Positions 1 to 63,033 of a stretch of 63,033 nt of DNA are shown here, piece after piece. This stretch comes from Atopobium sp. oral taxon 810 str. F0209 (lineage in GTDB: Bacteria > Actinomycetota > Coriobacteriia > Coriobacteriales > Atopobiaceae), in NCBI RefSeq assembly GCF_000466405.1, contig NZ_KE952949.1, positions 14,455 to 77,487 of the forward strand. The letters are read 5' to 3'. Below the pieces are notes generated by a model. The model was not told the origin of the DNA and made no database searches. It saw only the letters and a program-made list of their open reading frames with translations. Within the stretch, counting starts at the first letter, position 1; every line of letters starts with the position of its first letter. Both the position numbers and the translations under genes were made by a program.

Positions 1-120
1 TGAAACGATGTGTGGCGTTTGGCAAGCAGGGCCGTGCTGCCTGAAAGAATGTGTGGCGTTTGGCAAGCAGGGCTGAGCCATTTGAAATGATATGTGGCGT
101 TTGGTGTTGATCTGTGAGTA
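1..120. repeat. Repeat cluster 1: phased GTGGC units, 41-bp spacing
   Basis: Three copies of the unit core GTGGCGTTTGG occur with GTGGC starting at 12, 53 and 94, so the spacing is exactly 41 bp twice. Each core is preceded by a TGAAA-type box (TGAAAC at 1, TGAAA at 42, TGAAA at 83), and the first two are followed by CAAGCAGGGC. The same unit forms the clusters at 27371-27812 and 62716-63033. The cluster probably continues to the left of the window. No long open frame with a ribosome binding site is present, so it reads as non-coding repeat DNA. Confidence 0.85.
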
Positions 121-304
121 ATTGAATTATAGGACGATGACAAATATGGATACTACGCTTCCATGTATTGATGCGGAGGAAATACATCTTATGTGTGATG
201 CAAAAAACAGAGAATCTTGTGGGAACTTTTTTATACGCTAACTATAATGAACTGCTAATTTGGAGAAGAAAATAAATGTCAATTGATGAAGGTTGGTGTT
301 TGTG
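121..304 (+). other. Leader region of the acetyltransferase gene with two tiny ORFs
   Basis: This stretch contains a 34-codon open frame at 137-241 with only a weak, too-close AGGA before it. A nine-codon frame at 276-305 (MSIDEGWCL) sits behind a good GGAGAAG box. The TGA of the second frame overlaps the ATG at 305 as TGATG, which would allow translational coupling to the acetyltransferase. It could be a leader peptide or chance. No protein family is recognised. Confidence 0.3.
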
Positions 305-865
305 ATGCAGCATAAAGGAACACAAATAATTACAACCGACCGCTTGATACTGAGACCGTTCAGCTTAGAAGATGCTGAACCTATGTACAGGAATTGGGCA
401 TCTGATTCTGAGGTGACAAAGTTTTTGACGTGGCCTGCTCATAGTAGTGTAGAAGTGACAAGGGCAGTTATTGCCAACTGGGTAAGTCAATTGAACGATC
501 CAGCAAATTATCAGTGGGCGATCGAGCTGAAAGATATCCATGAACCTATTGGTAGCATCAGCGTTGTCAGGATAAATGAAAAAACCGAATCATTTGATAT
601 TGGCTATTGCATAGGTAGGAAATGGTGGGGACAGGGTATTACTTCTGAAGCCCTTACCGCTGTAATAGGCTTTTTGTTCAACATAGTTCACGCTACCAGT
701 GTCAGAGCCTGTCATGATTCGCATAATCCAAACTCGGAAAGAGTTATGAAAAAATGCGGAATGAGTTATGAGGGCACATGGCGAAAGGCGGGCGTGAACA
801 ACCAGGGAATCTGTGATGAGGTTTGGTATTCAATTCTTAGAACAGAGTATGAGAGCGAGCGTTGA
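305..865 (+). CDS. GNAT family N-acetyltransferase (RimJ/RimL type)
   Basis: A 186-residue protein of the GNAT fold, which transfers acetyl from acetyl-CoA to an amino group. The N-terminus ITTDRLILRPFSLEDAEPMY is the typical RimJ/RimL opening. The central IGYCIGRKWWGQGITSEAL carries the acetyl-CoA binding R/Q-x-x-G-x-G/A-type loop, and NPNSERVMKKCGM is the usual C-terminal helix. I place the start at ATG 305 because it overlaps the stop of a nine-codon leader; TTG 293, GTG 296 and GTG 302 are alternatives in the same frame. The substrate (ribosomal protein, antibiotic or metabolite) cannot be told. It converges on metK. Confidence 0.85.
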   Translation: MQHKGTQIITTDRLILRPFSLEDAEPMYRNWASDSEVTKFLTWPAHSSVEVTRAVIANWVSQLNDPANYQWAIELKDIHEPIGSISVVRINEKTESFDIGYCIGRKWWGQGITSEALTAVIGFLFNIVHATSVRACHDSHNPNSERVMKKCGMSYEGTWRKAGVNNQGICDEVWYSILRTEYESER

Positions 866-888
866 TGCGTGGCGCTACTTTTGTATGC

Positions 889-2145
889 CTAGGCGCTGGC
901 GCTGGTCGTATGCAGCGCATCACGTAGGGCATTGATGCGGTCAGTGCGCTCCCAAGTAAAATCGGGGTCTTCTCGACCAAAATGTCCATAAGCGGCGGTC
1001 TTCTCATAAATGGGACGATGCAGCTTGAGATCTCGAATGATAGCTCCAGGGCGCAAATCAAATACTGCCTTGATTGCAGCAACAATCTGCTGATCAGGCA
1101 CAGCTCCTGTGCCAAAGGTATTTACCGTAATCGAGACAGGTTCGGGTATGCCAATGGCATAGGCGAGTTCTACTTCGCATCTATGTGCTAGATGTGCTGC
1201 AACTACATTTTTTGCTACCCAGCGTGCTGCATACGCTGCAGAACGGTCTACTTTTGTGCAATCTTTGCCAGAAAATGCTCCACCGCCATGTCGTCCCATA
1301 CCGCCATAGCTATCAACAATAACCTTACGGCCTGTGAGACCTGTATCGCCCGTGGGACCGCCTATTACAAAACGACCTGTTGGGTTGATATACGTTTTGA
1401 GATTGTTCCAGTTAAGACCAGATGTTTCTAGTACGGGAACAATAACGTATGTATAAATATCTTTACGAATTTGCTCGAGCGATACGCTCTTAGCATGTTG
1501 GGCTGATACCACTACCGCTGTTACCTCTTTGGGGATATCGTCCTCATAGCGTATGGTGACCTGCGTTTTTCCATCGGGTCTCAGATAGGGAAGAGTCCCG
1601 TCTTTCCGTACATGGGCAAGGCGTTCTGCCATGCGATTTGCAAGATGAGCAGACATAGGCATGAGAACGTCTGTCTCATCTGTGGCATAACCAAACATCA
1701 TACCCTGATCTCCGGCACCAATGCGGGAAATTTCGTCTTCTTCCAAACGAGCAAAACTACCGTCTACTCCTTGTGCGATATCAGGGCTTTGCTCATGAAT
1801 AATGTTCATGACACCGCAGGTATCGCAATCAAAACCATACTCTGCATGGTCGTATCCTATGCGACGAATTGTCTCGCGAGCTATCTGTTGAACATCTACA
1901 TACGATGCTGTGCGAACTTCGCCAGCAATAATCACCGTGCCAGTAGTGAGAAGTGTTTCGACAGCACAACGTACGTTGGCAACACGAGCCTGAACACCAG
2001 TAGGGGAAATGTAGCCTTGGGACTCAAGCTTGGACTCCTTGGTGATGAGTGCATCAAGGACAGCATCAGAAATCTGATCTGCTATTTTGTCAGGATGTCC
2101 TTCGGTGACAGATTCAGATGTGAACAGATAGCTCGAGCGAGACAT
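889..2145 (-). CDS. metK: S-adenosylmethionine synthetase
   Basis: Makes S-adenosylmethionine from methionine and ATP in the cytoplasm. The protein is 418 residues, slightly longer than the usual 385-400. It opens with [20 protein letters not shown], which contains the family's ATP-binding GHPDK motif, and has the second signature [16 protein letters not shown]. The ATG at 2145 follows an AGAAAGGAT box. It lies 56 bp downstream of a radical SAM gene on the same strand, so the two are probably co-transcribed and the enzyme supplies the cofactor its neighbour consumes. No SAM riboswitch was found upstream. Confidence 0.98.
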
Positions 2146-2201
2146 ATAAGGATCCTTTCTGCGCTGAGATGCCTTGTAAATCTAGGCGCTAAGCGAAAAG
2201 C

Positions 2202-3731
2202 TTACTTCTCAGCGGTCATAAGCTGGTCATACTTCTCTGCACGCCATTCCGTGAGAGACTCGTAGCTGTCATCAGCAGTATCGAGATCTACCTCTTGCGG
2301 ATCGGTCGCTGTACGGCCTGGGCGTCCCAAGCGTTCAAACTTGTCGACATCACTGTTGGCCATACCTTGATTGATTTTAATACGTTTCTCATGCATGTTG
2401 CTTTGCTCATCTGTCCACAGACGATGGGCAACAGGAGCCCATTGTTCTGCTGCAGGGGCGCACTTAGCGCAGAGTTCATCGGCGCTTTCCTGTGCGGTGT
2501 AATCGGTGGATTTTGCACCAACAGCTTTGACAAGCTGGGCAAGTGCACCAGCATTGTCAAGCATAGGACAAGGCCTAAGAAGGTCATCGTTAAAGGGCTG
2601 GGCATCACGATAACCAGCAAAAAGAGGCTTCTTGAGAGCATCGAGCAGCTTGGTATCGTGAATATTGGAGTCTGAATAGTGCGCAAATGCACAGGGCTCG
2701 ATATCACCGGCCGCATTGATGTGAAGATAGCGACGACCGCCCGCAATGCAGCCACCAACGTATTCACCATCATTCCAGAAGTCCATCAAAAAAATTGGCT
2801 TCTTGGCGCGGACTTCGCGCACAAAGTGGTACATATCCTCGCGCTGCTTGGCGGTTGCCATAAGATCTACAGGTGCGGATTTACCAATAGGCATGTAGGT
2901 AAAAATCCACTCAAAGAGACATCCTTGCTCGGCAAGCCAGTCGACATATGCTTCGCTTCCTATTGTCTCGGCATTTTGGGACGTGTAGCAACATGAAGCA
3001 CCAAACGGAAGCTTGTATTGGCGCAGAAGCTCAAGCGCGTTTGAAATCTTAGAGAAGGTGCCTTGTCCACGGCGAGCATCGGTTGTTTGCTCATTGCCCT
3101 CAATTGAGATTGCGGGTACAAAATTGGCAACTCGTACCATGTCTTGGCAGAACTGCTCATCAATGAGCGTGGCATTCGTAAAGGCAGAGAAGAGCGAATC
3201 TGGGTGTGCCTCGCAGAGTTTGATGATGTCATGCTTGCGAACGAGTGGCTCTCCGCCGGTAAAGAGGAAGAAGTGAGTGCCCAGCTCGTTTGCTTGGCAG
3301 ACGATAGAGTCAAGATCTTCGTAGGATAAATTGAGTTGGTTTCCGTAATCTGCTGCCCAGCAACCTACGCAATGGAGATTGCAAGCGCTTGTCGGATCCA
3401 TAAGGATTGCCCAGGGAATATTGCAATTTTCACTTACGCGCATTTCTTCTTGTTTTTGCCAAGCGAGCAGAGTTGCATCAACAACGGCAGTATGGACAAG
3501 ACGATCGCGCATATCAGGATTGAGATTCATTACTTGCTTGATAATGCCGTGACCAGCAGTTCCCTCACTAAGCTGCGTACGAATGAAATCTCGCTGAGAA
3601 CCCATGACACTTCTAGGCAAAATCTTATCGATAGCATCGAGAAGTTTTGTTGCATTGTGCTCAGGATCTTCAAGAAGATAGTCGACAGCTTTATTTAACG
3701 CTGCTCGTTTGACCTGATCTGTTGCCTTCAT
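2202..3731 (-). CDS. Radical SAM protein with SPASM-like C-terminal domain
   Basis: A 509-residue radical SAM enzyme. Cys117, Cys121 and Cys124 form the CxxxCxxC motif (CNLHCVGC) that binds the SAM-cleaving 4Fe-4S cluster, and TGGEPLVRKHD is the following SAM-binding GGE motif. The C-terminal half carries more cysteines (GGCIAGGRRYLHINAAGDIE then PCAF, RPCP, ELCAKCAP), the pattern of SPASM/twitch domains that hold auxiliary clusters in peptide-modifying enzymes or anaerobic sulfatase activators. About 100 helical residues precede the core. ATG 3731 is preferred over GTG 3746 because GAGAGGGG lies just upstream of it. No precursor peptide gene was found beside it, so the substrate is unknown. 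Confidence 0.88.
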   Translation of the reverse strand: MKATDQVKRAALNKAVDYLLEDPEHNATKLLDAIDKILPRSVMGSQRDFIRTQLSEGTAGHGIIKQVMNLNPDMRDRLVHTAVVDATLLAWQKQEEMRVSENCNIPWAILMDPTSACNLHCVGCWAADYGNQLNLSYEDLDSIVCQANELGTHFFLFTGGEPLVRKHDIIKLCEAHPDSLFSAFTNATLIDEQFCQDMVRVANFVPAISIEGNEQTTDARRGQGTFSKISNALELLRQYKLPFGASCCYTSQNAETIGSEAYVDWLAEQGCLFEWIFTYMPIGKSAPVDLMATAKQREDMYHFVREVRAKKPIFLMDFWNDGEYVGGCIAGGRRYLHINAAGDIEPCAFAHYSDSNIHDTKLLDALKKPLFAGYRDAQPFNDDLLRPCPMLDNAGALAQLVKAVGAKSTDYTAQESADELCAKCAPAAEQWAPVAHRLWTDEQSNMHEKRIKINQGMANSDVDKFERLGRPGRTATDPQEVDLDTADDSYESLTEWRAEKYDQLMTAEK

Positions 3732-3889
3732 AGGTACCCCTCTCACTTATTACCCACTGTGGTATAACGGATATTTGTAGGGTATAATTGTCGCAGCAGG
3801 AGAGCAATTGCCAATTGATTCATATATGTTGATAAAGTCACACTTTTTTGCAATTTGAGTAAGAAGACAAGAGTAAGAAGGTCGATAGG
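3732..3889. promoter_or_regulatory. Divergent promoter region between radical SAM and TetR genes
   Basis: This 158-bp gap separates divergent genes. A consensus-like TATAAT lies at 3783-3788 on the plus strand, though no good -35 stands 17 bp before it. A CAATTGCCAATTG direct/inverted motif near 3806 could be an operator for the TetR-type protein that starts at 3890. The layout suggests the regulator controls the divergent radical SAM-metK unit, which is an inference from position only. Confidence 0.4.
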
Positions 3890-4474
3890 ATGTCTCCGTA
3901 CGAGCAAGCGCTCAATCACAGTGATCGTAGGTATAGGAAAACCGACCGTGCTATACGGGACGCTTTCTATAAGCTGGCAAGTGAGATGGAAGTGGACAAG
4001 ATTCGTGTTACTGCCATAGCAAAGGAAGCAGATATTGATAGGAAAACATTCTATGTGCATTATGAATCTGTTGAAGCATTGATAGATCAGATTGCACGAG
4101 AGAGTGCTTCACGAATTGTTTCGATACTGCGTAGCTCAGATGTTTTTAATAAAAAGACAACGCTCATACAAGAGCTGAGCGCGCAGATTGGTCTTGATGA
4201 CAATGTGCTCACGGGAATTGCTCAGCATATTTCTATACAACGTGTGATTGAGCTTATAGAAAAGCCGCTGATTGATGCCATGCTCGAAGACGATACCTAT
4301 GGGTTTGGCAAAGAAAAACCATTTGAGATTTGTCTTGTGACATTTGTTGTATCTGGACTTTTGGGCATGTATAAAGCTTGGATTGGACAGGATTCCGAAG
4401 TTCCCCTTGACGAGCTTGTCCGCGCGGAGAATTTTGCTGTTCAGTCCTTGATAACTGCGTTTGAGAGGGAGTAG
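3890..4474 (+). CDS. TetR family transcriptional regulator
   Basis: A 194-residue regulator. Residues about 15-60 (RKTDRAIRDAFYKLASEM, then ITAIAKEADIDRKTFYVHY in slightly altered form) make the TetR helix-turn-helix with the typical R/K-x-TFY-x-H-F/Y recognition end. The rest is a helical ligand-binding and dimer domain of the kind in DhaS/TetR_C_8-like proteins. ATG 3890 follows a GAAGG box. It is divergent from the radical SAM gene and converges on the antitoxin relic. The ligand is unknown. Confidence 0.85.
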   Translation: MSPYEQALNHSDRRYRKTDRAIRDAFYKLASEMEVDKIRVTAIAKEADIDRKTFYVHYESVEALIDQIARESASRIVSILRSSDVFNKKTTLIQELSAQIGLDDNVLTGIAQHISIQRVIELIEKPLIDAMLEDDTYGFGKEKPFEICLVTFVVSGLLGMYKAWIGQDSEVPLDELVRAENFAVQSLITAFERE

Positions 4475-4495
4475 GTAGGCTCCGCTCTGCTCAAC

Positions 4496-4770
4496 TCATA
4501 TGAAGGAAATACGCAACTTCTTTCCAAGACCTGCAGCGAGTCGCTCTAGTGTTTTTAACGTTGGGCTTGTGGTGTCGCATTCAAGGCGGGAGATGTTGGA
4601 TTGTTTGAGTCCGCATGCAGCGGCTAGCTCCTTCTGCGTCATGCCCTTATCGCTTCGTGCGCTTGCGATGAGTCGCATAACCTCGTATTCTGCCTCGGTT
4701 TTTTTATAGCCTCAGCGAAAGATGGGTTCTCCTGTGATCGCTTTGCGACGTATCTTTCCAGATCATCCAT
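4496..4770 (-). pseudogene. HTH XRE antitoxin (HigA-like), frameshifted at a 7-A tract
   Basis: The 3' part encodes 60 residues of an XRE helix-turn-helix (GMTQKELAAACGLKQSNISR). Upstream a good start at ATG 4770 behind AGGAGA begins MDDLERYVAKRSQENPSFAE, typical of small HigA-type antitoxins. The two parts are in different frames. They join perfectly as IKKTEAEYEVMRL if the run of seven A (T at 4699-4705 on the plus strand) had one more base. This is a one-base deletion, a slippage switch or a base-calling error. There is no room for a toxin gene on either side, so it is an orphan. Without repair, translation from an internal ATG at 4678 would give only the HTH. Confidence 0.75.
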
Positions 4771-4899
4771 TTGAGTTTCTCCTAGCATAGAGTTGCGCCT
4801 TAACCCTTTTCTTTCATAAAAGTCGAAGCAAATAGTCTTTTGTATGATTCATTCATCTGTATAGCATTATTTACAAGATACTATATAGGAGGTGGATGA
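4771..4899 (+). promoter_or_regulatory. Upstream region of the AT-rich PTS operon
   Basis: An AT-rich gap between the antitoxin relic and the PRD regulator gene. It ends in a strong GGAGG ribosome binding site at 4888-4892, seven bases before ATG 4900. Several -10-like AT blocks are present around 4860-4885, but no clear -35/-10 pair stands out. The operon promoter is presumably here, because the next upstream plus-strand gene ends at 4474. Confidence 0.35.
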
Positions 4900-6951
4900 A
4901 TGTTTAGTCGTCTCAGAACACTATACGAGGCCCTTCTTGTTCATACGCAACCTATTTCTATTGAGGATTTGGCTTCTAGCCAAATGGTTAGCAAGAGGAC
5001 AATTTACTCTGATATTAATCGGCTTAATTATTTATTAAGGCAGCATAGTAATGCTCAAGTTGTTGTAAAAAAAGCTTGTATAAGCCTTCAAGGTTCTTGC
5101 CCTGTCAGCTTTGATGCATTGATACAGGATACAGATATCCGTTTTCAATATAGCGACTCTAGAAGAACTCTTTTGGCTCAATGGATGCTATGTCAGCCTG
5201 GGTTTTTTAGTATTGCCACACTAATGAATGAATTTGCCCAGTCGCGCAATACAATAAAGGGAGACTTGTCTTTCTTGCGGGAAGATTTCCTTTCTAATGG
5301 ATTTACTCTTGAATCGGAGCCTTTTAAAGGTAATTGTGTCGTTGGTGATGAGCGGAAAATTCGAGAGTACCTTGCGAAGAAGCTTACTGAAAATCAATGC
5401 TATTCGGTACAAGCTGACGTGTTGAAAGATCTAGACTCTCTGAGAAATTACGTCCTTCTTTTAGAAGATACTGCAAACATAGAATATACAGATGACGCTG
5501 TTGATCGGTTAGTTTTTTTGATGCTAGCTTCTGTATTGCGCTTTACATCAGGTCATACGGTTACGTCGCTTGGGGATAATGACTTTTGTAAATACAATGT
5601 TTCCTCGATAAATCAAGCAATTCGGGGAAGTAGTTTATTACTTTCAAGAATTTTTCAAACTAACGAATTACCTAATGAAGAAATTCAATATCTGAGTGAG
5701 CTTTTTTCAGAAGCGCGTGTCCTGCATATAGATGAAATCGACAGAGACGATAGCTGGCTATTATGTAACATTTATACTCGAGATTTCATTTTTGCAGTTG
5801 CAAAAAATTATCCAAATTATCAACTTGAGATAGATGATGATCTCTTTGTAGGCTTGCTTAATCACATTAGGCTGACATATATATTGTCTCTTAAGAAGAA
5901 ATATACTCCCAATCCGTTAAGAGATTCTATTCAGGACGAGTATGGAGAGATATATTCGCATGTATTGAACGCGATGCCTGTTTTAGAGAATGGCTTAAAT
6001 ACCAAGTTTGGTATGGATGAGGCTTCGTTTTTAACACTTTTTTTTGCAGCTGCGCTTGAACGTAGGCGTCAGCAAGTTCCTAATGTCTATAGAGTGATAA
6101 TAGTTTGCTCTTCTGGAATATCGACCTCATTATTAGTAAAAGCTAAAATCGAGACTCTTTTTAATCTTAAAATAATCGGGATATTTTCGAGTGCTGGGGC
6201 GATGTCTCGAATTAATGAAGGTGATATCGATTTAGTGATATCTACCGTTCCATTTACAAGCTCGCTTTGTAGGGTTGTCGTAGTTTCTCCTCTGCTAACT
6301 AATGACGACATTGCAAACATTTCTGCATTGCTATCCGAACATTCAGGCGGTGTCAAAATTGATAAGTCAGTGAATCATGTTGCAAAAAAGAAGTACTTCG
6401 AAGATACGGTAAGTGAGCAATTACATAAAGACTCTTCTATTTATTATGGGTTCGATTCTATTAATAACGGTTCCTCTATTACTAATAATCAACATCTTGA
6501 ATTTATTATCGACAGAAAAGCTGTAGAGATAGATTTTTGTGCGCATAATTGGCAAGATGCAGTTAAAGAGTCGGGAAGACTGCTCGTTAAAATAGGCAAA
6601 GCCACCCAATCGTATACTTCCGCTATGGTTTCGAATATTGAAGCTAATGGTCCGTATGTGGTGATCGCACCTGGAATAGCAATGCCTCATGCTGATCCAA
6701 AAAAAGGAGCTCTTGGAAGTGCGATAAGTATTCTAAAGCTCTCAAAACCTGTTTCGTTTGGGCATTTGCATAATGACCCAGTATGGTTGGTAATTGGAAT
6801 CGTTTCAAAGGATCATCATTCTCATATAGGCGCTTTGAAAGCCCTTTATTCAGTTTTAAAGAATGAAGGAAAACGTAAAAAGATTTTCAGCGCTTCGACC
6901 TCAGAAGAACTCATTCACTTAATTAATGATGCGAATATTTTGGAGTGCTAA
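4900..6951 (+). CDS. PRD-containing PTS-regulated transcription activator (MtlR/BglG-like)
   Basis: A 683-residue regulator with the MtlR/LicR layout. It has two N-terminal helix-turn-helix regions (about 1-60 and 85-150), two PTS regulation domains (about 180-290 and 290-395, with the conserved His at 322), an EIIB-like domain with its phosphocysteine at 403 (IVCSSGISTS), and a fructose-type EIIA domain with active His597 (APGIAMPHAD). Such proteins sense sugar flux through phosphorylation by HPr and the cognate EII and switch on the neighbouring operon. The gene overlaps or abuts the next gene, another EIIA, and leads the operon. Codon use is AT-rich compared with genes outside 4.8-12.3 kb. 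Confidence 0.9.
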   Translation: MFSRLRTLYEALLVHTQPISIEDLASSQMVSKRTIYSDINRLNYLLRQHSNAQVVVKKACISLQGSCPVSFDALIQDTDIRFQYSDSRRTLLAQWMLCQPGFFSIATLMNEFAQSRNTIKGDLSFLREDFLSNGFTLESEPFKGNCVVGDERKIREYLAKKLTENQCYSVQADVLKDLDSLRNYVLLLEDTANIEYTDDAVDRLVFLMLASVLRFTSGHTVTSLGDNDFCKYNVSSINQAIRGSSLLLSRIFQTNELPNEEIQYLSELFSEARVLHIDEIDRDDSWLLCNIYTRDFIFAVAKNYPNYQLEIDDDLFVGLLNHIRLTYILSLKKKYTPNPLRDSIQDEYGEIYSHVLNAMPVLENGLNTKFGMDEASFLTLFFAAALERRRQQVPNVYRVIIVCSSGISTSLLVKAKIETLFNLKIIGIFSSAGAMSRINEGDIDLVISTVPFTSSLCRVVVVSPLLTNDDIANISALLSEHSGGVKIDKSVNHVAKKKYFEDTVSEQLHKDSSIYYGFDSINNGSSITNNQHLEFIIDRKAVEIDFCAHNWQDAVKESGRLLVKIGKATQSYTSAMVSNIEANGPYVVIAPGIAMPHADPKKGALGSAISILKLSKPVSFGHLHNDPVWLVIGIVSKDHHSHIGALKALYSVLKNEGKRKKIFSASTSEELIHLINDANILEC

Positions 6952-6953
6952 AA

Positions 6954-7391
6954 ATGAATTTTCTTACAGCAGATTTACTTCATTTTCATTTTTTTGCAGA
7001 AAGTCCACAAGCGGCAATTAAGGAATCCGGCAGGTTGCTGGTAAATGCGGGGATGGCAGAACCTAGTTATGTTAGCGCCATGCTTGCTTCGTTCCGTGAT
7101 AATGGGCCATATTTTGTTATAGCTCCTGGAATTGCGATTGCTCATGCGAGACCTGAGGACGGATCCCTGGGTTCTGCCGTCTCACTTGTTACGTTAAAAA
7201 AACCAGTTGTGTTTGGGTGTGTCGCAAATGATCCAGTTAGCGTGGTATTTGGTTTGAGTTCATATTCTGGCGAAGAACATATTCAGGCATTGAAGAAGAT
7301 TGTCGTTTTTGTCAATTCAACAAGTGTGGAGGACATTCTCAAAATTGAGAATGTAAAGGAATTAGCAATTTTGAAAGGGGAATTGTCTTGA
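6954..7391 (+). CDS. PTS sugar transporter subunit IIA (fructose/ascorbate type)
   Basis: A 145-residue cytoplasmic phosphocarrier that passes phosphate from HPr to the cognate IIB. The active-site His lies in PGIAIAHARPEDGSLGSAV, the hallmark of the EIIA-2 family, and the whole protein resembles the C-terminal domain of the preceding regulator, suggesting a shared origin. ATG 6954 has TGGAG eight bases before it; GTG 6945, which would overlap the regulator, is the alternative. Its stop overlaps the IIB start as TTGA, indicating coupled translation. Confidence 0.92.
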   Translation: MNFLTADLLHFHFFAESPQAAIKESGRLLVNAGMAEPSYVSAMLASFRDNGPYFVIAPGIAIAHARPEDGSLGSAVSLVTLKKPVVFGCVANDPVSVVFGLSSYSGEEHIQALKKIVVFVNSTSVEDILKIENVKELAILKGELS

Positions 7392-7663
7392 AAATTCTAG
7401 CAGTATGTGGACTCGGTCAAGGCACAAGTTTAATTCTGCGTATGACCATTGAGTCTGTTTTGAAAGAGTTAGGTGTTGAAGCAGAGGTAGAACATATGGA
7501 TGTGTCCTCTGCTAAAGGTATGCATCCAGATTTTATTGTTACAAGCAAAGAGTTAGCTGACACGATGGAAGAAAGTGGGGGCGCGCCTGCTCCCGTCGTA
7601 ATAGTAAATAACTATTTTGATGAAAAAGAAGTTTTTGCTGCAGTGAAGTCAATGCTCGGATAA
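7388..7663 (+). CDS. PTS sugar transporter subunit IIB (ascorbate/galactitol type)
   Basis: A 91-residue IIB protein. MKILAVCGLGQGTSLILR is the phosphocysteine loop (Cys7) of the ascorbate/galactitol IIB family, which phosphorylates the incoming sugar as it is moved by IIC. The TTG start overlaps the IIA stop. Length and sequence fit UlaB/SgaB-like proteins, but the substrate cannot be assigned from IIB alone. Confidence 0.92.
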   Translation: MKILAVCGLGQGTSLILRMTIESVLKELGVEAEVEHMDVSSAKGMHPDFIVTSKELADTMEESGGAPAPVVIVNNYFDEKEVFAAVKSMLG

Positions 7664-7675
7664 GGGGAGGATCTT

Positions 7676-8980
7676 ATGGGCGTGTTTAGTTGGATAGCAA
7701 ATAATATCTTTGGTACTCCCGCTATTATGCTTGGAGCAATAGTTTGTGTAGGACTTTTGCTACAAGGAAAGAATGTAAGTCAAGTTATTATTGGGACGAG
7801 TAAAGCGATTATTGGATTCCTTATTATTAATGCTGGCTCAAGTGTAATCACTGGTGCTCTAGGTATTTTTAGTCCAATTTATCAGCAAGTATTTGGAATT
7901 GGTTCCACAGCCATTAGTAATTTTATGGGTCAGGACACATTTACCAATCAGTTTGGTAGCGCAGTTGCTATTGCTATGACATTCGGTTTTGTTATAAATA
8001 TTTTGCTTGCACGTTTTACTCCATTTAAGTATGTATATCTGACGGGTCACATGATGTACTGGGTAACTGTAATTTTCGCTGGTATTGCGGTGCAGGCAAC
8101 TGGTGGACACGTTGACTTTTGGCCTCTTACAATTTTCCTTTCTTTAATTGTTGGTCTTTATTGGACTTTTCAGCCAGCAATTATTCAACCTCTCGTTCAA
8201 AAAGTAACTGGTATGGAAGCGGTTGCGTTGGGGCACACCTCATGCAGTGCTGGTATTCTTGGATATTTTGGTGGAAAGCTTTTCGGTGCAAAAAAGAAAG
8301 ATGCAGAAGATTTGCAAATTCCCAAGCAATTGGCGTTCCTTCGTGATTCTAATGTCATTACCGCATTGACTATGGGTGTCCTTTTTCTTATTGGTGCAAT
8401 ATTAGTTTTAAATAAGCATACTTCTGAAGCTGATGCTTTAGTTGCAAGCTCAGGAACGCAGAATTTTATTGTATATGTTCTTATCCAATCATTTACCTTT
8501 GCAGCGGGTATCGCGGTTGTATTGACTGGTGTCCGTATGTTTATTGGTGAAGTTGTCCCTGCGTTTAAAGGGATTGCCCAGAAAGTTGTTCCTGGTGCAA
8601 AGCCAGCGCTCGATGCTCCTTTCCTCTACACTTTTGCTCCCAATTCGGTTGTTTTTGGTTTTCTTGGAGCATTTGTAGGAGCACTTATTTGGATGGCTAT
8701 ATTGGGTAGTTCAGTTAGCTATGTGTTTGTGCCTCCTATGATTGCCCTTTTCTTCCATGGTGCAGTCGCGGGTATTTTTGGAAACAAAACAGGTGGTATA
8801 TGGGGGGCTTTACTTGGCGGTTTTCTCTGTGCCACTCTCCTTGCTTGGGGCCAATACGTAATGGTGACCTTCTTCATTGGAACAACAATTCCTGATACCG
8901 CACTTTGGGCAGCTGATTGTGACATGTTTATTCTGGGTCCGATAGTTGGTTTACTGTCTAAACTTTTACTCCTTTTTTAA
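7676..8980 (+). CDS. PTS ascorbate-type transporter subunit IIC (UlaA/SgaT family)
   Basis: A 434-residue polytopic membrane protein of the UlaA family, about eleven hydrophobic segments, starting MGVFSWIANNIFGTPAIMLG. The family exports no protein partner and works with separate IIA and IIB, as encoded just upstream. Known members take up L-ascorbate, but many homologues sit in operons without ascorbate genes. Here the canonical UlaG lactonase, UlaD, UlaE and UlaF are absent, so ascorbate itself is doubtful. The gene follows an AGGGGAGGA box and is part of the AT-rich operon. Confidence 0.92.
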   Translation: MGVFSWIANNIFGTPAIMLGAIVCVGLLLQGKNVSQVIIGTSKAIIGFLIINAGSSVITGALGIFSPIYQQVFGIGSTAISNFMGQDTFTNQFGSAVAIAMTFGFVINILLARFTPFKYVYLTGHMMYWVTVIFAGIAVQATGGHVDFWPLTIFLSLIVGLYWTFQPAIIQPLVQKVTGMEAVALGHTSCSAGILGYFGGKLFGAKKKDAEDLQIPKQLAFLRDSNVITALTMGVLFLIGAILVLNKHTSEADALVASSGTQNFIVYVLIQSFTFAAGIAVVLTGVRMFIGEVVPAFKGIAQKVVPGAKPALDAPFLYTFAPNSVVFGFLGAFVGALIWMAILGSSVSYVFVPPMIALFFHGAVAGIFGNKTGGIWGALLGGFLCATLLAWGQYVMVTFFIGTTIPDTALWAADCDMFILGPIVGLLSKLLLLF

Positions 8981-9020
8981 ATATCTGGATTCCAGGCTCT
9001 TCTGTTATTGAGGTGATCAC

Positions 9021-10013
9021 ATGTCATTTGTTCGTACATTATTCGAGGATATAGCTCCTGAGCAAATGGGATTTACATATTCTCATGAGCACATCGTATG
9101 TATTCCTGCTCACTGGCAAGAGCGTTCTGCTTATGACCTTTTACTAGATTGCCCTGAAAAATCTTGTGAAGATGTTCAAGATTTTGTCAATTTAGGTGGT
9201 AAGACTATTGTTGATGCGACAGCTATCGACTACGGCAGATGTATTGAAGATGTTGCTGAAATTAGTCGCAAAACTGGTGTTCAAATTATTGGAACGGGCG
9301 GTTTCAATAAAGGATTTCTTTGGGATGCACAGCTTTCTCCTCGTTTAAGAAATATCCTCGGTAGCTACGAGACATATGCAGAATGGATTGAAGATAGAAG
9401 CATTAATGAACTTGCTGACTATGTCATTCATGAAGTGGAAGAGGGAATTGAAGATTCTTCTTATAGGGCTGGACAAGTAAAATTTGGTACTGGATATAAC
9501 AGCATCTCTCCATTGGAAGAAAAAACGATACGTGCTGTTGCTCGCGCACATTTAGAAACAAAAGCTCCTATTCATGCGCATACAGAAAATGGAACAATGG
9601 CTTTGGAACAGATAGAGATCCTTAGGAGTGAAGGTATTTCTCCTGAGTTCGTAAGCTTTGGGCATATGGATAGGAATCTTGATCCTTATTACCATAAACA
9701 AATTGCGATGACTGGTGCTTTTGTGTCTTTTGATGGTATTAATAAGATTAAATATGGTCCTGAAAGTGCGCGAATTGCTGAAATTCTTTATTTAGTTAAA
9801 GAAGGCTTTGAAGACCAAATCCTGATAAGCGGAGATACTGCACGTCGATCCTATTACAAACACTATGATTTTGGGCCTGGTTTAAGTTATATCAAAGAAA
9901 AATGGGTCCCTCGTTTTATTGATGAAGCTTACTTCGCCGGCTTTGATGGCAATGCGCTGATTCAAAAATTCTTTGTTTCAAATCCTATGCGTTGCTTTGC
10001 TTTTAAGGATTAG
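9021..10013 (+). CDS. Phosphotriesterase-family metal hydrolase, probable sugar-phosphate lactonase
   Basis: A 330-residue binuclear-metal TIM-barrel hydrolase of COG1735. All expected metal ligands are visible: His22 and His24 (SHEH), the bridging Lys154 (GQVKFGTG), His187 (HAHTENG), His215 (FGHMD) and Asp272 (SGDTAR). Mycoplasma homologues beside ascorbate-type PTS genes are known to hydrolyse pentono-1,4-lactone 5-phosphates, which fits this position directly after a UlaA-type IIC. I infer that it opens a phosphorylated lactone made by the PTS. The start at ATG 9021 has a TGAGGTGAT box. Confidence 0.88.
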   Translation: MSFVRTLFEDIAPEQMGFTYSHEHIVCIPAHWQERSAYDLLLDCPEKSCEDVQDFVNLGGKTIVDATAIDYGRCIEDVAEISRKTGVQIIGTGGFNKGFLWDAQLSPRLRNILGSYETYAEWIEDRSINELADYVIHEVEEGIEDSSYRAGQVKFGTGYNSISPLEEKTIRAVARAHLETKAPIHAHTENGTMALEQIEILRSEGISPEFVSFGHMDRNLDPYYHKQIAMTGAFVSFDGINKIKYGPESARIAEILYLVKEGFEDQILISGDTARRSYYKHYDFGPGLSYIKEKWVPRFIDEAYFAGFDGNALIQKFFVSNPMRCFAFKD

Positions 10014-10022
10014 TGAGAAATA

Positions 10023-10760
10023 ATGAACTATGCGAGTCTGACAACACAAACAATTGGCCTTGAATTACATGCAGATACCCCCATTATTTTCCCTTTTGGG
10101 GCGATTGAAGCTCATGGACCACATTTACCTCTCGATACGGATATTAGGCTGGCAAATGCTTATAGCCAATTACTTGCAGAAAGAATAGGTGGTCTTGTTC
10201 TTCCTACCATGCCATTTGGTCAAGTATTTAGTCTTCGGGACTTTCCTGGAAGCATTTCCGTTTCGAACGATACCCTTTCACGACTAATTGTTAGCGTAGG
10301 AGAATCACTATTTAATAATGGCTCGCGTTTGCTAATTTTATTTAGCTCTCATCTTGGGAATATGACAGCACTAAAAGATGGGGCACGTGCCTTGTATGAT
10401 CTTCATAAAGATATGAGGGTTGTGCACATGTTTTATCCAGACTTGCAAATACTTGCAAATGAAGTGCGTCAAGGTCCTTCAGCGCATCATACATATATTC
10501 ATGCATGCGAAATAGAGACATCATTAATGTTGTATCTTGATCCAGATGCTGTCGATATGACACTTGCAATTAATGATGAGCCTGTTTTACCAATTGATGC
10601 AGACTATACGCCGACACCGTGGAGTACTTTCTCTCAAACAGCAGTATTGGGTGATGCAAAGTTTGCTACTAAAGAAAAAGGTGAATGGTTGGTAAACCAT
10701 ACCTTAGAGAAAGCAGTTCAAATTATTCAATTCGAACAGGTTATTATAAATGGGAAGTGA
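10023..10760 (+). CDS. Creatininase-family amidohydrolase
   Basis: A 245-residue member of the creatininase/formamide hydrolase fold. The metal-binding N-terminus is intact (Glu29, His31, His34, Asp38/Asp40 in IEAHGPHLPLDTD), and HACEIETSLML gives the later Glu. The usual NGHGGN motif reads SSHLGN, so one loop is altered. Relatives cleave cyclic amides or formamides, such as creatinine and formylamino-pyrimidine intermediates. Its place between a lactonase and a SIS protein suggests it opens an amide or lactam in the same pathway. It starts nine bases after the previous stop. Confidence 0.85.
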   Translation: MNYASLTTQTIGLELHADTPIIFPFGAIEAHGPHLPLDTDIRLANAYSQLLAERIGGLVLPTMPFGQVFSLRDFPGSISVSNDTLSRLIVSVGESLFNNGSRLLILFSSHLGNMTALKDGARALYDLHKDMRVVHMFYPDLQILANEVRQGPSAHHTYIHACEIETSLMLYLDPDAVDMTLAINDEPVLPIDADYTPTPWSTFSQTAVLGDAKFATKEKGEWLVNHTLEKAVQIIQFEQVIINGK

Positions 10761-10765
10761 AGATA

Positions 10766-11500
10766 ATGCTTCACGAACAATATTTCGACAAAGTTATCAG
10801 CATTTTAAATCAAATTTGTGATTCTAATGGTGCGTCATTCTCTAGCGCTGCGTCGGCAATAGCGCAGTCAATACGTTGCGGAGGACTTGTCTATATATTT
10901 GGCTGTGGACATTCTCATATTCTTGCAGAGGAGGCGTTTTTTAGAGCTGGTGGGTTGGCTAATATTTCGCCGATTTTGGTAGAATCGCTTATGCTTCATG
11001 AAGGTGCCGTACGATCTTCTCATCTAGAAAAGCGTATTGGCTATGCAAATTCCTTTATTAACGACGTTAATATTACCTCACAGGATACTTTAATTGTAGT
11101 TTCCACCTCTGGTAGAAATCCTGTCCCCATAGATGTTGCCCTTAGAGGAAAAAAAGTTGGATCAACTGTAATAGGCATCACCTCTTCAAAGTATTTTTCT
11201 ATTAAATCTAGGCATCCTTCTGGCAAATTGTTAAATCAAGTTGTAGATGTTTTCATAGATAATTTTATAGAAAGAGGAGATACCACTTTAGAAATTGAAG
11301 CACAAAATTTGCGATTTGCACCAGCTTCTACTATTGCAGGGTGTTTCATTTTAAATTCAGTATTTGCGGATGCCATTGAGCTTTTAGCAGGACAAGATAT
11401 TGAGGTTCCCATATTTTTAAGTGGTAACATAGATAATACCGAGGCAAATAATATGAGACTCATTGAACGTTACTCTAAGCAAATTCCATTACTGAGTTGA
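10766..11500 (+). CDS. SIS domain sugar isomerase-like protein (UPF0309 type)
   Basis: A 244-residue protein with one SIS domain. GGLVYIFGCGHSHILAEEAF is the phosphosugar-binding loop, and TLIVVSTSGRNPVPIDVAL is the second SIS motif. SIS proteins isomerise or bind phosphorylated aldoses and ketoses. I take ATG 10766 behind GGAAG as the start; the frame is open further upstream, but that stretch overlaps the creatininase gene. It is the last gene before an attenuator-like hairpin. Confidence 0.87.
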   Translation: MLHEQYFDKVISILNQICDSNGASFSSAASAIAQSIRCGGLVYIFGCGHSHILAEEAFFRAGGLANISPILVESLMLHEGAVRSSHLEKRIGYANSFINDVNITSQDTLIVVSTSGRNPVPIDVALRGKKVGSTVIGITSSKYFSIKSRHPSGKLLNQVVDVFIDNFIERGDTTLEIEAQNLRFAPASTIAGCFILNSVFADAIELLAGQDIEVPIFLSGNIDNTEANNMRLIERYSKQIPLLS

Positions 11501-11560
11501 GTATGGGTTTATAAGGTTTAAGTCCATACCGTCATGGTTGTTTTGAGGTATGGACTTTTT
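11501..11560 (+). terminator. Terminator with a competing upstream hairpin (attenuator-like)
   Basis: Arms 11520-11530 (AAGTCCATACC) and 11547-11557 (GGTATGGACTT) form an 11-bp stem with a 16-base loop followed by TTTTT, a standard intrinsic terminator. The segment GTATGG at 11501-11506 can instead pair with CCATAC at 11524-11529 and would break the terminator. This three-part arrangement could regulate read-through into the aldolase gene. The terminator call is firm and the switch is inferred. Confidence 0.7.
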
Positions 11561-11617
11561 CACTGTGATCTAATTATTTATTTAAATATATAAATTTAAT
11601 TACTAAAAGAGGATAAA

Positions 11618-12286
11618 ATGTTTGAAATTTTTTATGAAAAACTTCAAACTCTTGGAGTGATACCAACAGTCATTCTCAATGATATTAATGATACGCTACC
11701 GTTAGCCGACGCATTGATTCATGCAGGAATGCCGTCTGCGGAAATTACTTTTAGGACATCTATTGCGGCGGATGTTATCAGTAATATGATAAAAAATTTT
11801 CCTAATATGGAGGTGGGAGCTGGAACAATTTTGAATATTGGCCAAGCTAAACAAGCTATTGATGCTGGAGCCAAATATATAGTAAGTCCTGGTTACAACT
11901 CGGGGATCATTGCGTATTGTACCAGTCACAACATACCCATTATACCAGGTGCACTTACTGCTAGTGAGATTATGAATGCTGAAGATATGGGTATTTTCGT
12001 TACCAAATTCTTCCCAGCAAAGCAGTTTGGAGGGTTATCAACAATCCAGTCTCTTCGTGGACCTTTTTCATTGCATCGATTTTTGCCAACAGGAGGAATT
12101 AATTTAAATAATTTAGCCGAGTATCTTTCAGATGAAGCTGTGATTGCTTGTGGCGGTACATGGATGGTTAAACCTAGCGCTTTTTGTGACGGCGATTTTT
12201 CAGAAGTATATGAATTAGCTTCAAAAACAATGAAGGTTGTCCGCAGCACAATAAATGTTCCACAGGGGCAATCCCAGCCTATTTAG
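11618..12286 (+). CDS. eda: KHG/KDPG aldolase
   Basis: A 222-residue class I aldolase that cleaves 2-keto-3-deoxy-6-phosphogluconate (or the 4-hydroxy analogue) to pyruvate and a C3 or C2 aldehyde. The Schiff-base lysine is Lys130 (VTKFFPA) and the catalytic Glu is Glu42 (AEITFRT). FLPTGGINLNN is the phosphate-binding end. It follows the PTS-lactonase-amidohydrolase-SIS genes past a terminator and shares their AT-rich composition, so it probably finishes the same pathway. No dehydratase or kinase gene is present nearby. AGAGGAT precedes ATG 11618. Confidence 0.92.
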   Translation: MFEIFYEKLQTLGVIPTVILNDINDTLPLADALIHAGMPSAEITFRTSIAADVISNMIKNFPNMEVGAGTILNIGQAKQAIDAGAKYIVSPGYNSGIIAYCTSHNIPIIPGALTASEIMNAEDMGIFVTKFFPAKQFGGLSTIQSLRGPFSLHRFLPTGGINLNNLAEYLSDEAVIACGGTWMVKPSAFCDGDFSEVYELASKTMKVVRSTINVPQGQSQPI

Positions 12287-12372
12287 CGGAAAGGAAACGA
12301 TCTTTACTACCGGAGAGAAAAGTTTTGGTTTGAGACATATCTTGCGAGAGTATAACTTGGTGTTATGTTTAA

Positions 12373-12816
12373 ACTAAATATGGATTGTCGCTTATTCGTT
12401 TTAACCCAGAGGCTGCAGTGAGCTCTGCTTCGGTAAAAGAAGTTAAGGATGCGGGTTATGCAAGTGACCAGCATGTCGATGAGCTGACCATCGTAGGTTT
12501 TTCTAGTTCGGATGACGGTTATGACGTGAGTACTGCGCGCTTCAAAATCCAAAACAACACGGATGCACTAGTGACATTTAAGTCTATTGATGTATATGAG
12601 CTGGATGCTGATGGGAATATCGTCACGTATGATCAGTCTTGGAATGCAGAAAATGACCCTGAGATAGCGCCTGGGCAGAGCTGTACGGTTAAAGTCCCGT
12701 ACACCACAAGCGACAAAATTACCTCGTTTGAAAGCAAGAAATACAGCTTTAAGGATGCTGAGGGCAAGCTGGTGACGGGCGTCTTCTCAAAGACCTTTAC
12801 GGCAAAAGTGGAGTAG
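12373..12816 (+). pseudogene. 5'-truncated fragment of a secreted/surface protein
   Basis: An open frame of about 148 codons that begins right after a stop at 12370 and has no ATG, no ribosome binding site and no signal peptide; TTG 12385 is the first possible start. The product (VDELTIVGFSSSDDGYDVST, later NNTDALVTFKSIDVYELDADG) looks like an extracellular beta-sandwich of the FxLYD type, often found in lipoproteins behind a secretion signal. The missing 5' part, directly at the edge of the AT-rich island, suggests deletion by recombination. It could still be expressed as a small cytoplasmic protein, but nothing supports this. Confidence 0.55.
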
Positions 12817-12821
12817 GAAAA

Positions 12822-12855
12822 GGGCTTCAGATGCGCTCTGAAGCCCCTGCTTTTT
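12822..12855 (+). terminator. Intrinsic terminator
   Basis: GGGCTTCAGA (12822-12831) pairs with TCTGAAGCCC (12837-12846) around a five-base loop, and a CTGCTTTTT run follows. It ends transcription of the truncated fragment. Confidence 0.9.
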
Positions 12856-12871
12856 ACGAATTACCAATCCA

Positions 12872-12924
12872 GTCCCGCGCGTTTTGCGCGCAGGACAAGA
12901 AAATTTTGCGCAGGACAAGAAAAT
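12872..12924. repeat. GC-rich hairpin and tandem 21-23 bp duplication between convergent units
   Basis: Two near-identical copies of a TTTTGCGC...AGGACAAGAAAAT sequence lie at 12882-12904 and 12904-12924. The first differs only by an extra GC. The stretch 12872-12896 can fold into a 10-bp hairpin (GTCCCGCGCG with CGCGCAGGAC). No T-run follows on the minus strand, so it is not a standard terminator for the cellobiose operon that ends at 12969. Confidence 0.55.
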
Positions 12925-12968
12925 CACCCGCTATTGAACTGTGAGTGGAAGCTCTTTGGAGATAGACT

Positions 12969-13268
12969 TTAGTCCAGAAGTGCTAGAGCCTCATCAAGAA
13001 CCTTGGTGGCTTTCATTTGACCGAAGTCTTGAGGCTTGATAACCATGACAGCAGCCTTATTACCATAGGAATTCTGGATGTCCTTAAGGGCAAAACGAAT
13101 TTGAGGGCCTAGGAGGATGATGTCTGCCCCCTCAGCGTTGTCATCGAGTGTGGACATGGGGACAGCATTAACGGTAGCATTCAGACCGCGCTTTTCTGCC
13201 TCCTCTTCGAGCTTGATTCTCATGATGCCTGTGCTCATACCAGCGTTGCAGACAAGCAGGATTTTCAT
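12969..13268 (-). CDS. celA: PTS cellobiose/lactose-family subunit IIB
   Basis: A 99-residue IIB protein with the phosphocysteine loop MKILLVCNAGMSTGIM (Cys7). It takes phosphate from IIA and gives it to the disaccharide during import. ATG 13268 sits behind AAGGAGAT; an upstream in-frame GTG/ATG 12 codons earlier lacks such a site. It is the last gene of the IIA-glucosidase-IIC-IIB operon. Confidence 0.93.
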   Translation of the reverse strand: MKILLVCNAGMSTGIMRIKLEEEAEKRGLNATVNAVPMSTLDDNAEGADIILLGPQIRFALKDIQNSYGNKAAVMVIKPQDFGQMKATKVLDEALALLD

Positions 13269-13360
13269 GGTATATCTCCTTGGTGCGCAAATCTTTTTGC
13301 GCAAACGTAAAAAGCTGGGGGATGATTCAGCTTACCTGACCATCCCCCTTATTTATACCC

Positions 13361-14674
13361 TTACTCAGCAAGCGAAGGGTCGGCTTCTTCCTCAAGTTTC
13401 TTCTTCTCATAAGCCTTAAAGAAGGGGAAATAGAGCAGACCGTCAAGGGCGATCAGGGCAATCATAAAGAAGAGAGCCTTGATGTCCATGGTGGCAAGGA
13501 AGGCGCCGATGGGTGCAGGAAGATTCCAACCTGGATAAGCAACGCAATGTGAAATCAAACCGAAAGTCATGGCTAAGTATGTTACCAAGGCATTGATAGG
13601 CATCACGCAGACAAAGGGGATGAGCATTGTGGGATTGTACATCAGGGGTAGACCAAAGATGATTGGTTCGTTGATGTTAAAGAAGGCAGGGATGATGGCA
13701 AGCTCTCCCACAGTTTTAATCTGCTTGGATTTAGAGAAGAAGCAAAGAATGGCAAGAGCGAGAGTGGCGCCAGAGCCGCCGATTGTTAGGAAAATCCACC
13801 AGAAGGACTCATCCACGATAAAAGGTAGAGCGTACTGCGAGGTACCAGAGGCGAAGGCAGCCATGTTGGCTCCAAGGTTGGCATAGAGGATGACATCCAG
13901 TGGGCTGGTGATGACAGAGTCATGAATGCCAAACCACCATAGGAGTGCAACAACGAAAGCTAAGACGATGATGCCTACAGGACTAGAGGCTAGAGCTACC
14001 AGAGGACTCATAACCAGAGTCATGAGGGCAGGTAGTGGGGAGCCAGTGAGAGCACGCAGCGCATAGGAGATTATGGAGTTGATTACTAGAACAATGCCCA
14101 CAGGAATCAGACCAGCAAAAGAGTCGGATAGCGCGGGGGGAACGCCAGCTCCAGCCAACTCAATGTGACCAACTTTGCGCTGCTCAAGGTTGCGATAGAA
14201 CTCAACAGTGAAGAAAGAGGAGATAATGGCGGCAAATAGACCCGTGGAGCCGAAGTAGGTGGTATCGATGGTCCAGTCTCCTGGATTGGCGGAGTAAATC
14301 AAGAAGGACGCACCTGAGAGGGCAGCAGGCAAAAGGGTTTCATAGCCGTAGGACTTGCCCAGGTAGTAGCCGATTCCAATCGAAACCCAAAGGGCTAGGC
14401 AGCCGACGGTTAGGTTATGTACGCCACTTCCCAGGAAGGGATCAAGTGCGCCAGCTACAGCAGTCCAGCCCTCCATGAAGGTGCGCATTAGACCAGGATC
14501 CATGGTGGTGGGATCAGTGGTGGGCGAGACGATGATGAGCGCGAAGCATCCAATTGTAATGAAGGGAATTAGGGTGAGAAACGCGTTTTGAATTGCCTGG
14601 ATATAGCGGTTGCGGCTCATCTTGTTGGCAACCGGGGCGAGGTGTGTCTCAACCCATTCAGTGAACTTCTCCAT
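13361..14674 (-). CDS. celB: PTS cellobiose/beta-glucoside permease subunit IIC
   Basis: A 437-residue polytopic membrane protein of the lactose/cellobiose IIC family. Runs such as ALIPFITIGCFALIIVSP-like N-terminal segments, NEPIIFGLPLMYNPTMLIPF and several glycine-rich helices are family features (about ten membrane segments). It imports beta-glucosides coupled to phosphorylation. ATG 14674 follows AAGGAAGG. It starts just after the glucosidase stop at 14677, so the genes are translationally close. Confidence 0.93.
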   Translation of the reverse strand: MEKFTEWVETHLAPVANKMSRNRYIQAIQNAFLTLIPFITIGCFALIIVSPTTDPTTMDPGLMRTFMEGWTAVAGALDPFLGSGVHNLTVGCLALWVSIGIGYYLGKSYGYETLLPAALSGASFLIYSANPGDWTIDTTYFGSTGLFAAIISSFFTVEFYRNLEQRKVGHIELAGAGVPPALSDSFAGLIPVGIVLVINSIISYALRALTGSPLPALMTLVMSPLVALASSPVGIIVLAFVVALLWWFGIHDSVITSPLDVILYANLGANMAAFASGTSQYALPFIVDESFWWIFLTIGGSGATLALAILCFFSKSKQIKTVGELAIIPAFFNINEPIIFGLPLMYNPTMLIPFVCVMPINALVTYLAMTFGLISHCVAYPGWNLPAPIGAFLATMDIKALFFMIALIALDGLLYFPFFKAYEKKKLEEEADPSLAE

Positions 14675-14676
14675 GC

Positions 14677-16077
14677 TTACCTTCCTTCCTTTTGGTTCCA
14701 AGCTGCGATTGTGTCCTTGTACCAGTAGTAGCTATCCTTTGGGATACGGCGGCAGTTATCGTTGTAATCTACGTAGACCAAGCCATAGCGCTTTGCGTAG
14801 CCATTAATCCAACTGTAGAGATCCATGGTGGACCATACGAAGTAGCCGCGAACGTCGCAGCCTTCCTCCCGTGCTTTGAGCGTCCAGTTTACGAAGCCCT
14901 TAAGGAAATCAACGCGATAAGTGTCGTGTACCTGTCCATCAACCAGCTGGTCACGATAACCCACGCCATTCTCAGTGATCATGAACACAAGGTTTGGATA
15001 GCGATCATTGAGTTGATGCAGCAGGGTGTAGATTGATTTGGGATAGAGCTCCATTCCCCAAGCATTTTTCTGAGTAGTAGGATCCTCATCGACTGAGAAC
15101 CAGCCTGCAATATTGGTTTCGTTGCTAGAATCAGCGGTGCCAGTGTTGTTGGTTGAAAGCGAGGTCTGACTGGTAGTGCAAGGTTTGACCAGCATGCGGT
15201 CATAGGCATTGATACCTAGCATATCTACCTTGCCAGCAGCTAAAATTTCTTGATCGCCGGGGAGCAGGTAGTCCAAGATCTGACCTTCGGAGCGCAACTT
15301 GTCAATAAGCTCTGTCGGTAGCTGACCCAGCACTGCGACATCATTGACACTGCGGTTGTAGAAGAGGTCGGCTAGGCGTTTTGCTTCTTGGTAGTCGGGA
15401 GTATCGCTGTGTGCTTCAATAGCATAGGAGTCACTTACCAGTCCGATCATGCCTTGGTAAGCTCCTTCGCGGAAGGCTGTAACTGCCTTGGCGCTAGCAA
15501 GAAGCATGTGGTACATTGCTCGCCACCGACGAGAGAGATCCTTGATGTTGGGCGGGTAGTTACCGATGCCGTAGCAGCAGAGAGTGTCATAGTTGGGCTC
15601 GTTGACGGTAAACCAAGTGCGCACGCGGTCGCCAAAGGCGTTGAAACAGGCCTTGGCATAGGCACAAAATGCGTCCGAGGTTCGGCGATTCTCCCAGCCA
15701 CCTGCGACAAAGAGGGACTCAGGTAGGTCGTAGTGATAAAGAGTCACCACAGGCTCGATACCGCGGGCAAGACAGGCATCAATTACGGCGTTGTAGTGTG
15801 CGATGCCCTCTGGATTTACTACTCCAGTACCATTCGGGATAATCCTAGTCCAAGCAATTGAGAACCGGTAGGCATTCTGGCCACCTGCAGCCATCAGATT
15901 CAGATCTTCCTCAAAACGGTGATAGTGATCGGAAGCGGTATCGCCAGTTGCTGGATTGATGCTGTTCTTCTCACTGTGGCAGAAGACGTCCCAATTGGAC
16001 TGTCCCTTACCGTCTTCGTTCCAAGCACCCTCACATTGGTAGGCGGCGGTGGCACTACCCCAGAGGAAGGCACTCAT
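14677..16077 (-). CDS. 6-phospho-beta-glucosidase, glycoside hydrolase family 1
   Basis: A 466-residue GH1 enzyme that hydrolyses the phosphorylated disaccharide brought in by the adjacent PTS. Acid/base Glu160 (WFTVNEPN) and nucleophile Glu369 (MITENG) are present. The C-terminal WINGYAKRYGLVYVDYN carries the Lys/Tyr pair that contacts the 6-phosphate. ATG 16077 has GGAGGTGACATC before it and overlaps the stop of the IIA gene by a few bases. Confidence 0.94.
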   Translation of the reverse strand: MSAFLWGSATAAYQCEGAWNEDGKGQSNWDVFCHSEKNSINPATGDTASDHYHRFEEDLNLMAAGGQNAYRFSIAWTRIIPNGTGVVNPEGIAHYNAVIDACLARGIEPVVTLYHYDLPESLFVAGGWENRRTSDAFCAYAKACFNAFGDRVRTWFTVNEPNYDTLCCYGIGNYPPNIKDLSRRWRAMYHMLLASAKAVTAFREGAYQGMIGLVSDSYAIEAHSDTPDYQEAKRLADLFYNRSVNDVAVLGQLPTELIDKLRSEGQILDYLLPGDQEILAAGKVDMLGINAYDRMLVKPCTTSQTSLSTNNTGTADSSNETNIAGWFSVDEDPTTQKNAWGMELYPKSIYTLLHQLNDRYPNLVFMITENGVGYRDQLVDGQVHDTYRVDFLKGFVNWTLKAREEGCDVRGYFVWSTMDLYSWINGYAKRYGLVYVDYNDNCRRIPKDSYYWYKDTIAAWNQKEGR

Positions 16078-16430
16078 GATGTCACCTCCTCGCTTACAAC
16101 CTGCTTTTCTGCAGTTTGGATCTTCTCGCGGTAGAGCACGATAAATTCCTTTGCCACACACTCGAAGAGAATCGCAGACATCAGATGATCCTGACTGTGG
16201 GCGACGATAATTCCTACGGGTACATCTTTGCCCTGAGCCTCTTCGGTGAGCATCCTGGTTTGGGCATTGTGTGCCTTGTTGAGCGCCTTCTTGCCCTCCT
16301 CGACTAGTCGATCTGCCTCATCGAAGCTGCCTTCGCGGGCGCTGTTTACAGCTTGGTAAAAGTTGCTGAAGGCATCACCCGCATTAGCGATGATCTCCAA
16401 CGAGATTGCTTGCGCTTCATCCTGGGTCAT
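16074..16430 (-). CDS. celC: PTS lactose/cellobiose-family subunit IIA
   Basis: A 118-residue helical IIA phosphocarrier. IIVAHSQDHLMSAI contains the phosphorylated His and the conserved QDHLM of the family. ATG 16430 follows GGGAGGTG. It is the first gene of the minus-strand operon IIA, 6-phospho-beta-glucosidase, IIC, IIB, and its promoter faces that of the divergent regulator. Confidence 0.93.
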   Translation of the reverse strand: MTQDEAQAISLEIIANAGDAFSNFYQAVNSAREGSFDEADRLVEEGKKALNKAHNAQTRMLTEEAQGKDVPVGIIVAHSQDHLMSAILFECVAKEFIVLYREKIQTAEKQVVSEEVTS

Positions 16431-16691
16431 GGCACCTCCCTCGTCGGTATGCCGCTAACAGCGGCTGGTGGTATGCATGGCCGTGAATATAAGTTGTGTA
16501 TCTCAGAGTTTCCACTCGCGACTTGCGGGGTATCCCGCAGATGCTGATGACCGTATGGCAGCTCTGTGGACGACATAGCGTGTAAATTGCGCGACTATAT
16601 GTTTGTCCACAGATAGTTTTTGTACTGCTTGGCCTGTGAGAAACGGGGTATGGCAGATGCATCTAGGAAGCGGATGAGGTGGGGAGGCGAC
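16431..16691. promoter_or_regulatory. Divergent control region of the cellobiose operon
   Basis: A 261-bp region between divergent genes. It contains a 9-bp inverted repeat with a 33-base gap, TCTGTGGAC (16563-16571) and GTCCACAGA (16605-16613), centres 42 bp apart. It also holds a compact palindrome TGCGGG-GTAT-CCCGCA at about 16523-16538 and a GCCGCT-AAC-AGCGGC hairpin near 16452-16466 in the leader of the IIA gene. The widely spaced repeat is a good candidate for binding of the PRD regulator. Assignment is by position only. Confidence 0.45.
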
Positions 16692-18590
16692 ATGGTGAAC
16701 CTAAGCGAGCGTCAGCAAGCTATTCTGCGAATGGTCCTTGCAGGTGACGGTCCTGTTACGGGTTCTGAGTTAGCCCGTCGACTAGGTGTGTCGCTGCGTA
16801 CGGTACAGACTGATATAGCTCGCATCAACGGTGATGAACAGGTTTTAATTAGTACGAACCGAGGTTATTTGCCTACGCTTGCTGCCAGTACCATGATTCG
16901 CGAGTATGCCCGCGATGCTACTTGTCCTGCACCAGACCACCAGATAATGGTGCATCTTCTTGCAGGGGAAGAGTTGACTGTTGATGATTTAGCACTTGTA
17001 CTTTACGAGAGTACAAGCTCCGTCGAGCGTCAGCTCAAGGAGGTCAAGGATATCTTAGATAAGCATGGCCTCACCTTATGCCGCACCAAAGGGTACCTGC
17101 GGGTGGAGGGCAACGAGTGTTCACGGCGCAGGCTTATGGGGCAGCTGGTCATGGATGAAGTTGGCCCTGCCTTCTCGCTGACCGAGGCTTTCGCTCGTGA
17201 CCTTAAAGGTATAAGGATTGATGAAGTATCAGACATTTTGCAGCAGGCAGCATTAGCTTGTAATCTCACGATTCCCGAGGGGTACGGTCAAGATCTAGCA
17301 GTTGGTGTGACTATCGCACTTTTCTTTATAAAACCTGGGACTGCGTCAGTCGGGGACAGTATGGTTATTACCCCAACCACTGATGCTGTGTCTGTTGCAA
17401 GTGAGTCATGCGAGTGGAGAATGGCACGCGAAATCTGCCGCCTCTATGGCAAGTTGCATCCGCTGAGCCCTAGCGAGGAAGATCTTGACTACCTTGCCTC
17501 ACTCCTGGCGGGAAGAGTTCGCGCTACCAATGTGGCGGACGAGCTTGCCGTTGGGGGTATGCCACGGGAGTTTGAGATCAAGGTAACTGCCATAGCTACT
17601 TCGGTATTTGCTGACTATCTAATTCCGGCGCCCAACCATTTACAGCTGCACAATTTTGCTCTGCATGTGTATGCCATGGTCAAGCGGGCAAAGTCCAATC
17701 CGCTTGAAGATCTGACCATCGCCGAGAGTATCCGTACTAACAGTCCTTTTATTTATGAGGTATCACTTGCAGTAGCAGATCGTCTTGGCGAAGAGCTTGG
17801 CGCGAAGGTAGTTCAAGGCGAGCTGGGATTTATCTGCGTTCACGTCGGCCTAATCATCCTTGAGGGTATGGGTGAGCAACGCGTGACCATAGCCGTGGCC
17901 GGTGAGGATTACCAGGGGATTCGCCGCCGTATTATCGCCAATCTCTCCACGAGGCTGGCCGCATACGTGGACGTGACTGCCTTTGATCCTATCTCTGATG
18001 TGGATTCGGATATTTTGGTAACTACTGGTGAGATTCCTGTAACAACAGGCGCAGTAGTACGGGTTTCTCCTCTCTTTACAGAACGTGACTTTCAAGCGGT
18101 TGAGGTTGCCGTGACCTCGTTCGTGGAGCATCGCGATGCTCTGAAAGCCGCTAAAGCTACCCGATTCTTCCGTCCCGAAGTTTTCTTCCGAGAACAGGGT
18201 CTGCATACACGTGAGGAGACGATCTGCTTTTTGGCAAAGAGGCTTCAGGATTATGGTGTGGTGGGGGAGGACTTTGCCCAATCGGTCCTTAGACGTGAGT
18301 CCATGGGGTCAACAGGCTTCTTTGGACTCTTTGCCATCCCTCATGCTATGGAGATGGACGCCTCGCGCACCACCATTGCCACGTTGGTGAGCGAGAAGGG
18401 TATCGAATGGGATGGTGGCAGGGTTAACGTGGTGTTGATGATTGCCCTTAATGCGCAGGATAGGGGAATTTTCATGGACATTTATGATGGTATTATTCGC
18501 CAACTCTGTGATGCACGTCGTATTTCTAGGCTGGCACGTACCAAAACTCTAGAGGACTTCCTGCATTGCATGCTGTATTCATTAACCTAA
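16692..18590 (+). CDS. PRD-domain transcription regulator of the cellobiose operon (LicR-like)
   Basis: A 632-residue regulator with an N-terminal helix-turn-helix (GSELARRLGVSLRTVQTDI, about 21-45), a second HTH near 85-140, two PRDs (about 170-390), an EIIB-like domain (about 395-480) and an EIIA domain with active His551 (LFAIPHAMEM). The EIIB-like loop reads VAGEDYQG where a phosphocysteine is normally found, so this site seems lost. ATG 16692 follows GGGGAGG. It is divergent from the IIA-GH1-IIC-IIB operon and probably activates it when beta-glucosides are available. Confidence 0.9.
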   Translation: MVNLSERQQAILRMVLAGDGPVTGSELARRLGVSLRTVQTDIARINGDEQVLISTNRGYLPTLAASTMIREYARDATCPAPDHQIMVHLLAGEELTVDDLALVLYESTSSVERQLKEVKDILDKHGLTLCRTKGYLRVEGNECSRRRLMGQLVMDEVGPAFSLTEAFARDLKGIRIDEVSDILQQAALACNLTIPEGYGQDLAVGVTIALFFIKPGTASVGDSMVITPTTDAVSVASESCEWRMAREICRLYGKLHPLSPSEEDLDYLASLLAGRVRATNVADELAVGGMPREFEIKVTAIATSVFADYLIPAPNHLQLHNFALHVYAMVKRAKSNPLEDLTIAESIRTNSPFIYEVSLAVADRLGEELGAKVVQGELGFICVHVGLIILEGMGEQRVTIAVAGEDYQGIRRRIIANLSTRLAAYVDVTAFDPISDVDSDILVTTGEIPVTTGAVVRVSPLFTERDFQAVEVAVTSFVEHRDALKAAKATRFFRPEVFFREQGLHTREETICFLAKRLQDYGVVGEDFAQSVLRRESMGSTGFFGLFAIPHAMEMDASRTTIATLVSEKGIEWDGGRVNVVLMIALNAQDRGIFMDIYDGIIRQLCDARRISRLARTKTLEDFLHCMLYSLT

Positions 18591-18720
18591 AACGACAGAG
18601 GAGGTACAGCGAAAGATACTATCTCCAAACGACTGACTAAGTTGGAGCTGTTCTCGACGTATGCATGTACTAAAAGCATGCGTTTCCGCGCTGTTCCAAA
18701 AAGCCGCCTGCTTAAGCAGT

Positions 18721-20109
18721 CTATTGCAGACGGCCCGTAATCGTCCCCGTCTTTCCGCTGCCTACCTGGTAATGCACTCCATCGCCGAAGAGCTCTAGAT
18801 ATTGCAGGGTTTGCAAGTCTTGGCAGAGCTGAGCAGTATCGCCTTCCTTGTTGTTTTTGATATCGTGCCAACCGCCCACACTGTCTTGGAAGCCCAGCAT
18901 ATTTATTGCATGCATGCCTTGATACTGCATGACTAACTGGGCTTTTTGGAGATCGCTCAGGGGCATTCCGATGAGTTGTGCAAGATTGGCAATGAGGAAG
19001 TTTGTACTGGTATCGAGTACGGTGCCTGTCTTGGCACCTGCAACGTCGTAGTTGGCATACATGAGATAGCTGGTGGTGTGAGCACGCTGTTGGTGGACAA
19101 GCTCACTGGAGTCATCGGTTACCAGCGCATCATTGTAAGGCGCTGCAAGAGCTGGTTGATGGTCTCCAAAGAGCACCAATACTACAGGGCGCTTGAGCTT
19201 GGAAAGCTTATCTATAAACTCCTGTAAAGCTTTGTCAGAGATATCCATCAGTGCGAGATACTCGTCGAGGTTTGGGTGATCGACACCTTTAATTGTGTGC
19301 TGCTTGACGAGATTTGCAGGTAGTGCGTTGGTCTTGTATCCACCATGATTTTGCATGGTGATATCTAGAATGGTTTGCGGGGCCTCGTCAGCGGCAAGTA
19401 GCTCGAGAATTTTATCGTAAGTGGCGGTATCGCTAATGAGATTACGGTAGCGTTCTGCGACGCCAAAATCAGGTTCAGAGAGGAATTGGTCATAGCCAAA
19501 GGCAGGATAGACGATATGACGATTCCAATTGGTCGCTAGATTGGGATGCATGGCGCTCGTCTTGTACCCAATGGATTTGAGCTGGCGGGCGAGGTTGTTG
19601 ACACGAGACATGTCATAGACCATATACGGATAGACACCTGATCCCATAAATGCCATCGAGCAACCCGTGAGCATTTCCCACTCGCTGTTGCAGGTGCCGC
19701 CACCATAAGGGGAGACGTAGAGCTTTCCCTTTGCAAGACCGCCTTCGAATGAATTAAACCACTCAGGGCCTCTGTAGGTCCCATCTAACTCGTTGAAAAG
19801 TGACAGGTCGGAGAAGGACTCATTCATTACGACGATCACGCTGGGCTTGAGCTCGTCGAACTGCTTTTCTGCGGCTTTTCTTGCCTTTGTGTTGCCAAAA
19901 ATATGGGCGTACTGCTCAGCATATGAAGCTGAGGAATCGGGTGAACTTGCTACGGCTTTTTTGGTGTTGGTGTATTTTGCTGTGGCAGCGCCAGCAGATT
20001 TTTTGATTCCACCTGCGCCACATGCGCTGAGGGTAGCTAACATACCAGCAGCTCCGACCGCTGAAATAAAAGAACGACGAGAAACGTTGGTGTTGATAAA
20101 TTCTTTCAT
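18721..20109 (-). CDS. LtaS-like phosphoglycerol transferase domain as a Tat-exported lipoprotein
   Basis: A 462-residue alkaline-phosphatase-superfamily (sulfatase fold) enzyme. The N-terminus MKEFINTNVSRRSFISAVGA is a twin-arginine signal (Arg11, Arg12), and LSAC ends in a lipobox with Cys30. The catalytic domain has metal ligand Glu97 (VVMNESFSD), nucleophile Thr139 (GGGTCNSE), MQNHGGY and FGDHQPA, the pattern of lipoteichoic acid synthases. Those enzymes normally carry five membrane helices in the same chain; here that half is the adjacent upstream gene. A zinc/manganese enzyme folded before Tat export would act on the outer face of the membrane. AAGGGG precedes ATG 20109. Confidence 0.85.
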   Translation of the reverse strand: MKEFINTNVSRRSFISAVGAAGMLATLSACGAGGIKKSAGAATAKYTNTKKAVASSPDSSASYAEQYAHIFGNTKARKAAEKQFDELKPSVIVVMNESFSDLSLFNELDGTYRGPEWFNSFEGGLAKGKLYVSPYGGGTCNSEWEMLTGCSMAFMGSGVYPYMVYDMSRVNNLARQLKSIGYKTSAMHPNLATNWNRHIVYPAFGYDQFLSEPDFGVAERYRNLISDTATYDKILELLAADEAPQTILDITMQNHGGYKTNALPANLVKQHTIKGVDHPNLDEYLALMDISDKALQEFIDKLSKLKRPVVLVLFGDHQPALAAPYNDALVTDDSSELVHQQRAHTTSYLMYANYDVAGAKTGTVLDTSTNFLIANLAQLIGMPLSDLQKAQLVMQYQGMHAINMLGFQDSVGGWHDIKNNKEGDTAQLCQDLQTLQYLELFGDGVHYQVGSGKTGTITGRLQ

Positions 20110-20229
20110 GAAAATGCCCCTTGAGATTTAGCTGGCAATTGAAAACTTGCGAGAAATTACGGAAGTGTGGAGGCGCAAAAGCGTAGGACGGTAAATCACA
20201 CGGCAGGTTATTCGACCTTGAGTAGAGAG

Positions 20230-21243
20230 TTAGGAGTTAGCGCTGCTTGAGGAGGAAGAGTCTGCATGGGCAAGATTTTCTTCATACTTGTCTGCGTAGC
20301 CTGAAAGAAGCTTTTTGGCCTCTTCTTTGGAATAACCATCGGGCTGAACGGGGCGGAAAGATTGAATCTGCGTGACAAACGATGAAATAAAGCCTTCACG
20401 ATGGTAGCTGTCGAGCGGAATCCAAGCATTGTATTTGATGCCAGGAAATTCCGAAAAACTTACTGTTGTTGCAATAAAGACAGCAATACCAGCAATGATG
20501 AGTCCGCCAAGCGCGTTGGCTGCAAACGCAACAACAGGCCTTTTTGCACGTCGTGGCTTTGGCGTTAGAGAAAGCACAACTATAGCTAGTGCCAATACTG
20601 CAAATGATATAAGTACCCGTTCATTGAGAATATAGGTATAGCTACCACTTACTGTAGCTGCAGTGCCGAGTGCAAGCACGTCGCTCGCAATGATGGGTAC
20701 ACCTTTAAACGACACGACAAAATATTCTGCAAGGCCAGCGCATTCAAAAAGACATGCTGCAATGACAGCACCTGCACCAGTGCGTTGAAAGAGAAGATGA
20801 AATATCAGAAATATAAAAAGAATGATGACATTTTCGAGAATAAGTCCCTCTATCCAAAATCCGGTGATAGCTGGATTAGAAGGCAATTCAATAGCTATGA
20901 AAGTCAAAAAGGTTCCAACAAGCAATAGGCCAATTTCTAACAGCAAACGTTGGTAACCTAAAAGAGCGCTGAATGCTGTGCGGATTTGCTTGTTGTAGAG
21001 CGAAACGATGGCTGCTATCGCAAGCACGCTAGTGCATAGGATGGCTGGCAACCAGTGGGTTTGAATGAGTCCAAAAGCTGCATATACACTCAAAAAAAGA
21101 AGTAATGCAAAGAAAATGCCAGTCCATGTCCACGAAATCCAATTTGGCTGGGATAAAAAGTGAAAGAGCTTTTGTGGTGCAAGCTTAGCAAGAGCTATTA
21201 CCAGCCCAACAACCAATAAGCCAGCGAAAAATATCAAGAACAT
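20230..21243 (-). CDS. Membrane half of an LtaS-like synthase
   Basis: A 337-residue membrane protein with about nine hydrophobic segments. The sequence after the helices (IASDVLALGTAATVSGSY, then SFVTQIQSFRPVQPDGYSK-type linker) matches the region that in LTA-synthase-like proteins lies just before the catalytic domain. The chain then ends in a serine-rich tail instead of continuing into that domain. The catalytic half is encoded 120 bp downstream, so the pair looks like a split enzyme. ATG 21243 follows GGAGGC. A DtxR-like box lies 48 bp upstream. Confidence 0.72.
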   Translation of the reverse strand: MFLIFFAGLLVVGLVIALAKLAPQKLFHFLSQPNWISWTWTGIFFALLLFLSVYAAFGLIQTHWLPAILCTSVLAIAAIVSLYNKQIRTAFSALLGYQRLLLEIGLLLVGTFLTFIAIELPSNPAITGFWIEGLILENVIILFIFLIFHLLFQRTGAGAVIAACLFECAGLAEYFVVSFKGVPIIASDVLALGTAATVSGSYTYILNERVLISFAVLALAIVVLSLTPKPRRAKRPVVAFAANALGGLIIAGIAVFIATTVSFSEFPGIKYNAWIPLDSYHREGFISSFVTQIQSFRPVQPDGYSKEEAKKLLSGYADKYEENLAHADSSSSSSANS

Positions 21244-21290
21244 ACTTTTAAGCCTCCAACGGTGTTACCCAGCGTTCATGGGAATCCACG

Positions 21291-21309
21291 TTAGGATAGC
21301 CTTGCCTAA
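21291..21309. promoter_or_regulatory. DtxR/IdeR-type iron box
   Basis: The 19-bp sequence TTAGGATAGCCTTGCCTAA matches the DtxR consensus TTAGGTTAGSCTAACCTAA at 16 of 19 positions, with both TTAGG and CCTAA arms intact. It lies 48 bp before the ATG of the membrane protein at 21243 and next to a TTGCAG / TAAGTT pair that could be its minus-strand promoter. Binding would repress transcription when iron or manganese is plentiful. The match is seen and the regulation is inferred. Confidence 0.6.
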
Positions 21310-21418
21310 CTTATTCTGCTATATAAATCCTGCAATTTAAGAGTACGTAAAGGGAGATAAAAGAAACCCTGCATATTACCTACCAAATTGCATGATTTGA
21401 AATGTTCGCGAAGTAGAC

Positions 21419-22669
21419 TCAGTGCAAGGCGCTTTCATCGAGCATGAAGTCATAGACGCTAAGAAGTAGGATGCCTTCATCTGTGTAGTGTCTTTCAATC
21501 GGCTTGCCTACGACAATGACCTTACGAAAGGAATCTCCTGTCTTGAGAAGCGATCTCTGTTCTTGGGCGAGCTTCTCTGAATCGGGAAGATCGTACGCCG
21601 ATTGGATGTATATCCGCTCGCTGCCGTTATTGCATACGAAGTCGACCTCTAGTTGCTTACGTACGGATTTGCCATGTTTATCCCGCTCGCTGACCGTCAT
21701 GTTGCCAATGTCGACCGAGTAACCACGTGCACGCAACTCATTGTAGATGGCATTTTCCATGAGGTGTGTCTCCTCAAACTGGCGAAAGCCTAATCGAGCG
21801 TTGCGAAGTCCGAGATCTGAGAAATAGTACTTGTAAGGTGCGCCAATGTAGCGTCTGCCCTTGATATCGTAGCGCTGTGCGCGTTCGAGGAGGAAGGCAT
21901 CGTCGAAGTAGTCGATGTATGAAGATACCGTTTCAGGGTCGATGGTTGATCGAGTAACACTGTGGAATGTGTCAGAGAGCTTGTTAGGATTGGTCAGTGA
22001 TCCTATCGTCGAGGCCATGACGTTCAGCAACTCGTCCAATGCGCGGTTATTGCGGACGCTGTTCCTTTCAATGATGTCGTTGATATAAATTTCAGAGAAA
22101 AGACGCTGAAGATAATCGATCTTTTCTTCTCGCGTTTCCTTACATGCGACAGCAGGAAGGCCGCCGTACATGAGATAGCTTTGCCATCCCATCGCGATAT
22201 CGTCATCATATGTGGTCATGAATTCGGCGAAGGAAAGCGGAGCCATTCTTACCTCGTCCCCGCGTCCACGGAACTCGGTGACGATGTCCTTTGAGAGGAG
22301 CTTTGCATTGCTTCCCGTGACGTAAACATCCACGTTTTCGCGGGCAATGAGGTCGATGAGGACCTCTTCGAAGTGTTCAAGGAGCTGTACCTCGTCGAGA
22401 AGCACGTAGTGCATACCTGGAGTCTCAATCTGGCTTATCACGTATGGGTAGAACACATTGGAGTCGCGGTAGCGTCTGTTTCCGTAGCGGTCGAAAGCCA
22501 TCTCAAAGATCTGAGTCTCCGATACCCCGCGTTTCAGCAGGTAATCCTTGAAGATCTCGAAGATGAGATAGGACTTTCCGCAACGGCGGACGCCTGTCAC
22601 CACTTTCGCCTGATCAGTGTGCATTCTGCTGATGAGGTTGTCGAGGTATTTTGGGCGCTCAATTCTCAT
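21419..22669 (-). CDS. ATP-binding protein, AAA_14 plus DUF4143
   Basis: A 416-residue protein of a common but poorly understood prokaryotic family. VVTGVRRCGKSYLIFEIF is the Walker A region (about 23-40), and HYVLLDEVQLLEHFEEVL the Walker B. The C-terminal DUF4143 part ends in a PD-(D/E)XK-like fold (LEVDFVCNNGSERIYIQ). ATG 22669 follows TTGGAGTG. It stands alone on the minus strand between the synthase pair and tRNA-Val. The role is unknown; some relatives are thought of as mobile or defence-related. Confidence 0.88.
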   Translation of the reverse strand: MRIERPKYLDNLISRMHTDQAKVVTGVRRCGKSYLIFEIFKDYLLKRGVSETQIFEMAFDRYGNRRYRDSNVFYPYVISQIETPGMHYVLLDEVQLLEHFEEVLIDLIARENVDVYVTGSNAKLLSKDIVTEFRGRGDEVRMAPLSFAEFMTTYDDDIAMGWQSYLMYGGLPAVACKETREEKIDYLQRLFSEIYINDIIERNSVRNNRALDELLNVMASTIGSLTNPNKLSDTFHSVTRSTIDPETVSSYIDYFDDAFLLERAQRYDIKGRRYIGAPYKYYFSDLGLRNARLGFRQFEETHLMENAIYNELRARGYSVDIGNMTVSERDKHGKSVRKQLEVDFVCNNGSERIYIQSAYDLPDSEKLAQEQRSLLKTGDSFRKVIVVGKPIERHYTDEGILLLSVYDFMLDESALH

Positions 22670-22821
22670 ACGCACTCCAATCGGTAATAGTGCATCATGA
22701 TGCATTTTTTCCGATTAGTATTATACATCTCATTTGGAGCAGATTTGGGACAGCGATGCACCGAGGAGGAAAAGAAACAAACACGAGCCGCGTAATGTGA
22801 TGTTCAAAAGAAGCTCAAAAG

Positions 22822-22854
22822 AAAAACAGGTAGGTAGTTCAAACTACCTACCTG
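22822..22854 (-). terminator. Terminator of tRNA-Val
   Basis: A perfect 13-bp stem (CAGGTAGGTAGTT with AACTACCTACCTG, two-base loop) at 22827-22854 is followed on the minus strand by TTTTTC, just past the tRNA 3' end. Confidence 0.9.
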
Positions 22855-22863
22855 CGACTTTTG

Positions 22864-22938
22864 TGGTGGGCGTTAGAAGATTTGAACTTCTGACCTCTTC
22901 CGTGTCAGGGAAGCGCTCTCCCCCTGAGCTAAACGCCC
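22864..22938 (-). tRNA. tRNA-Val (anticodon GAC)
   Basis: The minus strand folds as a normal tRNA of 75 bases including an encoded CCA. The acceptor stem is GGGCGTT/AACGCCC, the D-loop region TAGCTCAGGGG, the anticodon arm CTTCCCTGACACGGAAG with anticodon GAC, and the T-arm AGAAGTTCAAATCTTCT. A strong terminator follows. Confidence 0.96.
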
Positions 22939-23098
22939 GAATATATAACTGCAAAGTTGCAAGCGGGGGTGCTCACATGCAGCAGAGAGTATCTTACGCG
23001 AATGTCTCTCTGTATGCAAGAAGATTTTTTCAAATTAGGAACTTGCTTAAATATCACCTAAGATTTGATTGTTGATGGCAAAGGATGGGGGAGGGCGA

Positions 23099-23674
23099 TT
23101 GGAAAAGACAGTGCCTGGCAAAATCATGTCAGTTTTGACTCGCGTTGCCTTTATGTTCTGTATAGGTGGCCTTGTAGGATGGCTTTATGAAGTCTTCATC
23201 TGTGCACCGCTCAATCAAATGCCTATTGATCTTACCCACGGAGGTCTCGGTATTCCTTTTTTGATGATTTACGGTGCGGGTTCTGCACTGATTGAACTAG
23301 CATTAGGATTGGAGCGCAAACAAGGCGCCTGGTGGGTGCAGCTATTGGCGATCATTGTGCTAACTACTACTGTTGAATATGTAACTGGTTTGATAATGCT
23401 ACGTATCGTTGGTGTGCAGACCTGGGATTATCATCTACCAGGCTGGGACTTTCTTGTAAGTCCCGATGGGCTGGTGTGTCTACGCGCTTCTCTGACGTTT
23501 GGATTGATGGGCTTATTGCAGTTGCGTGGGTTGAGCAGGCTTTACGAATGGACGTTTGTTGCGAATGCGCAGGTGTTAAGAGTTGCAGTTTGGCTATGCT
23601 TTGCTCTTGTTGTGCTGGCGTTGTTGAATGGTTCATTCCTACATATCGTTGATACAGGTGGCATGTGGCATTAG
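23099..23674 (+). CDS. Putative ABC-transporter-type membrane protein (CmpB-like)
   Basis: About 191 residues with five hydrophobic segments. FCIGGLVGWLYEVFICAPLN and the following IDLTHGGLGIPFLMIYGAGS are the signature of the PF06541 putative ABC transporter permease family, whose function is unknown. I favour TTG 23099 because a strong GGGGGAGG box precedes it; ATG 23075 in the same frame would add eight residues. It is a single-gene unit downstream of tRNA-Val on the opposite strand. Confidence 0.78.
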   Translation: MEKTVPGKIMSVLTRVAFMFCIGGLVGWLYEVFICAPLNQMPIDLTHGGLGIPFLMIYGAGSALIELALGLERKQGAWWVQLLAIIVLTTTVEYVTGLIMLRIVGVQTWDYHLPGWDFLVSPDGLVCLRASLTFGLMGLLQLRGLSRLYEWTFVANAQVLRVAVWLCFALVVLALLNGSFLHIVDTGGMWH

Positions 23675-23710
23675 TGATAAGTGATTGTTTATATTGATAG
23701 GGTTCGCTGG

Positions 23711-23940
23711 ACCCCTATTCGCTCTAAAGTGCGATGTGCGCCATTACCTCTTTTTTGTATTGCAATATTTCTGCTGGTAGATGACTTGTTTTTAGAGACA
23801 GCTGTTTTCCCGGGTTTTGCCGTGACTTTGTGATTTGTCATTGCTGCAGGTAGAAAGCTTGCGGCGAGACCATATATATCAAGAATTAACCTAATTAAGC
23901 ACTGAAATGGCGCACATCGAGCATCAGAGCGAATAGGGGT
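23711..23940. mobile_element. MITE-like element, 230 bp with 35-bp inverted ends
   Basis: The left end 23711-23745 and right end 23906-23940 are inverted repeats matching at 31 of 35 positions: a 15-bp perfect part beginning ACCCCTATTCGCTCT, a variable 6-bp middle, and a 14-bp perfect part (CGATGTGCGCCATT). The 160-bp interior has no coding capacity. No target duplication is clear. A related 17-bp segment (15 of 17 matches) occurs at 27267-27283. It could be a MITE, a decayed insertion sequence or a pair of regulatory sites. The rest of the 441-bp gap 23675-24115 shows nothing else. Confidence 0.5.
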
Positions 23941-24115
23941 GTAGTAGTTCTATTCTTAGATACGACCTGTGTGTATTGTGGTGGGTATAGGTGACGGTTA
24001 TTATTTATGCATATGGCTAACCTTATGCATCGCAGATTTTCTACACTAATTTTTGTTTGCTGAGCAAAATTTTGGAACAGATTAGCCGTTTTGATTGCAG
24101 AGGTGAATAACTGGC

Positions 24116-25750
24116 ATGTTTGAGCTTCTTTCCTTTTGTTGGAAGTCCATCAACAACAGAGGTCGCTACCTTGTCTTTATGGCCCTCTCGCTTGTCAAAG
24201 AGCTGCTGAAGGTTGCCTTGCCGCTTGTGACTGGCTGGATAATCAACCTCCTAGTGTCGGGAGGTGACTTTTCCACTGTTATTTTCTGGTGCGTGATGGT
24301 TGGTTTGCTGAGCGTGCTGTCTGCTTTCCTTGGGTATGTAGTGACGTTGCTTTATACGAAGACACAGTTTGACTCCTCCTTTGCCCTACAGTCCAATGCC
24401 ATAGCGCGCGTGCAGCACTTTTGGCAGGGGTACTACGGGAAGGACTTCGACCCTGGCTACCTTTCTAAGCGTGTCAACAACGACTCCGAGGTCATCTCGA
24501 TGTTCTTCTTGCTGTCTGGGTCACAGGTGTTGTCACATGCTCTTACTACGGTGGTTGTTATTGCTCTCGTCGCCATCATTAACCTTCCTCTAGCGTTTGT
24601 TTGCTTGCTACTCACGTTTGCGGTGGGTTTGGCGTATGTGCTCTCCCGCAGAGAGGTCTTTGAGCGAGGGATGGAATACAAGGAGAAGGCGGCGAACTTT
24701 TTCTCAGTCATACTGCATGAGTTTAGTGATGTCGAGTTCATTAGGCGATACGTTCTCTTTGACAGGTTCGCAACGCTGCTCTCTGACTCCTATAGCGCGG
24801 TGCGCGATGCGGTCTATCGCGTGAACAGAGTGGGCGCGATCGTGGGTATGCAGACGGAGATTGCTAAAGACGTGCTGCAGATAGCAGTAATATTTGTTGG
24901 CGCCTACCAGATCATGATGGGAGCCATGCGGGTTGGCTACCTTGCAACAGTGGCAAGTTACTTTGCCATGCTCTCGGCATCGGCGGAGTACTTCACTCAA
25001 TTTGGCAGCGAGTATCAAGACTGCCGGTCAAGTTTTGAAAGGCTGCGTCAGCTTTCTGACACACCACTTGAGCAGAATGGTGACATAGAAATCAGTGATA
25101 AGGTTTATGTCATATCCTGCAATGATCTCAGCTTTACCTACCCTGGCAACGACATACCCACCATCAGCGGCGCAAACATCCGCTTCGAGGGCTGCGGTCT
25201 CTACGGTCTTCTGGGAAGGAACGGTTGCGGCAAGTCCACGCTGCTCAAGCTTATTGCTGGCGAATGGTGCGGTCACTATGAGGGCACAATCTGCTTTGAT
25301 GACCAGGAGCTTGGGACGCTCGACCACTACGGCCTGAGGCGTACATCTGTGGGTTTTACCGAGCAGGAACCCACGGTCATAGAGGACAGTCTGTGGAATA
25401 ATCTTACCCTGCTATGCGAGGAACAGCCAGAGCGTGAAGAGGTGCTCTCGCTATGCGACCAGTTGAGGCTGACCGCTCTCATTGGTAAGGCACCGCAGGG
25501 GCTGGACACCATCGTCGACGGTACGAACGTAAGCCTTTCTGGTGGTGAGAAGCAGAAGGTCGCCATCATCCGAATGCTGCTCAAGAACCCTCCAGTTATG
25601 CTGATGGATGAGCCGAGCTCCGCCCTTGATGCAGATAGCGTCAACTCTCTTGTTGAACTCTTGGGACAGCTTAAGCGCGATCATCTTATCATCATGGTCT
25701 CCCATGACGAGAGATTAATAAATGCCTGCGATGAGCTGGTCAGATTGTAA
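24116..25750 (+). CDS. ABC transporter, fused permease and ATPase (half-transporter)
   Basis: A 544-residue exporter half-molecule. The N-terminal ~300 residues form the six-helix membrane domain. The ATPase domain (about 330-544) has Walker A LLGRNGCGKSTLLK (near 367), signature VSLSGGEKQ (near 473), Walker B VMLMDEPSSALD (near 495) and switch His MVSHDER. It would act as a homodimer exporting a drug, lipid or peptide. No substrate gene is adjacent. Its GC content and codon use look higher than its neighbours, and it follows a MITE-like element. ATG 24116 has a GAGGTG box somewhat far upstream. Confidence 0.88.
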   Translation: MFELLSFCWKSINNRGRYLVFMALSLVKELLKVALPLVTGWIINLLVSGGDFSTVIFWCVMVGLLSVLSAFLGYVVTLLYTKTQFDSSFALQSNAIARVQHFWQGYYGKDFDPGYLSKRVNNDSEVISMFFLLSGSQVLSHALTTVVVIALVAIINLPLAFVCLLLTFAVGLAYVLSRREVFERGMEYKEKAANFFSVILHEFSDVEFIRRYVLFDRFATLLSDSYSAVRDAVYRVNRVGAIVGMQTEIAKDVLQIAVIFVGAYQIMMGAMRVGYLATVASYFAMLSASAEYFTQFGSEYQDCRSSFERLRQLSDTPLEQNGDIEISDKVYVISCNDLSFTYPGNDIPTISGANIRFEGCGLYGLLGRNGCGKSTLLKLIAGEWCGHYEGTICFDDQELGTLDHYGLRRTSVGFTEQEPTVIEDSLWNNLTLLCEEQPEREEVLSLCDQLRLTALIGKAPQGLDTIVDGTNVSLSGGEKQKVAIIRMLLKNPPVMLMDEPSSALDADSVNSLVELLGQLKRDHLIIMVSHDERLINACDELVRL

Positions 25751-25976
25751 CGAGTGACGGGTGGGTTACCTATCCACATTTGCTTGCCGCGAATGCGCGT
25801 ATGTCGAAAATTGCGATTGGCTGGTCTGCATGGAGTCACCATATGAATGCCTCTACAGCAGAATTTCTCACGTGCGGGCATTCTTCTTTACCCCCGTTCA
25901 TCCAAATCTAAACAGCTGATGTTCTTTGCAGACGTATAGTGATAGCTATAAGTAATGAGCAACAAAAGGGGGAGAT

Positions 25977-27140
25977 ATGCTCAATTTTACTTACTACGCA
26001 CCAACGAGGATTAACTTTGGCAAAGGTCAAATTTCTCATCTTGCGGAGTTGACCGAGAGCGGTTCGCGTGTGCTGCTGTGCTATGGTGGCGGCTCCATCA
26101 AACGTAATGGCATTTATGCTGATGCTCTACGCATTATGGGCGAAGCAGGACTTACGGTCTTTGAGTTGCCTGGCATCGAGCCCAATCCTCGTATTGAGAC
26201 GGTGCGTAAAGGTGTTCAGCTGTGTCATGACGAGCATATCGATATGGTGCTTGCTATTGGTGGTGGCAGCTCGATTGACTGTGCAAAAGTAGTTGCAGCT
26301 GGTGCTTGCTATGACGGAGACGCTTGGGATTTGGTGTTGCATCCCGAGCTCATCAAAGCGGCGCTGCCTGTGTATTCCGTGCTTACTCTTGCTGCTACGG
26401 GTTCCGAGATGGATGCGTTTGCGGTTATCACGGATCTCAGCAAAAACGAGAAGTGGGGTACTGGTTCGCCTCTTGTTATCCCCAAGATGTCTGTGCTAGA
26501 TCCGACTTATACTTTCTCGGTGCCAAAGCGCCAAACTGCAGCTGGCACTGCAGATATGATGAGCCACACCTTTGAGAACTATTTTCACTTTGAGCAGGGC
26601 TGTGAGTTGCAGGAATCCTTCGCTGAGAGCATTCTTAAAACTTGCATCAAATACGGTCCTATCGCGCTCGAGCAGCCCGACAATTACGAAGCGCGTGCCA
26701 ATCTGATGTGGGCATCAAGCCATGCTATTAATGGTCTGATTTCTGCGGGTTGCTCGCCTGCTTGGTGCGTCCATCCCATTGAGCATGAGCTCTCTGCTTT
26801 TTATGACATTACGCATGGCGAGGGCTTGGCGATTATGACGCCAGCTTGGATGGAACACATCCTTGACGACAAGACTGCGCCCGTCTTTGCACGTTATGCG
26901 CGTAATGTGTGGGGTGTTGAGGAAGCGGATGACATGGCTGCAGCAAGGGAGGCCATCGCTCTGACGCGCAAATTCTTCTTTGAGACGATGGGCATGCCTG
27001 CCACACTCAAAGCGGTAGGTATTAAGGATGATATCCACTTTGTCGAGATGGCAGAAAAAGCCGCCAAAGGTAGTCGCGGCTCATTTGTTCCTCTGTCCGC
27101 TCAGGACATTGTCGAAATTTACCAGTCTGCACTTGGCTGA
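25977..27140 (+). CDS. Iron-containing alcohol dehydrogenase (butanol dehydrogenase-like)
   Basis: A 387-residue NAD(P)H-dependent alcohol dehydrogenase of the group III/YqhD type that reduces aldehydes in fermentation. LCYGGGSIKRNG and LAIGGGSSIDCAK are the nucleotide-binding loops, and HPIEHELSAFYDITHGEGLA supplies the metal-binding histidines. AAAGGGGGAG precedes ATG 25977. It is a single-gene unit with its own terminator. The 226 bp before it hold no other feature I can name. Confidence 0.94.
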   Translation: MLNFTYYAPTRINFGKGQISHLAELTESGSRVLLCYGGGSIKRNGIYADALRIMGEAGLTVFELPGIEPNPRIETVRKGVQLCHDEHIDMVLAIGGGSSIDCAKVVAAGACYDGDAWDLVLHPELIKAALPVYSVLTLAATGSEMDAFAVITDLSKNEKWGTGSPLVIPKMSVLDPTYTFSVPKRQTAAGTADMMSHTFENYFHFEQGCELQESFAESILKTCIKYGPIALEQPDNYEARANLMWASSHAINGLISAGCSPAWCVHPIEHELSAFYDITHGEGLAIMTPAWMEHILDDKTAPVFARYARNVWGVEEADDMAAAREAIALTRKFFFETMGMPATLKAVGIKDDIHFVEMAEKAAKGSRGSFVPLSAQDIVEIYQSALG

Positions 27141-27153
27141 GCATTGAATGTGG

Positions 27154-27193
27154 GCATGCCGTGGGTGAATCATTGCTCACGGCATGCTTTTTT
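27154..27193 (+). terminator. Intrinsic terminator
   Basis: GCATGCCGTG (27154-27163) pairs with CACGGCATGC (27178-27187), followed by TTTTTT, just after the alcohol dehydrogenase gene. Confidence 0.92.
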
Positions 27194-27370
27194 GTGTGGG
27201 GTTTTGTGATAGTTTTTCTTTTAGCTCCGTTGTTATTTAGATTTGGGCGCCTCCTCGTCCTTACGGGCGATATGCACCATTACTCGATTTTCTATGCCGA
27301 ATGCGTACCGATGTGACTTCAAAGTGCGATCAATGTGGTGGTATGTAGCTCTGCTTGCTTACGCTGCTTG

Positions 27371-27812
27371 CCAAACGCCACATACTCTTTCAATCAACAC
27401 AGCTTTGCCTGTCAAAGCCACAGATTCTTTCAAGCAGAGTAGTTCTGCTTGCCAAAAGCCACAGATTCTTTCAGAAAAAATGTCAAAAGCCACAGATCTC
27501 TTCAATGGCCTTCACGTTTTCGCAGGTAGATTTTTTGGGCGTGAAGAGATGTGTGGCTTTTGGCTAAAAAAGTGAAGTAGAACGTGGCGTTTGACATCTG
27601 GCATGAAACAGAGTGTGGCGTTTGGCACTTGATATGAAAGAGAGCGTGGCTTTTGACATTCGGTATGAAACAGGATGTGGCTTTTGTTGCCTGGCATGAA
27701 GTAGAACGTGGCTTTTGGCATCTGGTGTGAAATGGAATGTGGCTTTTGCCGCCTGATGCGAAACGAAGTGTGGCGTTTGACAACCGATGTGAAACAAAAC
27801 GTGGCGGCTGAT
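27371..27812. repeat. Repeat cluster 2: outward-facing phased units around a conserved junction
   Basis: Right arm: nine GTGGC cores start at 27553, 27584, 27615, 27646, 27677, 27708, 27739, 27770 and 27801, every step exactly 31 bp. The repeat consensus is GTGGCKTTTGRCA, about five bases, then ATGAAACAGA-like sequence. Left arm: four reversed cores (GCCAC starting 27377, 27417, 27458, 27489) with steps 40, 41 and 31. The arms flank the 95-bp junction at 27472-27566. Unit sequence is degenerate while spacing is kept, so spacing seems to be what is selected. The cluster fills the gap between alcohol dehydrogenase and tRNA-Leu. Open frames through it lack start sites. Confidence 0.9.
27472..27566. 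repeat. 95-bp conserved junction of repeat cluster 2
   Basis: This central segment matches 62826-62920 at the same length, with about 13 differences. A 30-bp stretch (27521-27550, beginning CGCAGGTAGATTTTTT and ending GAAGAGAT) is identical in both. The facing inner units can form a long imperfect hairpin: a roughly 30-base arm on the left with AAAAGCCACA and TCTCTTCA pairs with the TGAAGAGA to TGGCTTTT side on the right. Confidence 0.85.
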
Positions 27813-27836
27813 TCGAATAAAGAGGAGCTCTGAAAG

Positions 27837-27858
27837 AAAAAAGGTCCCCGAAGGGACC
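27837..27858 (-). terminator. Terminator of tRNA-Leu
   Basis: On the minus strand GGTCCC-TTCG-GGGACC forms a tetraloop hairpin followed by TTTTTT, ten bases past the tRNA 3' end. Confidence 0.93.
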
Positions 27859-27867
27859 TGAAATTTC

Positions 27868-27958
27868 TGGTGTCGGAGGCGGGACTTGAACCCGCACGAC
27901 CTTTTAGTCAGTCACTAGCACCTCAAGCTAGCGCGTCTGCCAATTCCGCCACTCCGAC
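27868..27958 (-). tRNA. tRNA-Leu (anticodon GAG)
   Basis: A class II tRNA of 91 bases with encoded CCA. Acceptor GTCGGAG/CTCCGAC, D-arm GTGGCGGAATTGGCAGACGC, anticodon loop CTTGAGGTG with anticodon GAG, a long variable arm (GACTGACTAAAAGGTC) and T-arm GCGGGTTCAAGTCCCGC are all present. A terminator follows. Confidence 0.96.
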
Positions 27959-28149
27959 GTGGTTTCGAGCGAGGAATATAGTATCACGCCCACAGTATTT
28001 GGCAAGCCTAAATTTTGATTGGTTGTGGATTTTTTTCGACCGCGCTGGCCTCTCTTGTGAAGGAGCAGTTGAACGGCGTGTTTTTTTCGGCGTCTCGGGT
28101 ACAGTAATTCTCTAGATGCAATAAAAACGTAGCCGAGAGGGGAGGGTAC

Positions 28150-29730
28150 ATGGAGATTCGTTTCAAGAAGAAGTCTTCGCTGAACTTTGTACCCATGCCC
28201 CAGCAAGTCGCCAAACAGGGTAGCGATACATTACAAACGATTGCCACCAAACAAAACGATACAAAGCAGCAAACGACTGATACCAAGCAAAACGATGCGG
28301 AGCTTCAGCCATCACCAGTAAAGCAGAGCAGCCCAAAACCGCAGGTGCCTACTGTCAAGCAAAAAGATCCAAAGCCGCAGATGTCTGCTGCCAAGCAAAA
28401 AGATCCAAAGCTGCAGATGCTTGCTGCCAAACAGCACGATACAAAGCCGCAGACCCCTGCCACCAAGCAGGTTACCGCTCCACTACCTGTTTCCACAAAG
28501 CGCAGCAAAAAGCCTCGTCTCAAGGTGTCTGGTGCCAGCACCATGAGCAAAGCCCAGCGCGAAACTCGCGATCAGAGCATGGGCCAAGCGCGCAAAGGTC
28601 TTATCTTTATCGGTATAGCTACGATTGCCTACGCTCTGTATTTAGTATTTTCTGGACAGATGGGCGAATTTTTGACGGCGATGGCAGGCGTACGTCGTCG
28701 CTGGGTAGTTGCCGCTATACTTGCTTACGTGGTGTATTTTTTCTGGGGCGTACTGGCATATCTGCTTGCTGTTATCAGTGACCGCAGAAGTACGGTTGGT
28801 ATCCGCGATCTGATGAGTGTTGAAGCCTCGGGTATCTTTTTTTCCAACCTTACGCCAAACGGTGCTGGTGGTGCGCCGGCACAGATTTACCGCCTAACCT
28901 GCGCAGGACTTTCTGCAGGTGGAGCGGGTGCAGTGCAGTATACCCGCTTCATTATGTACGAGGCGGGCGAAGGCATTTTTGCTGCGCTGATGCTGCTTTT
29001 TCGTTGGGAATGGCTGACAACCACCTATGGCAATGTCACATTTATTGGCATGATTCTTTTTGGTTTCAAGGTCGTTGAGGTCGGTGGCCTTTTGCTGGTA
29101 TGCCTTCGCCCTGATTTTGTGCGTCGTGCGGGTAGTTGGATTATTCGCTTTGCTTCTCGTCATGGTTGGATGAAACGCACCGACCATTGGATTGATGTGG
29201 TGACGGTACAGGTGGGGGAGTTCTCCTCGGGCTTTCGACAGGCAGCGGGCAATTTGCGCAATATGTTGATGACCCTTGTAGTTACGCTGTTGCAGCTTGC
29301 CTGTCTGTATTCACTACCGTGGTTTGTTGCCCGTGCCTTTGGTCGCCAAGCAGATCTAATTACCTGCATGGCTTGCGGTTCGATGCTTGAGCTTTTGACT
29401 TCGGCCGTGCCACTGCCAGGTGGTGTTGGTGGCGCTGAGGGTGGTTTTGCCGTGCTCTTTGCACCTATTTTTGGTGCGCGCGTAGCTGCGGCTTTTGTAG
29501 TTTGGCGTATGGTGGAATATCTTTTGCCCATCTTGGCGACAGCGCCTCTACTTGGATTGCAGTCCAGCCATATTGCAAGTCTTGCCGCGCGTTGGGATCG
29601 TCTGCGTTACCGCCTCGCACAAGACTATTCTCAGCTCAGAGCAGGAAAAGGTTTCAGTCGCCAAGAGCATGTCAAAGTCGATCTTCGCAAGGCCCACTCC
29701 CGCGTCAAGCAGCGCAAACGTATATCATAG
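28150..29730 (+). CDS. UPF0104/LPG-synthase-TM-like membrane protein with repetitive N-terminus
   Basis: A 526-residue protein. Residues about 20-115 are a hydrophilic, Lys/Gln/Pro-rich tract of degenerate 12-residue repeats around AAKQKDPKPQM, probably cytoplasmic and disordered. From about 150 onward it is an eight-helix membrane domain of PF03706 (flippase-like), with FFSNLTPNGAGGAPAQIYRL and PLPGGVGGAEGGFAVLF as signatures. Relatives flip or synthesise lipids such as lysyl-phosphatidylglycerol; no C-terminal aminoacyl transferase domain is present. GAGAGGGGAGG precedes ATG 28150. Confidence 0.85.
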   Translation: MEIRFKKKSSLNFVPMPQQVAKQGSDTLQTIATKQNDTKQQTTDTKQNDAELQPSPVKQSSPKPQVPTVKQKDPKPQMSAAKQKDPKLQMLAAKQHDTKPQTPATKQVTAPLPVSTKRSKKPRLKVSGASTMSKAQRETRDQSMGQARKGLIFIGIATIAYALYLVFSGQMGEFLTAMAGVRRRWVVAAILAYVVYFFWGVLAYLLAVISDRRSTVGIRDLMSVEASGIFFSNLTPNGAGGAPAQIYRLTCAGLSAGGAGAVQYTRFIMYEAGEGIFAALMLLFRWEWLTTTYGNVTFIGMILFGFKVVEVGGLLLVCLRPDFVRRAGSWIIRFASRHGWMKRTDHWIDVVTVQVGEFSSGFRQAAGNLRNMLMTLVVTLLQLACLYSLPWFVARAFGRQADLITCMACGSMLELLTSAVPLPGGVGGAEGGFAVLFAPIFGARVAAAFVVWRMVEYLLPILATAPLLGLQSSHIASLAARWDRLRYRLAQDYSQLRAGKGFSRQEHVKVDLRKAHSRVKQRKRIS

Positions 29731-29796
29731 AGACAGATTAATTCGAGCTTGTCAGCTGCGTGGTAGATAGCTCGTTTTTATAGGAAGCAGGACATT

Positions 29797-30060
29797 TTGG
29801 CTAAAAAGAACTACTCACATATACGGGCTACACGCGGAGCGAGTGTACCTGCGGTTCTCGAAGCTCTGCTTGGCATCGTGTTGATTTGTTTGGCTGCATG
29901 GCAGCTCGGCGCCGACCAGTCACTTGCACCAGGCTTTATGGCAACGGTGTGCTACGTTGCGTTGCTCTTGGTAGGTGTTGCTTTGACTTATTTGGGCGTG
30001 GAACGCCAGCGCGATGCAAAGCATTCGGCTGGCGATAACGAAAGGGAAGTACGCCACTAG
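29797..30060 (+). CDS. Small membrane protein, two predicted helices
   Basis: An 87-residue protein starting at TTG 29797 behind AGGA. Two hydrophobic segments (about 18-39 and 49-70) and a charged tail are visible; no known family is recognised. It ends 19 bp before the ABC ATPase start, so it may be part of that transport operon. Confidence 0.6.
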   Translation: MAKKNYSHIRATRGASVPAVLEALLGIVLICLAAWQLGADQSLAPGFMATVCYVALLLVGVALTYLGVERQRDAKHSAGDNEREVRH

Positions 30061-30079
30061 ACCTAAAGGAATGACAGCG

Positions 30080-30781
30080 ATGGCCTTCGTTGAATTTCGT
30101 GACGTGCGCAAAATATATCAGATGGGTTCGGTCGAGGTTCATGCCGTCGATGGTATGAATTTTGAAATTGAAGAAGGTGAGCTCTGCGTTATCGTGGGTC
30201 CATCGGGTGCGGGCAAGACAACCGTGCTCAATATGCTAGGCGGTATGGATTCTTGCACGTCAGGCACAATCTTGCTTGATGGTAGTGAAGTTTCGGCAAT
30301 GAACGAGCGCCAGCTCACTCAGTATCGTCGTCATGATATTGGTTTTGTTTTTCAGTTTTATAATCTCGTACAAAATTTGACGGCGCTCGAAAATGTTGAG
30401 CTTGCAAGTCAGATTTGCCGCAATCCCTTACCAGCCGCGACTGTGCTTGCTGAAGTGGGACTCGCAGACCGCCAAGATAACTTCCCAGCACAACTATCGG
30501 GTGGTGAGCAGCAACGTGTGGCAATTGCGCGCGCTTTGGCCAAAAATCCCAAGCTACTGCTTTGCGATGAGCCAACGGGTGCCTTGGATTATCAGACAGG
30601 CCACCAAGTACTTAAGCTTCTGCAGGATAGTTGCCGCAAGAGTGGACGTACAGTTGCTATCGTGACGCACAACTCTGCCTTTACGCAGATTGCCGATCGC
30701 ATTATCAGTGTTCGTGAGGGTCGTGCAAAAAGCGTTGAGCTCAATGCTACGCCTGTCGACGCGATGTCGCTCGAATGGTAA
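30080..30781 (+). CDS. ABC transporter ATP-binding protein (MacB/LolD type)
   Basis: A 233-residue ATPase that powers the large permease encoded next. Walker [12 protein letters not shown]-loop [18 protein letters not shown], signature [15 protein letters not shown], Walker [13 protein letters not shown] and switch His IVTHNS are all intact. ATG 30080 with AAGGA nine bases before is preferred; ATG 30071 lies too close to the box. It precedes the permease by 15 bases. Confidence 0.94.
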
Positions 30782-30796
30782 GTGTGGGCAGCAATT

Positions 30797-33700
30797 ATGG
30801 CCAAGCGTCCTCACAATAGCCACAGTTTTAGGCGAGAAGTGATTCGCTCAATTCGCGGATCACTGGGACGTTTTTTGGCAATTATGGGTATCGTTGCGCT
30901 GGGTTGCGGCTTTTTTGCGGGTCTGCAGATGACTGGTCCAGACATGCGTGATGCGGCTGACCGCTGGTATGACGGAACGCGCCTTTGGGATTTGCGCGTT
31001 GTTTCTACACTGGGCTTTTCAAGCGAGGATGTAGCGCGCATTGATGCAACCCCTGGCGTTGAAGTCTCGATGCCTGCCAAATCTTGCGATGTCATGATGA
31101 GCCTAGGAGACGAGCAAATTGCAGCACGCATTACCTCAATTGATGTGAATGCGACTGTTGCATCAAAGGTTACAGGTCGTTATACCGTAGCTTCCAAGGA
31201 TGCGCGGTATCTTAATCGTCCAATGCTTCGCGAAGGCACGTGGCCCAAAGCTGCGGATGAATGCGTGATTTCTGCAGATGCAGTAGGGCATTTCAAGCTG
31301 GGAGATACAGTTGAAGTGCTCTACAGTACCGATAATTTGAATGACACGCTCGCAGTGCAGTGTTTCAAGGTAGTGGGCACGGTGAGTGCCTCTGACTATC
31401 CGTATACGGCGAGCTTTGGCTCAACGACTTTGGGTACAGGACAAATTGATGAGTATTTATACGTTCGTGAAGCTGCCTTCATCCAAGACTTGCCTTATAC
31501 GCAGGTCTATGTGCGGGTGCGAGGTGCTGAAGCGCAGCTGAGCGAGTCTTCTGCCTATGAAAAGGTGGTTGAAAAGGTCGCCGGGCGCCTGGAGGACCGT
31601 GAAGGAGAGCTTGCTCGTTCGCGCCAGGATGATCTTAAACTTGAGGCACAGACCAAACTTGATGACAAGCGTGCAGATTTTGATGCTCAGCGTGCAGATG
31701 CAGAAGCCAAGCTTGATGATGCACGGCAGCAGCTTGCTGATTCTTATAGCAAGCTTGAGGATGGCGAGACAAAGTATGCCTCGGGTAAGAAGAAGCGCGA
31801 TGATGGTGCTGCAGAACTCAGCCGTAAACGCGACGACGCTCGCAAGCAGTTTGCTGAAGCAGAAAAGAAACTCAATGATGGTAAAAAGCAGCTCGACGAA
31901 AAAGAAAAAGAGCTGCTAGCGAGTCTATCCGAACTAGATCCTGCCCCAAAAGATCTGTCTTCTGCAAAAGAGATAGTTGCAAGCAATCTAGAGCAGCTAA
32001 ATTCTGGTATAAGTCAGCTAGATCAAGGAATCAATCAGTTGAAGCAAGGCATCGATGGCCTTGCCCAACTAAAAGACGGTCTTGCTCAGGCACAGGATGC
32101 TGTCTTTCAGCTAGAGCAAGCCAAGCTACAACTTGGTCCTGCTTGGACGGAAGAGCAGGAACAACAACTGCTTGCCGCAAAAGCTCAGCTTGGGAGTTTG
32201 CAAACGCAGGTAGAGGCGCTCACAACTCAACTGGGGGATAATCCCGAAGCAAAGCTTTCCCAGCTTGAGACTCAACGCCAGCAGTTGGATGCTTCCCGCA
32301 GGCAGCTTACTGCTGCTGGAGAGGGCATTGATCAGCTACAGACTGCCAAAACAAAACTTCAGTCTGGTCGTGATGAACTTGCGACACAAAAGGCCGAAGC
32401 CAACAAAAAACTTGATGCTGCACAGGCAAAAATTGATGACGCAAGCGCGCAGTTAAGTAACTCTCGTACAAAGTTAGACGATGCTTGGACAAAGTATTAT
32501 GACGGCAAAGCAAGCTACGAACAAAATCGCACCGATGCGGATAAAAAGTTTGCTGATGCCGAAAATGATTTTGCTGAAGCCCAGCGCAAAATCGATGAAA
32601 TAGAGCTGCCCGATCTTTACGTACTTGATCGTACAAAAAGTGAGGGTGCGGTAACCTATCATGCAGATGCGCAGCGCATGGATCATATCGCGCGCGTATT
32701 TCCTCTAATGTTTTTCCTAGTAGCTGCTCTTGTATCGCTGACTACGATGACACGCATGGTTGAGGACGACCGAATACAGATTGGCACCTACAAGGCGCTG
32801 GGCTTTAGTACCGCAACAATCGCGAGTAAGTATTTAGTCTATGCGGCTGCAGCCAGCATTACAGGTGCAATCATTGGCACATTGGTTTTGACCCAAGTAT
32901 TACCTTCAGTTATCACGAGCTCTTATTCGATTATTTATGCTGTGCCTGAGCTCAAAGTTCCCCTGCCTATCGACCCTGTAATTGCGCTTTTTTCAGGGGG
33001 ATTGGGTGTTGGCGTGACCCTGCTTGCAACGTGGGGCGCTGTGGTCTCTAGTTTGCGTTCTACGCCCGCAGAGCTCATGTTGCCACGTGCACCCAAGGCG
33101 GGAAAGCGTATTCTTTTAGAGCGCATAGGCCCTATTTGGCATCACCTGTCCTTCTCATGGAAGGTTACTTTCCGCAATCTCTTTCGTTACAAGCGTCGTT
33201 TCCTGATGACAACGATCGGCATTGCGGGTTGTACGGCTTTGTTGCTGGTGGGCTTTGGCCTTCATGATTCGATCTGGGATATTATCGATCGACAGTTTGG
33301 ACCTGTGGTGCACTATGACACGACAGTCGGTCTTAATGACAGTTCGACTACGGCCAACGTAGATGCAGTGGCAAACTACCTTACAAGCTCAACGGATGCG
33401 AGCCACTTAGTGCGCGCTCGCCAAGAAAACCTGCAGGCAAGTTCTGCTTTTTATGGAAACAAACACTTGCGCATTCAAGTCATAATTCCGCAGGATTCCA
33501 AGGGATTTGATGAGGCGATTAGCTTTCAGGATCGTTTGTCGGGGCGTCGTCTAGACTTCAGCGATGATTCAGTTTTTGTTACCGAAAAAGCGGCGAGCTT
33601 GTTAGGCGTTTCGGTGGGAGATGAGATTGAGCTATACAAGCAGGACGCTATCGGTAGCGCAGTAGGCGAGCCTCAGCGTCTGCGTGTCACGGGTATTGCA

Positions 33701-34336
33701 GAAAACTACGTAGGTAATCTGGTATATGTGGGTTGTGCTAGATGGTCAAAAATTGGCAGCGCGCTGACAGATGGCAAGGATGCTGCCAATCCTGTCTTTT
33801 CTACGATTTTCTTTTCTCGTGGTGCTGCTACCAACAAAGAAAAACTTTCCGCCGGGTTGCATGATTTGACTGGCGTGTCGACCGTTGAATATGTGGATGA
33901 GACTATCAAGACGTATCGCTCGATGCTCTCGGTTGTCGATAAGGTTGTTGTCGTGCTGATTGTTTCAGCGGCGGCGCTGGCATTTATTGTGCTTTACAAC
34001 CTGACCAACATTAATATTGAGGAGCGAAAACGCGAGATTGCTTCACTCAAGGTGTTGGGTTTTACTCGCCGCGAGGTCTATGCCTATATCTTCCGCGAGA
34101 TTGGCATGCTTGCGATTATTGGTGATATTGCAGGCCTCATATTGGGTACCTTCCTTGAGCGATTTGTAGTAACTGCGGCCGAGGTTGATTATGTGATGTT
34201 TGGCCGTCTCATACATCTGACTAGCTACGGTTTTGCGTTTGGTCTGACACTGCTCTTTGCGGCTGCGGTTCTTGTGATGATGCGCCGTAAGCTGGATCGT
34301 GTGGATATGGTTGAAAGTCTCAAGAGCGTAGACTAA
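30797..34336 (+). CDS. FtsX-like ABC permease with a very large extracellular coiled coil
   Basis: A 1179-residue permease. A first helix (about 25-45) is followed by an extracellular domain, then a long Lys/Asp/Gln-rich coiled coil (about 270-600, many ADAEAKLDDARQQLADS-like heptads). Three helices (about 632-745) form the first FtsX domain, and the second FtsX domain lies at about 800-1165 (LTNINIEERKREIASLKVLG is its family motif). With the ATPase it forms a mechanotransmission-type complex, likely exporting or acting on the envelope. The coiled coil is long enough to span peptidoglycan. The family is common in Gram-positives, and the substrate is unknown. Confidence 0.88.
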   Translation: MAKRPHNSHSFRREVIRSIRGSLGRFLAIMGIVALGCGFFAGLQMTGPDMRDAADRWYDGTRLWDLRVVSTLGFSSEDVARIDATPGVEVSMPAKSCDVMMSLGDEQIAARITSIDVNATVASKVTGRYTVASKDARYLNRPMLREGTWPKAADECVISADAVGHFKLGDTVEVLYSTDNLNDTLAVQCFKVVGTVSASDYPYTASFGSTTLGTGQIDEYLYVREAAFIQDLPYTQVYVRVRGAEAQLSESSAYEKVVEKVAGRLEDREGELARSRQDDLKLEAQTKLDDKRADFDAQRADAEAKLDDARQQLADSYSKLEDGETKYASGKKKRDDGAAELSRKRDDARKQFAEAEKKLNDGKKQLDEKEKELLASLSELDPAPKDLSSAKEIVASNLEQLNSGISQLDQGINQLKQGIDGLAQLKDGLAQAQDAVFQLEQAKLQLGPAWTEEQEQQLLAAKAQLGSLQTQVEALTTQLGDNPEAKLSQLETQRQQLDASRRQLTAAGEGIDQLQTAKTKLQSGRDELATQKAEANKKLDAAQAKIDDASAQLSNSRTKLDDAWTKYYDGKASYEQNRTDADKKFADAENDFAEAQRKIDEIELPDLYVLDRTKSEGAVTYHADAQRMDHIARVFPLMFFLVAALVSLTTMTRMVEDDRIQIGTYKALGFSTATIASKYLVYAAAASITGAIIGTLVLTQVLPSVITSSYSIIYAVPELKVPLPIDPVIALFSGGLGVGVTLLATWGAVVSSLRSTPAELMLPRAPKAGKRILLERIGPIWHHLSFSWKVTFRNLFRYKRRFLMTTIGIAGCTALLLVGFGLHDSIWDIIDRQFGPVVHYDTTVGLNDSSTTANVDAVANYLTSSTDASHLVRARQENLQASSAFYGNKHLRIQVIIPQDSKGFDEAISFQDRLSGRRLDFSDDSVFVTEKAASLLGVSVGDEIELYKQDAIGSAVGEPQRLRVTGIAENYVGNLVYVGCARWSKIGSALTDGKDAANPVFSTIFFSRGAATNKEKLSAGLHDLTGVSTVEYVDETIKTYRSMLSVVDKVVVVLIVSAAALAFIVLYNLTNINIEERKREIASLKVLGFTRREVYAYIFREIGMLAIIGDIAGLILGTFLERFVVTAAEVDYVMFGRLIHLTSYGFAFGLTLLFAAAVLVMMRRKLDRVDMVESLKSVD

Positions 34337-34384
34337 GCACGCATCAGTGTATGCCGTAGCGTACTAATTTTGCAGGGGGATTGC

Positions 34385-35227
34385 ATGATTAAGCTCGTAT
34401 TGACCGATATGGATGGCACCGTTGTGCCTTTTGGCAAGATGAGCGTTTCTGATCGCACGATTGCTGCAGCTCACAAGCTGCTTGATGCAGGTATTGCCTT
34501 TGGGCCTGCGACGGGACGTCTGTCTTTTGATCTTGCCTCGTATTTTCGCAATGATGCCGATTGTTATCAGACGGGCGTTTTTGCCAATGGCAAGATGGCA
34601 CGTTATCAGGGTGAGACAATCTATTCTCAGCCAATGGATCCCAATCTGATGAATCGTTTGATCGAAGCTCTGCGAGATGTAGATGATTGCTTTGGCTTTG
34701 TCTGTACCCCCGATGAGAGGGGAGGCAGTACGTTTTCTGCGGTGGGGACCTCTCGCGCAAAAATTTTGAGCATGGTAGATGACACTCTGGTACCTCCCGA
34801 TATTGCAATCATTGATGAGCTTCCTGATCAACCCATTTATACGATGAGCCTTCTTTTTGGGGACTCATTAGGTAGCGTTGAGGAAGCAGTGCAAAAAATG
34901 CAGGATATTGTTCCTGAGTTTGACTACGTTTGTCCGTCCCCACATGTTTTGGATGTACTGCCTCGGGGACTTTCCAAGGCTGATGGCGCTGTAGCGTTGA
35001 TTGACTATCTAGGGTTAAGCCTAGATGAGGTTGTCTTTTTTGGTGATGCAGACAATGACATCACAACGCTTGAGCGTCTCACGCAAACCTTTGTGGTATC
35101 AAACTGCTCGGACGCTGCGCGCAAGTTGGGGCGCTGGCACATTGGAGATGCGGCTGATGACGCCCCAGCCCAAATCATGGAAGAGATTGCTGCTAGTGGG
35201 GGTCAGCTTCCTGCTATTGCTCGCTAG
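34385..35227 (+). CDS. HAD hydrolase, Cof subfamily
   Basis: A 280-residue sugar-phosphate-type phosphatase. The nucleophile motif is LTDMDGTVV at residues 5-13, and FFGDADNDITTLE is motif III/IV, with the C2 cap in between. Substrates in this family are phosphorylated sugars or cofactors. ATG 34385 follows GGGGG. The 3' end overlaps the convergent AAA ATPase gene by 14 bases. Confidence 0.92.
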   Translation: MIKLVLTDMDGTVVPFGKMSVSDRTIAAAHKLLDAGIAFGPATGRLSFDLASYFRNDADCYQTGVFANGKMARYQGETIYSQPMDPNLMNRLIEALRDVDDCFGFVCTPDERGGSTFSAVGTSRAKILSMVDDTLVPPDIAIIDELPDQPIYTMSLLFGDSLGSVEEAVQKMQDIVPEFDYVCPSPHVLDVLPRGLSKADGAVALIDYLGLSLDEVVFFGDADNDITTLERLTQTFVVSNCSDAARKLGRWHIGDAADDAPAQIMEEIAASGGQLPAIAR

Positions 35228-36752
35228 GGATTGTTGTTTTTAGTGCGGCATCCACCTCATCAAGCAGCTCTAGTCCACGCTCTTCTAGCATGAGTGACCT
35301 TGCGTGTGTAGCAAAACTTACAGGTCCATATGCCGACACAAAGTGCATCACTGTGGTATCGCATGCAAGATGTGAGCAAAAAACAATCATCTCCTGACCG
35401 TCGCCAAAAGCTTTCTCAAGAAAAGCGAGAGCACGATCCATACGAAGTGCCGTTTCGTTGCACTTATCTGCTGTTGTATGTACTGCTTTGTTAAAGCAGG
35501 ATTTTGCGCTCTCAAAACAGTTTTGCTTATTGGCGCCTGCCATAGTCTTACGAGCAACTTGCTCGCGTAGCTGTTCTAGCAACTCAAGATGGTGTATGGA
35601 GACAAGTTGACGCTGGCCCTGCTTGCCTCGAGAGCGCCCGTCTTCGCAGCGGTGACGAAGCTTGCCCAGGATTTCGTCAAGCAGTGCGAGTGGACGAGCG
35701 TCGGACGGTTCGTTGCAGCTGGTTTGCCAGCTTACAAAGTCATCGCGTACGGCATGGAGAGCAAGCTCGGTGGCATCTATTTCGTGTAGTTCTGCGGTGA
35801 TAGCCGCCAGTAGTAGATTGACCACAGCAACACGCTCGTCAAAGGCTGCATTATGCGCACGAGTGTAGATTTTTTCATTAAGATTGCCTGACAAAATATC
35901 AGCGACTTTGTAGTCATCCTCGTATTTGGCAAAAAGCTCAAAATAAAGATTGAAGTCTTCTGCGACCTCGCGATCTTGCAAGTACTGCGAGATGAGCTCA
36001 CCGTCAACCTGCAGGCCCTCGTGGGAATAAGCTTGCATCATACGTGAGAGATCTTCCCAGCCGCGTGCAGTCACGATACGAGCATCGGTGCCCGAGGGAC
36101 GTACGCGGTAGAAGTTGCCTGGCTTGCCCTCAAGGTAGCTTGTAATGGCTGGGTGAATACCATGGACACGGGCATAATCCAGCCAGACATCAAGGTCGGG
36201 TTCTACATCAATTTTTTTGAGACGGTCCATCATTGCAGGATCAAAGGGACGTGCAGCGCGATTGTATTCGGGTGGGTTGCCTGCGCATACAATGGCCCAA
36301 CCGTCGGGCAAGCGATGTTGTCCAAAGGTTTTGTACTGCAAAAACTGCAGCATAGCAGGGGCTAAGGTTTCGCTTGCACAGTTAATCTCATCAAGGAAGA
36401 GAATGCCTTGGGACTCACCAGTGTCCTCAATTGCGTCGAAAACCGCTGCAATAATCTCACTCATCGTGTAGCGAGAAACACGAAACTCTTTGCCTCCAAA
36501 GTCAGAGCTTGCGATATAGGGAAGGCCAAGCGCACTCTGGCGTGTGTGGTGGGTGATGGAATAGCTTACAAAGTTGATATCCAGACGGTCTGCAATCTGC
36601 GCGACGATGGCGGTTTTGCCGATGCCTGGAGGACCCATCAGGATGATGGGGCGCTGCATCTGAGGCGGAATACGCCACATGCCATGCTCGTCTTGGCTGA
36701 GATAGGCACGTACTGCCCCTTCGATTTGCTTGCTTGCCTCGAGTATGTTCAT
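35214..36752 (-). CDS. MoxR-type AAA+ ATPase
   Basis: A 512-residue ATPase. ILMGPPGIGKTAIVAQIA is Walker A (about 37-54), GILFLDEINCASETLAPAML Walker B, and VCAGNPPEYNRAARPFDPAMMDR carries sensor 1 and the arginine finger. The C-terminal ~200 residues are helical and not recognised. MoxR ATPases work with VWA proteins as metal-insertion or remodelling chaperones. Its start overlaps the VWA gene stop by four bases (ATGA), so the two are translated together. Confidence 0.9.
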   Translation of the reverse strand: MNILEASKQIEGAVRAYLSQDEHGMWRIPPQMQRPIILMGPPGIGKTAIVAQIADRLDINFVSYSITHHTRQSALGLPYIASSDFGGKEFRVSRYTMSEIIAAVFDAIEDTGESQGILFLDEINCASETLAPAMLQFLQYKTFGQHRLPDGWAIVCAGNPPEYNRAARPFDPAMMDRLKKIDVEPDLDVWLDYARVHGIHPAITSYLEGKPGNFYRVRPSGTDARIVTARGWEDLSRMMQAYSHEGLQVDGELISQYLQDREVAEDFNLYFELFAKYEDDYKVADILSGNLNEKIYTRAHNAAFDERVAVVNLLLAAITAELHEIDATELALHAVRDDFVSWQTSCNEPSDARPLALLDEILGKLRHRCEDGRSRGKQGQRQLVSIHHLELLEQLREQVARKTMAGANKQNCFESAKSCFNKAVHTTADKCNETALRMDRALAFLEKAFGDGQEMIVFCSHLACDTTVMHFVSAYGPVSFATHARSLMLEERGLELLDEVDAALKTTIPSEQ

Positions 36753-38359
36753 CGCGTTCCTCCTTGAGCGACATGTGAGACTTGCGTGTTTCTGTGCTTG
36801 CCATAGACAGATAAAGATTCGAATTCACCTGGATGGAGTACAAGTTGTTCTGCCCAAGCAGGGACAATTTCTGGTCGATGGTCTTCATCATAAAAGACAA
36901 ATGCACATTTGAATGGCGGCGCTTGACGAGGATAAATGCCCCAGCCGTCAGTGAAATAAACCAAGCCTCGTAGGTTTGAAAACTCACCTTCCTGCCAAAG
37001 TTGTTGCACATAGCGGATGGCAGGACGAAAGTCGGTACCACCTAGTCCGCGCAGTTCTATATGATTGCGCCAACGCGCAAGGTCAGCTGCATTGTTGATG
37101 CGCACGTCAGATTGAACGCGGGTATCTGCCTGAATAATATGGATGCAAGCCCGCTCAAAAAAACCTCCTTCGGTAGTGAGCACATCGTATGTGGCGTCAA
37201 TGAAATCTTGCACGACTTTTTTGGTAACTGAACTAGAAGTGTCAATGACAATAGCAAAGTCACGAACACGATGTTCTTGACGATATTCCAGAGGCTCTAT
37301 CAGAGGCATGTCGCCGTAGAGTTCAAGTCCATAGGTATAAAAAACGTAATCAAACTCATCTTCAGAGAGACGCAAATCTTCACTTTCAACGGCAAATTGA
37401 CGTAGAAATTCACGGTAGTCGCGCTGTTTATGGTGAGAAACTTCAAGAGACCCAATAAGAGTTTGCAAAGAAATGCCTTGATTGCGGGAAAGCGTTTCGA
37501 GATCAACCCGCATCTGCTGGGCGATGTGTTCCCATGTTTTTTCAGCATCAGAGGGGATGTCGCTAAGCATCTCGCTTGATTGGAACTGGCTTGGGATATG
37601 CCCGTCGCCCGCGTCATGGGAGCTGCTATCAGCGGCGCTTGTATTTTGTTCGGTCTGTTGAGTGATCTGTGACGATGCGCCAGTGTCTCCTGTGGACTTG
37701 CCGTTGCCCTGTTTACTGTCTTGAGACTGTGAAGAGGTTTTTTCTGACGAACGCCATGCTTGATGACTATCTACCAGGAAAAGTTGAGACCAACGTGCAA
37801 TTTTTTCTTTGTGTTGTCCATGAGCAAGAAGATGATAGATTCGCTCTGTTGTGAGCGGACCGGTAAGCTCAGACGCTACAAGTCGGAGGATTTCAAGGCG
37901 TTCGCTTTCAGATGGGTCGCGCTCAATTTGACTATAACTGGTGGCAAGTCCAGTGGTTGTTTTGGGCGTGATGTGCATCTTGTTAAAAATTTCTTCGCAA
38001 AGTGCCCAACAGACCATATCTGCAGCTAAATCCCAGAGTGTGTGCTCAATTTCTCCCACAAAAGGATGGAGCAAAATGCAGTGCAGCAAAGTGTGTGCAT
38101 ATTCGTGTGTGGGCAGCTTGCGTGTTCGAGCAAAATTGCTCAACAGAATTTCGGGGTTTGTCCATAGCGTAGTGCCGTCAGTTGCTATCGCGCAGGGAAG
38201 TTGCTGTATCTGTGGTCGCAATATCCCTGTTGCCGAAGCCAAAAAGGGGGCCGTGGCGATGATTTGGCTACGGGTAAGTTCTAGTACTTTGTGTGCAAGG
38301 GCTCTATGCTCTGCATTTTGTTTGTCATCTATAGCTTGAGGTATCAAGATATCACTCAT
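36749..38359 (-). CDS. VWA-like protein with N-terminal zincin-like domain (DUF2201)
   Basis: A 536-residue protein. THEYAHTLLHCILLHPFVG near residue 85 carries the HExxH-like metal site of the DUF2201 putative metallopeptidase domain. A low-complexity Ser/Gln-rich linker follows (about 205-265). The C-terminal VWA-like domain has FAIVIDTSSSVTKK (DxSxS MIDAS) and GLGGTDFRPAI with the MIDAS Thr-Asp. It is the partner of the downstream MoxR ATPase. HEYAH differs from HExxH only by being HEYAH exactly, so the zinc site looks complete. Confidence 0.87.
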   Translation of the reverse strand: MSDILIPQAIDDKQNAEHRALAHKVLELTRSQIIATAPFLASATGILRPQIQQLPCAIATDGTTLWTNPEILLSNFARTRKLPTHEYAHTLLHCILLHPFVGEIEHTLWDLAADMVCWALCEEIFNKMHITPKTTTGLATSYSQIERDPSESERLEILRLVASELTGPLTTERIYHLLAHGQHKEKIARWSQLFLVDSHQAWRSSEKTSSQSQDSKQGNGKSTGDTGASSQITQQTEQNTSAADSSSHDAGDGHIPSQFQSSEMLSDIPSDAEKTWEHIAQQMRVDLETLSRNQGISLQTLIGSLEVSHHKQRDYREFLRQFAVESEDLRLSEDEFDYVFYTYGLELYGDMPLIEPLEYRQEHRVRDFAIVIDTSSSVTKKVVQDFIDATYDVLTTEGGFFERACIHIIQADTRVQSDVRINNAADLARWRNHIELRGLGGTDFRPAIRYVQQLWQEGEFSNLRGLVYFTDGWGIYPRQAPPFKCAFVFYDEDHRPEIVPAWAEQLVLHPGEFESLSVYGKHRNTQVSHVAQGGTR

Positions 38360-38449
38360 CGCTCACCTCCGGTAAGTACATAGAATTTTTTATGTGCTCA
38401 TCGTCTCATAGTGAGCAGCAGAATCAATAGTTTTTCACGCTTAAATCGA

Positions 38450-39580
38450 CTACAGGAGAAGGTCGGTAAGAGAGGAGCTCGGAGCAGCTGTAGTATCCGC
38501 TAAGGCAATGGTGCTCAGCAGCCAGGCAACAAGTTCTGTTTTGCCAGCTTGTGAGGCTGCATCGAGCGCACGACGGAGTTCTTCTATGCCGACTTGAGTT
38601 AAAGCAGACCAGCGTTTGACCTGATCAACATCGCCTGCTGATGCGAGTACTTCAAGCAAACAGGCAATTTGTTTTTCGCTCGCATCTTTTGCAGCAGAAA
38701 GATTGATTGTTTGAGCCAGCTGCTGTACAAGCTCAAAATCTTTGCGTAGCCAACTGAGCTCCTCGAGTGCAGCAAAAAACGCAGAAGGCTCCTCTTCACA
38801 GATAAATTTCATTACACGTATGCTGCCGCGGGGGACAAACATCTTGCGCATCAGCTCAAGGAGACGTTCATCTCCAAAATGTGGGTCATTGGGATGTATG
38901 CGATGCAATTCAAGTAGTTGATGGCAGAGCTCCAAACACTCCTGTGCAATATCTTCATCTTGTTTGTCATGGCGCAGCGCATGCCAAGCGCGAACCAATG
39001 ACGCACGGAACAAATCGCAAAATACCGTTGCTGAAAACCTCGCTTCTTGGGCAAGTGTAAGTACGGTTGCGCAGCAACGCGCAATATCAAAATTTGTTTC
39101 GTAGGGAGCACCGCACAGTTGTTCATGGTCATGTGAGGGACGAAAAACTTCGGTAGCAACCGTAGGATCCATAGGATTGAGCAAAAAAGTGACACTACGC
39201 CGTGTGAGAGCAAAACGGGTTAGTACCTCATCGGAGTGCAACAAAACCCCGGCCCAGCGGGGATGGCGGGGAGAGGCAAGCAAATCTACTTCACGTGTAA
39301 GTAACTCACGTGCCGCCCCAACTTGCGCATAGCGCAGTGCCAATACAAGTGCCCAACTCTCATAAATAAAGGGATGTGTATCAGCTGTGATTTTGCCTAA
39401 CGCGCTATATAGATTTGAAATGCGCACAACATCGCCTGCCGCAGCCGCACGTTCTAACAGATCAACACATGCGATGGGTGAAAGCTTGCGCAGCTCTTCT
39501 AAGTCGATGTTTGAAGTATCTTCTATAGCTGGCTTCTTTATAGCTAACTGTTGATTTTGCTGAAACTGAGTGTCGCTCAC
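38450..39580 (-). CDS. Helical-repeat protein of the MoxR/VWA operon
   Basis: A 376-residue, leucine- and alanine-rich, all-helical protein with no recognised catalytic motif. Phrases such as LLERAAAAGDVVRISNLYSAL and LDAASQAGKTELVAWLLSTIA resemble ankyrin-type helix pairs. It starts the minus-strand operon that continues into the VWA and MoxR genes after 90 bp, so it may be an adaptor or substrate-recognition subunit. GAGGGGTGG precedes ATG 39580. Function is unknown. Confidence 0.7.
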   Translation of the reverse strand: MSDTQFQQNQQLAIKKPAIEDTSNIDLEELRKLSPIACVDLLERAAAAGDVVRISNLYSALGKITADTHPFIYESWALVLALRYAQVGAARELLTREVDLLASPRHPRWAGVLLHSDEVLTRFALTRRSVTFLLNPMDPTVATEVFRPSHDHEQLCGAPYETNFDIARCCATVLTLAQEARFSATVFCDLFRASLVRAWHALRHDKQDEDIAQECLELCHQLLELHRIHPNDPHFGDERLLELMRKMFVPRGSIRVMKFICEEEPSAFFAALEELSWLRKDFELVQQLAQTINLSAAKDASEKQIACLLEVLASAGDVDQVKRWSALTQVGIEELRRALDAASQAGKTELVAWLLSTIALADTTAAPSSSLTDLLL

Positions 39581-39720
39581 ATGCCACCCCTCTTATGGTT
39601 GTTCGCTGAATTGAGATTAGGCGTTTCTCCTACTTTTGTGCAAGAGTCCAGCTTGAGACGTCGGTCAAGCGCGCGTCTACCGTGTGCATCGCCCGTCTGG
39701 CATCCTTTTGATTGTGCGCT

Positions 39721-39729
39721 TGGTATAAA
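39721..39729 (+). promoter_or_regulatory. Extended -10 promoter for the phospholipase-like gene
   Basis: TGGTATAAA at 39721-39729 has the TG-extended -10 form and lies 37 bases before ATG 39766. No good -35 is seen. It would start the long plus-strand housekeeping run. Confidence 0.35.
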
Positions 39730-39765
39730 TTGCGCTAACCTCACACTGATGGAGGGAGAATATCC

Positions 39766-40782
39766 ATGCCTGCTATTCTTACGCATGATTTTTTTGGACA
39801 AGATTCGCTTGGAGCAGTTTCATCGGTTCTCGGCTTTGAAAGCTTCGATGAGCACGATGCTTTTTTGCTGGGTAACCAAGGCCCAGATCCTTTGTTTTAT
39901 CTGCTTGCTGATCCGCTCATTGACGCAAGTACGCATGATGTAGGTGAGCTCATGCATCATTTACGTCCAGCGCGTCTTCTTTTAGCATTGCACGATTCAC
40001 TCACCACCTTGCCTTTTGCCGAGCGTCATGTCGGAGAGGCCTATGCAGCTGGTTTTTTGTGTCATTACCTGCTAGATTCCACAGTTCATCCGTTGGTATT
40101 TGCCGAGCAGTACAGTATCTGTGATGCAGGTATTCCAGAACTCGATCGCAGCGACGGCGGCCGTGTCCATGCTGAGATTGAGCGCGACCTTGATGAAGCA
40201 GTGCTTTTCTCACACAAGGGCGTCACCGTTAAGGAACATATTCCTTGGAAGGAATGCCTGCGTGCAAGTGACGCTACGCTCGCTACAATCGACAAGATGT
40301 ATTCCTACGCTATTCGCTGGACGTATGGGCGTAGCTTGCCAAGTAATACTTTTACGCATGCGGTAAAGTCTTTCCGCTTGGTGCAGTATCTCTTTTGGGC
40401 ACCATGTGTCTGTAAGCGTGAGTTACTTGGCAAACTAGAGCAGAAATTTTCGCATCAGCGCTATTCGCTCTATCGTGCGATGGCGCATCGTCTGCGTGCT
40501 GAGGCTACATCGGATTTTGACAATCGTGAGCGCTCGACGTGGACCGACCCCTTTACGGGGAAATTACGTTGTGAGGGTTTTTGGGATTTGTATCGAGCGG
40601 CGCAGGAGCGCGTTCAGAGTGCAACGCAGGTCTTTTTTGCAGCTGATTTTGATGAGAGGGCGGCCAATATCTTGACTGGTGGTCTTAATTTCAGCGGTGA
40701 GGTAGTCGCAGACGATTTGCCTGAAACGCACACGCAGGCTCAGACTGCAGCAACGTTTATTGACGATGGAGGGGAGAGCTGA
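39766..40782 (+). CDS. Zinc-dependent phospholipase C-like protein
   Basis: A 338-residue cytoplasmic member of the PF00882 family. The conserved metal-site segments are LTHDFFGQD near the N-terminus, LGNQGPDPLFY, FLCHYLLDSTVHPLV and HAEIERDLDEAVL. Unlike secreted clostridial phospholipase C it has no signal peptide, so the physiological substrate is uncertain. GGAGGGAG precedes ATG 39766. It ends three bases before the Dxs-like gene. Confidence 0.87.
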   Translation: MPAILTHDFFGQDSLGAVSSVLGFESFDEHDAFLLGNQGPDPLFYLLADPLIDASTHDVGELMHHLRPARLLLALHDSLTTLPFAERHVGEAYAAGFLCHYLLDSTVHPLVFAEQYSICDAGIPELDRSDGGRVHAEIERDLDEAVLFSHKGVTVKEHIPWKECLRASDATLATIDKMYSYAIRWTYGRSLPSNTFTHAVKSFRLVQYLFWAPCVCKRELLGKLEQKFSHQRYSLYRAMAHRLRAEATSDFDNRERSTWTDPFTGKLRCEGFWDLYRAAQERVQSATQVFFAADFDERAANILTGGLNFSGEVVADDLPETHTQAQTAATFIDDGGES

Positions 40783-40785
40783 GGA

Positions 40786-42558
40786 ATGCCATCCTTGCTC
40801 GAGGGGATCGAAGGGCCGGAGGACTTTAAATCCTTTACGGTTGACGAACTCCGGAGCCTGGCAGCAGAGATTCGTGAGACCCTAATCTCGGCCGTAACCG
40901 AGACAGGTGGTCATATGGGTTCGAATCTGGCTGTTGTCGAGGCAACGGTGGCCCTACATTATGTGTTTGATTCGCCACGTGACAAAATCGTGTTTGATAC
41001 GTCTCATCAAAGCTATACGCACAAGATGTTGACGGGTCGTGCATATGCCTATACCGATCCTGCGCGCTATGGTTCGGTCTCTGGTTTTACCAATCCTGCC
41101 GAAAGCGAGCATGATCTTTTCCGCTGTGGTCACACTTCAACGTCAATCAGTCTTGCTTGTGGTTTGGCAAAAGCTCGTGATCTTATAGGTGGTCACAATC
41201 GCGTGGTGGCCCTTATTGGTGATGGCGCCTTGTCGGGTGGCGAGGCTTTTGAGGGTTTAGATAATGCCGCGGAGTTGGACAGCGGCCTTATCATTATTTT
41301 TAACGATAATGAGATGTCTATCAAGGAAGACACGGGCGGTATGTATGCGGGACTTGCTGAGCTCCGTACAAGCAATGGTACCTCTACGCGCAATATCTTC
41401 CGCGACTTTGGTCTGGACTATCGTTATGTTGAGCAGGGCAATGATGTAGCTGAGCTTGTGCGCGTCTTTAATGAAGTCAAAGATATCGATCATCCCATCG
41501 TAGTTCACATCCATACAACCAAGTCTAAAGGCTGGACTTGGGGTGAGCAGCACCGCGAGGCTTCGCATTCGGTACCTGCAGCAGGCGCACATCCTCTGCC
41601 TCCCGAGCGTGATTACCGTGCAATTACCCGTGCTTATATGGCACATAAGCTCAAAAGCGATCCGTCAGTTGTTATCGTCAATGCAGCAGCACCTGGTGGC
41701 TGTGGCTTACCTGTGGAATTTCGCGAGGCGGCGGGCAAGCAGTACGTAGATGTGGGCATCTGTGAGCAACATGCTGTGAGTTTTTGTGCAGGCATTGCCC
41801 GCGGCGGAGCAAAACCAGTCTTTTTTGTACATTCGACCTTCTTGCAGAGGGCCTATGACCAGCTGATTTCTGATCTGGCACTCAACGATACGCCAGTGGT
41901 TATCCTAGTTTTTGAAGGCGGCTTCTCATCGCTGGATTCCACACATATTGGTGTTTTTGATATTGGTTTTGCGGGCAATATTCCAGGGTTGACTTGTTTG
42001 TCTCCAGCAAGTCGCGAGCAATACGTGGCAATGCTGGACTGGGCAATTGATCAGAATGATCGCCCCGTGGTTATTCGTGTGCCCGACCATGTACTTACTG
42101 ATGCCGACATGGGTATTGAAACCCCAAAGGCATTTACCACGGCTGACGTGGCTCGTTATGATGTGCTCAAACGCGGTAGCAAAGTAGCGCTTTTGGGTCT
42201 TGGACCTGCGGTTGATTTGCTTGGTGAAGTGGCACACGAACTGCAGTATGCCAGCAATATAGATCCCACGATTATTTCGGCCACAGCCTATTCAGCATTG
42301 GATTGGCGTTTACTAGATGATATTTCCCGCGATCACGATCTGGTTGTAACCTTTGAAAATGGCATCCTGTTTGGTGGCTTTGGCGAAAAAGTGGCACGAT
42401 ATCTAGGTCACACCAAGGTACGAACTATCTGCTTTGGTGGCACCAAAGAGTTCATTGATCGTATGCCTGCGGCAGTTATGCGTCAGCGTTATCATTTGGA
42501 GCCAGCAGCAGTGGCTGCAGATATTGTCTCTCAATTGGAGAAGATGCAAAGCGAGTAG
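40786..42558 (+). CDS. dxs: 1-deoxy-D-xylulose-5-phosphate synthase-like transketolase
   Basis: A 590-residue thiamine-diphosphate enzyme, about 30 residues shorter than typical Dxs. The ThDP-binding GDGALSGGEAFEGLDNAA with ...NDN is intact, and VDVGICEQHAVSFCAGIA gives the catalytic Glu region. The N-terminal motif reads DTSHQSYTHKMLTGR rather than the usual DVGHQAYPHKILTGR. This marks a distinct branch that is common in Gram-positive gut and oral bacteria and often annotated as Dxs. Standard Dxs makes the precursor of isoprenoids, thiamine and pyridoxal. Whether this branch does the same cannot be judged here. Confidence 0.85.
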   Translation: MPSLLEGIEGPEDFKSFTVDELRSLAAEIRETLISAVTETGGHMGSNLAVVEATVALHYVFDSPRDKIVFDTSHQSYTHKMLTGRAYAYTDPARYGSVSGFTNPAESEHDLFRCGHTSTSISLACGLAKARDLIGGHNRVVALIGDGALSGGEAFEGLDNAAELDSGLIIIFNDNEMSIKEDTGGMYAGLAELRTSNGTSTRNIFRDFGLDYRYVEQGNDVAELVRVFNEVKDIDHPIVVHIHTTKSKGWTWGEQHREASHSVPAAGAHPLPPERDYRAITRAYMAHKLKSDPSVVIVNAAAPGGCGLPVEFREAAGKQYVDVGICEQHAVSFCAGIARGGAKPVFFVHSTFLQRAYDQLISDLALNDTPVVILVFEGGFSSLDSTHIGVFDIGFAGNIPGLTCLSPASREQYVAMLDWAIDQNDRPVVIRVPDHVLTDADMGIETPKAFTTADVARYDVLKRGSKVALLGLGPAVDLLGEVAHELQYASNIDPTIISATAYSALDWRLLDDISRDHDLVVTFENGILFGGFGEKVARYLGHTKVRTICFGGTKEFIDRMPAAVMRQRYHLEPAAVAADIVSQLEKMQSE

Positions 42559-42569
42559 GGGAGGTAGCG

Positions 42570-43391
42570 ATGGCGACTTATGTTTTTTCGGACGTGCATG
42601 GTCATGCAAGGGCGCTTGAGCGCCTACTTGACCGTATCTCACCTGCTACCGAAGATCGTATCTTTATGTTGGGTGACATGATTGACAGAGGACCTGATCC
42701 CCTGGCTGTCCTGCGTATTTGTCGTGAGCTTGCCGATGGGGGAGCCACCGTGCTGATGGGCAATCACGAAGATTTAATGCTTGCTTATTACGATGACCCT
42801 GGCGATCCGGCAAACTTTGCCAATTGGGCAATAAATGGCGGCGGTACCACCAAAGAGCAGCTCGAGACTCTACCCAAAGAAGAGTTCCTTGACATGCTTG
42901 ATTGGGTGCGCGCCTTGCCGCTTTCTGCTTATACACGTGTCTCGGGGCAGCTCTATCTCTTTGCTCATGCGGGCATTCAGCCAATAACTCCTGTGCCTGC
43001 AACGGCGATTGATGCGACTGCTAGTGATGAAGACCGCATTCATGCCATTGTGGACAAACAGAACCCCGAAGAATTGATGTGGGTGCGTCAGGAGTTTTGG
43101 GGACGCCCTACTGGCCTTGTAGATAAAGAAGGCAAAGGCATCATTGTTGTTGCAGGTCATACGCCTACTCCCTATTTAGACAGTATGGCTGACCGCCCTG
43201 ATCGTAGCGGCGCTGGTGAGGATGGTTTGGGTCGCATGGTACGTGTGGGCGCCTGTGCAGAGACAGGCCATGTGGCCGATCGTTGGGATATCGACTCAGG
43301 CTGTGCGGGTGGCTATGGCTTTGGCAAGCTGCTTTTCCTGCGTCTTGATGATGGGTCGGAATTTTATGAGCCAGTGGGCAAGGACGAATAA
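42570..43391 (+). CDS. Metallophosphoesterase (serine/threonine phosphatase / ApaH-like)
   Basis: A 273-residue calcineurin-like phosphatase. The metal motifs are FSDVHGHARAL (D8, H10), LGDMIDRGPDPLA, LMGNHEDLML and VVAGHTPTP. Relatives cleave phosphoproteins or diadenosine tetraphosphate. GGGAGG precedes ATG 42570, and it overlaps or abuts its neighbours in a tight series. Confidence 0.9.
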   Translation: MATYVFSDVHGHARALERLLDRISPATEDRIFMLGDMIDRGPDPLAVLRICRELADGGATVLMGNHEDLMLAYYDDPGDPANFANWAINGGGTTKEQLETLPKEEFLDMLDWVRALPLSAYTRVSGQLYLFAHAGIQPITPVPATAIDATASDEDRIHAIVDKQNPEELMWVRQEFWGRPTGLVDKEGKGIIVVAGHTPTPYLDSMADRPDRSGAGEDGLGRMVRVGACAETGHVADRWDIDSGCAGGYGFGKLLFLRLDDGSEFYEPVGKDE

Positions 43392-43907
43392 ATGCAAGTC
43401 TCCCAGTTGGTGACCCATCCGTTGTCACCAATTTTTGATAAGCAAAGCCGTGTGCTCTTGTTAGGTACGATGCCCAGTCCACTATCGCGTGAGCTGGGGT
43501 TTCACTATGCCAATCCACGCAATCGCTTTTGGGCGGTCATCTCAGCTCTTTGGCAGGAAGAAAAACCCACAACTGATGCTGAGCGCCACGATTTTTGCCA
43601 TAGGCATCGTCTTGCCATTGATGATGTGCTGGCAAGTTGTCATATCTCGGGTGCCGCAGACTCAACCATCACAGATGCAGTGCCTAATGATTTGCATCGC
43701 ATTTGTGACTATGCATCCATTCAGAAGGTATTTTGCACGGGGTCTACAGCAACGCGCTTTTACCGCAAGCTGATTGAACCAAACTTAGGTCTACCCTGTA
43801 TCCAGTTGCCATCGACAAGTCCTGCTAATGCGCGTATGCGTCTTGCGGATTTAATCGTGGCATGGGAACCAGTGCGCATTGCCGCCGATGAGGCGGGTGA
43901 GTTGTAG
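43392..43907 (+). CDS. DNA-deoxyinosine glycosylase (uracil-DNA-glycosylase superfamily)
   Basis: A 171-residue repair enzyme that removes hypoxanthine from deaminated DNA. LLLGTMPSPLSRELGFHYANPRNRFW is the family signature, shown here only in part: LGTMPS loop, YANPRNRFW and the C-terminal LPSTSPANA loop. The start at ATG 43392 directly follows the phosphatase stop, and its own TAG overlaps the next GTG start by one base. Confidence 0.9.
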   Translation: MQVSQLVTHPLSPIFDKQSRVLLLGTMPSPLSRELGFHYANPRNRFWAVISALWQEEKPTTDAERHDFCHRHRLAIDDVLASCHISGAADSTITDAVPNDLHRICDYASIQKVFCTGSTATRFYRKLIEPNLGLPCIQLPSTSPANARMRLADLIVAWEPVRIAADEAGEL

Positions 43908-45103
43908 TGAGTCTGATACAAATGATTGAGGATGCAGAATATCACTCGCTGCTAATTGAAGCGTCAGCCGCAGACTTTTTGCATGGCGCACTCGAGCTGT
44001 CTGAAGGCGATTTTGGCTGGAAACAGCCCATGCGTTTCTTGTCTGTACAGCAACGTGCTCTAGGTAGTTGTCAAGCATGGCATCCAGGGCTTTATCGTCA
44101 CATGGGGCGTACGAGTGCAGGAATTTGTCTTGAGTTTGAGACGGATTCTACCGAAGTTGCTCTTGAGCTGCGTGCCCAGCCACTTTGGGGCGGAATAAAG
44201 ACACTGGTGGCATCTGCTGTTATGGGCAATGAAAACTATGACGGTGTTTCTTGTGAGGTTGACGGCAGATGGCTTGCGCCCTCATGGGGCCAACCGCGTA
44301 TGCCAACTGCCGAGGATGTAGCCCCCATAGAAGATTTTGCTGACGAGAAACCGAAAGAAAGACAGCTCCGCCGTGATCCTGGTCGTCTGGTGAGTTTTGT
44401 GCTCAGTGATTCTGCGACAGCTGCATCAGCTGGTTTAATGGCACTTCCCGGGTTAGGGAAAACACATCATGTACGTTTGTGGTTACCCTGCCTCTATGCA
44501 GTAGAAATTCGCCGACTTTTTGGTGATGGTACCTTTCTAAAAGCCGTAGACATGCGCCCAGTTTTGCTGGTTATGGGTGATGCGGCTACTCAAGGACTTG
44601 CAGCGGGAGATCCCGCACGCACTTGGGCAGCGCGACTTGCGCGTATAAATGATTGGGATTTGCTTAATCAAGGTATCGTGGGCCAGGTATTCCAGCCTGG
44701 TATGGCAGCAAGTCTTTATGAAGCAAAACTTTCACTTGCAGGCATTGTGGTGTCTTTTGGCGAGAGTTTGCGTCATGAGCAGTGTCAAGAGCGAGAAGTT
44801 GCCCGCAACGTCAGAGCTTTTCTAGCTGAAATTGCTCGCATGTGGCCGCACACTCCTTGTTGGGTATTGACACCGTTTTGGCATGATGAGGATAATTCGC
44901 CAACTCACCCTCACAGTTGCTTTGAGAGTTTGCTGCCTATGCTTGAAGCCAATGTTGCTGCTCATGATGAGATGCGTCTTGTAGATGGATGTGAGCTTAT
45001 GGAATGTCGCTCACGTGCTCTTGGGGGTAACAGCGGTTTGCCAGGGGATGCAGCGCACAAGTCCATTGCCCACCGTTTGGAAGCTATATTCCAAGAGTAT
45101 TGA
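43907..45103 (+). CDS. SGNH/GDSL-hydrolase-like protein lacking the nucleophile serine
   Basis: A 398-residue two-domain protein with an N-terminal beta-rich domain (about 1-200) and an SGNH-like fold after it. Block I, normally GDS, reads VMGDAATQG (about residues 222-230), so the catalytic Ser is Ala. The C-terminal Asp-x-x-His block appears as GDAAHKS. It may therefore be a binding protein or use a different residue. Family relatives deacetylate or cleave carbohydrates. The GTG start overlaps the glycosylase stop. Confidence 0.7.
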   Translation: MSLIQMIEDAEYHSLLIEASAADFLHGALELSEGDFGWKQPMRFLSVQQRALGSCQAWHPGLYRHMGRTSAGICLEFETDSTEVALELRAQPLWGGIKTLVASAVMGNENYDGVSCEVDGRWLAPSWGQPRMPTAEDVAPIEDFADEKPKERQLRRDPGRLVSFVLSDSATAASAGLMALPGLGKTHHVRLWLPCLYAVEIRRLFGDGTFLKAVDMRPVLLVMGDAATQGLAAGDPARTWAARLARINDWDLLNQGIVGQVFQPGMAASLYEAKLSLAGIVVSFGESLRHEQCQEREVARNVRAFLAEIARMWPHTPCWVLTPFWHDEDNSPTHPHSCFESLLPMLEANVAAHDEMRLVDGCELMECRSRALGGNSGLPGDAAHKSIAHRLEAIFQEY

Positions 45104-45169
45104 ATCTGCTGTCCGGGTGAGCGTCTATACTTTTCCTCAGACAAACAATGATGCCCCTGAGGAGGAGCT

Positions 45170-46426
45170 GTGGATATCGAAAAAGAAGCTCGGGTCAATC
45201 GTCTTGCACCCGATTTGCCCATCAAAATCTCTGCTGAAACTATGGCCCGTGTTGCTGATTTGCGCGCGTCAGGTCAGATGTCGCCTTTTGCGTGCAAAAA
45301 TACTTCAGCAATTCGTCGTGACCTTTCTGATCGTGATCGCGACACGGCTCTGCGTCCTGCTTTTTTGCGTGATATCGAAAAAATTATGCACATGGGCGCT
45401 TACAATCGTCTTGCAGGCAAGACGCAGGTCTTTTCTTTTCGCGCAGATGACGATTTGGCTCGCCGTGGTCTGCATGTGCAGCTAGTAGGTCGTGTTGCTC
45501 GTGATATTGGCCGAGGCTTAGGCCTTAATGAAGACCTCATTGAGGCTATTGCATTGGGTCACGATATTGGACATACCCCTTTTGGGCATGTCGGGGAACG
45601 CTACCTTGATACGATTTTCCATGAGCGTACGGGTCGCTATTTTCGCCATAACGTTCAGAGTGTGCGGGTGCTTGATGTGCTGGGTGGGCGCAATCTTACC
45701 TTGCAGACTCTTGATGGCGTGATTTGTCACAATGGCGAGTTTGAACAGCAAGTTTTTGAGACGAGTGGTCTTACTAGTTTTGACACCTTTGATCGTGTTG
45801 TAGATTCTTGTTGGGAGCGCGGTGATGAAGTTATCTCTCATATGCGTCCGATGACGCTTGAGGGTTGTGTTGTGCGCGTGTCCGATATGATTGCTTATGT
45901 AGGCAAAGATCGCCAAGACGCTATCCGTGCAGGTCTTGCAAGTGAAGAAACCTTTGATGATGGCTTGGGAGGCGCTTACAATTCTTGGGCGCTTTCTGCC
46001 TTTATTGCCGATGTTGTTGAGAATAGTTTTGGCAAAGATCGAATTGAGATGAGTGAGCAGGGCTTTGCTGAGCTGCGCCGGGCTAAGCGTGAAAATGCGA
46101 CAAAGATTTATACCTCCAGTGAGGTTAATGGTGATTTTGCAGGGCCGATTGAGGATTTCTTCTCAGGTCTGTATATGCACGAGCTGGAGGCGCTCAAATC
46201 GGGCGATACTAGTTCTGCCATTTTTGTTCAGCATATCGAGCCTATATGTCGTCATTTGGCACCCTATGGCAATACTTATCGTTGGGAAGATGATCTCGAT
46301 CTAACGGTGATGGATTTTATATCTTCAATGACAGATGAGTATTTTATGGCCAGCTGTGAGGCACTTTTTCCAGAGGCTGCTGAAATCTTCCCACGTCGTA
46401 CTTATTTTGAGGGCATCTTGCCCTAG
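45170..46426 (+). CDS. dgt: dGTP triphosphohydrolase-like HD-domain protein
   Basis: A 418-residue HD phosphohydrolase. YNRLAGKTQVF, LVGRVARDIGRGL and the HD motif ALGHDIGHTPFGHVGE are typical of dGTPases that hydrolyse dNTPs to nucleosides and triphosphate. VICHNGEFEQ follows as expected. Start GTG 45170 sits behind GAGGAGG. Confidence 0.92.
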   Translation: MDIEKEARVNRLAPDLPIKISAETMARVADLRASGQMSPFACKNTSAIRRDLSDRDRDTALRPAFLRDIEKIMHMGAYNRLAGKTQVFSFRADDDLARRGLHVQLVGRVARDIGRGLGLNEDLIEAIALGHDIGHTPFGHVGERYLDTIFHERTGRYFRHNVQSVRVLDVLGGRNLTLQTLDGVICHNGEFEQQVFETSGLTSFDTFDRVVDSCWERGDEVISHMRPMTLEGCVVRVSDMIAYVGKDRQDAIRAGLASEETFDDGLGGAYNSWALSAFIADVVENSFGKDRIEMSEQGFAELRRAKRENATKIYTSSEVNGDFAGPIEDFFSGLYMHELEALKSGDTSSAIFVQHIEPICRHLAPYGNTYRWEDDLDLTVMDFISSMTDEYFMASCEALFPEAAEIFPRRTYFEGILP

Positions 46427-46450
46427 GCGTAGTGCGCTACTATCAAGAAT

Positions 46451-47773
46451 ATGGATACACTTTTTTCTGACATAGAACGTTATAAGCGCAATCTCAATGC
46501 GCCGCTTGCTGTTCGTATGCGTCCACAAACTCTTGCTGAGTATGTGGGACAAACAGAAGCGGTAGGCGAGGGGAGTTGGCTACGCCGTGCCATTGAGCGC
46601 GATGCTCTATCTTCAGTGCTTTTTTATGGTCCTGCAGGTACTGGCAAAACGACCTTGGCGCATATCATTGCTAATACCACTCATGCTGAATTTGTTGAGG
46701 TCTCAGCTATCACGGGTACTGTCAAGGATCTACGCCGCGAGATTGAGCTTGCAAGTAGTCGCCTGTTAAGTTCTGGGCGCCGCACGATTTTGTTTGTTGA
46801 TGAGATTCATCGCTTTAATCGTTCACAGCAAGATGCCCTGCTTCACGCCGTGGAAGACAGGACGGTAGTGCTCATTGGTGCTACTACCGAAAATCCTTTC
46901 TTTGAAGTAAATTCTGCTTTGATTAGTCGTTCAAGGGTTATCGAGTTGCATCCTTTGAGTGACGAAGATATTCGTGAGCTTGTAACTCGTGCACTAACGA
47001 GCCAAAACGGTCTTGCGGGAATGTATGCTCTGGCGCCTGAGGCGCTCACGGAGATTGTTACTCTTGCGGGTGGCGATGCCCGTGCTGCGCTGACAAGCTT
47101 GGAGCTTGCAAGTCAGATGAGCGATCCGGGCACTCCTGAAGCGCCCTCTACTATTACCCTCGAGCATGTGCGGGACGCCAATCCTCGTCGAGGCTTGACC
47201 TATGACAAATCTGGCGACATGCACTATGACATTATTTCGGCTTTTATCAAGTCGATGCGTGGGTCGGATCCTGATGCCGCACTTTACTGGTTGGCTCGGA
47301 TGATTGATGGGGGAGAAGATCCCAAATTTATTGCCCGTCGCATCATGATTGCTGCATCCGAAGATATCGGCAATGCTGATCCGCAAGCTCTGCTTGTGGC
47401 AGAAGCTGCATTTAAGGCAGCAGAAGTGATTGGCTATCCTGAATGTCGTATTAATCTTGCACAAGCAGCCATCTATAACGCTTTGGCTCCCAAATCCAAT
47501 GCTGCCGAAGCGGGTATTGATGCAGCTTTAGCCGAAGTACGGCAGGGTCCTCGCCGCGAAGTGCCCAGCCATTTGCGTGACCGTCATCGCCCTGGCTCCG
47601 ATGAATATGGTAGCTATCTCTATCCACATGACTACCCTGCGGGTTGGGTAGAACAGCAATATCTGCCTGACGGTTTGAAAAAAGGTGATTTCTATACTCC
47701 GAGCGCGCGCGGTTGGGAGGCATGGCGTATAGAGGCGACAGGACGTGACCGTATAGAACAGTCAGGCAAGTAG
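46451..47773 (+). CDS. rarA: Replication-associated recombination protein A (AAA ATPase)
   Basis: A 440-residue clamp-loader-like AAA+ protein that acts at stalled replication forks. Walker A GPAGTGKT at 60-67, Walker B ILFVDEIHRFNRSQQDALL, sensor 1 IGATTENPFFEV and SRSRV are all intact. The C-terminal tetramerisation part (GSDPDAALYWLARMIDGGED, later RDRHRPGSDEYGSYLYPHDY in part) confirms RarA/MgsA. The ribosome binding site is weak. Confidence 0.95.
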   Translation: MDTLFSDIERYKRNLNAPLAVRMRPQTLAEYVGQTEAVGEGSWLRRAIERDALSSVLFYGPAGTGKTTLAHIIANTTHAEFVEVSAITGTVKDLRREIELASSRLLSSGRRTILFVDEIHRFNRSQQDALLHAVEDRTVVLIGATTENPFFEVNSALISRSRVIELHPLSDEDIRELVTRALTSQNGLAGMYALAPEALTEIVTLAGGDARAALTSLELASQMSDPGTPEAPSTITLEHVRDANPRRGLTYDKSGDMHYDIISAFIKSMRGSDPDAALYWLARMIDGGEDPKFIARRIMIAASEDIGNADPQALLVAEAAFKAAEVIGYPECRINLAQAAIYNALAPKSNAAEAGIDAALAEVRQGPRREVPSHLRDRHRPGSDEYGSYLYPHDYPAGWVEQQYLPDGLKKGDFYTPSARGWEAWRIEATGRDRIEQSGK

Positions 47774-47831
47774 TGCTGTCAAGTTGGGTAGAATGTGCTC
47801 AACATTGCAGTTAATGTATCTGGAGGCTTGA

Positions 47832-48431
47832 ATGGAACCGCTACAGATTGCGCTCATCGTCTTGGTTGTCGCAGGCATTTGGGCCATTGTTGAACTTGCT
47901 CTTACGCTGCGCAAGACTCGCAGCGCTGTTGAGGAAGTTACGCACTCCGCACATGAGGCTATCGAGCAAGTCCAGCCTATTATCGCTAAGGCCGATGGTA
48001 TGGTTGACGATTTACAGCCTTCCATGAAGCGTGTCGATCCTATGTTGCTCAAGGCAATTACATCGGTAGATTTACTTAATGCCAATTTGGCAGAGCTTGA
48101 TGGTATCTTGAGCGATGTGTCCAATGTCTCGGGCGCTGCTTCTAATGCAACAGTTGCTGCTGGTGAGGTTGTTGATCATGCTGCTTCTGCTGCTGCAGGA
48201 TTAGTCAACAAGATTACTGGCAAAAAGAACAAGATTGCTCCAGATGCTCTGCATGCTGCCCACGAACCCGCACGCTTGACTGATGCCAGTGAATCCGAAC
48301 CATCTGCTGCTGATTCAAACGAGACTGCTCCTGAGTCTGCGCCAACACAGGCGGCTAGTGGGTATGTGACCTATGACACAGCAGCTGAATCTAACACAGC
48401 AGCTGAATCTACTACTGAGGAGCAGGAATAA
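47832..48431 (+). CDS. DUF948-like membrane-anchored coiled-coil protein
   Basis: A 199-residue protein with one N-terminal helix (about 5-27), a helical region (about 30-140) resembling DUF948 general-stress proteins and a Ser/Glu/Ala-rich tail with a duplicated AAESNTAAEST stretch. CTGGAGG precedes ATG 47832. Its stop overlaps the start of the anti-sigma-like gene. DUF948 proteins are often SigB-controlled, which fits the next two genes. Confidence 0.65.
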   Translation: MEPLQIALIVLVVAGIWAIVELALTLRKTRSAVEEVTHSAHEAIEQVQPIIAKADGMVDDLQPSMKRVDPMLLKAITSVDLLNANLAELDGILSDVSNVSGAASNATVAAGEVVDHAASAAAGLVNKITGKKNKIAPDALHAAHEPARLTDASESEPSAADSNETAPESAPTQAASGYVTYDTAAESNTAAESTTEEQE

Positions 48432-48823
48432 TGCAGGATCTAGTAAGTTTGAATGTCCCCGCAGAGCCTAACTATGCGCGTTCTGTTCGTATGTTGGCGG
48501 CCACTCTGGCAGTTTCTTGCGGCATGTCGGTAGATGATGTCGAAGATGTGCGTATGGCTGCCGAGGAAGGTTTTGTGTATGCTTGCTCGACTGCGCCCAA
48601 GAGTTGTGGCATTAGTTTTGAGCTGGCACCCAATGAGGTCACCATCGACTTTAGCCTTGGTCTTAATGAAGCGGATCCTGACCAAGACAACGAGGCTGAA
48701 CTCGCGGGCGACCTTGATTTGGTAGCTCTTCTTCTTGAGGCGGTGTGCGATGAGTTTTTGCTGATGGACAGCGATGAAGGCTCATATCTACACCTCGTGA
48801 AGAGGACGGCACATGTCGAGTAA
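48431..48823 (+). CDS. rsbW: RsbW-like anti-sigma factor (HATPase fold)
   Basis: A 130-residue GHKL-type ATP-binding protein. VEDVRMAAEEGFVYACSTAP contains the N-box Glu/Asn-type region and DLDLVALLLEAVCDEFLLM the C-terminal helix seen in RsbW/SpoIIAB. It would bind the sigma factor encoded next and inactivate it. The N-box Asn is not clearly present (AEEGFVYACST), so the kinase activity is uncertain. It overlaps sigB by 11 bases. Confidence 0.75.
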   Translation: MQDLVSLNVPAEPNYARSVRMLAATLAVSCGMSVDDVEDVRMAAEEGFVYACSTAPKSCGISFELAPNEVTIDFSLGLNEADPDQDNEAELAGDLDLVALLLEAVCDEFLLMDSDEGSYLHLVKRTAHVE

Positions 48824-49757
48824 CGAAACTTTTCCCACTACTAATAGCGAGCCAAAATTGGCTTTGGGCGCTGTTGCAGATAAGCCTAACAGTTCTCATT
48901 TGCCCTTGTCTGAGCTTAGCCAGACAGATGAGGCACGCTCTGCTCGTCGTCGTGCTCGCGCCCGCGCTCGTGTGAGTGGACGTCCCGTTTGGGATCGCGA
49001 CCGTACAAGTGAGCTCTTTGCTCAGTATCGTGCAGGTGATGAAGACGCTCGTCAGCAACTTATCGTCAATCACCTCAACTTGGTGCGTTTTTTGGCTTCC
49101 AAATTTAAGAACCGCGGAGAACCGCTGGAAGACCTCATTCAGGTGGGTACTATCGGTCTTATCAAGGCGATTGACCGTTTTGAGCCCGATCGTGGTCTTG
49201 AGTTTACTACCTATGCCACACCTACCATCATGGGTGAGATTAAGCGCCACTTCCGCGATAAGGGCTGGTCGGTGAGGATACCTCGTCGTCTACAAGAGCT
49301 CTCCCAAAAGGTTTCTGTAGCTACCGAGACCCTAACTCGCGAACTACAGCATTCTCCTTCGGTGGAAGAACTTGCCGAGCACGTGGGTGCTACGGTGGAT
49401 GAAGTGCTGGAAGCTATGGAGTCTTCGAGTGCCTATAGCTCAGTGCCACTGGAGTCAGGTAAGAGCGAAGATGATGAGTCGGCAGCTGTTATTGATCGCT
49501 ATGTCACGATTGACCAAGACCTTGAGGGTTCCGATGACCGTATGTTGCTTGAGCAAGCGATGACGGACTTCTCACCTCGCGAGCGTGATATTGTGCGCAT
49601 GCGTTTTGTTGAAGGCCTCACACAAGTAGAGATTGCCGAAAAGCTAGGCATCTCTCAGGTGCAGGTTTCTCGTTTGCTGCGCCGTACTTTGAGCAAAATG
49701 CAAGAGCGCATTGAAGCCAAGCCCAAGGACAAGTCAGAGGATAAGACCAAAAAATAG
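48813..49757 (+). CDS. sigB: RNA polymerase sigma factor, SigB/SigF/SigG family
   Basis: A 314-residue alternative sigma factor with an Arg/Ala-rich N-terminal extension (~55 residues) not usual in the family. Region 2 (NLVRFLASKFKNRGEPLEDL, then GTIGLIKAIDRFEPDRGLEF), the family-typical TYATPTIMGEIKRHFRDKGW, region 3 (RRLQELSQKVSVATETL) and region 4 (LTQVEIAEKLGISQVQVSRL) are present. It is coupled to the rsbW-like gene. No RsbV anti-anti-sigma gene is nearby. Confidence 0.92.
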   Translation: MSSNETFPTTNSEPKLALGAVADKPNSSHLPLSELSQTDEARSARRRARARARVSGRPVWDRDRTSELFAQYRAGDEDARQQLIVNHLNLVRFLASKFKNRGEPLEDLIQVGTIGLIKAIDRFEPDRGLEFTTYATPTIMGEIKRHFRDKGWSVRIPRRLQELSQKVSVATETLTRELQHSPSVEELAEHVGATVDEVLEAMESSSAYSSVPLESGKSEDDESAAVIDRYVTIDQDLEGSDDRMLLEQAMTDFSPRERDIVRMRFVEGLTQVEIAEKLGISQVQVSRLLRRTLSKMQERIEAKPKDKSEDKTKK

Positions 49758-49801
49758 CAAATTGCGGGCTTTTGTGACCCTTGTAGGTTTAGCACTCTTC
49801 T

Positions 49802-49829
49802 TTGCGGAAGCGCTGATACAGCATATACT
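49802..49829 (+). promoter_or_regulatory. Promoter of alaS
   Basis: TTGCGG (49802-49807) and TATACT (49824-49829) are 16 bp apart, 45 bases before the alaS ATG at 49874. No T-box leader is visible in the short gap. Confidence 0.5.
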
Positions 49830-49873
49830 GTGAGGGTTGCACAGGCATCCGATTGATGAATGGAAGACAATCC

Positions 49874-52513
49874 ATGAGCACGTCTGATCGAAAGTACATG
49901 ACCACTGCAGAAATCCGCGAGGACTTCTTGCGCTTTTTTGAAGGCAAGGGCTGCAAACTTTATCCCTCGTCTTCCCTTGTTCCCGAGGATCCTTCGTTGC
50001 TTCTTGCCAATGCGGGCATGAATCAGTTCAAGGAGTACTATCAAGGCATAAAGACTATGCATGAGATTGGTGCGACATCTTGCCAAAAGTGTCTGCGTAC
50101 CAATGATATCGATAATATCGGCGACTCTCGCCACTTGTCCTTCTTTGAAATGTTGGGCAATTTTTCTTTTGGTGGCTATTCCAAGGCAGATGCTATTGCT
50201 TGGGCTTGGGAGTTTATTACCTCGCCTGAACATCTGGGTCTTCCCGCCGATCGTCTCTATATGACAGTTTTTGAGAACGATGATGAGGCTATCGAGCTGT
50301 GGCACAAACAGGGTGTGGCATACGACCATATCTCGCGCTTGGGTGAGGAAGACAATTTCTGGGCAGCGGGTCCTACGGGTCCCTGTGGTCCTTGTTCTGA
50401 GATTTATTTTGACCAAGGTTCTGAATTTGAGGGTGAGGCGCCCGGGGACGATGGAGACCGTTTCCTTGAGTTTTGGAATCTTGTGTTTACCCAATACGAC
50501 CGTCAAGAGGACGGTTCGATGCCCGACCTACCTCACCGCAATATCGATACAGGCATGGGTCTAGAGCGTATTGCTGCCATCATGCAGCATCAACACACCA
50601 ACTATGAAGGTGATGTTTTGCGCACGCTCATTGGCGTAGGCGAGCAGCTTTCGGGTAAGAGTTACGGCGAGGATGAGTCGGTTGATCGCAGTCTGCGTAT
50701 TGTGGCTGACCATAGTCGTGCGGTGACTTTTATGATTGGTGACGGTATCCTGCCGGGCAACGATGGCCGTGGTTATGTTCTGCGTCGCTTGCTGCGTCGT
50801 GCTGTCTACCATGGTCGCCTGTTGGGTATCAACGGCTCCTTTTTGACTTCCTATACCCACGAGGTGGCTCGTCTTTTGGGTGATGTGTATACCTCATTGA
50901 CCGAGCAGCAAGCACTTATTGATGGCATTGTTGGTGCCGAAGAAGAGCATTTCTCGGCTACGTTGGATGCTGGTGAAGCAATTCTTGCAGCTGAGCTTGA
51001 CAAGCTTGCTGCTGACGAGGTTTTGCCTGGCGCTGTAGCTTTCCGTCTGCATGATACCTACGGTTTCCCCATTGATTTGACACGTGAGATTTGCGAGTCT
51101 CAGGGCCGCAGCATCGATATGGATGGTTTTGATGCGTGTATGGCCAATCAGCGTGAACGCGCACGTGCTGCAGCCAATCGCGATGCTTGGTCTACCGCTG
51201 GTAGTATCTGGGTAAGTCTTTCGGATCGTTTGCCCGAAACTGAGTTTGTGGGGTATGACCACGAATATCTTGAGGGTGCCAAGGTGATTGCTCTGATTGC
51301 TGAGGGCACTGAGATTGAGCAAGTTGTTGCTGGTAGTGAGGTTGAAGTTGTGCTTGACTCTACACCTTTCTACGGTGAGATGGGTGGCGAAGTCGGTGAT
51401 ACTGGCTATCTTGAGACCGCTGATGGGGCTGTTTTGCGTGTCAATGACACCAAGCATCATGAGGGCGGCATTGTTGCTCATGTCTGCACGGTTGAGGAAG
51501 GCACGCTCACTTTAGGCTCTGCCGTAACTGCCACTGTTGATCACGGTCGTCGCGAGCTTATTCGCCGCAACCACACCGCAACTCACCTATTGGATTCTGC
51601 TTTGCGTGAGGTATTGGGCGAGCATGTGAGCCAAGCTGGTTCGCTGGTGGCTCCCGATAAACTGCGCTTCGACTTTACTCACTTTGAGGCTTTGACCGCA
51701 GACCAGCTTGCCCGCGTTGAAGGCATTATCAATGCCGAGATTTTTGCGGCAAAGCCTGTTGTTACGCAGCTTATGAGCATTACTGAGGCAAAGGCAGCAG
51801 GTGCTATCGCATTGTTTGGTGAGAAGTACGCCGATGTTGTCCGTGTGGTATCTGTCGGTGAAGAAGATCACCCCTTCAGCCGTGAACTTTGCGGTGGTAT
51901 TCATGCTCATAACTCTGCCGATCTAGGCTTCTTCAAAATTATTTCTGAGAGTTCTTCGGGTGCAAATATCCGCCGTATCGAAGCTGTGACCTCTGCTGGT
52001 GCAATTTCTTATGTTGATGAGCGCTTGCAAGTACTTGATGAGGTAGCTGCGGCGCTGAAGTGCAAGGCGAGTGATGTTCCTGCTCGAATTGCAGCACTTA
52101 CCGCCGAGCTGGCTGATACTCGCAAGAAGGCACGTGAGGCAAAGGCTACCGTATCTGCTGCTGATCGTACAACAGTTGAATTTGAGGGTTATAGTTGCGT
52201 TTTTGCCAAGCTTAATGGTATGGGTGGTCGTGATTTGAGGTCCGTTTGGGATAACATTCGTGACAGCGCTCACAAGCCCGAAATTGCCTGTGTGCTTGTC
52301 TCGGCTACTCCTGATGGCAAAGTTGCGCTTCTTGCTGCGGCAAGTGATTCTGCTGTGGATGCTGGTTTTGATTCTGGCAAGCTTATCTGTGAGATTGCAG
52401 GTCTTGTTGGCGGTCGTGGCGGTGGCAAAGCTGGCATGGCTCAAGCTGGTGGTGCAGATGTTGCTGGTATTGATGCAGCACTTGCTAAGGCCCAGCAGTT
52501 ACTGAGGTCATAA
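49874..52513 (+). CDS. alaS: Alanyl-tRNA synthetase
   Basis: An 879-residue class II synthetase that charges tRNA-Ala. The catalytic core begins TTAEIREDFLRFFEGKGC; FEMLGNFSFGGYSK is motif 2 and TGMGLERIAAIMQ motif 3. The editing domain has HTATHLLDSAL and the zinc-binding ELCGGIHAHNS. The C-terminal dimer domain ends in GGRGGGKAGMAQAGG. GGAAGAC precedes ATG 49874, and TTG 49853 is a possible longer start. Confidence 0.97.
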   Translation: MSTSDRKYMTTAEIREDFLRFFEGKGCKLYPSSSLVPEDPSLLLANAGMNQFKEYYQGIKTMHEIGATSCQKCLRTNDIDNIGDSRHLSFFEMLGNFSFGGYSKADAIAWAWEFITSPEHLGLPADRLYMTVFENDDEAIELWHKQGVAYDHISRLGEEDNFWAAGPTGPCGPCSEIYFDQGSEFEGEAPGDDGDRFLEFWNLVFTQYDRQEDGSMPDLPHRNIDTGMGLERIAAIMQHQHTNYEGDVLRTLIGVGEQLSGKSYGEDESVDRSLRIVADHSRAVTFMIGDGILPGNDGRGYVLRRLLRRAVYHGRLLGINGSFLTSYTHEVARLLGDVYTSLTEQQALIDGIVGAEEEHFSATLDAGEAILAAELDKLAADEVLPGAVAFRLHDTYGFPIDLTREICESQGRSIDMDGFDACMANQRERARAAANRDAWSTAGSIWVSLSDRLPETEFVGYDHEYLEGAKVIALIAEGTEIEQVVAGSEVEVVLDSTPFYGEMGGEVGDTGYLETADGAVLRVNDTKHHEGGIVAHVCTVEEGTLTLGSAVTATVDHGRRELIRRNHTATHLLDSALREVLGEHVSQAGSLVAPDKLRFDFTHFEALTADQLARVEGIINAEIFAAKPVVTQLMSITEAKAAGAIALFGEKYADVVRVVSVGEEDHPFSRELCGGIHAHNSADLGFFKIISESSSGANIRRIEAVTSAGAISYVDERLQVLDEVAAALKCKASDVPARIAALTAELADTRKKAREAKATVSAADRTTVEFEGYSCVFAKLNGMGGRDLRSVWDNIRDSAHKPEIACVLVSATPDGKVALLAAASDSAVDAGFDSGKLICEIAGLVGGRGGGKAGMAQAGGADVAGIDAALAKAQQLLRS

Positions 52514-52574
52514 ATGCACTTGATTACAAACCTAGCAGCATCGTGTTGTTAGGCTTGCCTGAAAGGTCGACGGA

Positions 52575-52988
52575 ATGAGAGCTTTGGCACTGGATATCGG
52601 AGAGGTGCGTGTAGGTATTGCAGCAAGCGATGCAAGCGGCATACTTGCCTTTCCTGTCAAAGTTCTGCCAGCGCAAGAAGTGCTGGGTCATGCAAAGACA
52701 TTTCGTCGTGTGTTGGAAGATTATGAGCCCGAGGTGTTGGTCTGTGGTAGACCTCTTACCTTGGCAGGTGAGGATGGTGCGCAAGCTGCTCGTCTGACTG
52801 CTCAAGCAGAGCGTATTGCCAAAAGCTGCGGTCTTCCCCTGGAATTTGCTGATGAAAGGCTCTCCTCTAAGGAAGCAAAGCGTATCCTCCGTGAGGAGGG
52901 GAGAAGTGAGAAAGAGATGCGTGGAATGGTTGATATGGTTGCCGCATCGGTATTTCTCCAAACCTGGCTTGATGCCAGGAAGGACTGA
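52575..52988 (+). CDS. ruvX: Holliday junction resolvase-like protein RuvX/YqgF
   Basis: A 137-residue RNase H-fold nuclease. MRALALDIGEVRVGIAASD contains the first catalytic Asp, VCGRPLTLAGEDG the middle motif and MVDMVAASVFLQTWL the last Asp. It takes part in rRNA processing in many bacteria. It lies between alaS and mltG, an order conserved in Gram-positives. Confidence 0.93.
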   Translation: MRALALDIGEVRVGIAASDASGILAFPVKVLPAQEVLGHAKTFRRVLEDYEPEVLVCGRPLTLAGEDGAQAARLTAQAERIAKSCGLPLEFADERLSSKEAKRILREEGRSEKEMRGMVDMVAASVFLQTWLDARKD

Positions 52989-53000
52989 AAGGGCGAGTCG

Positions 53001-54314
53001 ATGGCAGACCGTAGCTCCGAGGCCCGGCACAGGGGCTCTCATTTCGCAACAAAGCAAAACCCCAAGGTGTCGTCAAAACTTCCTACCCTAGATGATTCTG
53101 ACGCCAAGATAATGGGTACAGGTACCATTTCGTCGCGTAGTGTCGCAGCTACACGTCATGTTGCAAAAGGCAGTAAGCGTAGGCACCATGGTACGCGCAC
53201 GCGTGCTGCTCAGGCGCAACTGGGCAATGGTACTCATGGCAGACAGCAGCCAAACAAAGCTCATTGGCCGCGCGTACTCATTAGTCTTGTGTTGGTGGCG
53301 CTTATTCTTGGTGCTGCTTATATCTTTGTGTTGCCCATGGTAAAAGACCTAACTGAACCCGAGACTCCCAAGGTTGAGGCGGGCAAACAGGTCACCATTA
53401 CCATCCCCGAAGGTTCTGGTGCTGCGTCGATTATTCAGCAACTCCTTGATGCAGGTGTTATCAGCGATCAGGCGAGCTTTGCCAATGCTCTCAAGCAACA
53501 GGGTGCCGATTCCAAGCTCAAGCCTGGTACCTATAACTTCATCACAGGCAGCAAAGACCAAAATGTTATTGATCTATTGATCGCAGGACCTAATGCCTCT
53601 GCTAATACAGTGATCATTCCAGAAGGCTCGACTGTGGCTCAGACTGCTGTCTGCGTTGAAGCCGCGCTTAAGATTCCTGCCAAGGATTTTATGGCTCAGG
53701 CAAAGGCTTCCAAATATGTAGCTGATTATGCCTTTCTTAAGGAGGCTGCTGCAACCGAGCAGGACTCGCTTGAAGGCTATCTCTATCCCAAAACTTATAA
53801 CTTTGATGGCAAGGATGCATCAGCAGATGCCGTTATCCGCACTATGCTCGACCAATATGTAACCGAACTTTCCAAGCAGGACTTTGGTGCTGCCGAAAAG
53901 AAACTTAAGAGTAGCTACAACGTCGAATTATCTGATTATCAGATTTTGAAACTTGCTTCCATTATTGAGAAGGAAGCCATTAAGGACGATCAACGCGCCA
54001 ATATTTCTTCGGTTTTTTATAATCGCCTAAAGGCTGGTATGGCGCTGCAGAGCGATACAACGATGGCGTATGCGTTGGGTCATGAGATAAAGCTGCCCGA
54101 GGAAAACCACCAAGATAGTCCCTACAACTCCTATGATCACCAAGGGGTTTCTATTGCGACACCTATCTGCTCACCTTCACTTGCTTCGATTCAAGCAGCA
54201 TTAGAACCTGCGTCAACGGATTATCTGTACTTCTGGATTACTCAGAAGGGCGAGCACTTCTCCAAGACCGAGTCTGAACATACCAAAACCTACAACGAGC
54301 ATCTGAGCTCCTAG
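53001..54314 (+). CDS. mltG: Endolytic peptidoglycan transglycosylase
   Basis: A 437-residue membrane-anchored enzyme that ends nascent glycan strands. It has a ~90-residue basic cytoplasmic tail, one helix (about 92-113), a LysM-like domain (VTITIPEGSGAASIIQQLLD) and the YceG catalytic domain with ASIIEKEA (catalytic Glu) and SPYNSYDHQGV-type C-terminal motif. The long basic tail is typical of actinobacterial MltG. Confidence 0.95.
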   Translation: MADRSSEARHRGSHFATKQNPKVSSKLPTLDDSDAKIMGTGTISSRSVAATRHVAKGSKRRHHGTRTRAAQAQLGNGTHGRQQPNKAHWPRVLISLVLVALILGAAYIFVLPMVKDLTEPETPKVEAGKQVTITIPEGSGAASIIQQLLDAGVISDQASFANALKQQGADSKLKPGTYNFITGSKDQNVIDLLIAGPNASANTVIIPEGSTVAQTAVCVEAALKIPAKDFMAQAKASKYVADYAFLKEAAATEQDSLEGYLYPKTYNFDGKDASADAVIRTMLDQYVTELSKQDFGAAEKKLKSSYNVELSDYQILKLASIIEKEAIKDDQRANISSVFYNRLKAGMALQSDTTMAYALGHEIKLPEENHQDSPYNSYDHQGVSIATPICSPSLASIQAALEPASTDYLYFWITQKGEHFSKTESEHTKTYNEHLSS

Positions 54315-54327
54315 GGCGGGAACTAAG

Positions 54328-54840
54328 ATGGCAGTAATTCATCCGTATCGTTATGTTGCGCGCATAGAGTACATTGACCTTGATGAACTCTATAGCCAAG
54401 GTATTCGTTGTATTTTGTTTGATCGAGATAACACCGTGGTGCCACGCGATTCCAAGGTGGCACCTCCCGAAGTCATGACGTGGTTTGACCGCGCGCGTGA
54501 CCTTGGTATGCGTGTCTGCATGGTGTCAAACAACATTCACAGTGCCGCTGTTGAAGCTTCTGCAGCAAGGCTCAAAAGCGATGTCATTCATCATGCTATG
54601 AAGCCTGCGCCCTTCTCTATTAAGGCGGCCCTTCGTAAGGAGGGCGTGGAGGCGCAGCAAGCGGTAATGATTGGTGACCAAGTAATGACCGATGTGATTG
54701 CAGGCAATCTTGCTGGCGTGCGTACTATTCTTGTGCGCCCTCAGTGCCGTACCGACCTTTGGTACACTCACATTCTTCGTCTCATTGAGGCGCCGATTTT
54801 GTGCGGTAAAGACTTTGAGGGTGAGGCCGAGGAGCTGTGA
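54328..54840 (+). CDS. yqeG: YqeG-family HAD IIIA phosphatase
   Basis: A 170-residue HAD phosphatase. LFDRDNTVVPRDS holds the nucleophile motif, MVSNNIHS motif II, KPAPFSIKAAL the Lys motif and MIGDQVMTDVIAGNLAG the acidic motif. The family includes mitochondrial phosphatidylglycerophosphatase; the bacterial role is unsettled. Its stop overlaps the next GTG start by four bases. Confidence 0.92.
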   Translation: MAVIHPYRYVARIEYIDLDELYSQGIRCILFDRDNTVVPRDSKVAPPEVMTWFDRARDLGMRVCMVSNNIHSAAVEASAARLKSDVIHHAMKPAPFSIKAALRKEGVEAQQAVMIGDQVMTDVIAGNLAGVRTILVRPQCRTDLWYTHILRLIEAPILCGKDFEGEAEEL

Positions 54841-55391
54841 GTTGCTCACCGCAAGCCGCAGGCTATATTGTCCATGAGGGCTGTGACCATATCTTTTTTA
54901 TTGGTTTTCTCGGCGCGGGAAAATCGACCATTGCTCGCAATCTAGGGCATATGTTTCACCGTCCCTATGTTGATACCGACCGTTTGGTCGAGCGAAAACT
55001 CTGCAAATCGGTTTGCGAAATCTTTGAACAAGATGGTGAAGCAAGCTTTCGCCGTGCTGAGGAAGCTGTGCTAAAAAATCTAAAGCAAAGAAAGTCTTTG
55101 TTGGTAAGTTGTGGTGGTGGCATTATCGAGAGACCACACTGTTGTCAGTTGATGAAAGAAATGGGCTCAATCGTTTTTCTGGATGGCGATTTTGATGATT
55201 CATTGCGTCAGATTCAGCATCCCGAGAAACGGCCTGATTTTAGGACAGCTAAAGAAGCAGAGACTCTGTACTGGCAGCGCCGACCGCTCTACGAAGCGAT
55301 TGCCGATCATGTAGTGGATATTCGGGGTAAGTCTTTTGATGCTGTTGCGAGTGAGGCGGCAAGTCTTTTGTGGGAAGAGGGACTATTGTGA
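54837..55391 (+). CDS. aroK: Shikimate kinase
   Basis: A 184-residue kinase that phosphorylates shikimate. GFLGAGKSTIARNLGH is Walker A, VDTDRLVERKLCKSV the DxD shikimate-binding site, FRRAEEAVLKNL and VSCGGGIIERPH the following motifs. LID residue Arg is in KRPDFRT. GTG 54837 overlaps the yqeG stop and its own TGA overlaps the next gene as GTGA. Confidence 0.93.
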   Translation: MSCSPQAAGYIVHEGCDHIFFIGFLGAGKSTIARNLGHMFHRPYVDTDRLVERKLCKSVCEIFEQDGEASFRRAEEAVLKNLKQRKSLLVSCGGGIIERPHCCQLMKEMGSIVFLDGDFDDSLRQIQHPEKRPDFRTAKEAETLYWQRRPLYEAIADHVVDIRGKSFDAVASEAASLLWEEGLL

Positions 55392-56617
55392 GCGAGATAA
55401 GCAAAGAAACTTCTGAACTAAAGACTCAAGATCAAGATGCGGTCAAGCAGGATACCGTGGTCGAGGAGATGTCTGAGCTTGACGGGCCTGTTACGTCAGA
55501 AGAACCTTTTTCTTCTAAGGCTGAGGTCATTCGTCAGTGGATTTCTCTGGTCAAAGGTTCCTGCGATGTACGTGTAGGCTCAGGTGCCATCGTCTCGATG
55601 GGTGAGGTTATGCGTGGCTCAGTTACCAGTGCGCGCAGGAGCCTTTTGCTTGTAGAAGAGGGGAGTCCTGCCGAACTTGTTGAAGAAACGCGTCGTGAGC
55701 TTACCGATGCTGGTTTTGTTGTTGCGCGCTACGATTTACCCGCTAACACAAACCGTTCTATGGCATCAGCAAATCTACTGGCAGAAGCCCTTGCCCAGAC
55801 ATGCATTACTTCTGATGATCTGATTTGTGCTGTGGGTACTTCCACGTTGATGAGTCTTGCTACCTATGTGAGCACAAACTGGTGCGGTGCAACTGAGCTG
55901 TGCTGTGTACCTTGTGATCTCTTCGCCGCCATAAGCGGTCTTATTACACCTCTCGGTCTAGATGTTGCTGGCAAAGAGGAGCTTATTCGCTTTCCTGGCA
56001 AGGCCAAACATGCCTTTATTGACTTTGACTTTCTTACGGCAGATCTGAGCAGTGAGTCTGCGATGCATACCCGTGCCTTGATGGTGCAGTCAGCACTTGC
56101 TGACTCCGAGCGAAGCTTTTCGACGCTTTGGGATCGGGCTGACGACATAGTTGCAGGTGATTTGCCAACGCTTTCACTGCAGATTGTTGATACGCTCAAG
56201 TCGCGTGGCAATCTCGTGTCTGCTACCTCGGCTGCAGTACGCCAGTCCATTGATCATGGCAGTACCTTTGTCCGTGCCCTCAAGACTTTGTTGCCTGCGA
56301 ATATCCCTGAGTCTACGCTGTTGGCTGAATCCATGCGCTTTGCTTCACGTCTAGCTGCAGCGCAATCAGACTTCGCCATTGATGATGTGCTTGCCGTTGA
56401 TGAGCTGCTTGAAAAATTTGAGCTTCCCATGCTGCAGGCGACAGTTGATCCCGATCAGATGATTGCCGCGCTCAAGGCGGTCTCATTTGAGCGTAGTTCG
56501 CGTTTCCTGTTAGGTCTACCGCGTTCTTTGGGTCGTGTACGTCTAGCAAATGTTGATGAGGATCTTTTAAAAGAGCATGCGAACGTATGGTGTGCTGTTC
56601 ATAGAGTTGAGGAGTAA
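55388..56617 (+). CDS. 3-dehydroquinate-synthase-like protein lacking catalytic residues
   Basis: A 409-residue protein placed where aroB normally follows aroK. The overall AroB fold is recognisable, but the key motifs are lost. The NAD-binding GGG..GD segment reads VGTSTLMSLATYVS, the PTTLLAQVDSSVGGKTG segment reads PCDLFAAISGLITPLGLD, and the zinc motif GHTFGHAIE reads DHGSTFVRAL (around residues 287-296). It has an extra acidic N-terminus of ~45 residues. It probably does not make dehydroquinate. GTG 55388 overlaps the aroK stop. Confidence 0.7.
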   Translation: MSEISKETSELKTQDQDAVKQDTVVEEMSELDGPVTSEEPFSSKAEVIRQWISLVKGSCDVRVGSGAIVSMGEVMRGSVTSARRSLLLVEEGSPAELVEETRRELTDAGFVVARYDLPANTNRSMASANLLAEALAQTCITSDDLICAVGTSTLMSLATYVSTNWCGATELCCVPCDLFAAISGLITPLGLDVAGKEELIRFPGKAKHAFIDFDFLTADLSSESAMHTRALMVQSALADSERSFSTLWDRADDIVAGDLPTLSLQIVDTLKSRGNLVSATSAAVRQSIDHGSTFVRALKTLLPANIPESTLLAESMRFASRLAAAQSDFAIDDVLAVDELLEKFELPMLQATVDPDQMIAALKAVSFERSSRFLLGLPRSLGRVRLANVDEDLLKEHANVWCAVHRVEE

Positions 56618-56619
56618 AG

Positions 56620-57738
56620 ATGGAATACAGGTATGCAAATAGGGTTGCCGCCCTGCGGGAGTGGATGCGTAAATCAAGTTTTGATGCTTTGGTATTACGT
56701 AACAATCCAGATCTACGTTGGTTGACGGGTGCCGAACGTGTTTTTGATGACGAGATTGCTCATGTAGCTTTTGTTACTCCTGAAGGATTGTGGCTACATA
56801 CAGATTCGCGTTACTTTGGCACCTTTGTAAATCGTTTGGGTACAGATGGTCCTTGGCAGCTTGATCAGGAGGTCATAAACCCTGCAGAGTGGGTGGTTCG
56901 CCATATTATTGAGTCAGGCGTTCATGCTGTAGCCATTGAAGATTCAATCTCCTTAGGTTTTTTTGATGAGCTCCAAGAGGAGCTGAAGCATAGCGGCGCT
57001 GATTGTACGCTGCCTCGTATGCACGAGGATATTGCCGCCAAATTGCGTGTTGTCAAAGATGATGAGGAGCTGGCACTGCTTCGTGAGGCCCAGCGTATTA
57101 CCGATGATGCTTTTGAGCATATTTGCACATATATCCATGCGGGTATGACCGAGCTTGAGGTACGAGCAGAGCTTGAGGGATACATGCTTACTCATGGTGC
57201 TGAGGCACTGTCTTTTGCGAGTATTGTTGCTGCAGGTCCTAATGGTGCCAATCCTCATGCACAGCCTTCTGATTATGTGCTCAAGGATGGCGACATGGTT
57301 GTGCTGGATTACGGTGCGGGTTACCACGATTATCATGCCGATATGACCCGTACGGTTTGTGTAGGCAAGCCCAGCGATGAGGCTCGCAAGGTTTACGATA
57401 TCGTACGCCAGGCAAACGAAAGTTGTGCTCGTGCTATCCATGCAGGTGTTATAGGTCGCGATATTCATGAACTAGCAGTCAAGCTTATTAGCGACGCTGG
57501 TTATGGTGAGTATTTTGGTCACGGCTTGGGCCATGGTGTTGGTATTCAGATTCATGAGAAGCCCAACTTCAATCGACGTAGCCTTGATGTGATTGGCGCT
57601 GGTTCGGTTATCACTGATGAGCCAGGTATCTACTTGCCTGGTAAGTTTGGTGTACGAATTGAGGATTGCGGTCTAGTAGACGAGCAGGGCTACCATCCCT
57701 TTAGTCGTATCAGTCATGATTTGATTTGCGTTGGCTAG
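56620..57738 (+). CDS. pepP: Xaa-Pro peptidase, M24 family
   Basis: A 372-residue creatinase-fold peptidase that cleaves before or after proline. The C-terminal pita-bread domain has all metal ligands: VLDYGAGYHDYHADMTRTV (two Asp), GHGLGHGVGIQIHE (His), TDEPGIYLPG (Glu) and VRIEDCG (Glu). The N-terminal ~125 residues are the creatinase-N domain. It begins two bases after the AroB-like gene. Confidence 0.94.
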   Translation: MEYRYANRVAALREWMRKSSFDALVLRNNPDLRWLTGAERVFDDEIAHVAFVTPEGLWLHTDSRYFGTFVNRLGTDGPWQLDQEVINPAEWVVRHIIESGVHAVAIEDSISLGFFDELQEELKHSGADCTLPRMHEDIAAKLRVVKDDEELALLREAQRITDDAFEHICTYIHAGMTELEVRAELEGYMLTHGAEALSFASIVAAGPNGANPHAQPSDYVLKDGDMVVLDYGAGYHDYHADMTRTVCVGKPSDEARKVYDIVRQANESCARAIHAGVIGRDIHELAVKLISDAGYGEYFGHGLGHGVGIQIHEKPNFNRRSLDVIGAGSVITDEPGIYLPGKFGVRIEDCGLVDEQGYHPFSRISHDLICVG

Positions 57739-57767
57739 TTTTACCGCACTGCATCCATAATGAATTT

Positions 57768-57796
57768 AAAGCTGCGCTTTGTTGTGCAGCTTTTTT
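57768..57796 (+). terminator. Intrinsic terminator
   Basis: AAAGCTGC (57768-57775) pairs with GCAGCTTT (57786-57793), and the arm runs into TTTTTT. It closes the alaS-to-pepP series. Confidence 0.88.
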
Positions 57797-58345
57797 ATGA
57801 GATGTCACGTGTATCGCCTTCTCTTTTTAGACATGAAAGAGGGGAGGCAATGCAAAGTGAAATGCACATATATGTTGATATCAAAAATTAAAAGGTTTGT
57901 TTGCTGTGTATTTTTGAAAAGTTTTGTTCACTAATATTTAAAAGAATCAAGTATTTTTAAATTTTAAACTGTAATTTTTTACCTCCTTTAGAAATAGAGC
58001 TAAAGTTAGTCGAATGTAAAAGAAAAAAACTAGAACACCAACAACGCAGCATTACTCTATAAAAAGGCAGTAAAACAGCTAGTTCTATAGCTAAAGATAT
58101 AAACTAAACTTTTATATATTCTCAAAAAATTTGTCTAACTGGTCTTTAAAAATGGAAGCTCTCACTTGTGTAGACTATTTGTATGAAGTATGATTAGTTG
58201 ATGTACAAGTATGCAGAAACACCTAGATAGCACCGAGTACGTGCAAAAGAAACTTGTACATGTACGGGAAAGGGGGAATGCATATGCCGCTTTCTGCACC
58301 TGTAAACATTGGCAGCGATGCCCACGTCCTAAAGGAAGGAGAACG
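57797..58345 (+). promoter_or_regulatory. Long AT-rich leader of the mannose PTS operon
   Basis: About 550 bp without a convincing gene, much more AT-rich than either side. A promoter is visible at TTGTGT (58166-58171), 17-bp gap, TATGAT (58189-58194), which leaves a leader of about 145 bases before ATG 58346. The leader contains the palindrome GTACATGTAC near 58256. A 13-codon frame at 57850-57891 has a purine-rich box too close to its ATG. A frame open upstream of 58346 from 58211 lacks a ribosome binding site. Confidence 0.55.
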
Positions 58346-59335
58346 ATGATCGGCATTATTGTCGCCTCTCACGGCCAGTTGGCCGAAGGGATTCTCGATA
58401 CGCTTGGTATGTTTATGCCTGGCGAGAAGAATCTTGAGGCCTGCGTCCTGACACCCGATATGGGTCCGGATGACTACCGCGACAGGCTTGTTGCGGCGTC
58501 CAAAAAAATGGACGATCCAGAACAGCTCGTAATTCTGGCTGACCTGTGGGGAGGCACGCCTTTCAACCAGGCTTCTTTGCTCCTCAATGATCACCCCACT
58601 TGGGCTCTGATTACCGGTTTGAACCTGCCCCTGCTTATGGAGGCTGTCTCTGACCGTGAGGATTGTGAGACTGCCCTCAAGCTCGCAGGCAAGCTCATTG
58701 AGGTTGGCCGCGAGGGCATCAACGGCAAACCTGACTCCATTGTGCCTGCTGAGAAAGTAGCTGCCGCTGCTCCTGTTGCCACTCAAGGTGCCATTCCTCC
58801 GGGTACTGTACTTGGTGATGGTCACATCAAGCTTGCCCACGTGCGCGTGGACACCCGTCTGCTGCATGGTCAGGTTGCAACTGCATGGACCAAGACCATT
58901 CAGCCCGATCGCATCATCGTCGTGTCTGACAGCGTCTCCAAGGATGAGCTGCGCAAGACCATGATCGTTCAGGCTGCACCTCCTGGAGTTCACGTCCATG
59001 TTGTTCCTATGAGCAAGCTGATTGAGGTTTCCAAGGACGTCCGCTTTGGTAACACCAAGGTTTTCCTCCTCTTTGAGACTCCTCAAGAGGTGCTTGAGGC
59101 CATCAATAATGGTGTTGACATCAAGAAAGTCAACCTTGGTTCCATGGCTCACTCTGTGGGTAAGGTTGTTTGCAGCAACGCTATTGCTATGGGCCCCGAG
59201 GATGTTGAGTGCCTCGAGGAGCTCAAGGCAAAAGGCGTTGAGTTTGACGTTCGCAAGGTCCCGACTGATGCAGCCGAGAACTTCGAAGCCATGCTCAAGA
59301 AGGCAAAGTCCGAGCTCGCTGCTCAGGGCAAGTAA
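58346..59335 (+). CDS. manX: PTS mannose-family subunit IIAB
   Basis: A 329-residue fused phosphocarrier. The IIA domain has active His9 (IIVASHGQLAEG), an Ala/Pro-rich linker is at about 135-155, and the IIB domain has active His174 (VDTRLLHGQVATAW). It moves phosphate from HPr to mannose, glucose or related sugars. ATG 58346 follows AAGGAAGGAGA; the frame is open upstream but without signals. Confidence 0.94.
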   Translation: MIGIIVASHGQLAEGILDTLGMFMPGEKNLEACVLTPDMGPDDYRDRLVAASKKMDDPEQLVILADLWGGTPFNQASLLLNDHPTWALITGLNLPLLMEAVSDREDCETALKLAGKLIEVGREGINGKPDSIVPAEKVAAAAPVATQGAIPPGTVLGDGHIKLAHVRVDTRLLHGQVATAWTKTIQPDRIIVVSDSVSKDELRKTMIVQAAPPGVHVHVVPMSKLIEVSKDVRFGNTKVFLLFETPQEVLEAINNGVDIKKVNLGSMAHSVGKVVCSNAIAMGPEDVECLEELKAKGVEFDVRKVPTDAAENFEAMLKKAKSELAAQGK

Positions 59336-59347
59336 AGGAGGTCGAAA

Positions 59348-60157
59348 GTGAGCTTTATTAGCATCGTGCTCGTCATTATCGTGGCGTTCTTCGCTGGTAT
59401 GGAGGGCATTCTCGACGAGTGGCAGTTCCACCAGCCTCTGGTGGCTTGTACTCTCGTTGGCTTGGTAACTGGTCACCCCGCAGAAGGCATCATGCTGGGC
59501 GGCTCGCTCCAGCTCATCGCTCTTGGTTGGGCAAACATCGGCGCAGCTGTCGCTCCTGATGCGGCTCTAGCCTCCATCGCCTCGGCCATCATTATGGTCA
59601 AGGGTCTGACTGGCGCTGCCAACGTCACCAGCGTTATCAGCACCTCCATAGCAGCAGCAGTTCCTCTGTCTGTTGCCGGTCTCTTCCTTACCATGGTCGT
59701 CCGTACAATTGCTATCCCTGTCGTTCACGCCATGGATGCAGCTGCTGATCGCGGCGACTTTGCAGCAATCGATCGTTGGCAGATGGCAGCTATCGCAATG
59801 CAGGGTGTCCGTATCGCTATTCCCGCAGCTGCTCTGTGCTTCGTTCCTGCTGAGGCAGTTCAGGCTGCTCTGTCTGCAATGCCCGCATGGCTTGCTGACG
59901 GCATGGCAATCGGCGGCGGCATGATTGCTGCAGTCGGTTACGCAATGGTTCTCAACATGATTGCTACCCCCGAAGTCTGGCCCTTCTTCGCCCTTGGCTT
60001 CGTCGTTGCAGCTATCTCTCAGCTCACCCTTATCGCCCTTGGTGTCATCGGTGTCTGCATCGCTCTGCTGTATGTCGGTCTCAAGGAGGCTGCTGCTAAC
60101 GGTGGTGGCGGTGGTGGATCCACTGATCCCCTCGGCGACATTCTGGACAACTACTGA
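59348..60157 (+). CDS. manY: PTS mannose-family subunit IIC
   Basis: A 269-residue membrane protein with about seven hydrophobic segments. GTG 59348 follows AAAGGAGGTCG. GGSLQLIALGWANIGAAVAPD is the IIC signature. The C-terminal tail is Gly-rich (a run of six Gly). It forms the sugar channel with IID. Confidence 0.95.
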   Translation: MSFISIVLVIIVAFFAGMEGILDEWQFHQPLVACTLVGLVTGHPAEGIMLGGSLQLIALGWANIGAAVAPDAALASIASAIIMVKGLTGAANVTSVISTSIAAAVPLSVAGLFLTMVVRTIAIPVVHAMDAAADRGDFAAIDRWQMAAIAMQGVRIAIPAAALCFVPAEAVQAALSAMPAWLADGMAIGGGMIAAVGYAMVLNMIATPEVWPFFALGFVVAAISQLTLIALGVIGVCIALLYVGLKEAAANGGGGGGSTDPLGDILDNY

Positions 60158-60177
60158 TTTTAAGAGAGGAGACGAAA

Positions 60178-61155
60178 ATGGCTGAAAAGATTACTCTTAG
60201 CAAGAAGGACCGCCTCGACGTCATGTGGCGTCATCAGTTCCTGCAGGGCTCTTGGAACTACGAGCGTATGCAGAACGGCGGCTGGTGCTATTCCATGGTT
60301 CCCGCAATCAAGCGCCTGTACTCCTCTAAGGAGGATCGGTCTGCTGCTCTGAAGCGTCACATGGAGTTCTATAACACTCACCCCTACGTATCCGCACCTG
60401 TTATCGGTGTTACGCTTGCTCTTGAGCAGGACCGTGCAAACGGCGCACCGATTGATGATGCAACCATTCAGGGTGTCAAGGTCGGTATGATGGGTCCCCT
60501 GGCTGGTGTCGGCGACCCTGTATTCTGGTTCACCGTACGCCCCATCCTTGGTGCCCTTGGCGCCTCGATGGCCGTTTCTGGTAACCCCGTTGGTCCTCTG
60601 CTCTTCTTTGTGCTGTGGAATGCAATTCGTCTTGCCTTCCTGTGGTACACCCAAGAGCTTGGTTATAACCTCGGTACTGAGATTACTAAGGACCTTTCTG
60701 GTGGCGTGCTGGGTAGGATCACCAACATCGCTTCCATTCTGGGTATGTTTGTTATCGGTGCCCTCGTCGAGCGTTGGGTTTCCATTACCTTTACCCCGAC
60801 GGTCTCCACGCTTGAGAAGGTTGCTCCCGACAAGTTCGATGCTTCCTATCCCAACCTGATGGCTCTTTCTCAGGGCATTGCTGGTGGTCAGGTAACCCCC
60901 GACCAGCTTGCCGCTGGTGTTGCTGATGCAAACTCCGCTCTGAGTGTTGGTAGCGTCCAGGCTGTCGACGGTGGCTATCGTGTCGTTGCTACCGCAACCC
61001 TGCAGGATCAGCTCAACTCCCTGATTCCTGGTCTTGTCGCAGTACTTCTTACTTTGGGCTGCGCTAAGCTCCTCAAGAAGGGTGTCTCGCCCATCGTGAT
61101 CATCCTTGCCCTCTTTGTGGTCGGCATCGTGTTCCATGTGATTGGCCTGATGTAA
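60178..61155 (+). CDS. manZ: PTS mannose-family subunit IID
   Basis: A 325-residue IID subunit, about 20-50 residues longer than common ones. The opening RHQFLQGSWNYERMQNGGW and GPLAGVGDPVFWFTVRPILG are the family signatures, and the C-terminal helices LNSLIPGLVAVLLTLG anchor it. The extra length lies around residues 200-275. AGAGGAG precedes ATG 60178. A strong terminator follows. Confidence 0.95.
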   Translation: MAEKITLSKKDRLDVMWRHQFLQGSWNYERMQNGGWCYSMVPAIKRLYSSKEDRSAALKRHMEFYNTHPYVSAPVIGVTLALEQDRANGAPIDDATIQGVKVGMMGPLAGVGDPVFWFTVRPILGALGASMAVSGNPVGPLLFFVLWNAIRLAFLWYTQELGYNLGTEITKDLSGGVLGRITNIASILGMFVIGALVERWVSITFTPTVSTLEKVAPDKFDASYPNLMALSQGIAGGQVTPDQLAAGVADANSALSVGSVQAVDGGYRVVATATLQDQLNSLIPGLVAVLLTLGCAKLLKKGVSPIVIILALFVVGIVFHVIGLM

Positions 61156-61193
61156 GTTTTCTGACGATTAGCTTCGTCACTTTGTGTTAGACG

Positions 61194-61260
61194 GGGTCGT
61201 ACCCTGCCAGACTCACGACGCGCCTTTTGGCACAAGGAGTCGAGGGTACGACCCTTTTTT
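61194..61260 (+). terminator. Intrinsic terminator with long loop
   Basis: GGGTCGTACCCT (61194-61205) pairs with AGGGTACGACCC (61243-61254), followed by TTTTTT, downstream of manZ. The 37-base loop could carry a further small hairpin. Confidence 0.85.
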
Positions 61261-61354
61261 GTTAGGTTTGTTTGAGTGTTTTGGCTAAGATATACGCTAC
61301 TCAGGAAGCATTCTAGATATCAGTCTAGAATCTATGCAGTTCGATAGGATTGGC

Positions 61355-61759
61355 ATGGCACAGTCACTTAATAGCAGTGTTGATTTGACAATAAAAGCTA
61401 CCTCGCTGCGAGCTATCAGCACCTATGGCAACGTTATGGTGGGCGACCGCGCGTTTGAGTATTACAACGAAAAAAACGTCGAAGACTATGTCCAAATTCC
61501 TTGGATCGAAATTGACCATATTGAAGCCGAGGTTCTTGGTAAGAAGAAAATCTCGCGCTTTTTGATATATACAAAAAAAGACGGTAAATTTGCCTTTTCT
61601 ACTCGCGACAACATTGCAACACTGCGCGCGATGCGCAAGTATTTGCCTGAAGATGCAATGCGGAGCGGCCTAGGATTTTTTAAGGTTTTAAAGCTGGGAA
61701 CTACTAAGGTTGGCCGTGATATTAAAGGTTTTTTTAGCGGCAACAAGGATAGGGGCTAG
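61355..61759 (+). CDS. manO: DUF956 / ManO-like protein
   Basis: A 134-residue soluble protein typically encoded after mannose-family PTS operons. MAQSLNSSVDLTIKATSLRA and QIPWIEIDHIEAEVLGKKKI-like segments are the DUF956 signature. Its role is thought to be regulatory for the man operon but is not established. ATG 61355 behind AGGA is chosen over ATG 61334, which lacks a box. Confidence 0.87.
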   Translation: MAQSLNSSVDLTIKATSLRAISTYGNVMVGDRAFEYYNEKNVEDYVQIPWIEIDHIEAEVLGKKKISRFLIYTKKDGKFAFSTRDNIATLRAMRKYLPEDAMRSGLGFFKVLKLGTTKVGRDIKGFFSGNKDRG

Positions 61760-61761
61760 AT

Positions 61762-62628
61762 ATGGCTCGCAATGTGTATTACAAGCCTGTACGCCTCATT
61801 TTGGGCTTTATTGTAGGTGCTGTTATTGCCTATATTGTTGCAGCACGATTTGGTCTTGCCAACGCAAAGACAATCTCTATTGCCATGATTGCAGTAGCGT
61901 TGGTGCTGATGATTTTGGTACCACGTGTGTCTCCGCGTCGTATGACTTATGACCTTAATACACCAACTACTTCATCTATTATTGGTAACTTGGTAACACG
62001 TATGTGCACCACCTATTTTTCGATTGAGTTGTTGGTGGGCGCATTCTTTATTCACTATGGCTTTGATCGCGTATTCCTTTGCTTTTTTATACAGTTGGCA
62101 CTGCTTATCGTTTTTGCATCGACCATTTCTTATGCGATGGCCCGTGATTCTCGCAAGGCTGGAGAAGAGGATCCCTTGTCTGCTCGTTTAGGGGCCGCTA
62201 TGGGCACCGATAGAGTGGAGCAGCTTAAGCGCCAAGCCCGTTTGGCAAAAGCTGAAATGGCTGGTCTTGGCGATGAGGCTCGTGGCTATATTGTTGATTT
62301 GGTTGCTGCACTGGAGAAGGCTACCAAGCAGTCCTACGAGGGGACACTTAAGGTTGAGTCGCAGATTGGATCTTTGCTTGACCGCTTGGGTATGGCGGCA
62401 CGCGACAATGACTCTGTTGAAGCTGCTGAATGTGCGCGACTTGCTGGCCTTTTAGTAGGGGAGCGCGAGAGCTACTTTAGCGGTGCGTTTGAGAGTATTG
62501 AGGCCGAGAAGGCTGAAGAGCGCAAACAAGAGTTTGACCGTCGTCGTGGTGAAGCGTTTATTAAGGCTTCGCGTGAGGCTCGCGCCAAAGAAAAGGCAGA
62601 TAAAGCTGCGAGACGCAAGAATCATTAG
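61762..62628 (+). CDS. Membrane protein with C-terminal coiled coil, unknown function
   Basis: A 288-residue protein with four hydrophobic segments in the first ~135 residues (RLILGFIVGAVIAYIVAAR; ISIAMIAVALVLMILVP; two more around 85-130) and a long charged helical region (about 150-288), rich in Lys/Glu/Ala, ending RREARAKEKADKAARR-like. No family recognised. It starts two bases after the ManO-like gene, so it is co-transcribed with it. Confidence 0.75.
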   Translation: MARNVYYKPVRLILGFIVGAVIAYIVAARFGLANAKTISIAMIAVALVLMILVPRVSPRRMTYDLNTPTTSSIIGNLVTRMCTTYFSIELLVGAFFIHYGFDRVFLCFFIQLALLIVFASTISYAMARDSRKAGEEDPLSARLGAAMGTDRVEQLKRQARLAKAEMAGLGDEARGYIVDLVAALEKATKQSYEGTLKVESQIGSLLDRLGMAARDNDSVEAAECARLAGLLVGERESYFSGAFESIEAEKAEERKQEFDRRRGEAFIKASREARAKEKADKAARRKNH

Positions 62629-62715
62629 GTTTCTTTGCTAGAGCTGGACCTGCTTGGCGTTTTGCTTATGCGGATAATTCAAACCGTGATTTTCGAAAAA
62701 CGTAAGTTGTTTCGT

Positions 62716-63033
62716 GTGCCGTGCCAAACGCCACATATCGTTTCAATCGGCCCGGCTCTGCTTGTCAAACGTCACGTTCTGTTTCAGTCGGAGCAGCCCT
62801 GCTTGCCAAAAGCCACGTTCTGTTTCAGAAAAAATGTCAAAAGCCACACTCTGTTTCAAAGGACCTGACGTTTGCGCAGGTAGATTTTTTGGGCGTGAAG
62901 AGATACGTGGCTTTTGGCTAACAGAACGTGGCTTTTGGCACCTGGCATGAAACGGAGTGTGGCGTTTGGCACTTGGCATGAAACGGAACGTGGCTTTTGA
63001 CAGGTAGGACTGCGACAGTTGAAACGATATGTG
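62716..63033. repeat. Repeat cluster 3: outward-facing phased units around a conserved junction
   Basis: Left arm: reversed cores GCCAC (one GTCAC) start at 62730, 62771, 62812 and 62843, steps 41, 41 and 31. Right arm: GTGGC cores start at 62907, 62928, 62959 and 62990, with GTG at 63031, steps 21, 31, 31 and 41. Spacer length thus changes in steps of ten. The arms flank the junction 62826-62920. The inner cores are 60 bp apart, as in cluster 2. The array runs past the end of the window. Confidence 0.9.
62826..62920. repeat. 95-bp conserved junction of repeat cluster 3
   Basis: It is the counterpart of 27472-27566, equal in length, with the 30-bp invariant stretch at 62875-62904 and AAAAAATGTCAAAAGCCACA also shared. 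It separates the left-facing and right-facing unit arrays. Confidence 0.85.

Follow-up and report, generated by a model that had tools for sequence, protein, structure and literature searches.

We interpret, with moderate confidence, a two-armed repeat in the genome of the human-associated bacterium Atopobium sp. oral taxon 810 str. F0209 as a lineage-restricted, non-autonomous mobile element of intergenic DNA, the arms of which would be helically phased sites for a putative trans-acting protein. Copies lie in the 63,033-nucleotide stretch of DNA analysed here (the window). Small intergenic repeats are common in bacteria and are mostly palindromes, simple arrays or end-defined miniature transposons; the Olegusella element is unusual in its exact helical spacing, its fixed centre, its unequal arms and its lack of ends. 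Its natural variation separates constrained from free positions, so that both the binding protein and the mode of movement are directly testable in a culturable species.

Architecture of the element

The repeat unit, described by a weight matrix, is 24 bp long and reads TGAA-N7-GTGGCkTTTGrCA (k = G or T; r = A or G). The matrix found 256 units in stretches around copies in the F0209 genome and 53 in Olegusella massiliensis; the rest of the window is almost free of units. Recurrence far exceeds chance, as a 21-bp pattern of the unit matched the F0209 genome 204 times, against one match for the reversed-pattern control. Spacing is exact: neighbours on the same strand start 31 bp (n = 111) or 41 bp (n = 85) apart, giving 196 intervals, and any other value occurred at most twice. 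The inner cores had been noted to lie exactly 60 bp apart in two clusters of the window, and in stretches of the two genomes 25 of the 30 opposed pairs scored have precisely this start distance. The resulting core plan, < 31 < 60 > 31 >, is near-universal beside the centre and is kept in F0209 and O. massiliensis. Beyond the first 31-bp step the arms are unequal: steps of 41 bp are usual in the 5' arm, whereas 31 bp prevails in the 3' arm, with 41 bp at times. An A6/T6 tract forms the spacer between the first and second units of both arms, and the 37-bp centre contains GACGTTTGCGCAGGTAGATTTTTT-NN-GCGTGAA, which is found in two species and one other genus.

Element length is 147-502 bp in 31 of 32 oriented copies, the other being a 113-bp fragment; the flanks of these 32 copies hold no common end sequence, and the copies stop after different units. 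In the inner part of the arms the variable heptamer tends to be characteristic of a unit's position, while outer right-arm units have no such positional identity. The inner block is thus inherited or copied whole, and the arms gain or lose units.

Copies in the window

The copy at the end of the window has a left (5') arm on the minus strand at 62722-62827, in which the unit scan places reversed units L4 (62722-62745), L3 (62763-62786) and L2 (62804-62827) in steps of 41 and 41 bp; TRF reports a period of 41 at 62722-62828. The innermost left unit, L1, also reversed (62835-62858, minus strand), lies 31 bp from L2 across the conserved A6/T6 spacer. The 37-bp centre with its conserved core follows on the plus strand at 62859-62895, then the innermost right unit R1 (TGAAGAGATACGTGGCTTTTGGCT; 62896-62919, plus strand) and the right (3') arm (62917-63002, plus strand; TRF period 31), with units R2 (62917-62940), R3 (62948-62971) and R4 (62979-63002). 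R2 is truncated and displaced by 10 bp (offset 49, not 59). The start of the next right unit, TGAAACGATATGTG (63020-63033, plus strand), is broken off by a 10-N assembly gap at which the window stops, and the right array runs beyond 63033.

A second element has three reversed units in its left arm (27369-27473, minus strand; TRF and unit scan), a core at 27481-27565 (plus strand) made up of L1 (27481-27504), centre (27505-27541) and R1 (27542-27565), and a right arm of units R2-R9 in 31-bp steps (27573-27813, plus strand). A third is represented by right-arm units in 41-bp steps at 1-104 (plus strand; TRF and unit scan), this first cluster of repeats being the right end of an element whose left part precedes the window and which starts upstream at G000:C17:14241 (locus L043).

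The original prediction, which compared the two more complete clusters, proved accurate on several counts: the junctions at 27472-27566 and 62826-62920 are both 95 bp long and about 86% identical (82/95), their maximal exact match is the 30-bp stretch 27521-27550/62875-62904, and both clusters have a left array of reversed units and a right array of forward units. The two-armed layout it proposed thus stands, but the element does not end at 63033 and the arms, with their 41 against 31 bp steps, are not equivalent.

Distribution among genomes

Dispersal of a defined element, with extendable arms around a fixed centre, was part of the same prediction and is borne out across the F0209 genome and its relatives. 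In the F0209 genome (G000, a 1.95-Mb draft in 38 contigs) the 95-bp junction is matched 32 times, in part or in full, and we count about 38 element loci with unrelated flanks, eight of the junctions being 96-100% identical. The junction occurs 8-9 times in the congener O. massiliensis KHD7 (G004; contig NZ_FLLS01000002.1, 1,755,906 bp) and is absent from the other 58 relatives first searched, three congeners among them. Across 397 Coriobacteriales genomes, a two-unit pattern was found at 102 sites in F0209, at 17 in O. massiliensis and at a single site in a genome from a different genus of the family, with zero in the remaining 394. Phage and plasmid collections held no similar sequence and viral contigs no match to the double unit or the centre; to judge by title and abstract, none of the papers listed for Olegusella or for repeats of Atopobiaceae and Coriobacteria seems to describe such repeats.

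The single copy in the other genus (L242) has the full plan, < 41 < 31 < 61 > 31 >, with 61 bp across the same centre, and its flanks are each similar to those of a different O. massiliensis copy, suggestive of horizontal transfer from an Olegusella-like donor. Separately, a surface-protein gene region is 94% identical between that genome (L242 6991-8001) and O. massiliensis near 582 kb (L117 5491-6501), a few kb from an element in both, and was probably transferred horizontally.

Sequence constraint

We made a gapless alignment of 21 copies from three genomes (13, 7 and 1). Identity is 97% in the motif columns and 96-98% in the A/T spacers, whereas in the variable columns of the same units it is 61-70% across genomes (81% within O. 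massiliensis); the centre is 79-89% identical, the 17-bp spacers 59% and the distal 7-bp spacers 55%. Differences in the heptamer are transitions in 59-81% of cases, against about half in the spacers. At four sites common to F0209 and O. massiliensis, the element and adjacent DNA are 67-75% identical, with the motif blocks kept. Since motif columns so far exceed both the variable columns and the spacers, the motif itself is constrained, a pattern characteristic of sequence-specific recognition rather than neutral decay.

Gain, loss and homogenisation between species

Counterparts in O. massiliensis were located for most F0209 copies with one concatenated query. At least five element sites are common to the two, including that of the second element in the window. 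The window-end copy is missing in O. massiliensis, where 14 bp lie between the conserved flanks, against about 557 bp in F0209, and about 20 other F0209 copies are likewise missing from the matching sites. The clearest case is the pair of contig ends C13/C31 (L042/L056) compared with L098: in O. massiliensis the two flanks meet exactly, and the insert is edged on both sides by a short TTTTGGCA/GTTTGACA repeat, which is itself the end of a unit. The site of the window-end copy has no target-site duplication, and no consistent duplications were found among the copies compared. One outer unit is left at three O. massiliensis sites without an element (L065, L066 and L104), and a degenerate one at L108, so that part of the presence and absence reflects loss and not insertion.

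At common sites, the junction is 55-81% identical to its counterpart and closer to paralogues in its own genome, which indicates that copies turn over or are homogenised within each species; some of the spread may be due to gene conversion. No copy was found to be autonomous. The only gene found between two copies encodes a 338-aa protein; it lies between elements 1.5 kb apart (L040 2946-3962; G000:C11:29945-30958), in a stretch that, elements and gene together, is wholly absent from O. massiliensis. Homologues of the protein lie on contig C17 (two, at 161 kb and 180 kb) and in genome G001 (two more). We rejected it as a mobiliser: Pfam gave no match, O. massiliensis lacks the protein, and its F0209 homologues are tens of kb from any element found.

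Proposed mode of action

As a mobile element, this roughly 150-500 bp of non-coding DNA would act as an ordered platform of putative protein-binding sites, one to each 24-bp unit, with TGAA and GTGGCkTTTGrCA as the conserved blocks of the site. Steps of 31 or 41 bp correspond to three or four turns of the helix and would set the bound proteins on one face of the DNA. The two opposed inner units, 60 bp apart and flanked by the A6/T6 tracts, frame the conserved 37-bp centre, which with its A/T tracts would be the site of action. A trans-acting protein, most likely a recombinase or transposase-like factor, would assemble on the arms and act at or through the centre, its action driving copying to new intergenic sites and keeping the motif intact. 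Dispersal, restriction to a lineage and instability of position make mobilising the element the most likely role of such a protein. Against this interpretation, the analysis yielded no candidate for the protein, no autonomous copy and no fixed ends, terminal inverted repeats or consistent target duplications.

Genes, replication and a possible chromosomal function

The main rival to a mobilising protein, which we consider somewhat unlikely, is that the element serves the chromosome of its host, its arrays being sites for a nucleoid, insulator or regulatory protein that are kept between genes, often convergent ones. Placement agrees with it: to the earlier question of whether copies sit only between genes, the answer is that none overlaps a called gene, and all copies classified (34 loci, crude gene calls) are intergenic, the flanking gene pairs being convergent at 12, tandem at 17 and divergent at 5. 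The helical phasing of the units and the constraint on the motif at sites common to both species speak for it as well, yet most sites are not common to these two close species, the element is absent in other members of the GTDB genus, and copies have no consistent relation to gene orientation.

In O. massiliensis, where GC skew places a strand switch near 835 kb, all eight centres (at 144, 582, 697, 729, 1069, 1257, 1282 and 1505 kb) are co-oriented with the leading strand, as a chromosomal function might have it, but in F0209 the bias is weak (about 16/24, p 0.15; combined p 0.007 with O. massiliensis). The suggested relation to origin or terminus is a possible one, and we regard the replication polarity of the centre as a lead. 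A bolder reading, and an unlikely one, would make this a bipolar, helically phased nucleoprotein element of a new class, in which a dedicated protein polymerises outward along both arms from the central site and acts there with a direction imposed by replication or by the protein's own polarity, so as to move the element or organise the chromosome.

Folding, slippage and insertion sequences

We think it quite improbable that the element works as RNA or as a folded single strand, transcribed copies forming a long hairpin with a role in transcription termination or message stability such as BOX or SPRITE repeats may have. The opposed arms are predicted to fold into a strong hairpin, at -65.7 kcal/mol on one strand (z -6.8) and -58.1 kcal/mol on the other (z -6.9); in 89.7% of cells the named structure keeps its pairs, and the covariation score exceeds all but 7 of 500 shuffles. 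Such strength is, however, expected from inverted units alone. About a third of cells leave the variable heptamers of L1 and R1 unpaired, pairing at the K position of L2/R2 fails in 12 of 21, the heptamers of L2 and R2 agree no better than after shuffling of partners, and 41 against 31 bp steps put the arms out of register. Nor is there a terminator-like site in the window-end copy, and the second element is already flanked by two ordinary terminators. Rfam gave no match at the element in the window or in L045, L111 and L242 up to E = 1, returning tRNAs only.

Equally improbable is a passive minisatellite, in which slippage and unequal recombination would multiply the units and gene conversion homogenise the centres with no protein involved. 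Arm length does vary: super-periods of 62 and 124 bp mark the right arm of the second element, which has expanded to nine units in F0209 against two at the same O. massiliensis site; the outer right-arm units, lacking positional identity, also fit. This mechanism nevertheless leaves the gap between motif and variable columns unexplained, together with the exact 31, 41 and 60 bp spacing and the copies at unrelated sites.

That a resident insertion sequence moves a miniature element is very improbable: an IS256-type IS adjoins several copies, and an IS-like end (GTTACGTCCATAAAATGG...) abuts the right arm at 1505 kb and 582 kb in O. massiliensis and in the other-genus copy, but the junctions of arm and IS end differ between copies, most copies are without an IS end, element and IS have no terminal repeat in common, and where contigs C6 (end, L035) and C7 (start, L036) meet the element insertion of an IS256-like IS (end ...GTCACGTCCGTAAAATGG...) has apparently interrupted a unit, where 8 bp (CACTCTGT) are duplicated.

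Comparison with known repeats

As tested, the defining features of REP/BIME, BOX and classical MITEs are absent from the element, which works like the composite intergenic repeats (BOX, BrickBuilt, NIME) and has an unusual architecture among small non-autonomous intergenic elements. REP/BIME sequences and REPINs with their RAYT transposases (PMC2817692, PMC3116915) are alike in having dispersed intergenic units at regular spacing and in opposite orientations. Their units are palindromic; those of Olegusella, by the weight matrix, are not inverted repeats, and the Y1 transposase family PF01797 has no match, RAYT included, in the three genomes G000, G004 and G075, with 5 of 14 control genomes positive, in agreement with the prediction that the element is unlike REP/BIME. 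It was also rightly set apart from CRISPR, in which identical repeats in a single orientation alternate with unrelated spacers; here the arms are opposed, the units vary, and the spacers are conserved A/T tracts (A6/T6) or related to one another instead of unique. Nor did we find evidence that the centre derives from a conserved gene or an insertion sequence.

MITE-like features are present, the element being short, non-coding, multi-copy and intergenic (about 38 loci), yet the 32 oriented copies have neither fixed ends nor terminal inverted repeats. BOX of Streptococcus pneumoniae has boxA and boxC ends with boxB between them and IS-like terminal inverted repeats (PMC3049150). It too is a composite, non-coding intergenic repeat of many copies that joins fixed modules to an internal module of variable number, and is over-represented between convergent genes (PMC3049150). 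By its described architecture it differs: in Olegusella the fixed module is central, the variable arrays lie outside it and face outward, and terminal inverted repeats were not found. In the BrickBuilt MITE of Porphyromonas gingivalis, a leader and a tail with short inverted-repeat ends enclose a single direct array that has no spacers (PMC4596501); this MITE is likewise lineage-restricted and intergenic and contains a minisatellite of 23-nt units in variable number (PMC4596501), whereas the Olegusella element is two opposed, spaced arrays around a centre. In Neisseria, dRS3 has inverted ends, ATTCCC-N8-GGGAAT, and occurs with RS units of 30-160 bp (PMC3898611). These NIME dRS3/RS arrays resemble ours as recombination-prone arrays of repeats of about 20 bp in intergenic DNA, but no fixed centre and no 31/41-bp phasing are described there (PMC3898611).

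Assembly breaks and double-centre copies

At least 15 contig ends of F0209 lie within arrays (C5, C6, C7, C11, C13, C19, C23, C24, C26, C28, C30, C31, C34, C35 and C37), as do most 10-N gaps in the stretches examined, so the unit numbers given here are minimum estimates, and the arrays are a main cause of breakage in the draft assembly. In each of two copies, L039 (6105-6187) and L055 (2385-2469), a pair of centres that differ in subtype lie about 41 bp from each other, which suggests nested insertion or recombination between subtypes.
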